64,000 bases of DNA from Methanoregulaceae archaeon (GTDB lineage Archaea; Halobacteriota; Methanomicrobia; Methanomicrobiales; Methanospirillaceae): contig JACTVG010000002.1 in assembly GCA_015660965.1 (NCBI GenBank), forward strand, positions 62,001 through 126,000, in the 5' to 3' direction. Positions 1 to 64,000 of the stretch are shown piece by piece. Positions within the stretch are counted from its first letter, which is position 1; every line of letters begins with the position of its first letter. Position numbers and translations under genes: made by a program. The notes under the pieces are model-generated. The model was given only the letters and a program-made list of their open reading frames with translations, made no database searches and was not told the DNA's origin.

Positions 1-715
1 GACGTTCAATATCATCTAATGTATGACGTATTTCATCTTCGGAGATTTTCTGCTTGTTAATGTCAATGGTAGAACAGAAAACCATATTGTTTGTGATGAG
101 AATAGCGGATACCAAACAAATGTGGGGTTTTCCGTCTTTTGAAATGAATAAAACTTCGTTCTTGCAAGGCGTTTTGCCTTCTTTGATACACGATATAAAC
201 TGATCTCGTTCAATCTCACTCATCCAGATCTTTGACAATTCTTTTCCAATTAGATCTTCGCGATTATAATTTAGCATCCGAGCGCATGAAGGGTTAGCAT
301 CGTGTAGCAGTAATGTATCTATGTTAAAACAGAATATTCCATCTTGAGTATTTTCAAAGAGATTTTTTATTTTCCTCTCCTCATTATGCAACTGATTTGC
401 ATAAGAGGATGCAATAATACCGATAACAATAAAGATTGCAAACCATGCTGTCGAAATAGCAATTTGAATCGAGTTAGGCGAACCAAAAAAATAGACAAGA
501 GCAACATATACAATGCTTATTCCAAGTGAATACATCGCGCCATATCTAGAATAAAAATAAACGGCAAAAATAATAGCGAAGATATATAAAAATGGGAATA
601 CTTCAAAGATGCCGCGGGTAAGGGAAAAAATCGATAAGATAATTGCCCCGACAGTGGTAATGATAACAATAAATAACTGAATTAGATTTGATATAACATC
701 ACTGCGGATTTTCAT
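1..715 (-). CDS. Membrane PAS-domain sensor protein (partial, C-terminus outside window)
   Basis: An uninterrupted minus-strand frame runs from an ATG at 715 off the left edge, giving about 238 residues without a stop. Four hydrophobic segments (about residues 9-32, 40-55, 62-77 and 83-105) form an N-terminal membrane domain. A cytoplasmic PAS-like domain follows from about residue 115, with typical spacing of a 'LFENTQDGIF' entry and an 'FISKDGKP' strand. A GAGG ribosome-binding site lies just before the ATG. The missing end could hold a histidine kinase or another PAS unit; the output module is not visible. Sensors of this build are common in Methanomicrobiales. The ligand is unknown. Confidence 0.8.
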   Translation of the reverse strand, partial: MKIRSDVISNLIQLFIVIITTVGAIILSIFSLTRGIFEVFPFLYIFAIIFAVYFYSRYGAMYSLGISIVYVALVYFFGSPNSIQIAISTAWFAIFIVIGIIASSYANQLHNEERKIKNLFENTQDGIFCFNIDTLLLHDANPSCARMLNYNREDLIGKELSKIWMSEIERDQFISCIKEGKTPCKNEVLFISKDGKPHICLVSAILITNNMVFCSTIDINKQKISEDEIRHTLDDIER

Positions 716-897
716 TTGCTTCCTCTTAATGGATTTCTAGTGTTTATAAAAATCTCGACCTTATTTGTTATTTTAGTATGATGGTTGATTAAAGCTACTA
801 ATTTTGTTTAATAATACCATACAACTTCTTCATACAAATACACTAAAAAATCCCTCATTTTACCGATAATAACAGTTTTTGGAAAATAAATCCACTT

Positions 898-1491
898 TTA
901 TTCTTTGCTGCTAACAAATTTATTTAATTCATCAAGGTGGTTGATATTCGTGAATGTCTTAAGCAATTGATCGTATTTTCGTAAATCCTCAACAGGGACG
1001 TATTTTACTTTTAAATTTTTTATCATATCACGTAGAGATTTTGATTCGTCTTTATTGAGATATGAAATCAGAGCAGAACGGCGATAGACAGCGTGGAGGG
1101 GTTCGTACATATCCTTGTTCCAACAAGGGACAATTGCGTCATATTCTCCTATGTTATCAAAAAGATATGATACCACTTCTTGATTGATGCAGGGCATATC
1201 ACATGCAACAGCGAACACAAAATCTCCCTTAGCAGCTTGGATACCTGCATGAAGACCCCCAATAGGTCCAGCACCTTTTTTGATATCAGTGATGCAAATG
1301 ACACCAGAAAGGTTTGAAAACCTTTTACATTGCGTTGGATCTCGGGCAACTAAAATGATTTCATCAGTGACATTCTTGAGACTAGATGAAAGGTGTTCGA
1401 TGAATGTCTTGCCTTCATACAAAAAAAAGTATTTTTCATTTCCTTGTGCACGTTTTGCTTCTCCACCAACAAGCACTAATGCAGATCTCAT
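898..1491 (-). CDS. mobA: Molybdenum cofactor guanylyltransferase (MobA-like)
   Basis: 197 residues, the normal MobA length. The protein begins with a nucleotidyltransferase signature (LVGGEAKRAQGNEKYFF, residues 8-23), a variant of the family's GG-x-S/A-x-R-x-G-x-x-K loop. It also has KKGAGPIGGLHAG (71-83) and the metal-binding CDMP (97-100). MobA joins GMP to molybdopterin to make the guanine dinucleotide cofactor. Methanogens use such cofactors in formylmethanofuran dehydrogenase and formate dehydrogenase, which links this gene to the C1 pathway. It is followed downstream on the same strand by nothing related; its upstream neighbour is the DNA methyltransferase-like repair gene. The first motif lacks the usual serine and methionine (A-K-R-A in place of S-x-R-M), so activity on other nucleotides is possible. 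Confidence 0.85.
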   Translation of the reverse strand: MRSALVLVGGEAKRAQGNEKYFFLYEGKTFIEHLSSSLKNVTDEIILVARDPTQCKRFSNLSGVICITDIKKGAGPIGGLHAGIQAAKGDFVFAVACDMPCINQEVVSYLFDNIGEYDAIVPCWNKDMYEPLHAVYRRSALISYLNKDESKSLRDMIKNLKVKYVPVEDLRKYDQLLKTFTNINHLDELNKFVSSKE

Positions 1492-1543
1492 TACAGCTCT
1501 CGTAATTGAAAGATATTCCTTAAAATCTTTGTTATACGTCTGG

Positions 1544-2005
1544 TTAAGATTTCCCTTTCCGATTCAATCGGTGTATTTCTTGTTGTTCCATCGCAAGCAA
1601 AGTCTTTTTAATCTCAATTGAGAATGAGAATCCCCCAATATTGTGTGCTCCAATTATCCTATGGCAAGGTATAATAATTGGAGTAGGATTGCGAGACATT
1701 GCTTGACCCACGACACGTGGAGACGTTTGGACTTGTCGTGCGATTTCTCCATAGGTTGTAGTTGCTCCATAGGGTATCTCGCGTACTCGTTGGAAAATTT
1801 TACTGTACATAGAATCAGTCGAGGTCGCAATACTGTTTAATGGTGTAAGATCTACGTAGTGCCCAAAGCAGTATTTTTGAATTAATAAGGGTACTTGACC
1901 TAAAACGCCGATAGTTGAAAATTTTAAGTGAAATACTGTATCATCACTCCAATTAACATTCACAAACCAAAGCCCAAAATGGCAGGATCCGCTCACAATC
2001 ACCAT
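1544..2005 (-). CDS. ogt: Methylated-DNA--protein-cysteine S-methyltransferase
   Basis: 153 residues. The C-terminal half carries the suicide-enzyme signature IIPCHRIIG, with the acceptor cysteine at residue 114, preceded by the helix-turn-helix and arginine-finger region (TTTYGEIARQ ... SPRVVGQAMSRNP). The protein removes alkyl groups from O6 of guanine by irreversible transfer to this cysteine. Its start overlaps the end of the XPD-like helicase by seven bases, so the two are probably translated from one mRNA, a DNA-repair pair. The N-terminal domain is short and poorly conserved, as is usual in this family. Confidence 0.93.
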   Translation of the reverse strand: MVIVSGSCHFGLWFVNVNWSDDTVFHLKFSTIGVLGQVPLLIQKYCFGHYVDLTPLNSIATSTDSMYSKIFQRVREIPYGATTTYGEIARQVQTSPRVVGQAMSRNPTPIIIPCHRIIGAHNIGGFSFSIEIKKTLLAMEQQEIHRLNRKGKS

Positions 2006-4002
2006 TGTTCAACCAAGGTACTTATATTCGTGAAATTACATTCAATCATCTCTTCTTGAATCCAGGAAGGTAAAGCTGTGCGAATGTTTGGTTCAAGGCA
2101 CCGTTTCTCTCCTAAAATTAAAACTCCACGATCAGAAGGCGATCGGAGAACTCTTCCGAGCGCCTGTAGAACCCGATTAATAGCCGGGAGGGTATAACTG
2201 ATAAATTCTCCTTCTTTTCCAAATTTACGACAAAAATAATCGATAATCATCTTTCTTACCCGATTATATGGAGCAAGAGGAAGTCCGATAACCATTGCAC
2301 CTGAAAGCATTTCTCCCCGGTAATCGAGTCCTTCACTCCACTTTCCCCCACAAACTGCAAAAAGAAGTCCTGATTTACCTTCATTGGGTAGAGTAAGGAA
2401 TTGAGCCAAAGCAGTACCTGCATCCAAAGCATCTCGGGGTTCAATAAATTTTTTTTTCTTATTGATATTTTCAGGAAATCGCGCCGCAAAACATTCAAGA
2501 AGTTGGTAACTAGGAAAGTAAATCGCGAGGTTTCCTGGTAATTTTGTAAATGATCGAATATATTTTTCAATTTTAGAATTATTTTCTTTATCTTGTCGCA
2601 TAGAGAATGAAGTTGTGATATCATTACTACAGAGAATTAACCGGTTTTGTTTTGGGAATGAATTTGGAACGGTAAGTATTTCAACGCTCCGATCCCCAAA
2701 AAAATAACGACAAAAACCCTTTAATGGTGTAAACGAGCCGGAAATCAAAATAGTACATGCATGGGAGCCGCAAATTTCCTGTAATCCTACTGATGGATCA
2801 ATATTACGCACTTCTAGTATTATCCCTTCAACACGGTTCTGAAAAATTGTAAGATAAGCAGAATTGCCTATCGACTCGTTAAGTCGGAATAAGAATTTTG
2901 TTAAATGCTCAATAGCGGTTTCGCGATATTCCCGGGATTTCTGATTTCTCTCTCTTAAAATATCAGAAATGCTGAAAAGGTCATCAATCATCATATCCAA
3001 ATCTTTATATAATGAACTGCGTATGAGCATACGATTAAAAATTTCTGGATCGAACCAGTCCTCAGGTTCAGTGGATTTTTTTAACCCATCAATAAATTCA
3101 GTAAGGCGGCGAAGTACATGTTGTACAGCCTCTACACCTTTGTAACGTCGATGTAAAGCCGAAAGTTCCCGAGATACCTGTTCAAGATCACGCTCATCTA
3201 AGGTTATAGTTTCAATAGATTGAATAACTTCACCACAGTTGTGTGCTTCATCGACAAGTAACAGGACATCGGAAGGTTCTATGCCAATAGAGAGGTAGAG
3301 TTGTTCGCGAATTGTAGTATCGAAAAGATGATGATAGTTACAAAGGATAACATCTGCACTTCTCGCGGCAAACATCATTATTTCATATGGGCAAAGTCTT
3401 TGAGAGAATTCTCCTAATATTTCAGGTGGAACCATTTTTGTAATTATTATATTAGATTTCGATTGAAGTGCATATGATGGCACCATTTTTACTTGTCCAT
3501 TTTCTCCTTGGACAAAATTCCTGCTGTGAATGAAGTATGGGCAAATATGAGGGTGATCCTTATCCATGCGGCGTATTTGTTGAAGAATGAAGGAATCTTT
3601 TGTGGGAATAAGTGCCCCCTTTTCAGCTCTATCTTGCATAAGGGATGTAGAGAATGCCTTCACGGACTCACACTTACGGTATACATCTCCCTCTCCTCCT
3701 AGCGGACACATTCCTGCCTTTCCAACGAGATATGCAATTTTCAACTGGGGTTGCTTTTTCCGAATTAAAGAAAGTTCCCTCATGAATATGGCAAGCTGGC
3801 TTTTAGTTCGAACAGCAACGAGCACTTTCCTATCTCTGCGTTCTGCAAGCAACGATGCGATAACACTTGATTTCCCACTCCCAGTAGGTGCATCAATCAT
3901 AGCAATACATCCTTCATGTGCGCATTTCGCTACGAACTGAAGCATTTCATGTTGGTGCGGACGGTATTCGTCGTAAGGGAAGTAGGTATCAAAAGCATCC
4001 AT
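1999..4002 (-). CDS. XPD/DinG-family iron-sulfur DNA helicase
   Basis: 667 residues, close to archaeal XPD. Walker A is DAPTGSGKSS (residues 37-46) and Walker B is the DEAH box (251-254). The ARCH/Fe-S insertion has four cysteines at about residues 99, 111, 154 and 204, the spacing expected for the XPD 4Fe-4S cluster. Motif VI QALGRVLRSPSDRG lies near the C-terminus. XPD is a 5'-to-3' helicase acting on bubble and forked DNA in repair. The gene is transcribed divergently from purB and its stop overlaps the ogt start. DinG and XPD cannot be fully separated by eye; the length and cysteine order favour XPD. Confidence 0.9.
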   Translation of the reverse strand: MDAFDTYFPYDEYRPHQHEMLQFVAKCAHEGCIAMIDAPTGSGKSSVIASLLAERRDRKVLVAVRTKSQLAIFMRELSLIRKKQPQLKIAYLVGKAGMCPLGGEGDVYRKCESVKAFSTSLMQDRAEKGALIPTKDSFILQQIRRMDKDHPHICPYFIHSRNFVQGENGQVKMVPSYALQSKSNIIITKMVPPEILGEFSQRLCPYEIMMFAARSADVILCNYHHLFDTTIREQLYLSIGIEPSDVLLLVDEAHNCGEVIQSIETITLDERDLEQVSRELSALHRRYKGVEAVQHVLRRLTEFIDGLKKSTEPEDWFDPEIFNRMLIRSSLYKDLDMMIDDLFSISDILRERNQKSREYRETAIEHLTKFLFRLNESIGNSAYLTIFQNRVEGIILEVRNIDPSVGLQEICGSHACTILISGSFTPLKGFCRYFFGDRSVEILTVPNSFPKQNRLILCSNDITTSFSMRQDKENNSKIEKYIRSFTKLPGNLAIYFPSYQLLECFAARFPENINKKKKFIEPRDALDAGTALAQFLTLPNEGKSGLLFAVCGGKWSEGLDYRGEMLSGAMVIGLPLAPYNRVRKMIIDYFCRKFGKEGEFISYTLPAINRVLQALGRVLRSPSDRGVLILGEKRCLEPNIRTALPSWIQEEMIECNFTNISTLVEQW

Positions 4003-4110
4003 TACATAAGTCTTGGTTTTCGTGTTCTTAATTTGATTCTGGAGTGGTCAATTTTGGGAGGTTAATGGATCGATGCTATATTGACTAAGAAAAAACACAG
4101 ATCTCTTTAC

Positions 4111-5460
4111 ATGCCAATTCATCCCATTGAGGAACGATACGGTACAGACGAGATGCGTGCAGTGTGGAACGAAAAAAACCGCTTCACTTGTATAGTACAA
4201 GTAGAAATTGCACTCGCACAGGCTCAGGCTATGCAAGGATTGATCCCACAAACATCCGCCGATTCAATTAAACAAAAAGCACAAAAGGCTTCATTAGAAA
4301 GAGCGAAGGCAATTGAAGTGGAAATTAATCACGATATGATGGCGATAGTAAAAACCATAAACGAGGTTTGTGGAGATTCAGGAAGGTGGATCCATTACGG
4401 CGCAACATCTAATGATATCCTTGACACAGCAACAGGATTACAACTTAAGCAGGCACTTAACCTGTTCGATGCAAAGTTACGTTTATTGCTTAAAGTACTA
4501 CTAGATCGCGCATTAGAAACGAAAACATTGGTTTGCATAGGAAGAACGCATGGACAGCACGGAGTCCCTACCACTTACGGTCTTCGCTTTGCCATCTGGG
4601 CGAGTGAAATTGGCAGACACATAGAACGGCTTGAACAATTACGTCCTCGTGTAGAAGTAGGTCAGATGACTGGGGCTGTTGGGACACAGGCAGCAATGGG
4701 AATGAAGGGCATTGAAGTCCAGATTACACTAATGGACATTCTCGGATTAAAATCGGTTGATGTATCAAACCAAGTAATTGCACGCGACCGTTATGCGGAA
4801 TATTTTATGTTCCTTGCAAATGTTGCAACAACACTTGATAAAATTGGAATAGAATTGCGATCACTCCAACGCACAGAAATTGGTGAGGTTGAGGAACCAT
4901 TCGGTACAAAGCAGGTTGGATCAAGTACCATGCCACATAAACGAAATCCGATTAAAAGTGAACAGATCTGTGGGTTGGCGCGTATTGTTCGTTCTGCCGT
5001 AGAACCTGCATTAGGCAATAATACACTCTGGGACGAGCGTGACTTAACAAATTCATCATGTGAACGTATTCTTTTCCCTGAAGCATCCATTCTTACTGAT
5101 CATTGTATAGGATTGATGACTAGTGTTCTGCGCGGACTTATTATTAATCGTGCTGCAATACGGCGCAATCTTGCTCTGCTTCACGGTATCAATATGGCAG
5201 AATCTATGATGATCGAACTTACTAAAAAAGGGATGAACCGGCAGGATGCCCACGAACATGTGAGGGTTGCGAGCATGCAAGCTCTTGCTGAACAACGTCC
5301 GTTAGCTGATGTTCTTTCAGGTGATTTTGATATAATTCAATTCTGTTCAAAAAAAGATATTGAACGTCTTCTTTCTCCAGATAACTATATCGGCACATCT
5401 ATTCATCAAGTTGATGGGGTAATCCAAAAGCTTTCAAAATTCTGTATCAACAATAACTAA
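4111..5460 (+). CDS. purB: Adenylosuccinate lyase
   Basis: About 449 residues from the ATG at 4111, whose product begins with the MPIHPIEERYG sequence typical of archaeal PurB. A TTG at 4081 would add ten residues not typical of the family. The fumarase/lyase-superfamily signature GSSTMPHKRNP is present, as are TSNDILDTA and the catalytic-histidine region GRTHGQHGVPTTYG. It catalyses two steps: release of fumarate from SAICAR and from adenylosuccinate. A GGGAGG sequence at 4056-4061 precedes a seven-codon open frame (4065-4088, MDRCYID) rather than purB itself, so the real mRNA leader is uncertain. Confidence 0.95.
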   Translation: MPIHPIEERYGTDEMRAVWNEKNRFTCIVQVEIALAQAQAMQGLIPQTSADSIKQKAQKASLERAKAIEVEINHDMMAIVKTINEVCGDSGRWIHYGATSNDILDTATGLQLKQALNLFDAKLRLLLKVLLDRALETKTLVCIGRTHGQHGVPTTYGLRFAIWASEIGRHIERLEQLRPRVEVGQMTGAVGTQAAMGMKGIEVQITLMDILGLKSVDVSNQVIARDRYAEYFMFLANVATTLDKIGIELRSLQRTEIGEVEEPFGTKQVGSSTMPHKRNPIKSEQICGLARIVRSAVEPALGNNTLWDERDLTNSSCERILFPEASILTDHCIGLMTSVLRGLIINRAAIRRNLALLHGINMAESMMIELTKKGMNRQDAHEHVRVASMQALAEQRPLADVLSGDFDIIQFCSKKDIERLLSPDNYIGTSIHQVDGVIQKLSKFCINNN

Positions 5461-5572
5461 AATTTAATATATTTATAATATTTATTTTAATCTTGTTTGC
5501 CAGTTTTCTTTGTTATTAATTAAGATAAATAAACCAAAAATGAGGTGAAATAATCGAAAAAAATTGAATATG

Positions 5573-5580
5573 CTTATATA
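5573..5580 (+). promoter_or_regulatory. TATA-box promoter for the lipoprotein gene
   Basis: The sequence cttatata is centred about 27 bases before the ATG at 5604, the usual archaeal TATA-to-start distance. Transcription would therefore begin at or next to the start codon, a leaderless or near-leaderless mRNA. No ribosome-binding site precedes the ATG, which agrees. Confidence 0.5.
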
Positions 5581-5603
5581 CCGAAATAACAAAAAAGACA
5601 TGC

Positions 5604-6074
5604 ATGAAGAAATTACTCGTTGTATTGATGATCCTGTTTGTTGGGATTCTACTTGCAGGATGTGCTTCGACACCTACAGCACCCGTAACACCTACTCAAG
5701 CAATGACCCCAGTATCAACGACTGCAATCCCGGCAACCGTTGCGACTGTTATCCCAACCACTGTTGCAAAAAATGTAACTCCAAATGCAACCCCAACCCA
5801 GACACCCACACCTCAACCCGTTGTTACAATTACCCTTACAAATTATAACACGGTAAATCCATCTGGGACGATTAGTATAACACAAGGAACCAAAGTTGTG
5901 TGGGTAAATCAAAATCAAGCAATCTTAAATCAGATTGTAGTTCAAGGTTTGTTTACCTCAGGCTCTCTTAAGTATAAACAACAGTTCCCCTATACATTCA
6001 CTAAAGCAGGTTCTTATGTTTGGTACTCTACAGGTACAAATGGTCTTATAAAAGGAACAATCATTGTTAAATAA
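5604..6074 (+). CDS. Lipoprotein with Thr/Pro linker and degenerate cupredoxin-like domain
   Basis: 156 residues. The signal peptide ends in a lipobox, ILLAGC, with the lipidated cysteine near residue 20. A Thr/Pro/Ala-rich linker (about 21-73) would reach away from the membrane. The C-terminal ~80 residues follow a plastocyanin-type beta pattern: ISITQGTKVVWVNQNQ, then FTKAGSYVWYSTGTNG and KGTIIVK at the end. In copper-binding relatives the first of these is followed by a His and the last carry Cys, His and Met. Here Asn, Ser and other residues stand in their place, so a type 1 copper site is not expected. This is an isolated gene between purB and argG; function unknown, probably extracellular binding or structural. 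Confidence 0.75.
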   Translation: MKKLLVVLMILFVGILLAGCASTPTAPVTPTQAMTPVSTTAIPATVATVIPTTVAKNVTPNATPTQTPTPQPVVTITLTNYNTVNPSGTISITQGTKVVWVNQNQAILNQIVVQGLFTSGSLKYKQQFPYTFTKAGSYVWYSTGTNGLIKGTIIVK

Positions 6075-6181
6075 ATAGCCCAAAATTTTTTTTTATAATT
6101 TTTAAAAAAATAAGTACTTTAATTTTCTTAGAAAGTAATCTTATGAGTTATTAAAAATCATTACTTTTGGAGTATCTCTTA

Positions 6182-7375
6182 ATGTCGAAAGGAACTATTG
6201 TTCTTGCATATTCAGGAGGGCTTGATACATCTATCTGTATCCCTCTGTTAAAAGAGCGATATGGATATGACCGTGTTATAACAGTTGTTGTGAATGTTGG
6301 GCAACGGGATGAAGAGATCAGTAATGCAACAGCCAAAGGGAAATTGTTGGCCGATAAGCACTATACTATAGATGCCCGAGAAAAGTTTGTTAAAAACCAC
6401 ATTTTTCCAGCAATTAAAGCAAACGGATCGTATGAGGGTTATCCGATGGGAACATCTCTTGCACGTCCGTTGATTGCCCAAGAAGTTGTTAAGGTTGCTA
6501 AAAAAGAGGGAGCAACAGCTATTGCTCATGGATGTACTGGAAAAGGTAACGATCAGTTCAGATTTGATGTTATTATTAGAGGTGCCGGTCTTGATGTTGT
6601 GGCACCAATACGGGAATTAAACTTGACACGTGATTGGGAGATAAAATATGCAAAAGAGCATAAAATCCCAGTAACGGTAAAAAGTGGAAAACCTTGGAGT
6701 ATTGATGAGAACTGTTGGAGCCGAAGTATTGAAGGAGGAAAGCTTGAGGATCCAACATATCATCCGAACGAAGAGATTTATCTCTGGACAACAGCACCAA
6801 AACAGGCTCTAAATAAACCAGAAGTAATCACTATCCAATTCATAAAGGGAGTCCCTGTATCCCTCAATGGCAAAAAAATAGATGGATATCAACTTATTCA
6901 AAAGCTGAATATGCTCGCTGGAAAACACGGTATAGGTCGTAACGATCTTATTGAAGATAGAGTTCTTGGGTTGAAAGCACGAGAAAATTATGAGCACCCC
7001 GCAGCAACAGTTCTTCTTACAGCACATCGAGATCTTGAAAGTATTGTGCTTAGTCGACAAGAAATCGCCTTCAAACGAATTGTAGATGACAAATGGTCAG
7101 AACTTGCGTATATGGGTCTTATTAGTGAGCCTTTATACATGGCTTTGAATGCATTTATAGATAAAACACAAGAGCGAGTTAATGGCAGTGTAGATTTAGA
7201 ATTATTTAAAGGAACTGTCCGCGTTCTTGGTAGAAAATCTCCTAATGCATTATATTCTAGTGATTTAGTTTCATTTGACAGTTCTTCTTTGGATCAGTGT
7301 CATGCTATTGGTGTATCTTACTACTATGGGATACAAGGACGAATGCTAAATCAATTTACAAAAAAGAAAAAATAA
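6182..7375 (+). CDS. argG: Argininosuccinate synthase
   Basis: About 397 residues from the ATG at 6182, chosen because a GGAG sits nine bases before it and the product then starts [17 protein letters not shown]. That stretch is the N-type ATP pyrophosphatase P-loop. Later motifs include [10 protein letters not shown] and [13 protein letters not shown], both characteristic of the family. The enzyme condenses citrulline and aspartate with ATP to argininosuccinate in arginine synthesis. argF, which makes citrulline, lies nearby at 9816-10730 on the other strand. Confidence 0.97.
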
Positions 7376-7377
7376 GA

Positions 7378-7782
7378 TTATAGTACTTTTTTTCCGGCAT
7401 TTGGGCCGGGCATGCACTCAAAGACTTCAGTAATTTTCATAACAAGTAATGATTTTGCGGGGAGACTAGGTTTTTTCTCTAGAACCATCTTTCTCATTTT
7501 TTCATAATCTTCCCCGCTCGTTTTAACATCAATAGATCCTTTGACTTGGAAGCACTTCTTGCTATCAGAATCATATAGATATATCGCAATATGGGGATTC
7601 TCTCTCACATTTAAGAGCGTTTTTTGCATGAAATTATCTGCCAGCCAAATTTTGTCATCTTTTACAAGTACAACGAATGCTATTGGCGCAACATTGGGCA
7701 TTCCTTTTTTCGACGCAGTTGCAACAGGGAATAGCTTTACCTTTGAGAATAGTTCTTTCATCTCTGCAGTTAATGCAACCAT
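7378..7782 (-). CDS. Pyridoxamine 5'-phosphate oxidase-related flavin split-barrel protein
   Basis: About 134 residues. The ATG at 7782 is preferred over an in-frame GTG three codons earlier because GAGGTGA lies five bases before it. The pattern LFPVATASKKGMPNVAPI followed by DDKIWLADNFMQKTLLNVRENP is that of small FMN-binding split-barrel proteins of archaea. Members bind FMN or F420 and reduce or oxidise diverse substrates. The substrate here is not known. It converges with argG, with two bases between the stops. Confidence 0.85.
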   Translation of the reverse strand: MVALTAEMKELFSKVKLFPVATASKKGMPNVAPIAFVVLVKDDKIWLADNFMQKTLLNVRENPHIAIYLYDSDSKKCFQVKGSIDVKTSGEDYEKMRKMVLEKKPSLPAKSLLVMKITEVFECMPGPNAGKKVL

Positions 7783-8044
7783 TAATCTCACCTCATTATA
7801 CGTCCGGACATAGATAGCCGTTACCCATCCATAGTGTGTTGAAAGGTTTATCTTTTGTGTCTCAGCGGTTTGACATCCTGTTATGAGGCCTTAAAAAAAT
7901 AGATTTTTAATTAATTGAAATACCAAAATTCGTTTTCAAACGGGAAAATTATGTGTTTAAAACGTGAAATCATTTCCAATTTAAAAAAGGTGCCGTTTTA
8001 ACGTATAGAAAATTATAAAGAGATATAATCAAAAATCGGATATT

Positions 8045-9544
8045 ATGTGCGCCAATTTTTTAAGTCGCTTTATAAAATTGAAACCGCATATTGTTGAAAG
8101 TCCTCCACCCCCACAAATAACGCATGGTCCTGGAATGAAAGTTCCCGAATATAAAAATAAACCCTATTTTATTGTTGCATCGGTAGAAATGGGAAATACT
8201 ACAACAAAATGTATACTTACTGGTGTAAGTCTTGAAACAGGGATGTCTTACGTCATAAACAAGACAGTAAGCATGTCCCGAGATATTCGTCCTCCTAAAC
8301 CTGGTGAACAGATTTTCGGTGAAACGCTGGATGGAACAAAAATCACCAGAGAATCGGTAACAGAACTTGTTCGAGATACATTACTCCAATGCCACCGTGA
8401 AGCTCACTTAGATGTTAATACAGACCTTGATTTTGTGGTGAGAAGTACAGGAGTTGTTGCAGAGATGGAATCACCAGATCAAGTTGGAGATTTCGTCATT
8501 GCTCTGGCAAATGGTTGTCTTATTGCCGGGGTACCTCCACGGAAAATGACACCGCCAATGTCAAAAGCGAATCAAGCTGAGAAACTTCAACCGTTTAGTT
8601 ACGCTGATAAGGTTGTATTTGTTGGTGCAGTTGCGGGAGTAATTCCTCCAGTTGGCTCCACTGGGGTTGAAATGGTGGCCAATGAAATGGAAGGAGAACT
8701 TGCAATGGCTGGCATTAAAGAAGGAGCAAAATGGACTTCGGTAGATTTCCGAAATCCGTGTGTCTCAATTGATTTTGGTACGACCCTAGATGGTAGGATT
8801 ACTAGTGATGTTCCACCTGATAATCCAAATCCGTTTGCAAAGACTATTGGAAACTTCTGCGGATTAGCTGGTGCAATTCCGGATGCAATTGTCCGAGGAA
8901 CTGGGCTTGTCCACGAAAGAACGGGGACTGCTCTTGACATTTTCGGTGAACATAGTATTACAGGGGGACTCTTCCGAGGTGGCAATCGTAAGGTTGTAGA
9001 GGATTATGTTGAACGCTGTCATAAATACATAGATATCAGAATAGTACCTTCCAATAGAGACCGATTCGGTCGTGTTCCTGTTAATGCAAAGCTTGCAAAA
9101 GAATCAGGTATCGCGATGATCGGATGTGACTGTGGTGTAAACAGTAGTGAACTTAATGATCTGGTTGCGATTGGTGCAGAACTCTATAAAAAATACAATC
9201 TCGCTACATTAAATGAAGTCGTAGATCGTGTCTGTGCACGAATGGCATTACGATTGATTGATGTGGCGATTGATCAAAACATTGTTCCAAGAAATTCATC
9301 CATTGGATTGACTGGACGGGCTGCTATATCAGGCAGGAAACCAGACTATATTCTTGAGGGTATTATTGAACGCAATCTTTTTGATAACCCAAATAACCAC
9401 GTTGTCTTTGTCGATGACGGACTTGCACGCGGTGCAGCTCTTATGGGGAGATGCATGAACTCTCTAGGAAAGCCTAAGAATCCCATTGGGGGTATAAGAG
9501 AAGGTCCGTGTATTATGAACAGAAGGATAAAAATTGGACGGTAA
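8045..9544 (+). CDS. Methanogenesis marker protein 14 (ASKHA-type ATPase fold)
   Basis: 499 residues. The region VASVEMGNTTTKCILTGVS (about residues 43-61) is a phosphate-1 loop of the actin/Hsp70/sugar-kinase fold. VSIDFGTTLDGRI and GRAAISGRKP are further nucleotide-site segments. The overall sequence matches what I know of methanogenesis marker 14, a family restricted to methyl-coenzyme-M-reductase-bearing archaea and related to reductive activases. It is thought to help maturation or activation of a methanogenic component, but the exact role is unproven. A TATA-like ttataaag lies about 30 bases before the ATG, so the message may be near-leaderless. The next gene overlaps its frame only if the far upstream start is used. 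Confidence 0.87.
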   Translation: MCANFLSRFIKLKPHIVESPPPPQITHGPGMKVPEYKNKPYFIVASVEMGNTTTKCILTGVSLETGMSYVINKTVSMSRDIRPPKPGEQIFGETLDGTKITRESVTELVRDTLLQCHREAHLDVNTDLDFVVRSTGVVAEMESPDQVGDFVIALANGCLIAGVPPRKMTPPMSKANQAEKLQPFSYADKVVFVGAVAGVIPPVGSTGVEMVANEMEGELAMAGIKEGAKWTSVDFRNPCVSIDFGTTLDGRITSDVPPDNPNPFAKTIGNFCGLAGAIPDAIVRGTGLVHERTGTALDIFGEHSITGGLFRGGNRKVVEDYVERCHKYIDIRIVPSNRDRFGRVPVNAKLAKESGIAMIGCDCGVNSSELNDLVAIGAELYKKYNLATLNEVVDRVCARMALRLIDVAIDQNIVPRNSSIGLTGRAAISGRKPDYILEGIIERNLFDNPNNHVVFVDDGLARGAALMGRCMNSLGKPKNPIGGIREGPCIMNRRIKIGR

Positions 9545-9558
9545 AATTGGTGAAACTT

Positions 9559-9795
9559 ATGGCAGATGAACAACTATTTGATATAGTTCTCCCTCCTGGG
9601 ACACCGCGATCAATTATATCGGAAGTTGTAAAAAAATTTGATGTTCAATTGGTCGAAAGGAAGGAACGAATCAAATTTGCAAACATGGAAGGTGATGAAC
9701 GGGAACTTCTCGCATTCCGTGGTAAGAAAGAAATTGTCGAGCAAGTTGAGAAATTCGTACGTCAACGATTGGAAGATTTTATTAAAGAAGATTAA
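9559..9795 (+). CDS. Small conserved protein downstream of marker 14
   Basis: About 78 residues from the ATG at 9559, 14 bases after the marker 14 stop. An upstream ATG at 9508 in the same frame would overlap marker 14 and adds an unlikely sequence. The protein is charged, with an alpha/beta pattern (LFDIVLPPGTPRSIISEVVKKF, broken for length at the proline, then FVRQRLEDFIKED). No cysteines, no membrane segment and no motif I recognise. The tight spacing suggests co-expression with marker 14, hence a possible partner. Confidence 0.7.
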   Translation: MADEQLFDIVLPPGTPRSIISEVVKKFDVQLVERKERIKFANMEGDERELLAFRGKKEIVEQVEKFVRQRLEDFIKED

Positions 9796-9815
9796 ATTTT
9801 TAAAAAATGGAAGTT

Positions 9816-10730
9816 TTATTTTGTTTTTAGAAGTTTAATTAGGAGCGCTTTTTGGGCGTGCAGTCGATTTTCTGCTTCATCCCAAACGAGACTTCGGTTG
9901 CCATCAATAACTCCATTACTGATTTCTTCACCACGATGCGCAGGTAGGCAATGTAAAACCCAAACATCTTCGGACGCACGTGAAAGAAGGTGTTCATTGA
10001 CCGTATATCCCTTAAATGCACGTAATCTTTCTTCACGTTCATTCTCGTCGCCCATCGAAACCCATGTATCAGTAACAATCACATCTGCATCCTTCACAGC
10101 ATCATCTGGGGAGGGTTCCAATTGAATGAGGCTACCGTTATCTTTCGCCTTTTTGAGGATTGATTTAGAAGGCGTGAAACCTTTGGGACATGCAATTGAT
10201 AACCTAATTCCAGTCAATGCCGATGAGAGAATGAGAGAATTACAGACATTGTTTCCATCACCAACCCATGCAACTCTTAATCCTTGCATAGAACCGAAAT
10301 GTTCCTTTATTGTCATTAGGTCAGCTAAAATCTGACATGGATGTTCCTGATCCGAGAGACCATTTATGACTGGGATGGTTGCATATTTGGCAAATTCCTC
10401 AATTGTGGTATGTTTGAAAGCGCGAATCATCACAGCAGAAACATAGCTCGATGCTACTCTTGCAGTGTCGCGAATTTCCTCCCCTCTATCAATTTGTAAG
10501 TCACGAGTTGAGAGAAAAAGCGCATGTCCTCCTAACTCATTCATACCAACTTCAAAAGAAATATGGGTTCTCGTTGAAGATTTTTCAAAGATCATTGCAA
10601 GACTTTTACCACGAAGAACTTCGGGTAGCTTTCCCTTCTTGCGTAATTTTTTCAGATATATTGCATTAGTGAGTATTTCCGTAAGTTCATCTTTGGTGAT
10701 GTCAAGAATCGACAAAAAATCTTTGTTCAT
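9816..10730 (-). CDS. argF: Ornithine carbamoyltransferase
   Basis: 304 residues from the ATG at 10730, which overlaps the purD stop as ATGA and is preceded by AAGGA. An ATG eight codons upstream lies inside purD. Motifs: [13 protein letters not shown] binds carbamoyl phosphate, [10 protein letters not shown] binds ornithine/carbamoyl phosphate, and [10 protein letters not shown] carries the catalytic Cys. The enzyme makes citrulline from ornithine and carbamoyl phosphate. It is the last gene of a purD-argF unit. Confidence 0.97.
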
Positions 10731-12019
10731 CGCAATTCCTTCATATGATTGCATCTTTTTGTGAGGAGTTCAGCAGTCCCTATATCTCGGCGGTGTCTAA
10801 CCCTTCCTTTTACTGATGATGCCGCTTTTTCAGCTCTTCTCTCAGCTTCTTGAAGATTAGGACCGATACCTACAAAGGCAAGTGTCCGCGAGGTTTGGGT
10901 ATAAAGTTTCCCCCCCTTTTCTTCTACATTCGCATAATAAAGTAATGCTCCATCAGTCTTCCCAATAGTCAGGACATCCCCAACATTTGGTGTATCGGGA
11001 TAACCTTCAGGGACAATATATTTGCAGACAGTAGCCATATTGTCGAATTTAACTTGTGAGGAGGAGAGCAATCCATCAGTAATCCCAACAACAATATCAG
11101 TAAGATTTGATTTTAGTAAAGACAGAACATTCATAGCTTCTGGATCACCAAAACGTGCATTAAACTCGATTACTTTAGGACCATGAGCTGAATTCATGAA
11201 CTGACCGTAAAGAATACCTTTAAAGGGATTTCCAATTTTGCCCATCACTTTTACTACAGAATGCATTATTGCAAGTGCCTTGTCGTAATCAGATTTTGTG
11301 ACAAAGGGTAACATATGATCCGGCATTGAATAAGAACCCATTCCCCCGGTATTTGGTCCAATATCTCCTTCATAAGCACGTTTGTGGTCCTGAACAAGTG
11401 GCATGGGAACAAGATGTGTTCCGTCAACAAAAGCTTGGAGTGTAAATTCTTCTCCAATCAAACGCTCCTCAAGGACCACCTTACCCCTTAATTGTTTGAT
11501 ATATGTAAGAGCCCCGTCACGATCAATTTGCTCACCCATAATTCTCACACCTTTTCCTCCTGTGAGTCCGATTGGTTTTATTGCGAGGTCTCCGGTATAC
11601 TCTTTAATAAATGTTATTGCCTCACCTATGTTATGACAGATACGGTAATGAGGGCAGCCAGCAATGTGGTGGCGTTCCATCATTTCACGGCAGAATCCTT
11701 TGTCGGTTTCCAGTCTCGCCGCTGCACGAGTTGGACCTACACATGCAACACCTTCATTTTCAAGGTTATCGACAATACCTGATTCAAGGGGGGCTTCAGG
11801 TCCAATGAATGCATACTCGACCCCAACTTCTTTTGCAAATTCTACTATCTGAGGGACATTAGTTTCCTTTTGTATGAATGTTTTTGATGCGAGATTAAAG
11901 ATACCCGGATTTTTTTTCGCCATTACTGAAAAGAGCTTGACACCATCTGAGTGACAGAGTGCTTGAGCAATGGCATGTTCTCGTCCACCGCCGCCAACCA
12001 CGAGTATCTTCATATCCAT
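10727..12019 (-). CDS. purD: Phosphoribosylamine--glycine ligase
   Basis: 430 residues, usual GARS length. The N-terminus has [15 protein letters not shown], followed by the ATP-grasp domain with [15 protein letters not shown] and GEEFTLQAF, then [16 protein letters not shown] for metal binding. It makes glycinamide ribonucleotide in purine synthesis. The start may be ATG at 12019 or, two codons later, 12013 (MKILVVGG). It overlaps argF by four bases and lies 26 bases downstream of pyrE on the same strand. Confidence 0.96.
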
Positions 12020-12045
12020 TAATAAGAGCTTAGCTTAAAAATTCC

Positions 12046-12558
12046 TTATCTCTGCATAAGTTCATGCGCTGTAACCAAAGGAAGAAGACGAACCCCTTGT
12101 TTCTCCAACATCTCCGATGCCCCCTGTTCACGGTCAACTATAGTGACAACACTATCAATATTTGCACCTGCGGCACGTAGAGCTTCAATACCATACAATA
12201 CGGAGCTGCCAGAAGTTGTCACATCTTCGACAAGCAGAACAGATTTGCCCTTAACATCACCAATCACAACATTCTTTTTACCATGATCTTTTTCTGCGCT
12301 CCGAATAATCGCATAAGGCTTGCCACTTTCAAGAGAAACGGCAACAGCGATTGGAACACCACCCACCGCTATACCAGCTACAACATCGAAATCATGGGTT
12401 TTCGTAATGTTTTTTGCGATTTTTGCGAGTAACGAGGGGTTCGTTACTGCAGATTTAACATCGATATAGTAATTGCTATGTGCACCAGAGGCAAGAAAGA
12501 AAGATCCAAATTCAATAGCACGGTGCGCAATGAGATCTCGAGCCAATTTGTTTACCAT
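12046..12558 (-). CDS. pyrE: Orotate phosphoribosyltransferase
   Basis: 170 residues, the compact archaeal form. The PRPP-binding loop VLLVEDVTTSGSS (about residues 109-121) is intact, and the lysine-bearing flexible loop AEKDHGKKN precedes it. It makes OMP from orotate and PRPP. It overlaps the end of the CDP-archaeol synthase gene by seven bases and is followed by purD, giving a nucleotide-synthesis run. Confidence 0.95.
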   Translation of the reverse strand: MVNKLARDLIAHRAIEFGSFFLASGAHSNYYIDVKSAVTNPSLLAKIAKNITKTHDFDVVAGIAVGGVPIAVAVSLESGKPYAIIRSAEKDHGKKNVVIGDVKGKSVLLVEDVTTSGSSVLYGIEALRAAGANIDSVVTIVDREQGASEMLEKQGVRLLPLVTAHELMQR

Positions 12559-13115
12559 GGTACATCTTTCACTCCAATATAATACCCAATAATATTTACC
12601 ACTCTATGTAGGATTGGGGTAATAATTAAAATAAAGAGAAATATGGGTAAATTAACATTCGAAATTAACCATCTGGGATCGATTAATACCATCAAAAATA
12701 TTGCACCCGCGACAAGATCGTATTGATCCGCGATGGGCCATCGTTCACCCCGCTGTTTTCCTAAACGGCGTTTAAAATAACTTTTACATATATCACCCAA
12801 AAGTGCGCCCAAAGCGAGACCAACTATCGATAGAATAGTGTGAACTGGAAGAAAAGTCCAGTGAAATATGTTTGTAAGGTGTATCTGAAGTAAACCAACT
12901 GCAACACCAGTACCAACGCCAATGATGAATCCCCGGTAGGTCTTGCCATCTCCTAAAATCCTTGTTCCATTGGGATATCGTTTACCAAGATCAATTGGTA
13001 CTCCCCCTCCAAACAACGCTGCAATTGGGTTTGGTATATAAGCTGGTAGCATTATCCAGATGGCCGAAAGCAATGGTATTATGAAGGACTCAATACTAAT
13101 AATGTAGCACTCCAA
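12552..13115 (-). CDS. carS: CDP-2,3-bis-(O-geranylgeranyl)-sn-glycerol synthase (CDP-archaeol synthase)
   Basis: Up to 187 residues with five or so membrane segments. The family signature is clear: MLPAYIPNPIAALFGGG, then ILGDGKTYRGF and ALLGDICKSYFKRRLGK with the cytidylyltransferase-like D-x-x-K/R-R pattern. CarS activates unsaturated archaetidic acid with CTP, giving the CDP-lipid that receives polar head groups. The annotated start is a TTG at 13115; homologues usually begin nearer the first hydrophobic stretch, so the true start may be a few codons inside. It is divergent from the tetraether-synthase-like gene at 13193, a lipid pair. Confidence 0.93.
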   Translation of the reverse strand: MECYIISIESFIIPLLSAIWIMLPAYIPNPIAALFGGGVPIDLGKRYPNGTRILGDGKTYRGFIIGVGTGVAVGLLQIHLTNIFHWTFLPVHTILSIVGLALGALLGDICKSYFKRRLGKQRGERWPIADQYDLVAGAIFLMVLIDPRWLISNVNLPIFLFILIITPILHRVVNIIGYYIGVKDVPW

Positions 13116-13192
13116 TACCTCTAATAAACAACAGATATCAACATTAAAGTTACTCTATATGGTTTCATGAAAATGAGTAATGGGGGAAATGG

Positions 13193-14656
13193 ATGTTTAT
13201 TAAAAAAACCAAAACACTCTGCCCCAAATGTAATTCAGTTATACCTGCGGAGATCGTTGAAGAAGAGGGTAAAATCTGGTTGAAGCGTTCATGTAAGGAT
13301 CATGGATCGTTTCGGGACATTTACTGGACCGACCCTATTTTGTATCACCGGTTTGAAAAGTATGAAGCGATTGGCAACGGAATCCAAAACCCTCAAAATA
13401 TTGCCCCTCCTGATAGTTGTCCATCAGCATGTGGATTATGCAACAACCATCACTCCAGCACATTACTTGCTAATATTGATTTAACAAATCGCTGTAACTT
13501 AGATTGCGACTTTTGTTTTGCTAATGCCCGTGCATGTGGGTTCATCTATGAACCAGATTTTGATGAGATCGTTAAGATGATGGAGGTTCTTCGTTCTGAA
13601 AAACCGATACCCACACCGGCAGTTCAGTTCTCAGGTGGAGAACCCACAATGCGTGACGATCTAATCGCTATTATAAAAAAAGCGAAAGAGATGGGTTTCC
13701 CACAGGTCCAGATCGCAACAAACGGTGTACGTATTGCTAAAGATCGTGAATATGCTCAACAGCTCAAAAATGCAGGACTGAGCACGGTCTATCTTCATTT
13801 TGATGGTGTTACTTTAAAGACTAATCCCTTTTTAAAAATGCATACAAAAGCGATCGGAAATATGAAAAATGCTGGACTTGGGTGTATATTGGTTCCAACA
13901 GTAATCCGGGGTAGAAACGATAATCAGCTAGGCCAAATTATCAAATTCGCCGCAGATCATATCGATGTAATTCGGGGTGTTAATTTCCAACCTGTAGCTT
14001 TTACTGGTGCTGCAATTGATGATGATATTAAGAAATTACGCATTACAATTCCTGACGTGCTTGAGGGAATCGAAAAACAGACTTCAGGAGTAATAAAAAA
14101 GGACGATTTCTATCCAGTCCCCTGTGTCCTTCCATTCTCTAATCTTGTTGAAGCGTATACAGGTAAACATCAAGTGAGGTTCACTGCACATCAGCATTGT
14201 GGTGCTGCCACTTATGTTTTTGTCACAAAAGATGGTATTGTTCCAGTAAATCGGATGATTGATGTTGACAGTTTCTTCGAATCGATAGAAACAATGGCTA
14301 AAACTTTGAAAAAGGGTGGCGCGATCAATAAATACAAGGCTCTTATCGAAGGTGTTAAAGCCATGCATGATTCTGTAAAAAAAGGGGAACAAAGCAAAAC
14401 CGCGGAATTCTGGAAACTTCTTGGAAAGACTCTGATAGGACAGAATTTCGATGCGCTTCGCGAATTCCATTGGAATGCATTATTCATTGGCACTATGCAC
14501 TTTATGGATCGTTATAATTACGATTTGGAACGCGTACAACGTTGCTGTATTCATTATGCAACACCTGACGGTCGTTTAATTCCTTTTTGCACTTATAATA
14601 GCGGTCCATTATACCGTGAGCAAATATGGAAACAGTTTGCAAAATCTAAAAATTAA
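13193..14656 (+). CDS. tes: Radical SAM protein, probable tetraether lipid synthase (Tes)
   Basis: 487 residues. The N-terminus has a rubredoxin-like pair C10-x2-C13 with C34 in CKDHG, then a second cysteine/histidine cluster CPSACGLCNNHH (residues 76-87). The radical SAM triplet follows as CNLDCDFC (C101, C105, C108), with SGGEPTMRDDL for SAM binding. More cysteines lie near the C-terminus (CVLP, HQHC, RCCIHY, PFCTY). This multi-cluster layout matches Tes, which joins two archaeol chains tail-to-tail to give GDGT tetraether lipids. It lies divergent from carS, 77 bases apart, supporting a lipid role. The family also includes related radical SAM enzymes (MJ0619-like), so function is strongly suggested but not proven. 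Confidence 0.75.
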   Translation: MFIKKTKTLCPKCNSVIPAEIVEEEGKIWLKRSCKDHGSFRDIYWTDPILYHRFEKYEAIGNGIQNPQNIAPPDSCPSACGLCNNHHSSTLLANIDLTNRCNLDCDFCFANARACGFIYEPDFDEIVKMMEVLRSEKPIPTPAVQFSGGEPTMRDDLIAIIKKAKEMGFPQVQIATNGVRIAKDREYAQQLKNAGLSTVYLHFDGVTLKTNPFLKMHTKAIGNMKNAGLGCILVPTVIRGRNDNQLGQIIKFAADHIDVIRGVNFQPVAFTGAAIDDDIKKLRITIPDVLEGIEKQTSGVIKKDDFYPVPCVLPFSNLVEAYTGKHQVRFTAHQHCGAATYVFVTKDGIVPVNRMIDVDSFFESIETMAKTLKKGGAINKYKALIEGVKAMHDSVKKGEQSKTAEFWKLLGKTLIGQNFDALREFHWNALFIGTMHFMDRYNYDLERVQRCCIHYATPDGRLIPFCTYNSGPLYREQIWKQFAKSKN

Positions 14657-14679
14657 TTATTTTTTTCAACTAACTTAAA

Positions 14680-15615
14680 TCAAGGGAATGGAAGTTTGAT
14701 CGTTGTACCATGTTGCAATGCGATTTTTGCGATTGCAAGATCTTGAATTGCAAGTCCTGTAGAATCAAAAATCGTGATTTCATCTGAAGATTCTCGCTTC
14801 TTTCTCCCAATGACTATTTCACCAAGAGTTCCTGAAATCTCAGATTGACTAAATAAACCATGACTAATAGGTACATTAATCTCGCCCGAATGAATGGCCT
14901 GGATAGGATCATCTACAAAGACACGTGAACGTTTTAATAGAGCAGGTGCAAGTTCTTCCTTCCCTGGTGCATCGGCGCCAATTGCATTTATATGGGTGCC
15001 TTCATGGATCCACTCATTCATTACAATGGGGACTCGTGATGGGGTAGTCGTGACCAATACATTGCAATCGCACACATTTTCTATTGACATAGCATGGCAG
15101 GGGAATTCCATAAATCGATCTGCGAAATGTCTTATATGTTCTGAACTTCGGCTCCAGATCTTTATTTCTGTAATCGTTAGTTCTTGACGAATTGCTTTAA
15201 CTTGAGCTTCTGCTTGTCTTCCGGTCCCAATCACACCAAGAATCACCTCTTTTTTTGGTGAAAGATATTTACATGCAATAGCACCAGCAGCCCCTGTCCG
15301 CATATCAGTCAATCGTGTCGCGTTAATAATTGCAATTGGTTGACCAGTAGGTATATCGAGGATGATTGTTAGTGCCATTACTGTGGGTAATCCTTTTAAT
15401 GGATTATTCGGATGAACATTGACAATTTTAACTCCTGCGATTGAAAGTGAGGGAAGATAAGCAGGCATTGTGCGGAAGTCTCCATCAGGAAGCGTGATAT
15501 ATACTTTTGGCGGCATTTGTACGAGTCCTTTCCCATGATCAGCAAATGCAGCTTCAACTGCGCGATTGACCTGTTTAAGATCGAGTCCCATATCAGTATC
15601 TGTAAGATATTGCAT
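14680..15615 (-). CDS. Alanine dehydrogenase / ornithine cyclodeaminase family protein
   Basis: 311 residues, usual length. The Rossmann fold carries VIGTGRQAEAQV (about residues 139-150), and the substrate-side motif DMRTGAAGAIACKYL precedes it. FVDDP and DSTGLAIQDLA near the C-terminus are family markers. Archaeal members act as NAD-dependent alanine dehydrogenases; others convert ornithine to proline or reduce imino acids. The substrate cannot be decided from sequence. It converges with the radical SAM gene and is not obviously operonic. Confidence 0.88.
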   Translation of the reverse strand: MQYLTDTDMGLDLKQVNRAVEAAFADHGKGLVQMPPKVYITLPDGDFRTMPAYLPSLSIAGVKIVNVHPNNPLKGLPTVMALTIILDIPTGQPIAIINATRLTDMRTGAAGAIACKYLSPKKEVILGVIGTGRQAEAQVKAIRQELTITEIKIWSRSSEHIRHFADRFMEFPCHAMSIENVCDCNVLVTTTPSRVPIVMNEWIHEGTHINAIGADAPGKEELAPALLKRSRVFVDDPIQAIHSGEINVPISHGLFSQSEISGTLGEIVIGRKKRESSDEITIFDSTGLAIQDLAIAKIALQHGTTIKLPFP

Positions 15616-15729
15616 ATGTGCGATTATCGATGTTCATACAATTTTAATAATGTGGTTGTGAACCAACTGCAGAAACTTACTATAATAAAACCATCTGATT
15701 ATAATTGAAAAAAAAGCAAATCTCTCAAA

Positions 15730-16011
15730 TTATGAAGATTCCATTTCTTTGAATGCTTTATCTGCAAGCTCTTTCATTCTGGCGGATATTCTACTTGATG
15801 AAGTGTAATCTACGTCTTTCATCGCATTTGCGATTTCATTTCCTAAAACAAAGATTGCGTATTTATGCTCCAATTTACTCTTATGTTGTTGAGATGGTGA
15901 AATTTTCAATGCAGAATATTGAGAAAATTTGAGGTTTGGATTGATGGACTCAAGGTAGATTTTGACACCGTAAAGCATCTGATGAAGCTGTATTAATTCA
16001 TCTTTGTGCAT
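15730..16011 (-). CDS. UPF0058 family protein
   Basis: 93 residues, all-alpha in appearance. It opens with MHKDELIQLHQMLYGVKIYLE and continues with KLEHKYAIFVLGNEIANAM, the pattern of the archaeal UPF0058 family, whose function is unknown. His residues near the N-terminus could bind metal. It lies just downstream of dnaG on the same strand (60-base gap), so it may be co-transcribed. Confidence 0.8.
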   Translation of the reverse strand: MHKDELIQLHQMLYGVKIYLESINPNLKFSQYSALKISPSQQHKSKLEHKYAIFVLGNEIANAMKDVDYTSSSRISARMKELADKAFKEMESS

Positions 16012-16071
16012 TTTACCACATCCAACGTGTATCGTAGTTTCGGTGAAGATATATAACTTCCTTGGGCGGGA

Positions 16072-17304
16072 TTATGAACCTATTTTCATTAATTTAATGT
16101 TTAAAGGACGCTTTATAATTCCCTTAAAATCTCGAGCTGCCACATATTCGAATCCTTTAGTCACGAGACGATCAAGAAGTTTTTGATCAATAGATCTATC
16201 AACGACAAGTCCACTAACTGTGGTATCGACATTTTCAATGACTTTTTCAATTTCATCAAATTTTGCCTCCCGAACAACTGCAAGGTCTGCAGAAAGGAAT
16301 CGAGCTATTTGGTGGCCTCTGACATCATCAATATGATCCCTCAGAGTTTGTGGAATTCGTAGAGATCCTTCTCGTGACCTCTTCGAATGAAACGCTGTTT
16401 TTCCACTTCTCTCTAAAGATTCCTCCTCATTTATGCCTTTAGTTGATCTTAAACCCAGTGGTAATTCAGCACTATCTTCAAAATACTGCTCTCGCACATA
16501 TTCAACAGGCACTTTATTTCGCAAAGTTTTGATAACTTCTTTCCGTGTCATGTCTTCAACACTTTTGTTACGTGGAGAAAATGCGACGAAATCTATGTCT
16601 GCGACCTGTAAAAGCTCGCGCAGAATTAGTTCCCCCCCCCGATCTCCATCAAAAAATGCAGTAGCCGTCTTTTTTTCACTGAGCTCAATAACAGTTTTTG
16701 GGATATTTGTTCCTTCGACTGCAATAGCGTTCTTGATCCCATATCTTAAGAGATTAAGAACATCCGCCCTACCTTCGACAATAATAATTGCATCTGAATC
16801 AAGGACATTAGGACCCGCAGCTATTTTCTCCTCACCAATAGATCCGATCTTCTCGATGCGGAGACTTTGCCGCACATCATCAAGGAGTTCATTACTATCG
16901 ATAGTTCCATCATCAAACCGTTCGATAAGGATCGCCTTTGCACGATCTACAATTTTCCGACGCTTACTAACACGAATATCATCAATTGATTCAACAATTA
17001 CATGGGCAACGCATGGTCCAATACGATCAATTGTCTCCAAAGAAGCGGCAAGGATGGCTGTCTCCGCTCGATCAAGGGAGGTTGATATCAGGATTTCTCC
17101 TGTAGTTTTTCCTTCCTTGCTTGCTATTTGGACGTCGATACGTCCAACACGTCCAGTCCGCTGAAGATCACGCAGGTCAAGGTCTTCGCCGAGTAATCCC
17201 TCAGTTTGCCCAAATATGGCACCTACAACGTCAGGTTTCTCGACCACCCCATCTGCTGTAATTTTGATGTGAATAAGGTACTTAGTAGTATCTGGTGAAT
17301 ACAA
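16072..17304 (-). CDS. dnaG: DNA primase DnaG (archaeal, TOPRIM domain)
   Basis: 410 residues. It starts with a TTG at 17304, giving [19 protein letters not shown], the conserved archaeal DnaG N-terminus; GGGGTG lies six bases upstream. The TOPRIM domain is at about residues 170-260 with [17 protein letters not shown] and [10 protein letters not shown] for metal binding. Archaeal DnaG is found with the exosome and can prime in vitro. The coding sequence holds a run of nine G on the coding strand (plus-strand C run at 16632-16640) inside the metal-binding motif, a potential slippage site. The neighbours UPF0058 and UPF0235 lie on the same strand. Confidence 0.96.
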
Positions 17305-17424
17305 GTAAACGCACCCCCATGCATCATGCTAGAAATGATTTGCTTGATCATAGGTACAAATTATATATAATCGTCAAAATTACTTAAAGGATAGGTTTAT
17401 TCATACTCCTGAATGAACGCATTT

Positions 17425-17739
17425 TTACTTTTTGGATAGGATACAAGGAATAACATCAATTGATTTTAACCCTTTAATAAGAACCCGTTTTATTGGGGAT
17501 GTTAAACCACTTTGAATTTGGAGTTTGTTTACGGGATGATCAAGAGTTTTTGCAATGAGGGTTATAACAGCTTTGTTCGCCCGGCCTTCCATTGCAGGAG
17601 CGGTAACTCTACATCCTATTGTTTTTCTCCATGGATTGAATCCTGCCGGAAATAGATCCCGTTTGCTACCTGTTGTAACTTCAACAGTAATGATTACACC
17701 AAGATCATTGTCAATCAATGCATCAGAAATGGATGGCAC
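17425..17739 (-). CDS. UPF0235/DUF167 (YggU-like) family protein
   Basis: 104 residues. The central pattern IGCRVTAPAMEGRANKAVITLIAK, cut here, is the UPF0235 signature: RVTAPAMEGRANKAV followed by a helix. The C-terminal part runs LQIQSGLTSPIKRVLIKGL. Function unknown; a small alpha/beta fold. A GTG start at 17739 is preceded by GGTG. It lies between dnaG and the structured segment that follows pyrC. Confidence 0.88.
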   Translation of the reverse strand: MPSISDALIDNDLGVIITVEVTTGSKRDLFPAGFNPWRKTIGCRVTAPAMEGRANKAVITLIAKTLDHPVNKLQIQSGLTSPIKRVLIKGLKSIDVIPCILSKK

Positions 17740-17770
17740 AGTGCACCTATTAACAAATAAAGGGAATGTC

Positions 17771-17939
17771 GCCCGGCATTAACACACGTGGTTCATATGT
17801 GGCATGTTGCCTTCCATCACTCGTGATTTACCCTCTGCCGGGCAGTGCCTGTCGCACTACCGGGTTGTCCCATGGATCATATCTAGGCATCTGCCAATCA
17901 ATCACCTGGGGACCTATGGAAGTGCTATATCGGCACCAT
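17771..17939. ncRNA. Candidate structured RNA or regulatory element (unidentified)
   Basis: The stretch between pyrC and the UPF0235 gene (17740-18006) is visibly richer in G+C than the other spacers here and is packed with paired segments. An 8-base stem GCCCGGCA (17771-17778)/TGCCGGGC (17836-17843) encloses GGCA/TGCC (17801-17811) and ATCAC/GTGAT (17816-17827). Next come AGTGC/GCACT (17844-17858) flanked by CCGG/CCGG, then GTCCC/GGGAC (17867-17913) around GGC/GCC. Last is ATG+GTGC/GCAC+CAT (17916-17939). The strand is not resolved; flanking genes run minus. I do not see the conserved cores of RNase P RNA or SRP RNA, and it is not a tRNA. Confidence 0.4.
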
Positions 17940-18006
17940 TTCACGTCTGAGGTTTCGATATTTAATATTTTGGGAAGACGATTGTTGAACCCGAAATCGA
18001 TACATA

Positions 18007-19263
18007 TTATTGTGAGTATCCACTGCCAGGAAACCATCGTGGTAAACCCTTTATAAAGTCGCCATCTTGATAAACGGTCACACCATCCATTAAAACAAAT
18101 TCAGGAAATACTGCCATTTGGTCCTCATATGGTGTCCAACCACATTTACTATGAAGAATATCTGCGCTAATTCGAACGGGTGATTTATGATAAAAAGCAA
18201 AGTCTGCACGGTCACCGACATTGAAACCTGCACTCTGAATACCGAGTAAAACAGCAGGATTTGTAGATGTTTTTTCGATAACGGATCTTATTGATATTTT
18301 CTTTTCAAGTACTTTGTTGACGAGCATTGGTACCATTGTTTCAACACCGGGAATCCCACTAGGAGCATCACAAAATGGTATTTGTTTATCATTAATTGTA
18401 TGAGGGGCATGATCCGATGCAATTACATCGATTTGGCTCCATCGTTTCCAGAGTGCTATGCGTTCACGTTCTGTGCGTAGAGGAGGGTTTACTTTTCCGA
18501 AAGTATTTTTGGGGTCAAAGTTTTCACATGAGAGAAAAAGGTGGTGTGGTGCTACTTCAACCGAACCCATCGCTAAATCTATTGAATCAGCACTTGAAAG
18601 ATGGCAGAAATGAACTCGACAATTTTTCTGATTACAGCGGTTTACCTCAGAGACTGCTAATGCTTCACCATGAACTGACCGTGCCTCATTATGTGAAATG
18701 AGATTGTAGTCTGGAATTGGAGAGATTTTCTCTGCATGAATTGTCACAAGCGCCCCAAGTGTGCTAATTCTTGAAAAAACTTTCTTGAGCAATGCCACTC
18801 CGATTGCATCTCCATAACTGGATGGAGCAAAGAAAATTTCTCCAAAAGCAAGTGCCCCCGTCTTCCACATCGATTCAAATGGGGTATGTTCTGCCACCCC
18901 ACTATTAATTGAAAAATGACACAGAGAATTTGCCTGCGCATCTTTAACTCTCTCAATAAATATTGATGGGGTAGCTATCGGTGGGATGGTGTTGGGTTGA
19001 TCAACAACAAGGGTTACTCCTCCTGCAAGGGCGCTTTTACTACCGCTATTCCAATCTTCTTTTGATGATTGAAATCCCCCGCGCATATGCACATGCATAT
19101 CAATCGCAGCTGGAATTACAAGATAATTTGAGCAATCAATGATTTGGTCAGATAAAAGTCCTGCACCGATATGCTTTACGATCCCCTTCGTAATTGAAAC
19201 GTCTACAACACGACTGTCAGGCAATTTAACGTCTTTCAAAACAATGGAGGCGCTGGCAGTCAT
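18007..19263 (-). CDS. pyrC: Dihydroorotase
   Basis: 418 residues, type I-length. The metal-binding DMHVHMRGG (about residues 54-62), HAEK at mid-protein, FCHLSSADSIDLA, and SDHAPHT with the catalytic Asp are all present. It cyclises carbamoyl aspartate in pyrimidine synthesis. The start ATG at 19263 has a TATA-like attatata about 25 bases before it on the minus strand, so the message is probably leaderless. It is followed downstream by the structured spacer. Confidence 0.95.
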   Translation of the reverse strand: MTASASIVLKDVKLPDSRVVDVSITKGIVKHIGAGLLSDQIIDCSNYLVIPAAIDMHVHMRGGFQSSKEDWNSGSKSALAGGVTLVVDQPNTIPPIATPSIFIERVKDAQANSLCHFSINSGVAEHTPFESMWKTGALAFGEIFFAPSSYGDAIGVALLKKVFSRISTLGALVTIHAEKISPIPDYNLISHNEARSVHGEALAVSEVNRCNQKNCRVHFCHLSSADSIDLAMGSVEVAPHHLFLSCENFDPKNTFGKVNPPLRTERERIALWKRWSQIDVIASDHAPHTINDKQIPFCDAPSGIPGVETMVPMLVNKVLEKKISIRSVIEKTSTNPAVLLGIQSAGFNVGDRADFAFYHKSPVRISADILHSKCGWTPYEDQMAVFPEFVLMDGVTVYQDGDFIKGLPRWFPGSGYSQ

Positions 19264-19284
19264 TACACCATTATTTTGCGCGTT

Positions 19285-19292
19285 ATTATATA
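19285..19292 (-). promoter_or_regulatory. TATA-box promoter for pyrC
   Basis: On the minus strand this reads TATATAAT and is centred about 25 bases before the pyrC ATG at 19263. That distance puts the predicted transcription start at the start codon. No ribosome-binding site is visible before the ATG. Confidence 0.5.
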
Positions 19293-19470
19293 GGAATAAT
19301 GCTGGAAATTGATTAATAGATACTGATACATTTATTAACGTCGTTTGAAATAAACAAGATTAAGTACGATATTTTTAATAAGTGCAATTAAATGTACTTG
19401 TATTCTGGTAAGAGAGATCTACAAATTTCGTTCCTCTTGCCCTTTACCTATCTCTGTAGTGAGGTGAAAA

Positions 19471-20223
19471 ATGGACAAAATAATTAAAATCACAGTAGGG
19501 TTATTTATTGTCATTTTTGTGCTTTTCGTGTCGGTTATATCATATAATACATTTATCAAATATTCATTCGAATCGTCGTTAGAAAGTACATATAATTATA
19601 AATGTATTATTTCGACAGATACTGCCCTCACAAATGTCACCCTCTTCATACCCATACCTGTTAATAATGGGGGATACTCTCCAATTGTAGAACATTTTAG
19701 TATGAAAGATGTTAAGGGAATTCCAGGTGAATGGAAAACTACTCTCCTTGGTTCAAATAAAGGAACCATGGTGAAAATTCAAGCTTCGATAATCAAACCT
19801 GTAAATAATTCGATAAATAGCAACGAATACCGATTTGAATTCTCAATAAATGAAAAAGCAGGACATGTGATTGATACTCAGAAACCTCAGGACAATGATA
19901 TCGTTTTTCGCCCATTACGAGATCTAAAGGTTATAAATTGTCCAAGTACATCACTTGGGGGTATCTGTTATAATTTCCAGAGTTCGATCTATGCAGATTA
20001 TTCAACCACCCCAAATGCGAGAATAAGTATCGATTCGGATATTGTCGGTAAAAATGAATGGGCAATTTTTAACCCTGCCTCTAATGAATACAGAACCTCA
20101 ATTAGTATGTTGAGTTTTGGAGAGAACCATGGATGGGTTGTAACAAACGGATCTTTGGAAACCAACATCGGTTCTAAATTCCCATTCCTATTTTTTACAA
20201 GTATAGGACCTGAGGCTTCTTAA
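19471..20223 (+). CDS. Hypothetical membrane-anchored extracellular protein
   Basis: 250 residues. One N-terminal hydrophobic segment (about residues 7-27) is followed by a long beta-rich, polar domain with many Asn/Ser/Thr and potential N-glycosylation sites (NVT, NNS). It looks like a signal-anchored surface protein. GAGGTGA lies five bases before the ATG, a strong ribosome-binding site. I recognise no family. An in-frame cysteine pair (CPSTSLGGIC) could form a disulfide outside the cell. Confidence 0.7.
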   Translation: MDKIIKITVGLFIVIFVLFVSVISYNTFIKYSFESSLESTYNYKCIISTDTALTNVTLFIPIPVNNGGYSPIVEHFSMKDVKGIPGEWKTTLLGSNKGTMVKIQASIIKPVNNSINSNEYRFEFSINEKAGHVIDTQKPQDNDIVFRPLRDLKVINCPSTSLGGICYNFQSSIYADYSTTPNARISIDSDIVGKNEWAIFNPASNEYRTSISMLSFGENHGWVVTNGSLETNIGSKFPFLFFTSIGPEAS

Positions 20224-20309
20224 AAATTCTAGAACCAAATTATATTCAAAACACTTAATTTTTTCTTAAATTGTTTTGCAACTCTAAAATTTAATTAAAA
20301 CCGAATTGA

Positions 20310-20394
20310 TGCGAGGGAAGGGATTTGAACCCTCGAACACCTGCGTGACTAGCCCCTCAAGCTAGCGCCTTTGACCTGGCTTGGCAACCCTCGC
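20310..20394 (-). tRNA. tRNA-Leu (anticodon GAG)
   Basis: Minus-strand cloverleaf with acceptor GCGAGGG/CCCTCGC and discriminator A. The anticodon arm is CTAGC-TTGAGGG-GCTAG, placing GAG in the loop. A long variable arm (TCACGCAGGTGTTCGA region) and a T arm with GGTTCAAATCC confirm a class II leucine tRNA. CCA is not encoded. No intron is seen. Confidence 0.95.
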
Positions 20395-20577
20395 CCGTGC
20401 CATAACAAAGATGTTGTCTATGTTAAAGAAATTTATGTAATATATGATTTTACGTCAATGATATAATCACGACAGTGATAGAACATAAAACTTGGCAAAA
20501 CTGAAAAATTTTTTAATATAGTGTTAAGGTAGGCCATCGATGGAATTAGAATGACCGATAAACAACATAGATGTATA

Positions 20578-20585
20578 TTTATATA
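20578..20585 (+). promoter_or_regulatory. TATA-box promoter for the ACT-domain regulator
   Basis: TTTATATA is centred about 25 bases before the ATG at 20606. This fits transcription beginning at that ATG and argues for it rather than the GTG at 20597 as the start codon. Confidence 0.5.
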
Positions 20586-20605
20586 CCTCATACCCAGTGC
20601 TTTGT

Positions 20606-21106
20606 ATGTGGTCTGACATCATTCATGAATTCGCGGATTCGCCTTCTCAAAGTCGTGTAGTTCGTTTCCTTCTTGAGAACGGATTTGGTGTCAATAAAGA
20701 GGGAAGGATCAGTTGTAATGGAATCGAGATTCCAGCAACAGCTATTGCAAAGGCAATTGGATCTGATCGTAGGGTTGTAGATTCGACGGCACATCGAATC
20801 CTTAACCACCCCGCATTTCGAGAGGTATTCATCAATATGCGTGCTACACCTGACATAAGTCACATTGCAGAAGCACTTGGTTATTCTGTAATTACCGTTC
20901 TACCTAAAAATGCAAGTGAACGTGGCATTGTTGGAGCAACAGTAAAAGTATTGAGTGATCATTTCCTTTCAATAAGACAAATTTTTGTAACCGACCCTCA
21001 ATTTTCTGAAGAACCAAAACTGGTAATCGTCGTTGAAGAATCCCTGCCGCCAGGAATAGTTGAAACAATACGTGCTCTGCCTCAGGTAAAACAAGTAATA
21101 ATCTAA
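20606..21106 (+). CDS. Predicted regulator with HTH and ACT domains
   Basis: About 166 residues from ATG 20606. The N-terminal half contains a helix-turn-helix region (ATAIAKAIGSDRRVVDSTAHR, about residues 45-65; AIAKAIGSDRRVV is its core). The C-terminal half is an ACT-like domain beginning near YSVITVLPKNASERGIVG. This arrangement matches the archaeal family annotated as regulators of amino-acid metabolism containing an ACT domain. The ligand is unknown. It converges with the HD-domain gene, three bases between the stops. Confidence 0.82.
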   Translation: MWSDIIHEFADSPSQSRVVRFLLENGFGVNKEGRISCNGIEIPATAIAKAIGSDRRVVDSTAHRILNHPAFREVFINMRATPDISHIAEALGYSVITVLPKNASERGIVGATVKVLSDHFLSIRQIFVTDPQFSEEPKLVIVVEESLPPGIVETIRALPQVKQVII

Positions 21107-21109
21107 TTT

Positions 21110-21625
21110 TTAAAAAAAATCATTTTTCTTTTTGCATAATATTTCCACATCTAGCGCGAGGCAATACATTCTGTGACGGACCTTTCTGTTGAGATGGATA
21201 GCGGAGTAAAGCGCTTCATGAATAGTACCCTTTTTTTTATTATCAATTAGATTATCTGCATGAGCAACAATTTTCTCTTCTAGGGTTTTTGGGATACATT
21301 CACGAGGTAACAGACCAAGAAGCGTGCATTCATCCGCACTTAGTCCAGCACCCGTATGTCGCTCAACAATTCGTGCTACAGGTTCTGGGATACCAATTGA
21401 TCGGCAATAATCGGCACCTGCCTGCGCATGATGGATGGAGTGAGTAATACCGCGCCCGATATCATGGAGCATTGATCCAACCTCAAGTAAATTGTAGTCA
21501 ATTAAAGTGTTATTTGTTGCAATATCAAGCGCACACTCTGTCACGGCTCTGCAGTGCTCAATGACACTATTACTACAACCAGCATCTCGCAAAATTATCT
21601 CGTATTTATTACGAGGACTGAGCAT
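21110..21625 (-). CDS. HD-superfamily (HDIG) hydrolase
   Basis: 171 residues. The metal site is marked by HCRAVTECALDIA, then MLHDIGRG (the HD doublet), HSIHHAQAG and IVERHTGAG. Such small archaeal HD proteins are probably phosphohydrolases of nucleotides or of 2',3'-cyclic phosphates. Substrate unknown. It overlaps the tfe gene by 17 bases and is the last gene of the trm56/ATP-grasp/tfe/HD run. Confidence 0.87.
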   Translation of the reverse strand: MLSPRNKYEIILRDAGCSNSVIEHCRAVTECALDIATNNTLIDYNLLEVGSMLHDIGRGITHSIHHAQAGADYCRSIGIPEPVARIVERHTGAGLSADECTLLGLLPRECIPKTLEEKIVAHADNLIDNKKKGTIHEALYSAIHLNRKVRHRMYCLALDVEILCKKKNDFF

Positions 21626-22139
21626 GACCTAACGATTCTTTTATACTTTGGATCCGTTGTTTAAGGGCATTTAAAAGTGCATCATTATCAAAATGAGTGA
21701 TAGGGTTGTCGCATTCGGGACACTTAAACTCATTATCAATTGCTTTGGTGAATGTATAGATGATGCCGCATTCCTTGCAGATATAAAAATCATTTTCTTC
21801 TTCAAATTTTTCACGACGTTCTAATTTATCTAGCACAAGGTTAAGATCTTGTCGTATTGCATCATTGATTTTATCGATACGAAGTTGCCAAAGATAAGTA
21901 AGCCAACCAGTTTCATTATTTTTTATTCGGTGATATTCCGCGAGACGTTTTTCATATAGTGTGTATAACGAGTGTCTCACTGAGTTCAAGTTAATACCAG
22001 TCTTTGCTGCAAGATCTTCATCGCTGTGCTCTCCTTTTGCAGGAAACCGTTTCAGGAGCTCAATCCCTTCGTCACCAATTAATCTATGAAGATATGCATG
22101 GATCGCTGAGTCCTCAAGTATTTCATCCGCGGAATTCAT
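21609..22139 (-). CDS. tfe: Transcription initiation factor E, alpha subunit
   Basis: 176 residues. An N-terminal extended winged helix (about 10-90; DEDLAAKTGINLNSVRHSLY is the HTH region) is followed by a zinc ribbon with CKECG and CPECD. TFE stabilises the open promoter complex with TBP, TFB and RNA polymerase. Its ATG overlaps the upstream stop as TAATG, so translation is coupled to the ATP-grasp gene. Confidence 0.95.
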   Translation of the reverse strand: MNSADEILEDSAIHAYLHRLIGDEGIELLKRFPAKGEHSDEDLAAKTGINLNSVRHSLYTLYEKRLAEYHRIKNNETGWLTYLWQLRIDKINDAIRQDLNLVLDKLERREKFEEENDFYICKECGIIYTFTKAIDNEFKCPECDNPITHFDNDALLNALKQRIQSIKESLGHAQSS

Positions 22140-23212
22140 TACCGTAAATATTGTTGAACTGTTTTAATATTCTTATCCAGAAGCATAAGTGCATCATGCC
22201 TACTTGAACCCCAACCGTACACACTTATAATTGCGTGATCTTTTTCGAAAAAAGTGTCCGGCCAAGGAATATCAGAACTAATAGAATGGAAACGTTTGAG
22301 ATTCACATGGACATTTATATCTTGGTCTGCAAATAAAATGTTTCGAGCTGCAAATATGATAGGTTCAGGTGCCGCATTTGGCAAAATTCCTCTATAGGCG
22401 TCCATGTGACATTGAAATACATTAAATCCGGTTGCCTTTTCAATAGTGTCAACTGTAGCTTGAAAACGGGGGTTTATCTCGATTGTATAAGCGTCTTTTC
22501 CTACCACAAAATCAATACCGACTGTACCTACACATCCACTTGAAGCTGCAATTCTCTCAGCGACAGACACCATTTGCTGTTTAAGTGCGTGGTTAAATGG
22601 TGTTACCGAACCTGAAAACCCGAATTTTGAGATACCTTGTCCCCGTAATATCTGCTCGTTCACTGCGATTGCACGAGCTTGATATCCATCTGCAACACAA
22701 CAGACACTTGATGGAACACCTTCAATCACTTTTTGCAAGAGATATGGAGTATCTGGGTAGAGTTCTTTCCATGCGGTAATATCCGTCTCATTCTTTACAA
22801 TGGTATTCCGCCACCCACCAGCACCACGACGCGGTTTTATCATTGCAGGGAATTCTCCCTGTCTAACAAGTCCTGCGACAGGTACTTTTAACTCTTCAAA
22901 AAATTGTTGCATCTCCAGTTTATCCAGGAACTTTACTACCACCTTTTTTGATGTGCCACAAATAGGGATGGTTGTTTTTAGGTCTTCTGCACCACTTGTG
23001 ACAACAAGGAGATCGAACTTATGACGATGACACATCTCCTCAATTGCATTCGGGAGATCTTCCAGATCATCAAATTTTATCCTGTCTTGAGTATACCAAC
23101 TTAAATCTTGGTCGCAGAAGTGGTCGACCGCATATACAGGATAGCCTGCATGAAATGCAGATTCTGCAACATGTCGTGTTGCAAAACCAGCTATAAGGAC
23201 ACGACCTTTCAC
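22139..23212 (-). CDS. ATP-grasp domain protein
   Basis: 357 residues. After a short Rossmann-like start ([20 protein letters not shown]) comes an ATP-grasp domain with [14 protein letters not shown] (ATP-binding Lys and Gly loop) and [15 protein letters not shown] near the C-terminus, the metal-binding Glu-x-Asn. Members of this group (COG2232-like) are predicted carboligases or amine ligases of unknown substrate in archaea. It overlaps Trm56 by four bases and TFE by one, so it is part of an information-processing operon, which may or may not reflect its function. Confidence 0.82.
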
Positions 23213-23733
23213 AACTCCTCCGTCAATTTCCCTTCTTTAGATGGAATGATCCGAATCTTGGCATCGGGATATTTATTTTTTAATTCCTTTCCTGAAAAAA
23301 GGTGATCAAGAAATATAGCCAGACTCGAAATTTCGGAATGGGGCTGACTAGTAATCGCTACATTATAATCAGCAAGTCCAAAAACCTCACCTGGGACCTT
23401 CTCAGCGCCAACAATAATTAATATCTTATCCTCTTGTTTAATCTCTTCAATTACATCCAGAAGGTTTAAACCGTACATCGTGAGATGAACGACAATACCT
23501 CTATTATCTTTCCAGTTTTGAATGCAATGTCGCCATTTGATCTTGTCCTGACAGAAAAACGAACCACCCCATCGCTCAACGACATCTGTAATACTGTGAA
23601 CAACTCCGTGATCTGTTGCAGCAAGATACATCCCATCAGCTCCAAATGCCCGGGCAGTTAGCCCAACATGTGTGGTAACTCTTTGATCACGTTCAGGGCG
23701 ATGTCCGATCCGAAGGACAGCAACACGAGTCAC
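23209..23733 (-). CDS. trm56: tRNA (cytidine(56)-2'-O)-methyltransferase
   Basis: 174 residues. The start [20 protein letters not shown] is diagnostic of Trm56. The SPOUT fold is shown by [13 protein letters not shown] and [18 protein letters not shown], with a knotted C-terminal SAM site near [13 protein letters not shown]. It methylates the 2'-OH of C56 in the T loop of archaeal tRNAs. It is co-oriented with the HTH gene upstream, three bases apart, and overlaps the ATP-grasp gene. Confidence 0.93.
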
Positions 23734-23736
23734 ACA

Positions 23737-24012
23737 TTATTCCTTCTTCTTAGTTTTGATAATTCCATTTTCAACTATGTATTGAAGGTTCGGATCATAA
23801 ACCGCCTGACATTTAATTAATGAGTCTCCAATGGATAGTACTCTTATTTTACCTTCATTAAAATCTATTAAATTTTTTTTTTCAAGACGAATAAGAGATG
23901 TTAAAACAGTGGAAGAATCTAATTGGCTTTGTACGGTTAGATCCTCCAGTGTTGTTGAGTCCTTTTGTACGATGAGATGGTAGATGAACCAATCGATATC
24001 TTCTTCTTTCAC
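23737..24012 (-). CDS. Small winged-helix protein
   Basis: 91 residues. TLEDLTVQSQLDSSTVLTSL reads as a helix-turn-helix (about residues 20-40), followed by a wing-like RLEKKNLIDFNEGKIRVL. This is the DNA-binding pattern of archaeal winged-helix proteins. It lies three bases upstream of trm56 and is probably its first cistron. Target unknown. Confidence 0.75.
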   Translation of the reverse strand: MKEEDIDWFIYHLIVQKDSTTLEDLTVQSQLDSSTVLTSLIRLEKKNLIDFNEGKIRVLSIGDSLIKCQAVYDPNLQYIVENGIIKTKKKE

Positions 24013-24107
24013 TGGTAATCATTCCCCACTCACTTGAATATAGTTTTTGTCTACTTCTAAAATTTAAGTAAATAACTTTTTTTTATTTATAGATTCATCT
24101 GAGATGG

Positions 24108-24518
24108 ATGGGTTTGTCCGAACACATAATTAAGTATCAGAATGTAGTTGCAATTGCTGATCAGATTCTTGATGAATGCGAAGAAAATGTGTGTCTGCTT
24201 TCAGAAAAGCTAGATAAACTTAACCCTTTAATTCGTAACGAATTACTACTATCTGATTTATTAAATGCTTATCAGGTATTCTACTATTTTTTTCGTGAGA
24301 TACCAAATGAACTCCTGATGGAACGGTTGACGTTATTGCCGGCATCAGATCTCCTTTCAGGTATTTTTATTGATGAAATTGAGTTGTTTGAAATTCAGTT
24401 TAAGATCGAAAACATGGAACCGGTTATTGTTGTCAGTGATGGTGTACAAATTCTTACTTCATTCAAAGGAAGAACTGCGTTCCATGATTCTCAAGTTTAT
24501 GTCACTTCAATACTATAA
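24108..24518 (+). CDS. Hypothetical protein
   Basis: 136 residues, acidic and mostly helical in the first 80 residues (LSEHIIKYQNVVAIADQIL onwards), then beta-like. No cysteine cluster, no membrane segment, no motif I recognise. The reading frame overlaps the 3' end of the UPF0280 gene by six bases on the opposite strand. It has its own intergenic promoter region (24013-24107), which is A+T-rich. Confidence 0.6.
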   Translation: MGLSEHIIKYQNVVAIADQILDECEENVCLLSEKLDKLNPLIRNELLLSDLLNAYQVFYYFFREIPNELLMERLTLLPASDLLSGIFIDEIELFEIQFKIENMEPVIVVSDGVQILTSFKGRTAFHDSQVYVTSIL

Positions 24519-25226
24519 CCTATCACCAGCGCTGATAAGTTGTTCGTCAACAATGGCGTTAACAAGTGAGGGAAGATCCCCCCATCGTTCGATATGATCA
24601 CCAAGAACTGCAAACACTCCCAATACTTCTTCTGGGTTAAGCCTTGATAGGACCGATGGATCATTAATCCTGATATCATTGCATATCCTTGTGGCCCATG
24701 CATCGGCTAGAGCAACATCATGTGAAAAAACTGTGACTGCATCGGCAACACCCAACGAAATAGATGGACCAACAGTGGCAGATGAGGTACAAATGCCTAA
24801 AATTTTTTCTTGTGGTTGCACGACAAACGCAATTTTATCTGAGACCTTAGCTGTTCCAGCATGAAGTCCAACCAGTATTTTTCTATCACTTATGATTGCA
24901 ATGTCACCCCCATTATCTATCACACCAAAATTCGCACCACTTTCCTTCATCTTTTCAACTCCTGCCCACGCGATTGCTCCAGCCACAGCAGCCATCGGTC
25001 CGACATTTGCTTTTTTTGTTGCCTGAGTCATACGCTGAATAATTAACTCATCAGAATCTGCCTCATATGGATCAAATGTTGTCTTGAAAAAAGGATCGTG
25101 AGCTATATATCGCTCTAGAGTCTGCCGTGCGGTGAGAATTCCTTTTTTTGCCGCCACAATATGTTTTTTTTCATCAGCAAGGATCGTGGCAATTGTTTCT
25201 CGGAAAAAGAACCGCTCACGGATCAT
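24513..25226 (-). CDS. UPF0280 (ApbE-like) protein of the homocysteine operon
   Basis: About 237 residues from ATG 25226, which overlaps the ferredoxin stop as ATGA. The pattern MIRERFFFRETIATILAD starts the family, and NVGPMAAVAGAIAWAG with IDNGGDIAI is its ApbE-like flavin-transferase-related core. In methanogens such COG2122 proteins are associated with the pathway that forms homocysteine from aspartate semialdehyde. The third gene of this operon. Biochemical role is not settled. Confidence 0.85.
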   Translation of the reverse strand: MIRERFFFRETIATILADEKKHIVAAKKGILTARQTLERYIAHDPFFKTTFDPYEADSDELIIQRMTQATKKANVGPMAAVAGAIAWAGVEKMKESGANFGVIDNGGDIAIISDRKILVGLHAGTAKVSDKIAFVVQPQEKILGICTSSATVGPSISLGVADAVTVFSHDVALADAWATRICNDIRINDPSVLSRLNPEEVLGVFAVLGDHIERWGDLPSLVNAIVDEQLISAGDRL

Positions 25227-25609
25227 AAAGGAATGGTTAGAGCTTGGTGTGGACAGGCCTCCACACACATACCGCATAGGATACAGCGTTCTTCCACGAC
25301 CTGCAATTTGAAATCAGCATCAAATGAAAAGACTTCACGAGGACAAACACTGATGCACGCCCCACAATCCACGCATTCAATTTCATTTAGACTCACTCCA
25401 TGTTCGAGAATCCTTACTTGCGCCCCGAGATCTGCCATTTTGTCCCGGACTAGCCAGCATGCATCGTCAGGAACGTCGATAAGTGCTTCCCCCTCAGATG
25501 AATCAATAATTGCCCGCTCAACCGTGATCAGAACACCTGTGTCTTTTACCACTTGGGCGATTATTGGTTTCTTTTCCTTACCACGGGAGTAATTTACTAG
25601 AAGTTTCAT
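25223..25609 (-). CDS. NIL-domain and 2x[4Fe-4S] ferredoxin of the homocysteine operon
   Basis: About 128 residues. ATG 25609 overlaps the upstream stop as ATGA and has GGGAGGTGG before it. An N-terminal NIL-type domain (about 1-75) is followed by two ferredoxin motifs, CVDCGACISVCP and CILCGMCVEACP. In Methanosarcina acetivorans the homologous MA1822 is needed with MA1821 for homocysteine synthesis from aspartate semialdehyde. The clusters probably supply electrons or a persulfide sulfur. Confidence 0.93.
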   Translation of the reverse strand: MKLLVNYSRGKEKKPIIAQVVKDTGVLITVERAIIDSSEGEALIDVPDDACWLVRDKMADLGAQVRILEHGVSLNEIECVDCGACISVCPREVFSFDADFKLQVVEERCILCGMCVEACPHQALTIPL

Positions 25610-27114
25610 TTTAACCACCTCCCGCCAAAAAGCTTACCTAAATCAATCGCAGTAAGCATACCAACTATACGATATTGTCCATCTACAACTGGAAGGGCAC
25701 TGATATTGTGTTGTTCAAGTTTCCGTACTGCAATATCTACCGCTTCATTGGGTGTTGTAGTGATAACTTTCTTCTTCATAATATCTCGAACAAGATTGGC
25801 TTTTTGTGGATTTACAACGGCTTTAGAGATATCAAATGTTGTTACAATTCCTACCAGTTTTCTTTCTTGATTGATAACTGGGAGATGGTTAGTTTCACCT
25901 TTAAGTAAATGTTGGGCTGCAGTTTTGATCTCTTCATTCTCCCTAATGCTGTCAACATTTGTATCCATGATATCCAGTACTCGTGGTCCTTGGATGGTTT
26001 CATGCATCGGTCGCACTTGTTTTATTGGATCGATTGGTCGAGTAGGAAGGCATAATTCCATCTTTTTATTATTAATCCAATCTTTGAGGGTCTCAGCGAC
26101 CAATCGTGCTCTGCGGAAGCTCGATAGGGAGGACGTCCTAATATCCTCACCATTCAAATTAACAATTCCATTGCGGAGTTCAGCATATGATACCTTTCGT
26201 AGTAAGGGACGGTTCCGGCTAGGTATACCGTAATCTAAAATATCGACACTAATATCTTCGTCTCGAACTGCAGTTGAGCGGACGATATCAATATCAATTA
26301 CTGGTAGTGGCACTCCCAAGCCGACATAAAGTGTTACTCCATATCCAAACATTGTAGCGGCTCGTAAAAAGTCCTGAGACATGTTTTTCATGTCTCCAGT
26401 TACCATCAGTGTTCCAAATCCACCTGCGGGTGAGTGTTGAGTACCTTCTCCAACGACCATTCCTTGTGCACCACAAAGAAAAATTGGAACACCGCTTCCT
26501 ATGAGACGAAACTTTGGGTCATTAGAAATTGGGTTAAGGAGGCCTGAACCTGAGAAGGTGATATTCCCACAATCAGGAAGTAAGGTTCCCATATATGTGT
26601 GCAAAGTTTTATCCGTCGTATTGATCGCTGCATTATATCTTTGATATGCATTGCGAGGGTTACACATGATAGCTTGATTGATGTTCTCTAACAGGAGTTC
26701 TGTTGTAATTGTACGGCGTGGATAACAGTCAGTTCCGTGTGATAGTGCTCGTAGTTCGACTGCCTTTCCTGCAACGAGATCCTCAATTACATGGGCCCCA
26801 CCATATTGATCCTCTCTTGTTGTCGATTGTTGAGTTGCACCGATATACGCATCGACAGCTGCAACACCTCCATATGCCTCAACATCATTTAACCAAATCC
26901 GTTCCATTCTAATTGGTGGCTCTGCATGTCCAAAATTAAGAAATGCACCTGAAGAGCACATTGCTCCGAATGTACCTGTGGTTACAACGTCAACTTCTTT
27001 TAATGCCCCCACCTCTCCAAGTTCGGCAACAATATTGGGCATCTCTTCTGCAGTAACAACTTTTGCATTGCCATCTCGTATTCGCTGATTGATTTGATTT
27101 ATAGATTTGCGCAT
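25606..27114 (-). CDS. Homocysteine biosynthesis protein (DUF39) with two CBS domains
   Basis: 502 residues. The first ~360 are the DUF39/COG1900 domain, opening with IRDGNAKVVTAEEMPNIV and containing GTFGAMCSSGAFLNFGH and GAQGMVVGEGTQHSPAGG. These hold the conserved cysteines (CSSG, LPDCGN). The last ~120 residues are a CBS pair (DIMDTNVDSIREN; DIMKKKVITTTPNEAV), which may sense adenosyl ligands. The family turns aspartate semialdehyde into homocysteine with sulfide. It heads a three-gene minus-strand operon with the ferredoxin and UPF0280 genes. Confidence 0.93.
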   Translation of the reverse strand: MRKSINQINQRIRDGNAKVVTAEEMPNIVAELGEVGALKEVDVVTTGTFGAMCSSGAFLNFGHAEPPIRMERIWLNDVEAYGGVAAVDAYIGATQQSTTREDQYGGAHVIEDLVAGKAVELRALSHGTDCYPRRTITTELLLENINQAIMCNPRNAYQRYNAAINTTDKTLHTYMGTLLPDCGNITFSGSGLLNPISNDPKFRLIGSGVPIFLCGAQGMVVGEGTQHSPAGGFGTLMVTGDMKNMSQDFLRAATMFGYGVTLYVGLGVPLPVIDIDIVRSTAVRDEDISVDILDYGIPSRNRPLLRKVSYAELRNGIVNLNGEDIRTSSLSSFRRARLVAETLKDWINNKKMELCLPTRPIDPIKQVRPMHETIQGPRVLDIMDTNVDSIRENEEIKTAAQHLLKGETNHLPVINQERKLVGIVTTFDISKAVVNPQKANLVRDIMKKKVITTTPNEAVDIAVRKLEQHNISALPVVDGQYRIVGMLTAIDLGKLFGGRWLK

Positions 27115-27215
27115 GCTCTGATATATCGTTTTAAGAATATTTAAACTATTTCTTATTACTCAAGGTAATATAATTATGAGTCAACGTCATTAATTCATCA
27201 TTCTCATATTCAAGT

Positions 27216-27923
27216 ATGAACCTGGGTACGTTTATTGAAGTAATGGAGCGTCTGGCGCCGCCATTTCTCGCAGACGACTTCGATCAGGGAAAGATTGGAC
27301 TTGTTGTCGAAGGGAGGTCACAGATTAATAAAATCTGTTGTGCACTAGATGTCACTTCTACGGTTATTGAACGAGCAGTAGATTTATCCGCAGATATGCT
27401 CGTAGTTCATCACACACCAATCTGGACACCTTTAACCCAACTGACTGGACTCACAGCCAAAATTATTAAAGCACTGTTCGCACGAGGAATAAACCTCTAT
27501 GTCATGCATTCAAATTTTGATCGTGCTGATGGCGGTGTCAATGATTCACTTTGTAAATTGTTGTCTCTTACTGATGTTACACCAATGTCTCTTGGACGAG
27601 TTGGATCGTGCAGTGTCTTACTAAATGAGCTATCGCATCGTCTTGGTGGAAATATTAGGGTTTGGGGGAATATGGAAAAACTAAAAAAACTAGCGGTGGT
27701 GGCCGGTAGTGGTTTTGACCCTAAACTAATGGATGAGGCAGTTGTTTTAGGTGCTGATGCCTTCTTATCAGCTGAAATGAAACATTCAGTTGCAAGAATT
27801 GCCCCTTTGCCATGTATTGAATCGACACATTATGCACTTGAAGCTCCTGCAATGAAAGATTTAGCACTAAGAATGGGTTGGGAATTTATTGATGATCCTC
27901 CAAAAATCCAATATCTCACATGA
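27216..27923 (+). CDS. Nif3-like dinuclear metal centre protein
   Basis: 235 residues. Metal ligands are visible in VVHHTPIW, MHSNFDRADGGVND and ESTHYALEAPAMKDLA, the characteristic Nif3/GTP cyclohydrolase I type 2 pattern. The biochemical role of this widespread family is poorly defined. The stop overlaps the next gene start as ATGA, so the SWIM protein is co-translated. Confidence 0.93.
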   Translation: MNLGTFIEVMERLAPPFLADDFDQGKIGLVVEGRSQINKICCALDVTSTVIERAVDLSADMLVVHHTPIWTPLTQLTGLTAKIIKALFARGINLYVMHSNFDRADGGVNDSLCKLLSLTDVTPMSLGRVGSCSVLLNELSHRLGGNIRVWGNMEKLKKLAVVAGSGFDPKLMDEAVVLGADAFLSAEMKHSVARIAPLPCIESTHYALEAPAMKDLALRMGWEFIDDPPKIQYLT

Positions 27924-28237
27924 CCGATGTAATACAACAATTATCAGAAAAGAAGGAAATCACTCCTCCAATAAGGGAAAATATTATTACCGTATTTGGA
28001 AAACGGGGTAGTAAAGCACTTGCAGCAATTGATGAACATCGTGTAAAAAAATATCTTGATTTTTTTGTTGTTGAAGGTGCAACTTCAGAATATATTATCG
28101 ATGAAGATTTTTGTACTTGTGGAGATTTTCTTTTCCGTGGAAGAGATTGCTGGCATATCCTCGCGGTTCGAATCGCAATTGCCTCTGTCGCTTATGTAAA
28201 TGTTGACACATGGTATCAAGACCGATGGAAAACCTAA
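27920..28237 (+). CDS. SWIM zinc-finger protein
   Basis: 105 residues. The C-terminal part has the SWIM motif: CTCGDFLFRGRDCWHILA, with a C-x-C then C-x-H. The start overlaps nif3 by four bases. SWIM domains bind DNA or protein; small archaeal members have unknown roles. No other motif is visible. Confidence 0.85.
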   Translation: MTDVIQQLSEKKEITPPIRENIITVFGKRGSKALAAIDEHRVKKYLDFFVVEGATSEYIIDEDFCTCGDFLFRGRDCWHILAVRIAIASVAYVNVDTWYQDRWKT

Positions 28238-28368
28238 GATGTTTACGGATCAATCTATTTGATTTTTTTATGTTAGATCTGTATTTACTAAATACAACTC
28301 ATTCTTCAAGGAAAAAGATACAATAAATACTCTCTGAAATGAAATATTTATAGAACACGTGGTTTTTC

Positions 28369-31110
28369 ATGCTTGAAGAAGAATACCAAATTGATTATTT
28401 TAAAAAAGAAGGATTAACTCGAAAGGTCTGTAAAAGTTGTGGTGCAGCATTTTGGACCCGCGATCCAAACCACGAGATTTGCGGAGATGCTCCCTGCGAA
28501 CCATATAATTTCATTGGTAATCCTGTCTTTAAATGTAATACACTCGATGGAATGCGAGAGGCGTTTCTATCATTTTTTGAAAAAAACGGACACACTCGCA
28601 TGGCAAGATATCCAGTTGTTGCGCGGTGGCGAGACGATATTTACTTGACAATAGCCTCAATAGCCGATTTCCAACCATTTGTTACATCTGGATTAGTCCC
28701 CCCTCCTGCAAATCCGCTTACGATTTCCCAACCATGTATTCGCCTCAATGATCTTGATTCTGTTGGACGGTCAGGAAGACATCTTACGATGTTTGAAATG
28801 ATGGCGCATCACGCCTTCAATACTGCGACTGAAGAGATATACTGGAAAGATCGAACGGTTGAACTTTGTGATCAGTTCCTTCAATCGATTGGGGTAGATC
28901 TTAATCGTGTTACATATAAAGAACACCCATGGATCGGCGGAGGTAATGCCGGACCGAGCCTTGAGGTTCTGATAGGTGGTCTCGAAGTTGCAACGCTTGT
29001 TTTCATGAGTCTTGGGAGGGAGAAAACCTCCCAGCCAGGAATCAACCTTAATGGTGAAATGTATTATCCAATGAAGACGCGGATTGTAGATACTGGATAT
29101 GGCCTTGAAAGATTTGTCTGGGCATCAAAGGGGTCACCCACGATCTATGATGCCATTTTTCCGGAAATGGTTAGTCGAGTAATGAGTGCTGCTGGGCTTT
29201 CTCACCTACTTGAGAACAAAGAGTTCACAAAGATTCTGGCACTCAATGCAAAATTCGCAGGTCTGATGGATATTTCTGGTTCGAATCTCTACCAGTTGCG
29301 TAAGAAAGTGGCAACCACAATTGATGTACCTATCGACAAGCTAGATCGGATGATCACGCCAATTGAAAAAGTGTATGCAATTGTTGACCATACCCGCTGC
29401 CTTGCGTACATGCTTGGTGATTGCATTGTACCATCCAATGTGAAAGAAGGCTATCTAGCACGGCTTGTTGTCCGGAGAACTCTTCGAATGATGAACGAAT
29501 TAAAAATCCAAGATCCTCTTGCTGATCTGATTGAACAACAATTGCACATTGTTGGAATAAAATCATTTGAACAAGAGATTTCAGTAGTTCGTGAGATCGT
29601 TGATCGCGAAGTTGAAAAATATACAACAACTCTTGATCGTGGAACGCGGATCGTCCAAAAAATTGCAAAATCTTATAAAAGTAAAAGCCAGCGTGTTCCA
29701 CTCAATGAGGTAATCACACTATATGATTCCCATGGTATTCAACCCGAGATGATTAAAGATATTGCATCAAAGGAAGGTGCTGTGGTTGATCTACCCGACA
29801 ATTTTTATTCCCAAATTGCAGAAATGCATTCCGAATCTAAAAAGGAACCCGGAGAGGATATACAAGTCAAATATACACAACGTGTGCAAGGCCTCCCACC
29901 AACTAAAAAGCTCTATTATGAACAACCCACGGATATTGAATTTGAGGCTGTAATTCTCGACTTTTTCGATAATCATGCGGTGATGGATCAGACACTTTTT
30001 TACCCTGAAGGTGGGGGGCAACCATCAGATACAGGTACGCTGGTTTCTGCTGAGTCTATGGTGCATGTCGATGAAGTAATAAAGATCGGAGAGGTGATAC
30101 TTCATCGCATAAGTGGAGGGATTCTAAAACGCGGTGATCGTGTCAAAGGTATGGTTGATGAAGAACGGCGCTGGTCATTGATGCGTCATCATACCGCTAC
30201 ACATATTCTACTTAGGGCTACAAAAGAAATTCTCGGAGCTCACATACATCAAGCAGGGGCACAAAAAGGTCACGATAGTTCAAGGCTTGATATTCGGCAT
30301 TTCAAACATATTACTCCTGATGAGCTGAAACGAATTGAAATTACAGCAAATCGTCTGATCATGTCAAGCCAACCTGTAGAAATTGGGATGGAGGATCGTG
30401 TTAAAGCAGAACAGAAGTATGGATTTGTTCTTTATCAAGGTGGTGTACCTCCAGGAAAGGACATCCGTGTTGTTAAAGTTGCAGGGGATATAGAAGCGTG
30501 TGCAGGGACACATTGCCGAAATACCGGTGAAATTGGAATAATTAAACTCATTCGTGTTGAGCATATTCAAGACGGTATTGAGAGGATAGAGTTTACGGCT
30601 GGAATTGCAGCTTTATATTATATTCAACACATCGAACAAATTGTTAATTCCTCTTCTGAAGTCCTTTCGGTACAGCAAGAGAATCTTCCAACAACAGTCA
30701 CACGATTTTTCACAGAATGGAAAGATCAGAAGAAAGAGATTGAACGGTTGAGTCAGAACCTTGTGGAGCTTGAGATTCATAGTATAGTCGCAGAATCGAT
30801 TAGTGGTATTCCAGTTGTTGTTAAACGACTCGATCTTCCATCCCGTGAACTATCATCTATTGCTAATACCATATCAGAAAAAGGTGGTGTGGCACTCCTT
30901 GCTGGTGGTTTGGATAATGTCCGTGTAGTTCTTGCATCGGGCGATTCTCGTGTTAATGCCGGGGAAATTATAGGTCAGATCTGTAGTCTTTTAGGTGGTA
31001 AAGGTGGCGGAAAACCCACTATAGCACAAGGTAGCGGACCGAACATCGTTCAACTAGATCTTGCATTGAAAGTTGGACGTGAACGTATCGTTGCAGCACT
31101 CCATGGCTGA
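28369..31110 (+). CDS. alaS: Alanine--tRNA ligase
   Basis: 913 residues, the archaeal type. It has a zinc-like N-terminal segment CKSCGAAFWTRDPNHEICG, a class II catalytic core (MARYPVVARWRDD, FQPFVTSGLVPPPANP, SGRHLTMFEMMAHHAFN) and the editing domain with MRHHTATHILL and CAGTHCRNTGEIG. The DHHA1-like C-terminus has GGKGGGKPTIAQGSG. A TATA-like atatttata lies about 22 bases before the ATG, suggesting little or no leader. Charges tRNA-Ala and edits Ser/Gly mischarging. Confidence 0.97.
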   Translation: MLEEEYQIDYFKKEGLTRKVCKSCGAAFWTRDPNHEICGDAPCEPYNFIGNPVFKCNTLDGMREAFLSFFEKNGHTRMARYPVVARWRDDIYLTIASIADFQPFVTSGLVPPPANPLTISQPCIRLNDLDSVGRSGRHLTMFEMMAHHAFNTATEEIYWKDRTVELCDQFLQSIGVDLNRVTYKEHPWIGGGNAGPSLEVLIGGLEVATLVFMSLGREKTSQPGINLNGEMYYPMKTRIVDTGYGLERFVWASKGSPTIYDAIFPEMVSRVMSAAGLSHLLENKEFTKILALNAKFAGLMDISGSNLYQLRKKVATTIDVPIDKLDRMITPIEKVYAIVDHTRCLAYMLGDCIVPSNVKEGYLARLVVRRTLRMMNELKIQDPLADLIEQQLHIVGIKSFEQEISVVREIVDREVEKYTTTLDRGTRIVQKIAKSYKSKSQRVPLNEVITLYDSHGIQPEMIKDIASKEGAVVDLPDNFYSQIAEMHSESKKEPGEDIQVKYTQRVQGLPPTKKLYYEQPTDIEFEAVILDFFDNHAVMDQTLFYPEGGGQPSDTGTLVSAESMVHVDEVIKIGEVILHRISGGILKRGDRVKGMVDEERRWSLMRHHTATHILLRATKEILGAHIHQAGAQKGHDSSRLDIRHFKHITPDELKRIEITANRLIMSSQPVEIGMEDRVKAEQKYGFVLYQGGVPPGKDIRVVKVAGDIEACAGTHCRNTGEIGIIKLIRVEHIQDGIERIEFTAGIAALYYIQHIEQIVNSSSEVLSVQQENLPTTVTRFFTEWKDQKKEIERLSQNLVELEIHSIVAESISGIPVVVKRLDLPSRELSSIANTISEKGGVALLAGGLDNVRVVLASGDSRVNAGEIIGQICSLLGGKGGGKPTIAQGSGPNIVQLDLALKVGRERIVAALHG

Positions 31111-31708
31111 AAATATTGTAGTTCTGGAACCTGGTGAAGAGAGAGCACAGAAAATAGCTAAAGCGATGGCAAGTCAAACTGCAAGCGATATTCTTCGATT
31201 CATTGGTGAAGGACCTAAGACCTCAACCGAAATTTCCGAATATCTTTCTCTTCCAATGAATACAGCAAAATACCATATTGAGAATTTGCTGGATGCGGGA
31301 CTTATCAGTGTTGAAAAAACCAAATACAGTGTAAAGGGTCGTGAGGTTAAAGTCTACGGTCTCACAAATCAACTTCTCATTGTAGCGCCAAAAGAATCGA
31401 ATATTCGCTCGCTATTTTTAAAGTATGTTTCACTTTTCGCTATAGTAGCGTTTGGTTCACTTGTAACTGCCCTCCTTTCACCTATGCTCGGAACTTCAGG
31501 AACGTTATCAAACGGTGTGATCTCAGCTCTTCGTGCACCAGCACCTTCACAAGAAGTTGGAGGTGCATATTTAAAAGTTGCATCAGATTCGTTGTCGGTG
31601 GCACCCGTAACTTCACTTGACATGGCGGTTGCATTCTTATTGGGTGGCTGTGTTGTCATTATTGTGCTTATCTGCTACGAATTGTATTTATGGCGTAAAA
31701 AGAGATAA
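31103..31708 (+). CDS. ArsR-like HTH protein with C-terminal membrane segments
   Basis: About 201 residues from ATG 31103, which overlaps the alaS stop by eight bases. The first ~100 residues form a winged helix (TSTEISEYLSLPMNTAKYHI is the recognition part; ISVEKTKYSVKGREVKVYGL the wing). Two hydrophobic segments follow (SLFAIVAFGSLVTALLSPML and AFLLGGCVVIIVLICYELYL), ending in a basic tail. It is a membrane-tethered transcriptional regulator, a common archaeal build. Its target is unknown; co-translation with alaS may be only positional. Confidence 0.85.
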   Translation: MAENIVVLEPGEERAQKIAKAMASQTASDILRFIGEGPKTSTEISEYLSLPMNTAKYHIENLLDAGLISVEKTKYSVKGREVKVYGLTNQLLIVAPKESNIRSLFLKYVSLFAIVAFGSLVTALLSPMLGTSGTLSNGVISALRAPAPSQEVGGAYLKVASDSLSVAPVTSLDMAVAFLLGGCVVIIVLICYELYLWRKKR

Positions 31709-31732
31709 AATATTATTTAAAAGAGATTTTTT

Positions 31733-32569
31733 TTAATTTTTCTTCCTTAGCGAAAAGATAGATATCCCACTAATAAAGAAAACAGCGAGAAAGGCAAATA
31801 TTATTGAAATCGAAGATTTTGTTGTTACGGGTGTTGGTGCAACAATTGTTGTCGGTGGAGATTTGATCGTTACCTTGGTGGTTGGTGAAGTACTAATTGT
31901 AGTAGTACTGGTAGTCGCTATGCCCCCAGTAACGTGAAAGGTAACAGTACCAATGAATCCATTGATATCTTGAAAATTAACAATATAATCGCCGCGTTGG
32001 CCAATGGGAACGGTTTTAATAAACTGTCCATCACCAGACTTCATGTCATTTTTTGTCTCAATCCATGTTGGACCGAAAACTGGTCCATTTGGGCCTCGGA
32101 CCTCAATTTGTACACCTTTATTACCCAGTTTTGATATCGATCCTTCAATACGCAATGCTTCGTCTACATTTTGAGTGGATGGGGAGGTAATAGTGATCTC
32201 ACCAGAACGGTCGATTAATTTAATTAGTTTTTCAATTATAGAATCAGAACTGGGTGAAACGTCTCCATGGAATTGGACCTCAACTTTATAATTCCCGCCT
32301 TTTAACCCATTCGTGTCAAATAGTTTGTATTGCGTTTGTTGATCTTGTTGAATTGTTACGATCTGTCGGCTTATCTCAGTAGCTGTATATTGGGCTTCGT
32401 AAAATACAAGATCGAAACTCGTTCCTGCGGGGAAATTGCTATCAATGGAGATTTTCAAAGGCTGTCCTACTTGTATCGCATCAGAACAGTTAATATATAC
32501 ATGATATGCCGAAACAGGACCTATAATTAAAAGGCATGAAATAGTTATTAGAAATATTAGGTTCTTCAT
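31733..32569 (-). CDS. Secreted surface protein with C-terminal membrane anchor
   Basis: 278 residues. A signal peptide (LIFLITISCLLIIGPVSA) is followed by two beta-sandwich-like repeats, a Thr/Ser-rich stalk (about 215-245, TTSTTTISTSPTTK) and a C-terminal membrane helix with a basic RKK tail. This is the usual design of archaeal cell-surface proteins. A region 'AYHVYINCSDAIQVGQPL' opens the mature part. No enzymatic motif is seen. Lies between an HTH gene and hisH. Confidence 0.75.
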   Translation of the reverse strand: MKNLIFLITISCLLIIGPVSAYHVYINCSDAIQVGQPLKISIDSNFPAGTSFDLVFYEAQYTATEISRQIVTIQQDQQTQYKLFDTNGLKGGNYKVEVQFHGDVSPSSDSIIEKLIKLIDRSGEITITSPSTQNVDEALRIEGSISKLGNKGVQIEVRGPNGPVFGPTWIETKNDMKSGDGQFIKTVPIGQRGDYIVNFQDINGFIGTVTFHVTGGIATTSTTTISTSPTTKVTIKSPPTTIVAPTPVTTKSSISIIFAFLAVFFISGISIFSLRKKN

Positions 32570-32648
32570 GTTTACATCATCGAATCTTAAGAATTAAAAG
32601 GTTCTCAATTTTTCGGAATAAACAGGTTAAGTGGATAAAAAGGGTGAG

Positions 32649-33254
32649 TTATACTAAATCAATAAAATTTTTCAGTATCTTAAGCCCCACAGTTCCACTT
32701 TTTTCTGGATGAAACTGAACTCCATAAGTGTTATTTTTAAATATTGATGACGCAAACGGACAAATGTATGTAGTAGTGGTGAGAGTACATTCATCAGTCG
32801 TTTTAGCAAAATATGAATGAACAAAATAAACGTACTCTTCAATTGCACATCCCTCGATTAGAGGGTTTTCTGGTTTTTCGATAAAAATAGAATTCCAACC
32901 CATATGAGGAACTTTCATACCGGAAATATGGGGGAATCTCTTTACAGAGCCTGGTATTAAAGAAAGTCCTTGGTGAATTCCATGCTCTTCACTCACTTCC
33001 ATAAGCATCTGCATACCAAGGCATATACCGAGTAATGGTACTTCCTTTGTTGCATTCACTACAGTGTTTTTGAGTGGTCCTAATTGCTCCATTCCTTCGC
33101 GGAAAGCACCAACGCCCGGTAAGACAATTCCTTCACAAGATGCAATCTCACCAGGGTCTGCTGTTATAACAGCATTTGCTCCTGCCTTTTCAAGTCCTCT
33201 AACGACACTTCGTAAGTTACCCAATCCGTAATCAACAATTGCTATCTTTTTCAA
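32649..33254 (-). CDS. hisH: Imidazole glycerol phosphate synthase subunit HisH
   Basis: 201 residues, a class I glutamine amidotransferase. Nucleophile elbow LLGICLGMQML (Cys near residue 76), GVGAFREGMEQL, and the His-Glu pair in VQFHPEKSG are all intact. It supplies ammonia to HisF in histidine synthesis. No other his gene lies in the window, so the operon is split or scattered. Confidence 0.96.
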   Translation of the reverse strand: MKKIAIVDYGLGNLRSVVRGLEKAGANAVITADPGEIASCEGIVLPGVGAFREGMEQLGPLKNTVVNATKEVPLLGICLGMQMLMEVSEEHGIHQGLSLIPGSVKRFPHISGMKVPHMGWNSIFIEKPENPLIEGCAIEEYVYFVHSYFAKTTDECTLTTTTYICPFASSIFKNNTYGVQFHPEKSGTVGLKILKNFIDLV

Positions 33255-33580
33255 GTTGTCAAACCTCTATAAATCTTACGTTGTCATCAAATTTTCTGTA
33301 ATGGGAATGGTTTTATTATTCTTTCGTTCCTCGAGTCATTTATCCTATATCTAGACTAAAGGTTGGTCCATTCGGTAATTTTAATTAATGCAATATTGTT
33401 AGATATACACATCAAACATCCGATTGTATCTAATCGTTTTTTAAATAAGTTTCAGGAGTTATAGTTATACATGACATAAAAGATGAAGTGTTTCTACCTG
33501 GATTAAAAAATATTTCGGTTAACGATTTTTTGCCAATCTATTTTTTTATGACTTACAGAAAAAATTGATTTTAAATTAAA
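33255..33580. other. Intergenic spacer without a recognised gene
   Basis: A+T-rich, 326 bases, between hisH and a small membrane protein gene. One frame is open for about 39 codons (33449-33568) and reads protein-like, but its only ATG is near the end, and there is no ribosome-binding site. I see no RNA gene or repeat here. Confidence 0.5.
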
Positions 33581-33916
33581 TTATGTGGTGTCTTTTTCGG
33601 ATTCTTTCTCCATAAGGGCAAGCCCACCTGAAACACCAAGACAGATGATACTGGGGGCATATATGTATAGAACAATAAATGTGCCGGCTAATGGAGCTGT
33701 AATAAGAATCCAAATTGCAGATGAGATGAGCATCCATCCTGCAAAGCGGGTTTCACTGGCCGAAATAGCCGCACCCATCAGTCCCATACAGGAAAATAGT
33801 GCGGTTTGGACCCCAGAAAGTGTAAAATCATTTGAGGTTGCAGTGATTAGGATATAGAGGGCTGCAACCAAACCTAAAAATCCTCCAATAATCCCAATAG
33901 TAAAAAATTTTTTCAT
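33581..33916 (-). CDS. Small integral membrane protein
   Basis: 111 residues with four hydrophobic segments separated by short loops, ending in an acidic tail (EKESEKDTT). Start ATG at 33916. No motif recognised. Isolated gene, A+T-rich surroundings. Probably a small membrane protein of unknown role. Confidence 0.65.
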   Translation of the reverse strand: MKKFFTIGIIGGFLGLVAALYILITATSNDFTLSGVQTALFSCMGLMGAAISASETRFAGWMLISSAIWILITAPLAGTFIVLYIYAPSIICLGVSGGLALMEKESEKDTT

Positions 33917-34250
33917 ATGAATTTTTGTTTGTAGATGCTACCTAAATTATTTATCGTTTTTAAGAAAATGCGCTTTTTTCACGCTCCTTAATAAATTGAG
34001 TAAATTAACATAGTTTCTAATATAATACAAATACCCAAATTTGTTCGATTCATTCTATTTTCGGCTTAATTCTGCTTTCTTTATTAGTAATTTTAATAGA
34101 GAGATTTTTGGTCTTTGTTAATCGCAAGAACCATGAAAAAAACTGACAATTGGGGCTAAAATCTGATTCATGACTATTAATTACCACAAATATTTTAAAT
34201 AAATAAATTAATCAGTTAATTAACCGAATGTGGCAGGAGGTGGATTTGTA
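33917..34250. other. Intergenic region containing the promoter of the basic peptide gene
   Basis: A 334-base A+T-rich stretch with no other recognisable gene. A TATA-like ttttaaataaataaatt at about 34193-34209 precedes a strong ribosome-binding site AGGAGGTG (34235-34242), eight bases before the ATG at 34251. Confidence 0.5.
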
Positions 34251-34328
34251 ATGGCAGTAGCAAAGAAACCAGCGAAAAAGCCAGCAGCTAAGAAGAAACC
34301 CGCAAAGAAAGCGGCAAAAAAGAAGTAA
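34251..34328 (+). CDS. 25-residue Lys/Ala/Pro-rich basic peptide (histone H1 tail-like)
   Basis: The 26-codon frame encodes a peptide of 13 Lys, 8 Ala, 3 Pro, a Val and the initiator Met. It repeats AKKPAKK-type units, as in histone H1 tails. The AGGAGGTG site at 34235-34242 (eight-base spacing) is among the strongest here, and a terminator-like hairpin follows directly, so this is a real single-gene unit rather than a random frame. A DNA- or RNA-binding role, perhaps in chromatin, is inferred from charge only. I know of similar tiny Lys-rich peptides in Methanomicrobiales, annotated hypothetical. Confidence 0.8.
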   Translation: MAVAKKPAKKPAAKKKPAKKAAKKK

Positions 34329-34350
34329 CGGAAAAACCGTTTCTTCTTTT
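34328..34350 (+). terminator. Terminator of the basic peptide gene
   Basis: A short hairpin ACGG/CCGT (34328-34331 with 34337-34340) overlaps the stop codon and is followed by a T-rich run ttcttcttttc. This fits an archaeal intrinsic terminator. Confidence 0.5.
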
Positions 34351-34428
34351 CTCAAAAAATTTTAAATTTTCAATAAATATCTTTTTCTTATATTGGTTAC
34401 ACACTCGAAAAATGGTTATTTTTTACAA

Positions 34429-34500
34429 TGCGCCGACCGGGACTCGAACCCGGGTTTAGGCGTTGGCAACGCCTAGTGATAACCACTACACTATCGGCGC
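34429..34500 (-). tRNA. tRNA-Gly (anticodon GCC)
   Basis: Minus-strand cloverleaf with acceptor GCGCCGA/TCGGCGC and discriminator A. The anticodon arm is AGGCG-TTGCCAA-CGCCT, giving GCC. T arm CGGGTTCGAGTCCCG and D arm GTGTAGTGGTTATCAC are clear. No intron, and no encoded CCA. Confidence 0.96.
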
Positions 34501-34704
34501 ACGGATTGGATTGTGCTTTGAATGGTGGGTATTCAAAGAATAAAAGTATATCGTAATTTTGAGACGGTATTTTTAGTACAATAACTAACATTTTGGAAGG
34601 TCATTCATTTACCGATAAAAATCTTTCCTCAATATGTTCTAATTAATAATTACCGACTTGTAATCCAACACTTTAATGTAACGCAATTACGAATCTAATT
34701 ATTG

Positions 34705-35331
34705 ATGACTCCGCTCTTTGTCGATCTTAATGCAAAACAAATCATTATTTTCGGTGGGGGAGATGTAGCTGCTCGCAAAGCTAAATTTTTCGTTCGCGAT
34801 GCAGAAGTGATAATATTCAGTCGTTCCTTTTCAAACGCAATCACCGATTTACCTGTAAAGCGACAAAAAATTGACATCAAAGAGTTGTCTGATGTTGAAC
34901 TTAACAATATCATTGAAAATGCCTTTATTTGTGTGGCAGCACTTTCAGATCAAGAACAGAATAACCGAATTGGGGAGATCTGCAAACGCAAAAGGATACT
35001 ATTCAATAATGCGTTCGGTGATAACGGAGATCTTATTATTCCGTCTGCAATCTATGGAAAGCATTATCTAATCGCAGTAAGCACAGATGGAAAAAGCCCA
35101 GCAACATCCCGTTTTATTAGAGAACATCTTGAGTCAGAATTTCCTTGTCTTGATGCAATGATTTCATTACAGAGTATAGTACGAAAGAAACTCATAAGAA
35201 TCGAACCCTTACAAAAAAAGCGACGCGAAATACTTTGGGAGATACTTCACGATCCAGATGTTTGGGATGCACTGGGGCGTTCAATAGATGATGCAAATGA
35301 ATTCGTAATGAGGAGATATTTGCATGGCTGA
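34705..35331 (+). CDS. Precorrin-2 dehydrogenase / siroheme synthase N-terminal domain protein
   Basis: About 208 residues from ATG 34705. The NAD-binding start IIIFGGGDVAARKAKFF and the CysG-N motif NNAFGDNGDLIIPSAIYG with ISTDGKSP-like 'AVSTDGKSPATSRFIREHLE' identify it. It oxidises precorrin-2 to sirohydrochlorin. The last eight bases overlap hemA, so they are co-translated. It heads the tetrapyrrole operon. It lacks the C-terminal SUMT domain, which is encoded separately as cobA. Confidence 0.92.
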   Translation: MTPLFVDLNAKQIIIFGGGDVAARKAKFFVRDAEVIIFSRSFSNAITDLPVKRQKIDIKELSDVELNNIIENAFICVAALSDQEQNNRIGEICKRKRILFNNAFGDNGDLIIPSAIYGKHYLIAVSTDGKSPATSRFIREHLESEFPCLDAMISLQSIVRKKLIRIEPLQKKRREILWEILHDPDVWDALGRSIDDANEFVMRRYLHG

Positions 35332-36610
35332 CCAAAACGCTCCATTGATTGCTATTGCTGGTATAAGCCATCATACAGCAAATGTATCGGTTCTTGAAGC
35401 GTTTCGAATTCCAAATGAAAGAGAATTCCTGACACTTGCGAGAGAACGATTTAAAGGAGTTCTCCTTCTCCAAACATGTAATCGCGTAGAAGTAATTGTG
35501 CAAGGTGAAGTAGCAACGCTTTCCGATTTTCTGGAAGACCAAGGGAAGAAGGGATTCTTTATTAGAGAAGGGACCGAGGCGCTCAAACATTTATTGGAAC
35601 TTGCATCTGGGGTTGATTCAATGATTGTGGGGGAGGACCAAATCATTGGACAACTCAAAAAAGCACTTACAGATGCTCAAACGGCAAAAACTAGCAGCAC
35701 TCTCCTTGAGCTATGTATCAATAAAGCTGTACATGTTGGAATCGAAGTCAGAAAGAGGACTAAAATCAACCGTGGGGCGGTATCGGTAGGATCAGCTGCA
35801 GTGCTTCTTGCGGAATCGCAACTTGAAAATCTTGAAGGTAAACATATTCTAGTAATTGGTAGTGGAGAAATGGGGCTATTAGTTACTCAAGCACTTGCAG
35901 CAAAACATCTTACAGCAATTTACGTAGCAAATAGAACTTATGGTCGTGCTAAAATATTAGCTGAAAAAATTGGTGGTAAAGCGGTCCGATTATCCGAACT
36001 TTATCACTACATTAGATTATCTGATGTTGTTATTTCCTGCACATCAGCTCCTCACCCAATTATCCATTGTGAAAAACTTGCTGAAGCAATGAAGGATCGA
36101 TGCTGGCCTCTTGAAGGTCATCCCCGACCTCTTCTCCTCATTGATATTGCACAGCCGCGTGATGTTGAGGAAGGAGCCGAGAAAATCGATGGCGTCCGGC
36201 TATTTACCATCGACAGTCTTCGTACGATAAATGAAAAGACTATGAAAAACCGTAAAGCGGAAGCCGATCGGGCACAGAGATACATAGATGAGGAACTAGC
36301 CCTTTTCTTGAGGCAGCTTAACCGTAAGACTGCGGACGATGTTCTCGCAACGTTGCATACTTGGGCTGAGGCAGTTCGCATTCGAGAACGCGACAAGGCA
36401 ATCTCAAAATTAGGAATTTCTGATGAACGAATAGCGGTAGTTGTTGATGATCTTACTCGCGTTCTTGCAAACAAATTGCTCACTGATGCTACTTTTGCGA
36501 TTAGGGCAAGTGCTGAATTCGGCGAACTAGAAACTGCAGAAGCATTAGTCAAGGCAATAACTCAAGGAGAACGTCTATCTCGTGGACCTCGAAAACCAAG
36601 GAAAAAATAG
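35324..36610 (+). CDS. hemA: Glutamyl-tRNA reductase
   Basis: 428 residues. GISHHTANVSVLEAFRIP and LLQTCNRVEVIV, with the catalytic Cys, are intact, as is SGVDSMIVGEDQIIGQLK. The NADPH-binding domain has VIGSGEMGLLV. It reduces Glu-tRNA to glutamate-1-semialdehyde, the first step of tetrapyrrole synthesis. The next gene of this pathway, hemB, is 545 bases on, after an opposite-strand DUF2769 gene. Confidence 0.97.
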   Translation: MADQNAPLIAIAGISHHTANVSVLEAFRIPNEREFLTLARERFKGVLLLQTCNRVEVIVQGEVATLSDFLEDQGKKGFFIREGTEALKHLLELASGVDSMIVGEDQIIGQLKKALTDAQTAKTSSTLLELCINKAVHVGIEVRKRTKINRGAVSVGSAAVLLAESQLENLEGKHILVIGSGEMGLLVTQALAAKHLTAIYVANRTYGRAKILAEKIGGKAVRLSELYHYIRLSDVVISCTSAPHPIIHCEKLAEAMKDRCWPLEGHPRPLLLIDIAQPRDVEEGAEKIDGVRLFTIDSLRTINEKTMKNRKAEADRAQRYIDEELALFLRQLNRKTADDVLATLHTWAEAVRIRERDKAISKLGISDERIAVVVDDLTRVLANKLLTDATFAIRASAEFGELETAEALVKAITQGERLSRGPRKPRKK

Positions 36611-36686
36611 GTTATTTCTCTTTTCAATAACTAGTAAAAACTATAACTTCAAACTAATTGTTTTAGCTTTTTTTCTTATGTTTCAG

Positions 36687-36935
36687 TTACTTGGTTTTCT
36701 GTTTCTGTTCCGTTCCTAAAATACAATAGTATAGGTTGGAAAAGCGATAATTATCTTTTACAGGACATAATAGGCAAGCGCATACTTTTTTATCAAATGT
36801 ACACATTGGACTTCGACCAATTATACAAAATAGTATTTCCCCCTTTTCGCGCATGCATTCATTATACGTTTGACAATTGACACAGATGCAGTGGGATAGA
36901 TCTTCTTTTTTTGCTTTAATTTTTCCAGCCGCCAT
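36687..36935 (-). CDS. Cysteine-rich DUF2769 protein
   Basis: About 82 residues from ATG 36935. Eight or more cysteines are arranged as CICVNCQTYNECMREKG, FCIIGRS, CTFDKKVCACLLCP and YYCILG, the DUF2769 pattern, which suggests zinc or iron-sulfur binding. An upstream in-frame extension to 37220 overlaps hemB antisense and looks non-coding. It sits between hemA and hemB on the opposite strand, interrupting the tetrapyrrole run. Function unknown. Confidence 0.78.
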   Translation of the reverse strand: MAAGKIKAKKEDLSHCICVNCQTYNECMREKGEILFCIIGRSPMCTFDKKVCACLLCPVKDNYRFSNLYYCILGTEQKQKTK

Positions 36936-37154
36936 GAAACACCCAAACCAAACTAGAGATAATACATAATCAAAATCCAGGTATATTTTAATGCATCTCC
37001 CACTAACCAAAAAATAATCTAATTTTAGACAAAAACGATCATATGTTTGGTTAAGATTGCATGTTCCGACGACAAATTCGGCTCCAAATTGCAAACCATA
37101 AATAGCATTGCTCTTCAAATGGTAACAGGAGAAGTTTTTTCCTGTTGGTGACTG

Positions 37155-38141
37155 ATGACATTCCCCATACGACGAATGAGAAGGTCGAGGTCGCGCACGA
37201 TCCAACCGATATTGCAACAAACTCAGCTTGCACTAACCGATTTGGTTGTCCCCTTATTTGTTGATGAAAATATTGTAAAAAACAAACCAATCACTTCCAT
37301 GCCAGGACAATTTCGTTATTCACTTAATAACATCGATTCTATTGCGAAAAATCTATGCGATGACGGTTTACGAGCAATTCTATTGTTTGGTATACCGAAA
37401 AACAAAGATCCCAAAGCTACAAGTGCTTATGACAAACAGGGGATTGTTCAAAAAGCCGTACGCAAAATAAAAGAAGTGGTTCCTGATATGGTAGTAATCA
37501 CTGATGTTTGCGCGTGTGAATATACAGATCATGGGCACTGTGGAATTATTGGGAAAACACGTTGTGGTACCGATTTATTGAATGACGCCTCGCTTGAACT
37601 TATGAATAGAATATCTATTAGTCACGCAGAGGCAGGTGCCGATGTTGTAGCTCCATCATGTATGCTAGATGGTATGGTAGGATCAATTCGGTCAGCGCTC
37701 GATGAGGAGGAGCACGAAGATGTATTGATAATGTCATACTCAACCAAATTTGCTTCTGCTTATTATGGTCCGTTTCGTGAAGCGGCAGATTCTGGATACT
37801 CATTTGGCGATCGCACAACATATCAGATTAATCCAGCAAACGCTCGAGAGGCATTTTTAGAATCTCAACTTGATGCTGGTGAAGGAGCAGATATACTAAT
37901 GGTCAAACCAGTAGGGTTCTATCTTGATGTACTTGCTGAAATTGCAACGCTTGGTTTACCTGTCGCTGGTTTTCAAGTGAGTGGAGAATACGCAATGATT
38001 AAAGCTGCTTCACAAAAAGGGTGGATAAAAGAAAAAGAAGCTGTCCTTGAAAGCCTCACATGTATTAAACGAGCAGGTGCAGACCTGATAATTACCTACT
38101 TTGCATCCGACGTGCCAAGGTGGCTGAATGAAAAGTCGTGA
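37155..38141 (+). CDS. hemB: Delta-aminolevulinic acid dehydratase (porphobilinogen synthase)
   Basis: 328 residues. The zinc-binding cysteines are in [15 protein letters not shown]. The two Schiff-base lysines lie in [15 protein letters not shown] and [14 protein letters not shown]. The enzyme joins two ALA molecules to porphobilinogen. The end overlaps hemL by 14 bases. Confidence 0.97.
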
Positions 38142-39369
38142 CCTTTTTTCCGATGCGATGCATCTCATGCCAGGTGGTGTAAGCAGCCCGGTACGTGCAA
38201 TCAAACCCTATCCGTTCTATACCTCTTATGCAAGCGGTTCACATCTTTTTACTGTCGATGGTAAAAAGTTAATCGATTGTTGCCTTGCTTATGGTCCTAT
38301 GATTCTCGGGCATGGACATCCTCAAATTCAAAAAGCAATTGCAACACAATTAAAAAATGGCTGGCTTTATGGTACTCCGATTCCCATTGAACCTAAATTT
38401 GCTCGCTTAATCACAAATGATCATCCGAGTATTGACATGATCCGATTTGTATCAAGCGGGTCTGAGGCAACAATGGCAGCACTACGCCTTGCTCGCGGTT
38501 TCACCGGAAAAAAAGATATTGTCAAAATTGAAGGGGGATTCCACGGTGCTCATGATGCAGTTCTTGTAAAGGCTGGTTCTGGTGCAACAACACTAGGTGT
38601 ACCGGATTCAGCAGGAGTTCTAGCTGATGTGGTTGCTCATACACGGCAAGTGCCATTTAATGATCCCGAATCACTTGAGACGCTTCTTGCAAATAATAAT
38701 GATGTTGCAGCGTTGATTATCGAACCGATTCTCGGAAATATTGGGCCTATTCTTCCGGAAAAAAATTACTTAAAAGAGGTCAGATCAATAACTCGTTCGC
38801 ATGAAGTTCTCCTCATTTTCGACGAGGTAATTACTGGCTATCGTCTTGGTATTGGGGGGGCACAAGTTAAGTTCGGTATAAACCCCGATCTAACAACACT
38901 AGGTAAAATCATTGGAGGAGGACTACCTATTGGTGCATTTGGTGGCAAAAAAGAAATCATGGAACAAGTTGCTCCATCAGGACCTGTCTACCAAGCTGGT
39001 ACCTTTTCCGGAAACCCGCTTTCTCTCACTGCTGGATTTGCAACGTTGCAATGGCTGCATCATCATCCAAAAATGTATGTTAAACTTGATGAAATGTCGC
39101 GAATGATTGAGGATGCTGTGACTGACCGGGGCAATGGTTCATTTGTGCGATTGGGATCTATGTTCAAGTATTTCTTCCGGAATAAGCCACCACGCAATTA
39201 TAGTGAAGTAAAGGAATGTGATACTGGGATCTTCAACCAGTTTTGGATGCGTATGCTTAAGCGGGGTATTTTCCTTCCACCCTCTCAATTTGAGACCAAT
39301 TTCCTGTCTGTAGTACATTCTAAACAGGACACCGAAACAATTGCATGGGCATACCAATCATGTCTATAA
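38128..39369 (+). CDS. hemL: Glutamate-1-semialdehyde 2,1-aminomutase
   Basis: 413 residues, a class III PLP aminotransferase. PLP-lysine region [18 protein letters not shown] and substrate-site [18 protein letters not shown] and [12 protein letters not shown] are present. It converts glutamate-1-semialdehyde to ALA, the step between HemA and HemB. It overlaps hemB and hemC. Confidence 0.97.
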
Positions 39370-40250
39370 AAATTGGCACACGAGGCAGTAAACTTGCATT
39401 AGCTCAGACTGACATTGTTTGTAAAAAGCTGTCAGCAATTGGTATAGATACAGAACAAGTAGTTATTACAACCCAAGGTGATACAACAACTGGGGTGCCA
39501 CTTCATGAAATTGGTGGTCAGGGTGTCTTTGTTCGAGCACTTGATGATGCCATTCTTGCAGGACAGGTCGATTGTGCTGTACATAGCATGAAAGATATCC
39601 CAGCGTATCGACCCTTAGGTTTAGTTACAGCTGCAATTCTCAAACGTGACCCTCCCGCAGATTACCTTGTTTTTATAAATCCAATATCCGGTTTTCAAGT
39701 GGTTGGTACATCGAGTACTCGTCGGCGCGCTCAAATGCTCCGTCATAATCCCAATATAATTATTAAAGATTTACGCGGAAATGTTGATACGCGTATAAGA
39801 AAACTAAAAGCGGGTGAGTACGATGCAATTATTCTTGCGGAGGCGGGTTTAATTCGCCTCGATATACGAGTGCCCGGTGAGCGCCTTTCACCGGAAATAT
39901 TTGTACCTTCACCAAATCAGGGTACGATAGCAGTCGTGAGTCGGGCAGATCCTTTGCTTATAGAGACACTTTCTATACTTGATGATCCTCATAGCCGTAC
40001 TGATATTGCGATTGAGCGAGCGGTTATGGAACAACTTGGCGGTGGATGTTTCACACCACTTGGCATTTATTGCCGTTCTGGTCACCTCATCGCTGAGGTT
40101 CTATCGTTGGATGGAAGTCGGACAGAGCGTATCGAAACGGATGTTGAAAATATAAAGAAAGCGCGAGATCAAGGGAGAATCCTACGAAGTCGTGCCCAAG
40201 ACTTGATTGATGAAGCACATGCAAGATTAAAGGTGTTCAATGCCCGGTAA
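39360..40250 (+). CDS. hemC: Hydroxymethylbilane synthase (porphobilinogen deaminase)
   Basis: About 296 residues from ATG 39360, chosen because the product then begins [28 protein letters not shown] and [13 protein letters not shown] match the family, and the dipyrromethane cofactor cysteine lies in GGGCFTPLG. It makes the linear tetrapyrrole. Overlaps hemL by ten bases and cobA by eleven. Confidence 0.96.
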
Positions 40251-41007
40251 AGTGTATCTTGTTGGGTCGGGACCTGGGGCAGGGGGATTGCTTACGCATC
40301 GTGCGCGAAATGTGATCGATACTGCAGATGTGGTCCTCTTCGACCAGTTACTAGGTGAAGAGATTCTTACAAGTTTGCCCTCAAAGGCGGAACGGATTGA
40401 TTGCGGAAAATATGGTGGAATTCACACACTTGAACAGAAAGAGATAGAGGCCATAATGGTTGACCGTGCAAAAAAAGGAAAGGTCGTTGTAAGATTGAAA
40501 GGTGGCGATCCATTCTTATTTGGGAGAGGCGGTGAAGAGCTCGAAACGCTGCGAGCAGCTGGAGTAAAAGTGGAGATGGTTCCAGGTATTTCCAGCGCCC
40601 TTGCAGTCCCTGCTTCTATAGGTATTCCATTGACTCATCGGAAATATGCATCACAAGTTACGATAATTACTGGACACGAAGATCCCACAAAACCAAAATC
40701 AATGCTAGATTGGAAGTTACTTGCAAAAAGTCGCGGGACAATAGTAATTCTGATGGGAGTTAAAAATTTATCCAAGATTGTTACAGCTCTGATTAAAAAT
40801 GGTAAGAATACTGGTACTCCAATAGCAATTATTGAACGGGGATTCTGGAAAGATCGCCGAGTAATCGTTGGAACCCTCAAAACAATTGCTTCGATCGCAA
40901 AAAAAGCAGGTGTGAAACCTCCTGCTATTATCGTTATCGGTGATGTTGTAAAATTATATGATCCAAAAGCACCTGAACTAGTACCTATTAACGAGGAATC
41001 ACTATGA
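40240..41007 (+). CDS. cobA: Uroporphyrinogen-III C-methyltransferase
   Basis: 255 residues, the SUMT fold of the tetrapyrrole methylase family. GSGPGAGGLLTHRARNVID opens it, and VRLKGGDPFLFGRGGEELE and PGISSALAVPASIGIPLTHR follow. It methylates uroporphyrinogen III twice, giving precorrin-2. No hemD (uroporphyrinogen-III synthase) follows it. PsiE overlaps its stop by four bases. Confidence 0.95.
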   Translation: MPGKVYLVGSGPGAGGLLTHRARNVIDTADVVLFDQLLGEEILTSLPSKAERIDCGKYGGIHTLEQKEIEAIMVDRAKKGKVVVRLKGGDPFLFGRGGEELETLRAAGVKVEMVPGISSALAVPASIGIPLTHRKYASQVTIITGHEDPTKPKSMLDWKLLAKSRGTIVILMGVKNLSKIVTALIKNGKNTGTPIAIIERGFWKDRRVIVGTLKTIASIAKKAGVKPPAIIVIGDVVKLYDPKAPELVPINEESL

Positions 41008-41441
41008 TGGAATTAGTAAATAAATATGAAAAATGCGTTTATCTTGTACTGATATTTATAATTGCTGCGCTTGTCGCTTTTTCACTTCTTGATCTTACAG
41101 CACTAATTATTTATGATATTATCTCTCCTCCTATTTTCCTTCTCCAAAACCCTGAATTACTAGATATTTTGGGGTTCATTCTCCTGGTCTTAATAGGTAT
41201 CGAACTTCTTGATACAATCAAGGCGTATCTACAAGAGAATGTCATTCATTTTGAAATTGTAATTCTTCTTGCTATTGTCGCAGTTGCACGAAAGGTTATT
41301 CTCCTTGACCCAGCAGTTGCACCAGGAACGGAGTATGCTGGAATTGGTATTCTTATTATTGGTCTTGCGGGAGGGTACTATTTGATAAAAAAGGCGGGAT
41401 TCACGACTCCGGGAACTGTAGAACAAAAACCACCACTATAA
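41004..41441 (+). CDS. PsiE-family small membrane protein
   Basis: 145 residues with four membrane helices. The pattern LDILGFILLVLIGIELLDTIK and VAVARKVILLD is characteristic of the phosphate-starvation-inducible E family. The ATG overlaps the cobA stop, so it is translated with the tetrapyrrole genes. Function unknown, possibly transport or membrane homeostasis. Confidence 0.87.
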   Translation: MMELVNKYEKCVYLVLIFIIAALVAFSLLDLTALIIYDIISPPIFLLQNPELLDILGFILLVLIGIELLDTIKAYLQENVIHFEIVILLAIVAVARKVILLDPAVAPGTEYAGIGILIIGLAGGYYLIKKAGFTTPGTVEQKPPL

Positions 41442-41597
41442 TTTTAATGAACTGATAATCTTATTCCAAAAAAGTTTCTATTACTATTGTTATCATTTTT
41501 AATTTACTTTTAAAACGTGGGGTAGAATTTTTTTACATTCGTGACTCAAAAACACCGAATATAAAATGATAAATAATCTTGTGATTTACTATTGCCC

Positions 41598-42170
41598 ATG
41601 AGGGATCTGAAAAATAGCGTCCGACAGGTCATGAGAGAAAGACGGGAGGCGATGACACCTGCGCAAAGAATTGAAAAGAGTCTAAAGATTTGTAAGTTTA
41701 TTATGGGGTTAATTCATGACAGGGAGACTGTAATGATATACTCGGCAAAAGAAATGGAAGTAAATACAAAACCTATTATTAAGACGCTACTCAAACGCGG
41801 GAATCCTCTTGTAGTCCCAATTATTGTTAAAGAAGACATAAGCCTGAGATTGTCATATTTAAAAGATCTTTCTGTCCTTATACCCAGCACATTTGGTGTT
41901 CCTGAACCAATAGGAAGTGAAATTCCAGCTCGATCAGAAGATATTGATACAATTATCCTTCCGATGCTAGGATTTGACAGAAATGGCGGAAGACTAGGTT
42001 ATGGTGCAGGTTATTATGATAGGTTTCTCGCAAGAAATCCAAAAATACGAAAGATCGGAATTGCATTTGGATGTCAAGAAACTGAAACTGTGCCTGTTGA
42101 TGACAACGATATCCATATGAACTGCATTATAACTGAAGATGGAATTGTATATTCTGACGGGAAGTTTTGA
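41598..42170 (+). CDS. 5-formyltetrahydrofolate cyclo-ligase family protein
   Basis: About 190 residues from ATG 41598. The C-terminal signature FDRNGGRLGYGAGYYDRFL is the ATP/folate site, and the N-terminal basic segment SVRQVMRERREAM is typical. The family makes 5,10-methenyl-THF from 5-formyl-THF with ATP. Its stop overlaps the longest possible ftr start. Methanogens use tetrahydromethanopterin, so the real substrate may be a formyl-H4MPT. Confidence 0.88.
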   Translation: MRDLKNSVRQVMRERREAMTPAQRIEKSLKICKFIMGLIHDRETVMIYSAKEMEVNTKPIIKTLLKRGNPLVVPIIVKEDISLRLSYLKDLSVLIPSTFGVPEPIGSEIPARSEDIDTIILPMLGFDRNGGRLGYGAGYYDRFLARNPKIRKIGIAFGCQETETVPVDDNDIHMNCIITEDGIVYSDGKF

Positions 42171-42172
42171 AA

Positions 42173-43063
42173 ATGGAAATCAACGGTGCCAAAATTATTA
42201 ATACATTCGCTGAAGCGTTTCCTATCTGGATTTCACGAGTCATCCTAACAGCAGTAAACAAAAAATGGGCTTATGAGGCAGCAGTTGAAGCGACAGGGTT
42301 TGCATCATCAAAGATTGGTTGTCCTTGCGAAGCAGGAATTGAAGGATTTTTATCACGTAAACAAACGCCGGATCGTAGGGTAGGGATCTCAATTCTCATC
42401 TGTTCGGAGAGAAAAAATATTAAAAAGAATGTTGCTGAGAGGGTATCCCAATGCGTCCTTCCTACACCAACGGTCTCAGCATTTGATGGATTACCAGAGG
42501 CTGAATCCAGATTTTCAATAAGAATGCACTATTTTGGGGACTCTTACGAAGAAAGGTGTAATATTGGAGGGAGGAAATGTTGGAGGATACCCATTATGGA
42601 AGGGGACTATGTAGGTGAGGAAAGATTTGGTATCGTGAAGGGCATTGCTGGCGGCAATTTCCTTGTCATGGGTATGAACCAACGCTTGGCACTCTCTGGT
42701 GCAGAAGCCGCAGTGACTGCAATCAAAGGTATTAAAGGTGTTATAACAAGTTTTGCGGGGGGAATTGTCGCTAGCGGCTCTAAAGTGTCGTGTAAAAACT
42801 ACTTTTTTCCAATGCCAGCAAGTACTAACCATCTCTATTGCCCAACTCTCAAAGCAAAAATTAGTGAATCTCTTGTCCCAGATGGAGTAAATTCGATATA
42901 TGAGATCGTTATCAATGGCGTCAATGAAATGACTATGAAGAACGCAATGAAGACAGGTATTAAGGCTGCGACTAAAAAGGGTGGAATTATGTATATAGGG
43001 GCCTCAAATTTTGAAGGAAAACTTGGCCCATATAAGATTCATCTCTATGATCTTTTTAAATAA
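42173..43063 (+). CDS. ftr: Formylmethanofuran--tetrahydromethanopterin N-formyltransferase
   Basis: About 296 residues. ATG 42173 is preferred over a TTG two codons earlier, since homologues begin MEING. KIGCPCEAGIEGFL, RIPIMEGDYVGEE and GGNFLVMGMNQ are strongly conserved Ftr segments. It transfers the formyl group from methanofuran to H4MPT in CO2 reduction to methane, or the reverse. It follows the cyclo-ligase gene directly. Confidence 0.96.
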   Translation: MEINGAKIINTFAEAFPIWISRVILTAVNKKWAYEAAVEATGFASSKIGCPCEAGIEGFLSRKQTPDRRVGISILICSERKNIKKNVAERVSQCVLPTPTVSAFDGLPEAESRFSIRMHYFGDSYEERCNIGGRKCWRIPIMEGDYVGEERFGIVKGIAGGNFLVMGMNQRLALSGAEAAVTAIKGIKGVITSFAGGIVASGSKVSCKNYFFPMPASTNHLYCPTLKAKISESLVPDGVNSIYEIVINGVNEMTMKNAMKTGIKAATKKGGIMYIGASNFEGKLGPYKIHLYDLFK

Positions 43064-43215
43064 TTTTCAAATAAAAAATAATCCATTTTAAATAGAGTGA
43101 AAAATTTTTAGATACCTGCTATTCGAACACAATATAATCATCCTCACTGATAGATCTATTACCTTTGGATAAATACGTAAAAAATTTTGTAATACGTCGG
43201 GACATTCTCTAAAAC

Positions 43216-43229
43216 AAGTATTAATACTT
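43216..43229. promoter_or_regulatory. 14-base palindrome overlapping the putative cbi promoter
   Basis: AAGTATTAATACTT is perfectly self-complementary and is centred about 29 bases before the cbiT ATG (43252). Its TATTAATA core may be the TATA box, so a repressor bound there would block TBP. Two copies of AATACGT (43172-43178 and 43191-43197) lie upstream. No cobalamin riboswitch is visible. Confidence 0.45.
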
Positions 43230-43251
43230 TAACACAACTAAACTTTACCAA

Positions 43252-43794
43252 ATGAGCAATGAAAAGCTTCCCGGTGGTCCCACACAAGATGAAATAATGG
43301 CCATCGCTCTGTTTAAGCTCGGTTTACGGAGTAGTGATTGCATGTTGGAGGTTGGTTGTGGTACTGGAAAGATTTCAATTGCCACAGCACAAATTGCATC
43401 ACAAGTTTATGCAATTGACCGAAAACTCGAAGCGATTCAATATGCAAAAAAGGAAGCAAAAAAAAGCGGTGTGAAAAATATAAAATTTATAAATAGTGAA
43501 GCAACGGAGTTTCTTTCTAAAAATCATAGGAAATTCGATTGTGCATTTATTGGAGGATCTCACCAACTTGCTGAGATGCTACCATTGGTTGCACAATGTG
43601 TTCGTCGTAGTATTGTAGTGAATGCCGTGCTATTGAATACAGTACAGACTGCCGTTACTACGATGAAGCAACTCGAAATATTCCATGAAATAATACATGT
43701 CCAGGTTGCACGTTCACACGAAGTCGCAAAAAGTCACATGTTTAAACCAATTGATCCAGTTTACATTATTGTCGGGGAAGGAAGGGCATGCTGA
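43252..43794 (+). CDS. cbiT: Cobalt-precorrin-6B C15-methyltransferase (decarboxylating)
   Basis: 180 residues. It begins with PGGPTQDEIMAIALFKLGL, typical of CbiT, and has the SAM motif LEVGCGTGKISIATA. It methylates C15 and removes the acetate carboxyl at C12. First of eight tightly packed cbi genes; overlaps cbiL by seven bases. CbiE, its partner, is at the end of the operon rather than fused. Confidence 0.95.
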   Translation: MSNEKLPGGPTQDEIMAIALFKLGLRSSDCMLEVGCGTGKISIATAQIASQVYAIDRKLEAIQYAKKEAKKSGVKNIKFINSEATEFLSKNHRKFDCAFIGGSHQLAEMLPLVAQCVRRSIVVNAVLLNTVQTAVTTMKQLEIFHEIIHVQVARSHEVAKSHMFKPIDPVYIIVGEGRAC

Positions 43795-44393
43795 TCGGTC
43801 TTGGATTAGGACCGGGAAATCCTGAGTTGCTTACACTTCGAGCTGTTCGGTTGCTCCATGAAGCTGATAAGGTATTCGTCCCTGGGAGGATTGCTTACGA
43901 ACTTGTCAAACCATATCGGGATGCGACAGTACTCGAATTTCCAATGACCGATGATGAATCTCGTATTCGGGAATGTATACAAAAAAATGCAGCAGTAATC
44001 GCCTCATCAGCAAACGATGGAGTTGCGGTTTTTGGTATATTAGGGGATCCAAACTTTTTTTCAACATTTACTCGGCTCTGCGAAGTGATAACAGAAAAAT
44101 ATCCTAACATTGAAATTAGAACAGAACCAGGTATTAGTTCGATTACTGCCTTTGCATCAGCTGCAAATATTTCTCTCTCTAACGGTTTTATTGTCTCCGA
44201 TGGTGGGATACCAGAAGCTCGTATTCTGTTAAAAGTTCGGCGACCAAAGGAACGAGCAATGGAACTTAAAAAAGAGGGATACCGGGAATTTATTCTTGTC
44301 GAACGAATGTTCTTTCCTGATATGAAAGTATACAGAAACGGTGAGATTCCAGAAAAAAGTGACTATCTTAGCGTTATGTATGCAAGGCGATAA
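43788..44393 (+). CDS. cbiL: Cobalt-precorrin-2 C20-methyltransferase
   Basis: 201 residues, a tetrapyrrole methylase fold. It opens GLGLGPGNPELLTLRAVRLL and contains VFGILGDPNFFSTFTRL and PGISSITAFASAANISL. Slightly shorter than many CbiL proteins. It acts first in corrin ring methylation, on C20. Confidence 0.93.
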   Translation: MLIGLGLGPGNPELLTLRAVRLLHEADKVFVPGRIAYELVKPYRDATVLEFPMTDDESRIRECIQKNAAVIASSANDGVAVFGILGDPNFFSTFTRLCEVITEKYPNIEIRTEPGISSITAFASAANISLSNGFIVSDGGIPEARILLKVRRPKERAMELKKEGYREFILVERMFFPDMKVYRNGEIPEKSDYLSVMYARR

Positions 44394-44394
44394 T

Positions 44395-45123
44395 ATGAAA
44401 ACTGCAGCAAAACCTTTGGTTTATATTGTCGGTGCCGGTCCTGGAGATCCTGACTTGATCACAGTAAAAGGGCACAAACTCGTGGAGAGTGCTGATGTAC
44501 TTATCTACGCTGGTTCTCTTGTCAATCCTAGTTTGATATCCTCTTCGAAAGCGGAATTGAAACTCGATAGCTGGGGAATGAATCTTGAAAATATTATTGA
44601 GATCATGGAACAGCATGCAAAGGAAGGTAAGACTGTAGTTCGACTTCACTCTGGTGACCCTTCACTTTTTGGCGCTATTGTGGAACAAATTAGCGAATTA
44701 AAAGCACGAGGGATCGATGTTGAAATCATACCTGGTATTTCATCGTTATTTGCAGCAGCAGCAGTTCTTCAAACTGAACTTGTATTAAATGGTATTACAG
44801 ATTCTTTGATTATTACAAGACCGGCGGGAAACACCCTTGAGAAGGATCACATTCACGAGCTCTCTGCTTTTGGCGCGACAATAGCTGTTTTTTTAGGTTC
44901 AGATCGATTTGCGGAAATTACAAAAAAACTTACTTGCTCTCCAGAAACTCCAGCTGCGGTTATTTACCATGCTTCTTGGAATGACCAAAAGGTGATCCGC
45001 GGAACTGTTGCTAATATTGCAAAGAAAGTTCATGATGCCGGTATCAAAAAAACTGCAATTTTAATAATCGGACAAGTTGTCGAACCCAACGTAAAATTCA
45101 GGAGGTCACACCTTTATTCATGA
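44395..45123 (+). CDS. cbiF: Cobalt-precorrin-4 C11-methyltransferase
   Basis: About 242 residues from ATG 44395. IVGAGPGDPDLITVKGHKLV and VRLHSGDPSLFGAIVEQI are characteristic of CbiF/CobM. Starts one base after the cbiL stop codon. Overlaps cbiG by four bases (ATGA). Confidence 0.95.
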   Translation: MKTAAKPLVYIVGAGPGDPDLITVKGHKLVESADVLIYAGSLVNPSLISSSKAELKLDSWGMNLENIIEIMEQHAKEGKTVVRLHSGDPSLFGAIVEQISELKARGIDVEIIPGISSLFAAAAVLQTELVLNGITDSLIITRPAGNTLEKDHIHELSAFGATIAVFLGSDRFAEITKKLTCSPETPAAVIYHASWNDQKVIRGTVANIAKKVHDAGIKKTAILIIGQVVEPNVKFRRSHLYS

Positions 45124-45992
45124 AAGAAACGGTTGTGATTGCCTTTCCGCGATCTTTTAATCGAGCAGAAAGAATTGCCTCATATCTAAATGCTGAACTA
45201 CTTCGATATGAGCCCGGTATCTTTGAAAAAGCGTTTGGATCTTCATGTCGTATAATTGCCTTAATGTCCACGGGTATCGTTGTTCGTTCAATTGCTCCTT
45301 TGTTAAAAGATAAATGGGATGATCCGGTAGTCGTTGTCGTTAGTCCTGATTGTTTATACGCTATTCCTCTTATAGGTGGGCACCACGGTGCAAACGAATT
45401 GGCTGGCGAACTTGCATCGATAGGAATTAAACCTATATTCACAACTGCGACAGAGGTTATGGGAAAGGAGTCAGTTGAAGTGATTGCTAAAAAAAACAGT
45501 ATGACGGTTCTCAACCGAGATTCCACTCGATTGGTTAACGCTGCTATTCTTGATGGGAATATTCCTATCTATTCCGTTTCAGGTCCTGCGATTGTTATCG
45601 CCGCGCCAAACGTTTCAATTCTAATTAGACAAGGAGAATATGTTGTTGGCATCGGTTGCCGGAAAGGGATACATACGGATGAAATAGTTGATGCAATTTT
45701 AAAGGCACTTTCGTCATGTGGAATTTCTAGGAACGATGTGTTTGTTTATGCAACAACTGTGAAAAAGATTGGAGAATCAGGAATTGTTAACGCAATAAAG
45801 GCTCTTGATTCACATTTGATATTTTTAGATGATAATACTGTAAATTCACAAGTTGTTCACTCATCATCAAAAGCAAAAAGGATTGGGCTTTTGGGAGTTG
45901 CAGAGCCGTGTGCACTTGCGGTGTCAAAAAGAAAAGAACTGGTATTGAAAAAAACCGTTTATGGGAAGGTGACTATTGCCATTGCTCGATAA
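45120..45992 (+). CDS. cbiG: Cobalt-precorrin-5A hydrolase
   Basis: 290 residues. IALMSTGIVVRSIAPLLKDKW, VVVSPDCLYAIPLIGGHHGAN and GIGCRKG mark CbiG. It opens the delta-lactone ring and releases acetaldehyde. Overlaps cbiH by 17 bases if the TTG at 45976 is used. Confidence 0.95.
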   Translation: MKETVVIAFPRSFNRAERIASYLNAELLRYEPGIFEKAFGSSCRIIALMSTGIVVRSIAPLLKDKWDDPVVVVVSPDCLYAIPLIGGHHGANELAGELASIGIKPIFTTATEVMGKESVEVIAKKNSMTVLNRDSTRLVNAAILDGNIPIYSVSGPAIVIAAPNVSILIRQGEYVVGIGCRKGIHTDEIVDAILKALSSCGISRNDVFVYATTVKKIGESGIVNAIKALDSHLIFLDDNTVNSQVVHSSSKAKRIGLLGVAEPCALAVSKRKELVLKKTVYGKVTIAIAR

Positions 45993-46758
45993 TGAGAAAG
46001 GTTCCCTTTCGATTGTAGGTATTGGACCGGGAAGTCGTGACCAGATGACTGTTCGGGCGCTCAAAGTGCTTGCTGGAGCCGAAATTATCATCGGAAATGA
46101 TACCTATCTCGAACAACTCAAACCACTGTTAATCGGGAAACAAGTGATCCGAAGTTCGATGGGAAAGGAAGTGGAAAGAGCACAGGTAGCTATCAAGCTC
46201 GCTAATACCCATAATGTTGCAATTGTCTCAGGAGGAGACGCAGGAGTTTACGGGATGGCGAGTATCGTTCTTGAGGTACTAGAACGCTCAGACATTGATA
46301 TTCCTATCCAGGTTATTCCTGGGATAACAGCTGCTAATGCAGCCGCATCAAGAGTTGGTTCACCCCTTTCTGGAGACTTCGCCGTTATAAGTCTATCAGA
46401 TCTTTTAACTCCAATTGAAATAATTGAGAAAAGGCTCGAAGCAATATTCTCTATTGGTATTCCAGTGGTGCTATATAACCCCAAGAGTCGAGGTAGACCA
46501 CATAACTTTTCAAAAGCAATGACGATCGCACGAAAATATCTTTCCAATGCTACTCCAATTGCACTCGTAAAAAATGCTTACCGGGAAGATGAAAAAATTA
46601 TGATTACGACACTTGGGGAGATTGAGAGATATGATAACAGTATAGATATGCACACAACTGTAATTATTGGCGGCATCGAGACTAGAACCTGGAGGAAGGG
46701 AACAGATGTCAAAGGAATCATTACCCCGCGAGGATACCACCAAAAATATGTATACTGA
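45976..46758 (+). CDS. cbiH: Cobalt-precorrin-3B C17-methyltransferase
   Basis: 260 residues. IVGIGPGSRDQMTVRALKVL and VSGGDAGVYGMASIVLEVL identify CbiH/CobJ. It contracts the ring after C17 methylation. The start is TTG at 45976 or the TTG at 45982; AAGGTGA (45964-45970) is better spaced for the latter. Overlaps cbiC by 53 bases. Confidence 0.93.
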   Translation: MPLLDNEKGSLSIVGIGPGSRDQMTVRALKVLAGAEIIIGNDTYLEQLKPLLIGKQVIRSSMGKEVERAQVAIKLANTHNVAIVSGGDAGVYGMASIVLEVLERSDIDIPIQVIPGITAANAAASRVGSPLSGDFAVISLSDLLTPIEIIEKRLEAIFSIGIPVVLYNPKSRGRPHNFSKAMTIARKYLSNATPIALVKNAYREDEKIMITTLGEIERYDNSIDMHTTVIIGGIETRTWRKGTDVKGIITPRGYHQKYVY

Positions 46759-47392
46759 TTTGGGTGCGGAAACAAATGAGGCGTACGAGATCTCCCATAA
46801 GTCGCGGATGCTCGCCCGGAAAGTAATTGGAAATGCTTCACCAGAAGACCGAATCCGACAACGATGTTCAATTGCCGTCGGAGACTTTACTATGGCACCT
46901 CTCATGAGGTTCTGCCATGAACCTATTTCTGTAACGTTAAGTGCACTTGCAAAGGGAGTATCTTTAATCAGTGATATCAGAATGGTTCAAATCGGAATTC
47001 AGAAAAAAGGTCATACGTCAGAAGTTCTTTGTGCTTTGGATTTTGGACATGACATCGCACGCAACCGAGAAATAACTCGCACTTCCGCAGGATTTTTGGC
47101 TCTTAAGAACAAAGTCGGAGGTTCGATAGTTATTATCGGAAATTCACCATCAGCACTTCTTACGGTTTGTGAAATGGTTAAGCAGGGGATTTGTCCAGCA
47201 GTTATTATTGGAACACCTGTAGGGTTTGTTAACGCAGCTGATTCTAAAGAAGCATTGCGAAATCTCAATATTCCCTCTATATCGAATGAAGGAACACGGG
47301 GGGGGACTCCGGTTGCTGTAGCAGCGATTAATGAATGTATTACAATTTATGCTGAGGACCAAAATAATGCTAGACCCGGTCACAGGATTTAA
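46706..47392 (+). CDS. cbiC: Cobalt-precorrin-8 methylmutase
   Basis: About 228 residues from ATG 46706, preceded by GGAGGAAGGG. The precorrin-8X methylmutase pattern ISHKSRMLARKVIGN, with the catalytic His, and GNSPSALLTVCEMV and IIGTPVGFVNAADSKE are present. It moves the methyl group from C11 to C12, giving cobyrinate precursor. Confidence 0.94.
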   Translation: MSKESLPREDTTKNMYTDLGAETNEAYEISHKSRMLARKVIGNASPEDRIRQRCSIAVGDFTMAPLMRFCHEPISVTLSALAKGVSLISDIRMVQIGIQKKGHTSEVLCALDFGHDIARNREITRTSAGFLALKNKVGGSIVIIGNSPSALLTVCEMVKQGICPAVIIGTPVGFVNAADSKEALRNLNIPSISNEGTRGGTPVAVAAINECITIYAEDQNNARPGHRI

Positions 47393-48368
47393 ATACCCAA
47401 AAAGCTGGCAGGAAAAATGTACTTCGATAGATCACCTTGAAGATGTTGCTAGTGGTCTTTCTGTCCTTACCTCATCAGGAAAAATTCTTCGGCGTGGATA
47501 TACAACTGGTACAACGGCTGCTGCAGCCTGTAAAGCAGCAACACTATCTTTAAAATCTGAAGTTTCATGTGTTCGTATTTTAATTCCCTGCGGAATCGAA
47601 GTTGATGTACCGGTAGTTGCTAAAGATGGGAGAGCATCCTGCCGGAAATATGCTGGTGATTATCACAAAGATATGACTGCGGGTCTTGAATTTATTGCAG
47701 AAGCATCTTTGCAGGATATAGGTATTGATCTTGTAACTGGGGTGGGTATTGGAACTTTTATACGTGATACAGCACGATTTAAATCTGGTGTACCTGCGAT
47801 CACACCAGGACCTCTTTCCTGTATCCTTCAATCAATTGAAGAGGCTCTTAATATGACAAATATAACTGGTGTGTCTGTTACTCTTTCTGCACCTTTAGGC
47901 GTCGAGGTAGCAAAAAAAACACTTAACTTTCGTGTTGGTGTAGAAAGAGGAATATCAGTCCTTGGTTCAACGGGACTTGTAGAACCTTGGGATGACCATC
48001 TAACTGAATCCATATTAGATCGAATTTCAGCTTCTAACCGGGTTGTATTAACAACGGGAAGAATTGGATTACGATATTCTCGCCTCAGTTATCCCAATTA
48101 TGAAGTAGTTCTTATAGGTTCAAAAATAGATGATGCTCTTGATGTTGCAAAAGGAGAAGTTATTCTCTTTGGACTTCCTGCTTTAATCCTCAAGCATATC
48201 AATCCTAATATTCTTGACGGAACAGGTTACAAAACTATTGAAGAATTCTCTAATTCGCCCAAGTTTGGAAATATCGTCCGAAAAACCCTTTACGAATTTT
48301 CTGTTCGGTTTCCATTGATCAAGGTGGTCCTAATAAATCGTCAAGGCACAATAATTGGTGGAAGATAA
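47367..48368 (+). CDS. cbiD: Cobalt-precorrin-5B C1-methyltransferase
   Basis: About 333 residues from ATG 47367. LRRGYTTGTTAAAACKAA is the CbiD signature, and the TPGPLS and SAPLGVEVAKKTLN segments follow. It methylates C1. Overlaps cbiC by 26 bases and cbiE by one (TAATG). Confidence 0.94.
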   Translation: MLDPVTGFKYPKSWQEKCTSIDHLEDVASGLSVLTSSGKILRRGYTTGTTAAAACKAATLSLKSEVSCVRILIPCGIEVDVPVVAKDGRASCRKYAGDYHKDMTAGLEFIAEASLQDIGIDLVTGVGIGTFIRDTARFKSGVPAITPGPLSCILQSIEEALNMTNITGVSVTLSAPLGVEVAKKTLNFRVGVERGISVLGSTGLVEPWDDHLTESILDRISASNRVVLTTGRIGLRYSRLSYPNYEVVLIGSKIDDALDVAKGEVILFGLPALILKHINPNILDGTGYKTIEEFSNSPKFGNIVRKTLYEFSVRFPLIKVVLINRQGTIIGGR

Positions 48369-48949
48369 TGAAAATCGTTGGGGTTGGGTGCGGGCCGGGA
48401 TTGTTAACTGAAGTGGCAATTCAAGTAATTAAAAATGCATCTATTATCTATGGTTCAGATAGGGCAATCGAACTTGCCCACCCACATATATTACCGAATT
48501 GTTTAGTAAAAACAATTGATGACTTCAAATCATTACATAAATTACCAAACGAAGCAGTTGTCCTTTCTACGGGTGATCCAATGCTTGCCGGGCTTGGATA
48601 TTTGAATGGTGAAGTAATATCGGGTATTTCGTCACTTCAGATAGCAGCTGCACGACTAAGGATACCCATGGCAAGAATTGTTTCTATCGTAGCCCATGGT
48701 AAAGGACACAAACAGGGAATGCATGATACAATAAAAGAAATAAAGCAGAAAAAAATTGTATTTCTCCTTGCAGATCCCAAATTTAATGTTCAAGAATTAT
48801 TTAAGAAATTGCGAGATCTTCGTCTACCATTACAAATTGCTGTCTGCGAGAATTTGGGATATCTTGAAGAGCGAATTGAAATCGGATCTGTTGAGTCACC
48901 TCCAAAAGTCAGTGCGGATCTCTTTTCACTTTTAATCGGCAATTTTTAA
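48368..48949 (+). CDS. cbiE: Cobalt-precorrin-7 C5-methyltransferase
   Basis: 193 residues, tetrapyrrole methylase fold. GVGCGPGLLTEVAIQVI opens it, followed by ADPKFNVQELFKKLRDL. It methylates C5 together with CbiT. Last gene of the operon. The pathway enzymes cbiJ, cbiA and the cobaltochelatase are not in the window. Confidence 0.92.
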   Translation: MKIVGVGCGPGLLTEVAIQVIKNASIIYGSDRAIELAHPHILPNCLVKTIDDFKSLHKLPNEAVVLSTGDPMLAGLGYLNGEVISGISSLQIAAARLRIPMARIVSIVAHGKGHKQGMHDTIKEIKQKKIVFLLADPKFNVQELFKKLRDLRLPLQIAVCENLGYLEERIEIGSVESPPKVSADLFSLLIGNF

Positions 48950-49038
48950 TCTATTCCATTTTATTAAATTTTTAAAAAAGATAGGAACCAAAAGTCTTTT
49001 TCACATCCTGTAGATATTGTGTATAGGAGATTATAACG

Positions 49039-49215
49039 ATGGAAAAAACAACGAAGACCCAAATCAGTCTTGGATTATTCGTAATTGGATTTATTATGAT
49101 TATCATTCAAGATTTAAAACAACTTGCGACCATACCCTTTGGTTTTCAATTACCATACGCAATCATGTTTTATCTCGGGCTCATCTTTATGGCGCTTGGT
49201 TATTTCCTAAAATAA
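49039..49215 (+). CDS. Small two-helix membrane protein
   Basis: 58 residues: MEKTTKTQISLGLFVIGFI, cut for length, then two hydrophobic segments (about 10-25 and 37-55) and a short basic tail. AGGAG lies nine bases before the ATG. It lies 90 bases after cbiE, possibly a read-through member of the operon. The function is unknown. Confidence 0.65.
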   Translation: MEKTTKTQISLGLFVIGFIMIIIQDLKQLATIPFGFQLPYAIMFYLGLIFMALGYFLK

Positions 49216-49224
49216 AAAAATAAA

Positions 49225-50025
49225 TCATTCTTTAGTGTTAGATTCCGATTTTTTGTTATTTTCAATCTGTTTTGTTTTATCCTTTTTTTCACTTTGTTCT
49301 GACCTAGATAACGCCATACCACAATGTGGACAACAGATAAGATCCTCTTGATTTTTCCGAAAATCAATAACCTCAATAAATCCTGAAGCGAGAATAGCGG
49401 TTGGTAAAGCAAAGACACCTATACCAATTAAGACCACAATTCCTCCAATGAACTGTCCTAATGGTGTGATTGGGTACATATCCCCATAACCGATCGTGGC
49501 AAGTGTGACAACCCCCCACCACATCGCATGGGGAATGCTGGAAAATTTCTGAGGTTGTGCATCATGCTCGGCGTAATACATTAAGCTTGATGCAATAACC
49601 AATATCATTAGAAGGATACATATCGCTACGATGATATCCTCTTTCTTTTTTGCGAGAACTTCTTCAAATAATTGTAGAGATTCAGAATATCTTCCAAGCT
49701 TCAATATTCTAACAATACGTATCAGTCTCAATTCTCGTAGGAACCTTAGATCGAATGGAATTACCATTGGTATATAGAATGGTAAAATCGCCAGTAGATC
49801 GATAATTGCATAGGGTGTAAGTGCATAGCGAATACGCTCAAAAATAGGAGTCTGATTTTTTGTGTGTAATGTACATACCCATAAGCGAAGGATGTACTCT
49901 ATTGTGAATACAATAACCGAAAAAACATCAATCACTAAAAATTCTTGATAAAACTGAAGATGAACACCTTGAACGGTTTCCATGATGACAATGAAGACAT
50001 TTATAATAATCAGGGCGGACATCAA
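49225..50025 (-). CDS. Voltage-gated potassium channel
   Basis: 266 residues from TTG 50025 (ATG 50022). Six-helix Kv design: S4 carries regularly spaced Arg (FLRELRLIRIVRILKLGR) and the pore has the filter TLATIGYGDMYP. A C-terminal CPHC pair lies in a polar tail. The frame is open upstream of the annotated start to at least 50112 and continues in typical channel sequence (QYVFSVLESDGGSKASRIF), so the annotated start cuts into S1. No ATG/GTG/TTG exists in that stretch; see findings. Confidence 0.9.
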   Translation of the reverse strand: MMSALIIINVFIVIMETVQGVHLQFYQEFLVIDVFSVIVFTIEYILRLWVCTLHTKNQTPIFERIRYALTPYAIIDLLAILPFYIPMVIPFDLRFLRELRLIRIVRILKLGRYSESLQLFEEVLAKKKEDIIVAICILLMILVIASSLMYYAEHDAQPQKFSSIPHAMWWGVVTLATIGYGDMYPITPLGQFIGGIVVLIGIGVFALPTAILASGFIEVIDFRKNQEDLICCPHCGMALSRSEQSEKKDKTKQIENNKKSESNTKE

Positions 50026-50259
50026 GTAATTAAAAATCCTACTCGCTTTACTTCCTCCATCTGATTCGAGAACAGAGAATACGTATTGTTTTATCGATTG
50101 TAAAGTTGGAATATAAACACCCTTTCGAAATTGTCCCTTTAACGCATCTAAACTTACATATGCAATTGTTAATTAAAATCTTATGTTTTTATATCAAATT
50201 TTTTTTGAAAAATGTAATCAATCGTGATATGTAAAGTTTTCATTAAGATTAAATAAAAA

Positions 50260-50790
50260 TTAAGTTGGTTTTTCATTGGCCTGTTTTTTTGATTCTTCTT
50301 TATCAATGCCAACTTTAATCTCACATTGACGATCTCCCATACACATCGCTCTCACATATCGTGATGAATACTTAGGATTAAATTTTTTCATAGATGTGAG
50401 ATTAAATGCTAGACAGCGGCGGAATGCCTGTTCTACATCAGAACCAATGGTTCTTAACTCGTTGGCGAAAGGACAGCGTTTTACAATAATTACCGCACCA
50501 TCTTCACCAACCTCAAGAATTTCTCCTTTGTAATCAGGTCCAAACAAAATCATCATTACTATTCTCATGCTTTGGGCAAGATCTTGTGAATTTTTGATAG
50601 GAAGTTGGAGAGACCGTGCAATATCAAAAGAAAGATTACCAAGTTCTACCCAGATTCTTTGCTCTAATTCATCAAACCGCTTTCCGACTTCAGGACGGAA
50701 TACAACTTCATACATTGCAGGAAGACTTGCAGCTAATTGTGAAGAAAGTTTCCATTTCATATCATCGGGAATGGATTTGAGATCTGGCAT
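50260..50790 (-). CDS. Conserved protein with CPFANEL ... MCMGDRQC pattern
   Basis: 176 residues. Cysteines lie in RCPFANELR, RRCLAF and MCMGDRQCEI near the C-terminus, suggesting metal or cofactor binding. The first ~90 residues are helical and charged. I do not recognise the family with certainty; similar sequence occurs in methanogens. Ends in an acidic/basic tail. No operon partner is evident. Confidence 0.65.
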   Translation of the reverse strand: MPDLKSIPDDMKWKLSSQLAASLPAMYEVVFRPEVGKRFDELEQRIWVELGNLSFDIARSLQLPIKNSQDLAQSMRIVMMILFGPDYKGEILEVGEDGAVIIVKRCPFANELRTIGSDVEQAFRRCLAFNLTSMKKFNPKYSSRYVRAMCMGDRQCEIKVGIDKEESKKQANEKPT

Positions 50791-50868
50791 GTTGGGTACT
50801 CCATTTTGATTGATGTTATGGTTTTGGATGGAATATCAATCCATGGGTTGGAAACACTCATCAACGAA

Positions 50869-51768
50869 TCAAGTTTCTCGTATCTTTAGTGTACTATGAT
50901 CACGTATTAGGAACCCCTCTTTAACTAATTCAGAAATGATCTTTTTGATTCTCTCTCGTTCTCTTGGAATTTGACTTATAATATCGGTTTCCTTCAGTTT
51001 GGTTTTTTGCACTATTATTCGCAATACTCTCCCTCGCAACTCACGGTTGGAATTTTCAAATTGTGACTGTCTTGTGTAGTGAGCACTTCTTCTATTTGGG
51101 TTGACAATTTCTTTTTTTAACACCGATCCAAAATCCATCAAAGCCCAATACCAAATTCTAGGATTTTTCTTGTCAAGAGTTTGGTCAACTAAAGGCAGAA
51201 TTTCATGGTCGGATACAGATGTTCGATCTCCAAAAAAGAAATAAATAAATACACGCCGGATATTCGTTTCGATAAAAACTACTGGTAAGTTAAATGCAAA
51301 TGTAGCTATTGAACAAGCAGTTGAGTGCCCAATACCAGGAAAAGTCTCAAGTATTTCAATATTCGAAGGAAGGTGACCATCAAATTCCTTTATGACCTGC
51401 TGTGCACACTTTTGTAGAGCGATAATCCGTCGGTTATACCCCATACCTTGCCAAACGGTTAGTACTTTTAATAATGGTGCTTCTGCCAAACATGAAAAAG
51501 AAGGAAACTCAGATATAAATTTAGGATATTTTTTGATTACTCGTTCAACTTGGGTTTGCTGGAGCATGATTTCTGAAACGAGGATATTATAGGGATTGGT
51601 TGTGTGCCGCCACCCAAGATCCCTCCCAAACTTTTTATAATAATCAAGAATGATTTTTTGAAATTTTGAAATTGTATTGGCATTAACACCCTCATTAGCA
51701 ATTAGCATTCTGCATTTCTCGATTTCTTTTAAATTAAGATTCGAATTCGAACAAGAATTAATATTCAT
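50869..51768 (-). CDS. MutY/Nth-family DNA glycosylase lacking the Fe-S cluster ligands
   Basis: About 299 residues from ATG 51768, five bases beyond the mutL stop codon. The MutY-type core is clear: ILVSEIMLQQTQVERV, with the catalytic-Glu position, and the helix-hairpin-helix LETFPGIGHSTACSI. VVFIETNIRRV holds the place of the catalytic Asp in E-T-N. After this MutY proteins carry four Cys for a 4Fe-4S cluster; here LMDFGSVLKKEIVNPNRR has none. A clusterless glycosylase is likely. A longer upstream ATG overlaps mutL. Confidence 0.85.
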   Translation of the reverse strand: MNINSCSNSNLNLKEIEKCRMLIANEGVNANTISKFQKIILDYYKKFGRDLGWRHTTNPYNILVSEIMLQQTQVERVIKKYPKFISEFPSFSCLAEAPLLKVLTVWQGMGYNRRIIALQKCAQQVIKEFDGHLPSNIEILETFPGIGHSTACSIATFAFNLPVVFIETNIRRVFIYFFFGDRTSVSDHEILPLVDQTLDKKNPRIWYWALMDFGSVLKKEIVNPNRRSAHYTRQSQFENSNRELRGRVLRIIVQKTKLKETDIISQIPRERERIKKIISELVKEGFLIRDHSTLKIRET

Positions 51769-51772
51769 GGCA

Positions 51773-53566
51773 TTATGTGCGTTTAAACATGAAGTCAAGT
51801 TGTTGCCGAGAAAATCGGATCATTGTTGGTCTACCATGTGGACATGTATATGGATTTTTTGTTTTTCTCAATTGTTGAATAAGACGTTGGCATTGTTCTC
51901 CGGTACATGCGGTACCAGCTTTAATTGCACTTCGACAAGCAATAATTCGCGTAATTTTTTCACGGTAACTTACTGAACGAAGAGGTTCTTCTTGAATCAA
52001 ATCATCAATAATATCATTAATAACCTCGGTCTGTTCGAGCCTACCCAAAACGACCGGAATAGCCCGAACAAGAAATGTATTTTTTCCAAATTCTTCAATA
52101 AGAAATCCCTCATTTGCAAGAGATGGTAGTAAATCATGAAGGATAGCTGCATCCTTTCCAGTTCGATGGAGTGTTTTGGGAGTAATGAGTTCCTGCGATT
52201 GCCGAATACTTTCATCCTGAACACTCACCAGTTCGTACATAACACGTTCATGAGCTGCATGTTGATCGATAAGAATCAGAGTTCCCTCAATAGTTGAAGC
52301 AAGAATGTAAATTCCTCCAAACTGACCTATTACATCCATTTCAGGAATGAGACTTTGATCGGGAAGAATTCCTGTTAAAAGTTCAGTTTGACGTAATTGT
52401 CGGTCAGAAGTAGAAGATCCAGTATGGGTCGGCCCAATCGAAATATAATCACTGATAGATCTATGAATAAATTGTTCTTTATCAGATAGAGATTTAGTAA
52501 TTAGTTTAATGTTATTCGGAACTCGAAATTGGACGGCAGGAATCAAGTCGGATTTCAACAAAGCAGCAGAGATTGATTCTTGAACTGCAGAACAGATTTC
52601 TTGTTCTCTGTTCATTCTCACTTGCTTTTTTGTAGGATGCACGTTAACATCAACCAATGTGGTATCAATTGTTAAGTAAAGGAACGTAACAGGAAATCGT
52701 TCTTTTGGAAGGAGAGTACCGTACCCTTTCAAAATAGCCATGTTGATTGATGGAGAAGAAATTATCCGTCCATTAATAGCAATTAGCATATGACTTAGAT
52801 TTTTACGAAATAGTGAAGGTTTTGAGATATAACCTGAAACAGACATGAATGGCGTACTAAGGTCGATGGGAATCAGGTCGCGGACAAATTCATTCCCAAA
52901 AATACGTATAATTGTATTAAGAAGATTAGAAGATCTTTCGGTTGTCAGCAATTCATTTCCATTGTGAATTAATTTGAATCCAATCTCTGGATGTGCAAGA
53001 GCAATACTTTCAACAGTACTAACGATATGAGTAATTTCTGTGTTAAGCTTTTTTAAGAATTTTCGCCGTACAGGGGTGTTGTAAAATAAATCTTGGACAA
53101 GGATATTAGTACCTTCTGGTGTTCCCACCTCACTTGTATCCTGAATTATTCCAGACTCAATATAAAGCCTCGTACCAGCACCCGAATTGTTACCGTGGGT
53201 TTTTGTCCATAACGTTACTTTTGAAACAGAAGCAATACTTGCAAGAGCTTCACCTCGAAATCCCAAGGTTGATATCGAATTCAAATCGGAAATGGTATGG
53301 ATTTTACTTGTTGCATGTGGTGTGAATGCAAGGATTGCATCATGGGGAGTCATTCCAATACCGTCATCAACAACCCGAATATCAGCAATTACAGACTTTG
53401 AAGATTTAATCTCAATGCGGATAGTTCCTGCATGTGCATCAATTGAGTTTTCGACCAATTCTTTGACGACAGAACCAGGCCGTTCTACTACTTCTCCTGC
53501 TGCGATTTTCGTTACAGTTATCGGGTCGAGAATGTGGATTGTACGGCCTATTTCGTTATCCATCAT
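51773..53566 (-). CDS. mutL: DNA mismatch repair protein MutL
   Basis: 597 residues. GHKL ATPase motifs IAAGEVVERP, DDGIGM and LGFRGEALASIASVSK are present. The C-terminal endonuclease motif DQHAAHERVMYE is intact, as are ACRSAIKAG and CPHGRP, so this is an endonuclease-type MutL. It overlaps mutS by four bases (ATGA). Confidence 0.96.
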   Translation of the reverse strand: MMDNEIGRTIHILDPITVTKIAAGEVVERPGSVVKELVENSIDAHAGTIRIEIKSSKSVIADIRVVDDGIGMTPHDAILAFTPHATSKIHTISDLNSISTLGFRGEALASIASVSKVTLWTKTHGNNSGAGTRLYIESGIIQDTSEVGTPEGTNILVQDLFYNTPVRRKFLKKLNTEITHIVSTVESIALAHPEIGFKLIHNGNELLTTERSSNLLNTIIRIFGNEFVRDLIPIDLSTPFMSVSGYISKPSLFRKNLSHMLIAINGRIISSPSINMAILKGYGTLLPKERFPVTFLYLTIDTTLVDVNVHPTKKQVRMNREQEICSAVQESISAALLKSDLIPAVQFRVPNNIKLITKSLSDKEQFIHRSISDYISIGPTHTGSSTSDRQLRQTELLTGILPDQSLIPEMDVIGQFGGIYILASTIEGTLILIDQHAAHERVMYELVSVQDESIRQSQELITPKTLHRTGKDAAILHDLLPSLANEGFLIEEFGKNTFLVRAIPVVLGRLEQTEVINDIIDDLIQEEPLRSVSYREKITRIIACRSAIKAGTACTGEQCQRLIQQLRKTKNPYTCPHGRPTMIRFSRQQLDFMFKRT

Positions 53567-56241
53567 TTATCGTCTCCCATATCAATGAGTCGTGCTTTAA
53601 GCTCGTTGAGTTTTTGGAGAGCTTGAATGGGGGTCATATCATCCGCATTTATTTTTTTAATTTCTTCAATCACAGGGTTGATTGGCGTTTTAGCTGAATG
53701 AACCGATTCGTCGACGAGAAGTAGCTGAGTATATCGTTGAACTTTTTGTGTTGGATCAATAGGTCTACTTATTACTTGGGAGAGAACAGTATCAGCACGA
53801 TCAGTAACTTTTTTGGGAATACCTGCAAGTCGGGCAACGTGAATACCATAACTTTTGTCAGTGGCGCCCGGTATCAGTTTACGTAAAAAGATGACCTCTT
53901 TTTTGGTCTCTTTAACAGCAAAATGGAAGTTTTTAACGCGTTTCAACTCATTTTCAATATTTACAAGTTCATGAAAATGTGTGGCAAAAAGGGTTTTTGG
54001 TCCTGCTTGAGATTTTCCGTGTAAATATTCCAGAACAGATTGTGCAATAGCGTATCCATCAACTGTGCTCGTGCCTCTACCAATTTCATCGAGAATAATA
54101 AGACTTTTGTCAGTTACATTGTTCAAAATATTTGCAAGTTCGAGCATCTCAACCATAAACGTGCTTTGCCCGCTTGAAAGGTCATCAAAAGCTCCAACAC
54201 GTGTGAATATACGATCGATTATTCCTATCGTTGCATGGGTCGCTGGGACAAAACTCCCTGCCTGAGCCATAATACTAATAAGCGCAACGGCTCGCATATA
54301 GGTAGATTTTCCGGCCATATTAGCGCCGGTTATAATCATTATTTGATTTTCTGAACTGGACAGTTCCGTATCGTTCGGTACAAAACCTATCGGTGTACTA
54401 CGTTCTACAACAGGGTGTCTTCCATCACGAATTACAATCCGTTTACTATCTTCAATAACAGGACGGATATATCCGTTTATCTGTGCAACCTCTGCGAGCG
54501 CACAAAAAACGTCAAGTGCCGCAACACCTTTTGCGGTTGCTTGAAGTGAAAGAACTTTTTCTTTGAGTTGCTCAATTAACGCTGAAAAGAGATCTCGTTC
54601 GAGCGCAAGAACTCGCTCATCGGCATTGATAATAAGTCTCTCTTTTTCTTTAAGTTCTGGGATTGTGAAACGTTCACCACTTGCAGTTGTCTGTTTTCGC
54701 TCATAATAATCAGGAACAAGATGAAGATTAGGATGGGTTACATCAATATAGTAACCAAAAATTTTGTTATACCCAATTTTTAGCGATTTGATACCTGTTT
54801 TTTCCCGTTCTTTGCGTTGAAGTTCCGAGATCCAATCTTTTCCTGATGTAAGAATATTTTTTAAGTTATCCAAATCTTTTGAATACCCTGATTGTATAAT
54901 ACCTCCACTTCTAGCAATAGCAGGTGGATCATCAATTATGGCTTTTTGAATAAGGTCTATTGTTTCGGGTAATTCTTTGAGGTTAAATAGGGAATCTCCT
55001 ATTAGTTGGGGCATATCAAGATCCCCATTTTCATTAACAGTTTTTTTGATTCCTGGAATTATTTTCAGCGAAGCGACTAGAGCTTGAAGATCTCTAGGTC
55101 CAGCATTTCCATATGAGATTCTGGCTGCAATTCGTTCAAGGTCTGCAACTCGAACAAATAATGAACGGAGAGAAAGTCTAACAGGTGTCCTTTTTGCAAA
55201 GTATTCTACCGAATCAAGGCGCTGATTAATTTTGGTAATATCTGTGAGGGGACGTGTTAAATATTCACGGAGTAATCGCAACCCCATTGCCGTCTTCGTG
55301 ACATTTAGACATGAAAGAAGAGTACTACCTTTTACTGTACTTCGAATACTATCTATTATCTCAAGATTACGTAATGTAATCCCATCGAGAATCATTCCTT
55401 GATTAGGTCTATGTATGGAAAGACCGCTGACATGAGGAAGTGGCGAATTCTGAGTCTCTTTTGCATACAAGAGAGCAACAGCGGCAGCTCCTAATGCTGA
55501 AGGTTCATTGTCGCACCCATATGCTGCAAGAGATGAAACATGGAAATGGTCAATAAGTATGCGCTTTGCATTTTCATTATCGAACGTTTCATCTCGGAAT
55601 TTATTGACAATTACTCCACGGTTTTTAATATCGGTTATAAGTTCAGAAGAAATCGTGGATGGTACAATACATTCTGCTGGATGGTATCTCGAAATTTCGG
55701 AATAAATTCCATGCGGAATATCTTCCTCTGTGAGCAAGGTAACAAAAAATTCACCCGTTGATATATCAAGAAAAGCAATCCCCCACAAACCTCCTTTAAT
55801 TGGAGGACAGATTGACATTAGATATTGGGCTTCATATGATGGAAGCATTGACGAATCGATAAGAGTGCCGGGGGTTATTACTCGAACTACATCACGTTTC
55901 ACAATCCCTTTAGCATTTTTTGCATCTTCCAGTTGGTCACAAATTGCTACTTTATACCCTTTACCCACGAGCTTAGCGATATACCCCTCAGCTGAGTGAT
56001 ACGGCACTCCAGCAAGAGGAATACGATGGGCAGATCCACGGGAACGAGATGTTAGAACAATTTCTAACTCACGGGAAACCAATTCTGCATCAGTGCCAAA
56101 CGTTTCATAAAAATCACCTATATGGAAAAAGAGGATTGCGTCTGGATATCGCGCTTTGATGGATTGATACTGTTTCATAGCGGGTGAAATCTTTTCGTTT
56201 GAAATTTTCTCCATAATCACGTTTTTGGATATATCGTTCAT
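53563..56241 (-). CDS. mutS: DNA mismatch repair protein MutS
   Basis: 892 residues. The mismatch-binding HIGDFYETF motif is near the N-terminus. The ATPase has ITGANMAGKSTYMRAVALI, DEIGRGTSTVDGYA and TLFATHFHEL. With MutL it forms the repair system. It is transcribed first, then mutL and the glycosylase, as a repair operon. Confidence 0.97.
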   Translation of the reverse strand: MNDISKNVIMEKISNEKISPAMKQYQSIKARYPDAILFFHIGDFYETFGTDAELVSRELEIVLTSRSRGSAHRIPLAGVPYHSAEGYIAKLVGKGYKVAICDQLEDAKNAKGIVKRDVVRVITPGTLIDSSMLPSYEAQYLMSICPPIKGGLWGIAFLDISTGEFFVTLLTEEDIPHGIYSEISRYHPAECIVPSTISSELITDIKNRGVIVNKFRDETFDNENAKRILIDHFHVSSLAAYGCDNEPSALGAAAVALLYAKETQNSPLPHVSGLSIHRPNQGMILDGITLRNLEIIDSIRSTVKGSTLLSCLNVTKTAMGLRLLREYLTRPLTDITKINQRLDSVEYFAKRTPVRLSLRSLFVRVADLERIAARISYGNAGPRDLQALVASLKIIPGIKKTVNENGDLDMPQLIGDSLFNLKELPETIDLIQKAIIDDPPAIARSGGIIQSGYSKDLDNLKNILTSGKDWISELQRKEREKTGIKSLKIGYNKIFGYYIDVTHPNLHLVPDYYERKQTTASGERFTIPELKEKERLIINADERVLALERDLFSALIEQLKEKVLSLQATAKGVAALDVFCALAEVAQINGYIRPVIEDSKRIVIRDGRHPVVERSTPIGFVPNDTELSSSENQIMIITGANMAGKSTYMRAVALISIMAQAGSFVPATHATIGIIDRIFTRVGAFDDLSSGQSTFMVEMLELANILNNVTDKSLIILDEIGRGTSTVDGYAIAQSVLEYLHGKSQAGPKTLFATHFHELVNIENELKRVKNFHFAVKETKKEVIFLRKLIPGATDKSYGIHVARLAGIPKKVTDRADTVLSQVISRPIDPTQKVQRYTQLLLVDESVHSAKTPINPVIEEIKKINADDMTPIQALQKLNELKARLIDMGDDK

Positions 56242-56329
56242 GATTGTAGAAAAGTATCCTCTTTACAGAATTAATACCGATCTGATCTGATTTGGGTAAT
56301 CAAAATAAAATTTTATGAATGTTCTATCG

Positions 56330-57058
56330 TTAGGTCTTCATTATACCATAGATACCAACAATGGGAACTGCTGTAACCGCAGCAATCAATTCATACATTA
56401 ATCCGAGACTGAATGCGGTTGATATCATTGAAAGAATGAGGTTAAGTATGGCGATAATTGGACTGAAATTACTCCAGATAATAAATAAAGAGAATATTAT
56501 TAGTATACTGATACCAATTGCTGCATTTTGGAAATCCTGTCCACTAGGAGAGAGAGAAAGTATAACGCTTCCAATAAGGTAAAGATAGACAAAAAACCAC
56601 CCATTAAAATGGGAAAAAATATTTGTTACAAATATTGTGACGACCGAAGTAATCATTTCATAAAATTCTATGGAAATATTTCCCGAAAGTGAAAGATTTG
56701 ATGGAAAATAACAACCAAAAAATGTCCCGAATATCCATGTCAGCAATGCTAATATTAGAGGGAGAATAAACAGAGGTGCGGTACTAATAATTACAGATCC
56801 AAAGATTGGGATTTTGGGGTTTACATAAGTTACTGAACCTCCTCCTTCTGAGAAAAGGACAACTTTTTTTATTCGTGCACCTGTACACAAACAACCTACT
56901 ATATGGGAAACCTCATGAAGAACTACTCCAGGAAATCGAATTACATAATACAATAACCGAATTGGGACGATATGTGTGTAAAGTCGGTCAAGTCCTATTG
57001 ATATAAAAATGACAACGAACGCCAGTAGAATGAAGTTAATTAATCCTAGTAAGTCCAT
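56330..57058 (-). CDS. Membrane M50-like metallopeptidase family protein
   Basis: About 242 residues from ATG 57058 (a TTG at 57067 is also possible). A membrane-embedded VVLHEVSHIVGC motif gives the HExxH zinc site, as in site-2 proteases. Six or so hydrophobic segments follow. A second zinc-ligand region (NPxxDG-type) is not clear, so activity is uncertain. Confidence 0.78.
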   Translation of the reverse strand: MDLLGLINFILLAFVVIFISIGLDRLYTHIVPIRLLYYVIRFPGVVLHEVSHIVGCLCTGARIKKVVLFSEGGGSVTYVNPKIPIFGSVIISTAPLFILPLILALLTWIFGTFFGCYFPSNLSLSGNISIEFYEMITSVVTIFVTNIFSHFNGWFFVYLYLIGSVILSLSPSGQDFQNAAIGISILIIFSLFIIWSNFSPIIAILNLILSMISTAFSLGLMYELIAAVTAVPIVGIYGIMKT

Positions 57059-57245
57059 AAAACGCAATCGATATCATCGTATTGTTGTTTTGATCAATAA
57101 ATTGTGATGGTGAAATTTTTTGTCTGCTAAAAAATCAACTATTGTACTAGTGAAATCCTCATAAGATTATGACACCTATGAAGCAGTAGGGTGAAAGGAT
57201 AGGTAACGTATCTTCAATTAAAAATTAATATCTTCTCATTTGCAT

Positions 57246-57380
57246 ATGAACCATTTAATTAATGAAAAGAGCCCTTATTTTCTCTCACACGCTAATAACC
57301 CTGTCGATTGGTATCCTTAGGGGAACGAAGCGTTCCACCGGGCAAATCAAGAGAATAAATCTATATTCAACGATTAGACA
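57246..57380 (+). pseudogene. Remnant of a DUF255 thioredoxin-domain (YyaL/SSP411-like) gene
   Basis: The frame [20 protein letters not shown] then DWYP is the start of the DUF255 family, where DWYPWG follows. Here the Trp codon has become TAG (57318-57320). GNEAFHRANQENKSIFND continues the same frame to a second stop at 57375-57377. The family's following CxxC region (a cysteine pair) is not found. The remaining spacer up to 57451 is non-coding. It is a broken gene fragment. Confidence 0.75.
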
Positions 57381-57451
57381 TACAATTTTTGTAGTAAGAG
57401 GAACCTAGGAATTTACATCAATTATTATTGAAAAAAGAACGATACTAATAT

Positions 57452-57928
57452 TCAGAGATTTTTTAATGCTATTAGATCCTTAACACCAACAAGTTTCCAA
57501 ACTAATGAACGTTCTTCTTCAGCGATTGCGGCAGGAGCATCTTCAGGTGAGTGCCCAAGAGCGGCAAGGATATTACAAGAAAGATCTCGATCGACAATCA
57601 AATCAACAAACTTTTCACGAACCACCTTCTTTTCAATAGAATCATACACTTCTTCAAGGTATCCTTGAAGAGTCACAAACATGTAAGATGAAAGATCCTT
57701 AGAATATCTCTCAACCTCGACCGATACATATGGACTTTTTCTAAAATATTCGAGTTTTTTACCATATTTTGTTGAGAGGAAATACAAAAAAGAACCATCG
57801 AATACATATAGGAATGGTGCAATATATGGGTATTTTTCTCCTTGAAAAGCTATTCGGCAAATATATCCCTTATCAATAAGCCGATCATATTCTTTTTTCT
57901 CCATTCTAGGAATCTTTATGATATCCAT
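57452..57928 (-). CDS. Pyridoxamine 5'-phosphate oxidase family / nitroreductase-like flavoprotein
   Basis: About 158 residues from ATG 57928, giving MDIIKIPRMEKKEYDRLI; earlier TTG (57955) and ATG (57937) codons are possible. The split-barrel pattern YICRIAFQGEKYPYIAPFLY and FLSTKYGKKLEYFRKSP identifies the family. The C-terminus adds a helical part with EERSLVWKL. Flavin or F420 is the likely cofactor; substrate unknown. Confidence 0.82.
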   Translation of the reverse strand: MDIIKIPRMEKKEYDRLIDKGYICRIAFQGEKYPYIAPFLYVFDGSFLYFLSTKYGKKLEYFRKSPYVSVEVERYSKDLSSYMFVTLQGYLEEVYDSIEKKVVREKFVDLIVDRDLSCNILAALGHSPEDAPAAIAEEERSLVWKLVGVKDLIALKNL

Positions 57929-58002
57929 ATTTACCATCTGATGTAAACGAGACAAGATAAATCTTCTTACATGAATTTTGAATACAAAAAGAAAATTTCA
58001 CT

Positions 58003-59376
58003 TTATTTCATTATTGGATAGCCTGCTTTCTTCCAAGCGGTCATACCACCAAGGACATTTGTGATTTTTTTGAATCTATTTTTTGCTAGATAACTTGCAG
58101 CCAGACTTCCCTTGTAACCTGCATCACAATACACAATAATTTGTTTATCTATAGGAATTTTGTCGAGATGGTTTGGTAACTCTCCGACATAAATGTGGTT
58201 AGCTCCCTTGATGTAACCGACAGATCTGTAATTTTTGATATCCCTAACATCGAGAAGATAATATGATTCAGACTCCAACTGATTGTTAAGATGTTGCACA
58301 GAACAGGTTTGAAAAGATGCGATCTCTTGAGCACTTTTACACCAAAAAGGAAAACCTCCTGCAACATAACCTCTAATATTGTCATATCCTAAGCGAACAA
58401 AATGCTGTAAAACAGTTTCGAGACCGACATTGAAATCGTCAACCAAGATAATAGGGTGTTGATAATCGAGGTAATAACCTATAAAGTTGGGAATTCCATC
58501 ACGCCAAATCGAGAGACTTTGCGGGATATGTCCAGATGCGAAAGATGTAGGTGAACGAATATCAACAATTTGAGCATTTTCCTTTTTCAAATTGTTGATT
58601 TCTTTAATTTCTAATGGGGGAAAGTACGGAAGTCGTGAAAGGATCGGCACTCCTTCTTTGTTCAATTTTTCCATTTGTCTAAAGTATGGGGGGACATATG
58701 GGGATTCATTCAATCGTAATTCGATAAATGCCTGCCGACCCATTAGTAGTAAACGATTTGTTCTTTTCTCATAGCCAATGCTTGTCAATGGATGGTCAGT
58801 AATTTCTCCACCACATACGGATCCAGCTCCATGTGCTGGACAAATAATTGTCCCATCACCAAGTGGTAAGATCTTTTTTGTAATATTATCAAAAATTTTA
58901 GCTGCCATTTCAGCCCTATGATCTCGGCCATAAAAATCTGTACGGGCTATATCCCCAGCAAAGAGTGTGTCCCCACAAAAAACCATGTAGGCATTTGGAG
59001 AAACATCTTTGTCACACAGAACTAACGATATGCTCTCTTCGGTATGACCTGGGGTTTCAAGTACGGTAAGTTCCAATGAACCGAATGCGAAAGTATCTCC
59101 TTCACGGACAGTATTCCCGTAAGAAAATTGTATTTGGGCACTGTGATAGATTTCAGCACCGCACCGTGAAACGAGTTCTTTTGAACCAATGCAATAATCC
59201 TCATTCCGATGAGTTTCGAAAATGTGGGTTATTACCATGTCATTTTTATCTGCAATTTCGATATATACATCACAATCGCGGCGTGGATCGATAACCGCAC
59301 ATTTTCCACCAGAACCAATTAGATAAGAATTGTGAGCGATACCTTCAGATATTATTCGTTCAAATAACATTGACAT
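58003..59376 (-). CDS. MBL-fold hydrolase with two C-terminal rhodanese domains
   Basis: 457 residues. The N-terminal metallo-beta-lactamase fold has VITHIFETHRNEDYCIGS in place of the canonical H-x-H-x-D-H, then TPGHTEESI and FCGDTLFAGD. Two rhodanese domains follow (about 265-360 and 370-457). The second keeps an active-site loop VYCDAGYKGS with Cys; the first has LVDDFNVG with no Cys, so it is probably inactive. This architecture belongs to persulfide-related enzymes such as persulfide dioxygenase-rhodanese fusions. Confidence 0.88.
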   Translation of the reverse strand: MSMLFERIISEGIAHNSYLIGSGGKCAVIDPRRDCDVYIEIADKNDMVITHIFETHRNEDYCIGSKELVSRCGAEIYHSAQIQFSYGNTVREGDTFAFGSLELTVLETPGHTEESISLVLCDKDVSPNAYMVFCGDTLFAGDIARTDFYGRDHRAEMAAKIFDNITKKILPLGDGTIICPAHGAGSVCGGEITDHPLTSIGYEKRTNRLLLMGRQAFIELRLNESPYVPPYFRQMEKLNKEGVPILSRLPYFPPLEIKEINNLKKENAQIVDIRSPTSFASGHIPQSLSIWRDGIPNFIGYYLDYQHPIILVDDFNVGLETVLQHFVRLGYDNIRGYVAGGFPFWCKSAQEIASFQTCSVQHLNNQLESESYYLLDVRDIKNYRSVGYIKGANHIYVGELPNHLDKIPIDKQIIVYCDAGYKGSLAASYLAKNRFKKITNVLGGMTAWKKAGYPIMK

Positions 59377-59443
59377 TTCCTTTAACGTGAATTGAACATT
59401 TCGGCCGTATAAAGATTTTGAAAGCGTATAATTCTGATTAGAT

Positions 59444-60766
59444 TTATCTGAGAAAAATATATTTTTCCTGAGGATTTAACTGATGACCTTTTATGATATT
59501 GTATAGCTCGGAAAGACTCATAGGTTGATATTTGATAACCTCAGCGCTGACGTTAATTCTTCGTTTTTCAAAATTAATGAATGGATACTCTTCAAGGTTG
59601 TTATTGTGGTGGTGGCCGTGTATAATCCACCCATCGAAATTTGGGGGTGCATCATTTGGATCATGAATGGGTAAAAAATGTAGATCTAAATGGGTTAATA
59701 TTTCAAAATGAACTGGTGATTCTGTATCTTTATCATGATTTCCTTGGATTAAAATAATATCTCCATTCAACCGTTGTAAATATTCAAATGGAGTTTTTGC
59801 ATTCGGTCCGTAGCAGAGATCCCCAATAAGAAAGATTCTGTCTCCAGATTTTACTGTATAATTCCAATTCTTGATTAGAATTTGATCCATTTCATGCACA
59901 GCGTCATGGGGAAAAGGTCTTGAACAGTATTTTATAATATTTGCATGTCCCAGATGAAGGTCACTAATAACGTAGATATCCGGTGTTTTAGAGAAAACAG
60001 GGTGGGTTAATTCTATGTTGTTGCTTATTCTGTATTTTTGAAGTGTTTTATGCCATTCAACTATTGAGGTATCCCCATTTTGGGATACCCATCGATTATT
60101 AAAGAGATCATATTCGGCAAGGATTTTCTCTCCATTTATGACAGAAATACGTAATCCATCTTCATCTAACAATGGCGATTTTAAAGAAGAATGATTATCA
60201 GTTTCTCTGACCTTTGATTTAAAAAAAAGAAAAATTTTGGTAAAAAAATTTGTTTTAATTAATGATTTGCATGAGACCGTTCTGGATTGCCCAACCAGAT
60301 CTCTAAAAATGTTAGACGCTCTATTTCTGTCAAGTCTGTTCGCAATAGTGACGTGAAACCATTTTTTGTCTGGATTTTGATCCCATATATTTAGTGTTTC
60401 TGCAAAATCTCTAATACTTTTTACAATCGCTTCAGTTAATTCAATAAGCGCGTCAGTAGGGTCAATCTTATAGGCGATCACAGCACCATTGAGACCTTGG
60501 TTCATTTCGTATCCATGAATGAAGAAAGGGATAACTCCAAAAGGTTTTGCTGCAATTTCTATTGCATTCAAAAGTTGGGGAATTGCAATTTCCTTTTTAA
60601 GATGAAATGGCCCAAATAGAGTTAGATGCGGATGTTTTTCAATAAATTTTTCAATATGATATATTTGACCGATCTTCGCTGTGGTCTTTTTAATTCTCCA
60701 TTTTGTCCTTCCTAATCGAATTTCGATAAGGAATATATTATCAAGAAATGGACTTGTCATGACCAC
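59444..60766 (-). CDS. Fusion of 2H phosphoesterase (LigT-like) and calcineurin-type phosphoesterase
   Basis: 440 residues. The N-terminal part has two H-x-T motifs, HLT (residues 47-49) and HVT (138-140), spaced as in 2H phosphoesterases and 2'-5' RNA ligases. A linker and basic segment follow (about 150-260). The C-terminal part is a metallophosphoesterase: VISDLHLGH (D269, H271), GDLCYG, GNHDKD and HGHHHNN. Both active sites look intact. Probable role: 2',3'-cyclic or similar RNA-phosphate processing followed by dephosphorylation, inferred from the pair. Confidence 0.87.
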   Translation of the reverse strand: MVMTSPFLDNIFLIEIRLGRTKWRIKKTTAKIGQIYHIEKFIEKHPHLTLFGPFHLKKEIAIPQLLNAIEIAAKPFGVIPFFIHGYEMNQGLNGAVIAYKIDPTDALIELTEAIVKSIRDFAETLNIWDQNPDKKWFHVTIANRLDRNRASNIFRDLVGQSRTVSCKSLIKTNFFTKIFLFFKSKVRETDNHSSLKSPLLDEDGLRISVINGEKILAEYDLFNNRWVSQNGDTSIVEWHKTLQKYRISNNIELTHPVFSKTPDIYVISDLHLGHANIIKYCSRPFPHDAVHEMDQILIKNWNYTVKSGDRIFLIGDLCYGPNAKTPFEYLQRLNGDIILIQGNHDKDTESPVHFEILTHLDLHFLPIHDPNDAPPNFDGWIIHGHHHNNNLEEYPFINFEKRRINVSAEVIKYQPMSLSELYNIIKGHQLNPQEKYIFLR

Positions 60767-61030
60767 ATTCCAGTTGAGTACCGTAATTCATGAAAATGGT
60801 TAAATCTTGTCAAGTGTTTTAATTAAATTGATAAACCGAATAGTTACGATTTAGAAGTAAATACAAATCCTATGATTAAATTTTTTATTTTTTTTGAATT
60901 TTTGTTATTTTCTTTTTTAGAGTAAAATTTTCAATTATTTTTTGTTTTTGAATATCAAATAAGGTTAAATAACGTTCAGTTATCTTTTTAACAGAAACTT
61001 AATGAAAAAAGAGATTAGAAAATATATATC

Positions 61031-61573
61031 ATGATTGTACCAACGAGGATTTTTTTCACTAAAGGTGTTGGAATCCACAAAGATCGTCTCGCTTCTTATG
61101 AACTTGCATTGCGTAAAGCAGGAATCGAGAAATGTAACCTCGTGTATGTTTCTAGTATTTTTCCTCCCAATTGCAAAGAAGTAACAACAATACAGGGATT
61201 AGAAAGCTTGTTGTCCGGTGGTATAACATACTGCGTAATGGCACGTAATGAAACAAACGAACCTAATCGACTTGTATCTGCAGCAATTGGTCTTGCTCTA
61301 CCCAAAGATGCGGATGAATATGGGTATCTATCCGAACACCATGCTTTCGGTGAAACCAAAGAAAAAACCGGTGAATATGCAGAAGACCTTGCAGCAACAA
61401 TGCTTGCAACCACATTGGGTATTGAGTTTGATGTAAATGCTGCTTGGCTAGAACGTGAGCAGATCTACAAAGCGAGTGGTAAGATTATCAAAACAAAACA
61501 TGTGTGTCAATCTGCAGAAGGAGATAAAAACGGTTTATGGACCACAGTAATTGGCGTTGCAGTATTTTTGTAA
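61031..61573 (+). CDS. pdaD: Pyruvoyl-dependent arginine decarboxylase
   Basis: 180 residues, slightly longer than the typical form. The self-cleavage site VSSIFPP supplies the Ser that becomes pyruvoyl (about residues 41-42). It makes agmatine from arginine for polyamine synthesis and archaeal tRNA agmatidine. An 11-codon frame (61002-61034) ends on its start codon as ATGA; no ribosome-binding site precedes either start clearly. Confidence 0.94.
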
Positions 61574-61618
61574 ATTTTTTTATCTTTTCTATAAAATCTT
61601 ATTATTTTAAAAAACGTT

Positions 61619-62380
61619 TTAACGCATCACCCTTAATTTTTTTGCTAGTTGTGTCACTGCGTTTCGTGAAGGGCTGTTAGGAGAAATTTGTGATACGGGT
61701 CTTGCTGCAAGGTCTGCCTCCTCAACCGCAGAGTCCTCAGGGATTATTGCGATTGGAGTTTCCTTACCGATATTTATTGGTGCAGTACCAGATTTGTATC
61801 GATTGAAAACAACATGGATAGAGGTACGCTCCAACCCAAGCGAAGTTGCAATAGCTCGGATTCGAGCGACCGTTCGTAGGCCACGAGCACCAGGATCACT
61901 TATAATTAGAAGGACATTGGGTTTACCGATTGTTCCACGACTTATATGTTCCATGCCAGCTTCTGTGTCAAGTATAATAAATCGGTATTCAAGTCCAAGT
62001 TGTTGCATGCATTCAGAGAGGAGATCGTTTGCGAAGCAATAACAACCGCTTCCTTCTGGACGACCCATCGCAACGAGATCGAAACCGTCTGCTTCGACAA
62101 GCGCTTGTCGGAACCGATACTTAATGTAATCGAGTCGAGACATTCCTGGAGGGATACTCCTAGTGAACGCTTCCTCACGCATACTACCAAGCGTTTCGTG
62201 AATTTGGACACCAAGTGCTTCATGGAGATTGGAATTTGGGTCTGCATCTACAGCAAGTATAGGGTGCTCCCCCAATTCAATAAATGAGCGAACAAGGAAG
62301 GAACTAATGGTGGTCTTGCCAGTCCCACCTTTACCTGAAACGGCGATAATGAATGGTGTGTTATGCAAGACGATCCTCAC
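61619..62380 (-). CDS. CooC-like MinD/ParA-type ATPase
   Basis: 253 residues. The deviant Walker A is SGKGGTGKTT, and the second motif LAVDADPNSNLHEALG is conserved. A GCYC pair (C-x-C) lies mid-protein, as in CooC, which inserts or delivers nickel to CO dehydrogenase. It follows the methionine-synthase-like gene on the same strand with 22 bases between. Start GTG at 62380. Confidence 0.87.
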   Translation of the reverse strand: MRIVLHNTPFIIAVSGKGGTGKTTISSFLVRSFIELGEHPILAVDADPNSNLHEALGVQIHETLGSMREEAFTRSIPPGMSRLDYIKYRFRQALVEADGFDLVAMGRPEGSGCYCFANDLLSECMQQLGLEYRFIILDTEAGMEHISRGTIGKPNVLLIISDPGARGLRTVARIRAIATSLGLERTSIHVVFNRYKSGTAPINIGKETPIAIIPEDSAVEEADLAARPVSQISPNSPSRNAVTQLAKKLRVMR

Positions 62381-62402
62381 TTTACATTTTATTAGCTGGT
62401 TA

Positions 62403-63437
62403 TTATGACCTAATTGCTCTAATTCGACGAGAAATTTCAGCTGCTGCTTGCATAATGTTAACTGCAGCTATTTTATCTGCAAATCTAATTCCACAACTTG
62501 GTGTTATAAGTGATTGGGCATCTAAAATTTTTAAGGGAATTTTTTCAGCAAGTTGACTACGAATTCCCAAGTAACGATTGTAAATTGAATCGACCGTTTC
62601 CTTAACAAAAAAATTGTTATCAGAAGGTACAATGCCCCATGCAACGACACCACCTCGTTGCATATATGCAGCGATTGCATCTGCATAGAGTAAGAATTCC
62701 TTTGAATTTGTGTAGGCATCTATTGAAATTATTGATGGATCAAGCTGGAGAACAAATTCCCAATCTGTATTCGAACAACAGTGAATTCCCAATCCTCCTT
62801 CAACAAGACCTTTTATGTCATCCCAGCCAGCTTTGACAGTCTCTCTATCAACTGGAACAACAGATGAACCAAGTGATGCGAGATACGGTTCATTAAGAAC
62901 AATAAGTGTCTCAGGAGCACCCGTTTTTTTTCGCATCTCGACTTCACACCAACGAGCTTTGAGAGCAATAAATTTTGATAACATATCAACAATTTGAGAA
63001 TCGTAGAAAATTGGGCGTTTCTTGGAATCGACAACTTGCATTCCAAAGGTTACCGGGCCTGTGACTTGGGTTTTCAGTACATGCACTCCTGAAAGGTTAT
63101 GTGTCATCATCTCTAGAAAACCAGAGGCATAGTCCTGATGCTGAGCGTAAGGAGCATAATTTCTTTCCACATAATCCAGATAGACTTTTTCCATTTCAAC
63201 GGTATTGTTAACGGAACTGTTAAAGATTAAACGGTCGTCACTGATAAGTCGACCAGGAAGCTGTTCGGAGTCATTGAAAACGATACTTTCGAGTTGCCCC
63301 CTGCCAGGTAAGGTTGGAGTGTAAGGAAACTCAGGAAATATGTCAAGAATAACCTTACAGGCTTCTGCAGGTTCTGTGTGTGGAAGTGCACCAACACCCG
63401 TCGCTGCTGAATGAGGTGAAGATATCATTTTTGCCAT
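62403..63437 (-). CDS. Core methionine synthase (MetE C-terminal-domain-only, folate-independent type)
   Basis: 344 residues, equal to the catalytic half of cobalamin-independent methionine synthase with no N-terminal domain. It starts SAATGVGALPHTEPAEAC, like the MetE catalytic TTTIGS start. Zinc ligands are GIHCCSNTDW (His and Cys) and LITPSCGIRF (last Cys). This is the layout of the Mes families, which take methyl groups from corrinoid proteins rather than folate. The gene lies between the CooC and activase genes, which supports a corrinoid donor. Confidence 0.8.
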   Translation of the reverse strand: MAKMISSPHSAATGVGALPHTEPAEACKVILDIFPEFPYTPTLPGRGQLESIVFNDSEQLPGRLISDDRLIFNSSVNNTVEMEKVYLDYVERNYAPYAQHQDYASGFLEMMTHNLSGVHVLKTQVTGPVTFGMQVVDSKKRPIFYDSQIVDMLSKFIALKARWCEVEMRKKTGAPETLIVLNEPYLASLGSSVVPVDRETVKAGWDDIKGLVEGGLGIHCCSNTDWEFVLQLDPSIISIDAYTNSKEFLLYADAIAAYMQRGGVVAWGIVPSDNNFFVKETVDSIYNRYLGIRSQLAEKIPLKILDAQSLITPSCGIRFADKIAAVNIMQAAAEISRRIRAIRS

Positions 63438-63441
63438 TTAA

Positions 63442-64000
63442 TTACTCCCTTTGAAGTCGACATTCATCGAGCATTCTTTGAACATTCGGGAAAAGTGAGA
63501 GGTCAGTATGTGGTAGGAAAGAACTTGATGTATATTCGTCCATGAATGTTGGTTCGGCGTTAAGTTCGATATATGCGATTTTCAAAGCAATATTGTCAAG
63601 TGCCTTTCTTTTTCGACGATTGATTAAAGCAATATTTGCTCCTGCAACAGCACCGTTGCCTATATTCTCAATCTGTTCGATAGGGATTTCTGGAATCAAT
63701 CCAATAGTTGTAGCATTCTTTTTATTCAGATAATTACCGAATGCTCCCGCAAAATAAATCTTTGAAATTTGATGTCGTGTTATATCCGCAGCTTTCATCA
63801 GTGTAATACAAGCGGCATGAATAGATGCCTTGCTCATAATCAAGTTCTTGATATCATTTTCAGTGATTACAATATCTTTCCCAATTTCCGATTCTTTTGC
63901 CCAAGTCACAACAACCTCTGGGAAATACTTACCTTGGCGAATCCTTTTATTTTTTATACCTAAATTTATCCGACCCGTACGGTCAATGACACAAGTACGT
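63442..64000 (-). CDS. Corrinoid-protein reductive activase (RACE/RamA-like), partial
   Basis: The frame is open past the right end of the window, so the N-terminal part is missing. The visible ~185 residues include VIDRTGRIN, WAKESEIGKDIVITENDI, IHAACITLMKAA and IYFAGAFGNYLNKKNA, the DUF4445 pattern of activases that reduce inactive Co(II) corrinoids with ATP. An internal GTG at 63909 is only an apparent start. It is followed by the MetE-core gene four bases on. Confidence 0.88.
   Translation of the reverse strand, partial: RTCVIDRTGRINLGIKNKRIRQGKYFPEVVVTWAKESEIGKDIVITENDIKNLIMSKASIHAACITLMKAADITRHQISKIYFAGAFGNYLNKKNATTIGLIPEIPIEQIENIGNGAVAGANIALINRRKRKALDNIALKIAYIELNAEPTFMDEYTSSSFLPHTDLSLFPNVQRMLDECRLQRE

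What the first reader, a model, noticed from the sequence alone, without database searches (positions are those of the whole stretch)
59444..60766. Two phosphoesterase families fused in one protein
A 2H phosphoesterase/LigT-like domain with two intact H-x-T motifs is followed by a calcineurin-like domain with all metal motifs. I do not know of a characterised protein with this pair. It suggests stepwise chemistry on cyclic-phosphate RNA or nucleotide ends.
Basis: partly seen in the sequence, partly recalled or inferred. Interest (0 to 1): 0.65.

Follow-up and report, generated by a model that had tools for sequence, protein, structure and literature searches.

The report
Archaeal 2H–metallophosphoesterase fusion enzyme
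In many methane-producing archaea and a few ammonia-oxidiser relatives, two unrelated phosphate-cutting enzymes are joined in one protein whose two active sites are usually both intact; it probably opens and then removes cyclic phosphates on RNA or nucleotides, but nobody appears to have studied it.

Summary
The 440-codon ORF (window 59444-60766, minus strand; Methanoregula-like archaeon) holds an N-terminal 2H phosphoesterase with both HxT motifs and a C-terminal calcineurin-like metallophosphoesterase (MPE) with all metal motifs. It is not an assembly artefact: the fused ORF is in about 35 of 61 relatives, other families of the phylum and Nitrososphaerota, including single-contig genomes. 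AlphaFold gives one confident model (pLDDT 91, pTM 0.88). The MPE is of the COG4186/cd07390 type (nearest structure 1XM7).

Best reading: sequential ring opening and phosphate removal on 2',3'-cyclic ends or nucleotides, not ADP-ribose cyclic phosphate and not a feeder of classical sealing. Substrate and function remain inferred.

The parts
59444..60766 (-). whole coding sequence of the 2H-MPE fusion protein (440 aa; GTG start, alternative ATG at 60760)
   Evidence: full-length homologues
60287..60745 (-). 2H phosphoesterase core (residues 8-160)
   Evidence: PF13563 above cut-off; fold hits to plant CPDase 1JH6, Usb1, YjcG, LigT
60620..60628 (-). first HxT motif, H47-L-T49
   Evidence: invariant in the 13 closest full-length relatives
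60347..60355 (-). second HxT motif, H138-V-T140
60176..60265 (-). variable, low-confidence insert (residues 168-197)
   Evidence: pLDDT about 60 or less in the blocks 161-190; gappy alignment columns
60083..60172 (-). beta-hairpin (residues 199-228; R206, D220, W226 invariant in alignment A1) that also ends stand-alone 2H proteins, so it belongs to the 2H part
60023..60076 (-). connecting helix (residues 231-248, with invariant R246)
59477..59983 (-). calcineurin-like metallophosphoesterase domain (residues 262-430), COG4186 / cd07390 type
   Evidence: phrog_547 2e-39; 1XM7; viral COG4186 protein by fold; cd07390 named in the annotation of a homologue
59954..59962 (-). metal motif DxH (D269-L-H271)
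59819..59824 (-). metal motif GD (G315-D316)
59732..59743 (-). metal motif GNHD (residues 342-345)
59663..59665 (-). metal-ligand histidine H368
   Evidence: invariant
59606..59617 (-). metal motif GHxH (G384-H-H-H387)

Best explanation
A genuine, conserved archaeal two-domain enzyme. The 2H domain opens a 2',3'-cyclic phosphate (on RNA 3' ends, short oligonucleotides or 2',3'-cyclic mononucleotides) to a 2'- or 3'-monophosphate, and the tethered metal-dependent MPE domain then removes that phosphate, leaving a 2',3'-diol. The organism has RtcB but none of the searched ATP-dependent ligases, Clp1 kinase or KptA. The product is therefore more likely to serve turnover and salvage of RNA ends, or to withdraw ends from RtcB, than classical healing-and-sealing. 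Shown here: the fusion, intact motifs, conservation, an unfused two-gene form, and separate loss of either site. Inferred: substrate, order of reactions, biological role.
For: Both active sites are intact in most fused members, invariant in the 13 closest full-length proteins. dN/dS is 0.10-0.28 in both the 2H core and the MPE domain for six pairs of relatives, so both are under purifying selection. The same 2H and MPE proteins occur as adjacent genes with 1-bp (L155) and 4-bp (L085) gaps and a Shine-Dalgarno-like stretch before the MPE, an independent sign that they work together. The 2H fold matches cyclic phosphodiesterases. Reviewed 2H enzymes open 2',3'-cyclic phosphates to a 2'- or 3'-phosphate (PMC9503650, PMC5591277), and calcineurin-like domains are proposed to remove the resulting phosphate in phage RNA repair (PMC7824862). 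RtcB is present in 59/61, KptA absent in 61/61, Rnl3 absent in 61/61, PF09414 absent in 8/8 of the genus, and Clp1 only at noise level in the genus. A separate ThpR is present in 59/61, so this is an extra 2H enzyme.
Against: Eleven non-redundant fused proteins have lost both 2H histidines but keep the MPE, and two keep the 2H but have lost MPE ligands, so a strictly coupled two-step reaction is not needed everywhere. No conserved RNA-processing gene lies next to it in Methanoregula: the neighbours are an MBL-fold/rhodanese protein, a PPOX-like protein, MutS/MutL and pyruvoyl arginine decarboxylase. A control test of RNA-repair genes near viral MPE homologues gave only 3 of 56 against 0 of 44. 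No activity of any family member is known to me.
Confidence: 0.45

Rival explanations
1. The MPE is the main catalyst and the 2H domain mainly binds or positions an RNA or nucleotide substrate; its own catalysis is optional.
For: MPE motifs are complete in nearly all members, while the 2H histidines are lost in 11 non-redundant fused proteins that still keep the degenerate 2H domain rather than deleting it. The model of such a protein still finds a 2H enzyme (4YE2) by fold.
Against: In the branch that holds the window both HxT motifs are invariant and under purifying selection. Two lineages kept the 2H and lost the MPE ligands.
Confidence: 0.22
2. The protein degrades nucleotide second messengers (2'-5' oligonucleotides or cyclic oligonucleotides) and so tunes or resets a signalling or defence system.
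For: 2H relatives degrade 2-5A and CBASS cyclic oligonucleotides (established knowledge); weak fold hits to a viral 2'-5' PDE and to Acb1. Nitrososphaerota and one other lineage carry a Nudix gene nearby, and one member lies next to a nucleotidyltransferase-HEPN pair.
Against: No PADLOC match. In Methanoregula the gene sits in a stable chromosomal neighbourhood, not a defence island. The Acb1 match is weak (E about 5e-3).
Confidence: 0.13
3. The enzyme clears end-blocks for an unrecognised RNA ligase, i.e. it is the healing half of a healing-and-sealing pathway.
For: Of 18 annotated phage neighbourhoods of MPE homologues, 7 hold an RNA ligase, RtcB, PNK or Thg1 within 4 kb (Thg1 by Pfam). Reviews propose calcineurin-like phosphatases for this step (PMC7824862).
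Against: KptA, Rnl3-type ligase and PF09414 ligase are absent and Clp1 is at noise level in the genus. RtcB needs the cyclic phosphate or 3'-phosphate that this protein would remove. The phage association was weak in a larger controlled set.
Confidence: 0.1
4. Two unrelated activities joined by chance and kept because the junction is harmless.
For: Frequent splitting and loss of either part.
Against: A tight operon form in a paralogous branch, presence across two archaeal phyla, and a confident single model with an invariant junction (R206, D220, W226, R246).
Confidence: 0.08
5. Assembly or frameshift artefact.
For: None found.
Against: Fused ORFs without internal stops in dozens of independent assemblies, including single-contig genomes and a record titled complete genome.
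Confidence: 0.01

Closest known systems
2H phosphoesterase superfamily (plant CPDase 1JH6, LigT/ThpR, YjcG, Usb1; Pfam PF13563)
   Same: bilobal 2H fold and two HxT motifs
   Different: carries a variable insert and a conserved EYDL hairpin, then an MPE domain; not matched by the ThpR model TIGR02258 in the NCBIfam scan, and the genome has a separate ThpR
COG4186 / cd07390 metallophosphoesterases (1XM7 from Aquifex; phage 'phosphoesterase' phrog_547)
   Same: MPE core, all metal motifs, the N-I-I...RPF and NW motifs
   Different: the known members seen here are stand-alone (about 170-210 aa); none of the 898-1126 phage records or 46 plasmid records with a match holds a place that covers the whole protein
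RNA end-healing enzymes (fungal tRNA ligase CPD domain; Clostridium Pnkp phosphatase, from memory)
   Same: the same two chemistries, cyclic phosphodiesterase or MPE end-healing, built into multidomain proteins
   Different: those carry kinase and/or ligase modules; this has neither and pairs 2H with MPE
CpdB-type periplasmic 2',3'-cyclic phosphodiesterase/3'-nucleotidase (from memory)
   Same: two-step cyclic nucleotide to nucleoside is the reaction pair proposed here
   Different: CpdB is an MPE plus 5'-nucleotidase C-terminal domain, with no 2H domain
PdeM, ligase-associated DNA-damage MPE (TIGR04123)
   Same: weak MPE similarity (37 bits)
   Different: far below the 150-bit cut-off; no partner DNA ligase gene seen beside it

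Membership tests
2H phosphoesterase superfamily | two HxT/S motifs about 90 residues apart | tested here: met
   H47-L-T49 and H138-V-T140
2H phosphoesterase superfamily | 2H fold | tested here: met
   AF2 model pLDDT 91; fold hits 1JH6, YjcG, Usb1, LigT
2H phosphoesterase superfamily | phosphodiesterase activity on 2',3'-cyclic or 2'-5' phosphates | not testable with these tools
   needs an assay
ThpR / LigT (TIGR02258) | match above the family cut-off of 65.7 bits | tested here: not met
   not among NCBIfam hits up to E=1; the genome's ThpR is another gene, G000:C4
calcineurin-like metallophosphoesterases | DxH, GD, GNH[DE], H, GHxH metal motifs | tested here: met
   all eight ligand positions
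calcineurin-like metallophosphoesterases | Pfam match above cut-off | tested here: inconclusive
   Metallophos_2 17 bits against 27 for the window protein; relatives L137, L153 and L136 pass for PF12850 or PF00149
COG4186 / cd07390 (AQ1575-like) MPE | nearest described group of MPEs by sequence and fold | tested here: met
   1XM7 is the best sequence and fold match; phrog_547 2e-39; the cd07390 name comes from the annotation of a homologue, the CDD model itself was not run
PdeM (TIGR04123) | match above the 150-bit cut-off | tested here: not met
   37 bits
healing-and-sealing RNA repair (Pnkp/Trl1 type) | kinase and ATP-dependent ligase in the protein or genome | tested here: not met
   no kinase or ligase domain in the protein; Rnl3 0/61, PF09414 0/8, Clp1 only at noise level in the genus
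KptA-dependent ADP-ribose 1'',2''-cyclic phosphate pathway | KptA/Tpt1 in the genome | tested here: not met
   0 of 61 relatives; positive in 3 control genomes

The most novel reading that the evidence does not exclude
A previously undescribed class of archaeal cyclic-phosphate 'eraser': one polypeptide with two unrelated active sites that takes 2',3'-cyclic phosphate ends or nucleotides to the diol and so competes with RtcB for RNA ends. It shuttles in evolution between fused, operon, 2H-only and MPE-only forms, with each site retired in some lineages.
Probability: 0.3. Interest if true: 0.6.

Novelty: new variant of a known kind. Interest (0 to 1): 0.43.

Why it matters
Cyclic-phosphate RNA ends are the substrates that RtcB ligates and the products of many RNases and toxins. 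An archaeal enzyme that erases them in two tethered steps would be a natural counterweight to RtcB and would give the poorly characterised COG4186 MPE family a testable substrate. The natural variants (2H-dead, MPE-dead, two-gene) are ready-made controls for dissecting how the sites cooperate.

Tried and rejected
Artefact or frameshift: rejected. ADP-ribose cyclic phosphate substrate: no KptA in 61 genomes. Feeding an ATP-dependent ligase: the searched ligase families are missing in this genus. Horizontal or viral origin of the fusion: no fused form seen in phages, plasmids or IMG/VR; only MPE alone. Defence system: no PADLOC match. RNA-repair linkage of viral MPE homologues: 7 of 18 annotated phages looked promising, but a larger set of 56 loci gave 3 against 0 of 44 controls, so it is weak; the control sets are not matched for phage type, and one planned control search returned nothing. 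Conserved functional neighbours: in Methanoregula only a syntenic MBL-rhodanese/PPOX/MutS block. A third domain in L145 (780 aa) is probably only an open overlapping frame. Number of independent 2H losses: the MPE tree needs 5 changes, but starred branches force only 1, and the 2H tree joins all losers on long branches, so it stays between 1 and 5. Literature: no paper found with the terms for this pair, in an open-licence library only; Mazumder 2002 is not held.

Full report
OBSERVATION. The ORF at 59444-60766 (minus strand, 440 aa, GTG start with a possible ATG two codons in) is as described. Pfam finds 2_5_RNA_ligase2 (PF13563) at residues 45-157 above its cut-off. Metallophos_2 is found at 264-393 below cut-off, but PHROG 547 'phosphoesterase' matches 257-434 at 2e-39, and 1XM7, an MPE of unknown function from Aquifex, is the only PDB match by sequence. 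Both HxT motifs (H47-L-T49, H138-V-T140) and every MPE metal motif (D269-x-H271, G315-D316, GNHD 342-345, H368, GHxH 384-387) are present. More distant members score above the curated cut-offs for both kinds of Pfam family (L137, L153, L136).

NOT AN ARTEFACT. In 61 related genomes about 35 carry the match in one frame of at least 400 aa, including all 8 of the genus (the 35 is my count of the table). In 246 genomes of the phylum roughly 28 carry fused ORFs (again my count), several in single-contig genomes and spread over several family codes. Named relatives are mostly Methanoregula and other Methanomicrobiales, with further fused proteins in Nitrososphaerota MAGs (L066, L074, L079) and more in a sample of 300 genomes around L066 (G319, G483, G542). 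In that sample only 10 of 300 had any match, so it is rare there.

ANATOMY. AlphaFold2 on a 51-sequence alignment gives mean pLDDT 91 and pTM 0.88. Fold search recovers 1XM7 for the MPE half, and plant CPDase, Usb1, YjcG and LigT for the 2H half; no listed entry covers both. The 2H core (8-160) is followed by a variable, low-confidence insert (168-197), a hairpin with near-invariant R206, D220 and W226, a helix with R246, then the MPE (262-430). Stand-alone 2H proteins in relatives carry the same EYDL hairpin, so the hairpin belongs to the 2H part and is not a linker invented for the fusion.

FUSED, PAIRED AND SINGLE FORMS. A profile scan of all fetched loci shows 2H+MPE in one ORF, 2H-only and MPE-only forms. 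Two loci hold adjacent, unfused genes. In G032 (L155) the 2H stop (1674-1676) and the MPE ATG (1678) are 1 bp apart, with GGGAGG upstream. In a Methanoregula fen_60 contig (L085) the gap is 4 bp with GGGAAGG upstream. Each of these genomes also carries the fused gene elsewhere (L010; L058, whose frame is broken in the MPE half). G145 has 2H and MPE frames in the same order, with the MPE frame broken (L161). In one Methanomicrobiales group, 2H-only genes (L112, L113, L115) stand beside the same ferredoxin and/or UPF0280-like genes as fused genes do in sister genera (L064-L073; gene names here are my reading of the sequences). In the 2H tree, L113 (2H-only) is sister to L021 (fused) with a starred branch. 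So the MPE has been gained or lost at one locus; the tree does not say which.

SEPARATE LOSS OF THE TWO SITES. Among non-redundant fused proteins, 11 have lost both 2H histidines while all eight MPE ligands stay. L016 and L154 show the reverse, an intact 2H with 5/8 and 3/8 MPE ligands. The 2H-dead proteins keep a 2H-like fold: in a moderate model (pLDDT 72) the viral 2'-5' PDE 4YE2 is still found at E 3e-3. Where both sites are intact both are selected: dN/dS 0.13-0.28 for the 2H core and 0.10-0.20 for the MPE over six pairs. The number of independent 2H losses cannot be fixed: the MPE tree needs five changes but strong branches force only one, and the 2H tree joins the losers on long branches. 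In the MPE tree all fused and most other archaeal MPEs lie together on a starred branch, apart from the bacterial and phage MPEs.

GENOMIC SETTING. In Methanoregula the gene lies 67 bp upstream of an MBL-fold/rhodanese gene on the same strand, then a PPOX-like gene and MutS/MutL; these neighbours are shared by 22-31 of the 50 loci examined. This says little about function. RtcB is in 59 of 61 relatives and a separate ThpR in 59 of 61. KptA is in none of 61, Rnl3-type ligase in none of 61, PF09414 ligase in none of 8 of the genus. Clp1 kinase is only at noise level in the genus, though clearly present in 22 of the other relatives. All these searches rang in control genomes. The window's own genome has just two PF13563 proteins, ThpR and this one.

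MECHANISM. From established knowledge, most 2H enzymes open 2',3'-cyclic phosphates to a 2'-phosphate, yeast Usb1 to a 3'-phosphate (PMC9503650, PMC5591277), and calcineurin-like phosphatases are proposed to remove such phosphates in phage RNA repair (PMC7824862). The best reading is therefore cyclic phosphate to monoester to hydroxyl by the two tethered sites. With only RtcB as a recognised RNA ligase, such an enzyme would remove RtcB's substrates rather than prepare ends for ligation, so RNA-end turnover, quality control or 2',3'-cNMP salvage fit better than healing-and-sealing. The substrate, the order of steps and the role are inferred, not shown. The main rival is that the MPE does the work and the 2H domain binds the substrate.

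TESTS THAT DID NOT HELP. Of 18 annotated phage neighbourhoods with stand-alone MPE homologues, 7 held an RNA ligase, RtcB, PNK or Thg1 within 4 kb. In 56 non-redundant IMG/VR loci the same kinds of gene were found in only 3, against 0 of 44 control loci. This is at most a weak hint. No fused form was found in phages, plasmids or viral contigs, and there is no PADLOC match.

NOVELTY. Both domains are known families; the pairing is not described in any paper I could search (open-licence library only, so absence is weak evidence). I file it as a new domain architecture of known kinds. Interest is moderate: the chemistry is guessable, but the operon form, the separate losses and the lack of classical repair partners make a sharp, cheap test possible.

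Noticed in passing
L074 8712-9104; L079 9473-9985; L161 158-679 (minus); L163 about 6366-6528: A Nudix gene of one family (44-50% identity) lies beside the 2H-MPE or 2H gene in three lineages, and as a deleted remnant in a fourth (G129).
   Followed up: partly
L162 4344-5594, L165 5279-5560 (minus), L167 2958-4529, L172 95-931, L174 2-1051, L177 607-1485: Genes next to 2H-only, MPE-only or fused forms outside Methanoregula repeatedly encode AN1 zinc-finger proteins, two of them with a transglutaminase-like domain, or CAP-domain proteins.
   Followed up: partly
L066 11288-12274: The fused gene of a Nitrosotalea MAG is followed by a nucleotidyltransferase (Polbeta/NTP_transf_2) and a HEPN protein, as in toxin-antitoxin pairs.
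   Followed up: partly
L174 2224-3216: A transposase-like ORF interrupts the fused gene of G542 after the GHxH region; G112 (L138) and G341 (L176) copies are also interrupted in the MPE half.
   Followed up: partly
L066, L074, L079 (residue 385 position): Nitrososphaerota members read HGDKHN instead of HGHxHN, an Asp in place of the first GHxH histidine.
   Followed up: no
L118 3289-4104 and 4268-4738: Phaeobacter phage MD18 has a Thg1 (tRNA-His guanylyltransferase, PF04446) gene two genes upstream of its MPE; its MPE has Cys in place of the first metal Asp.
   Followed up: partly
window 57452-59376: MBL-fold/rhodanese protein and PPOX-like protein form a conserved block downstream of the fusion gene in Methanoregula.
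   Followed up: partly
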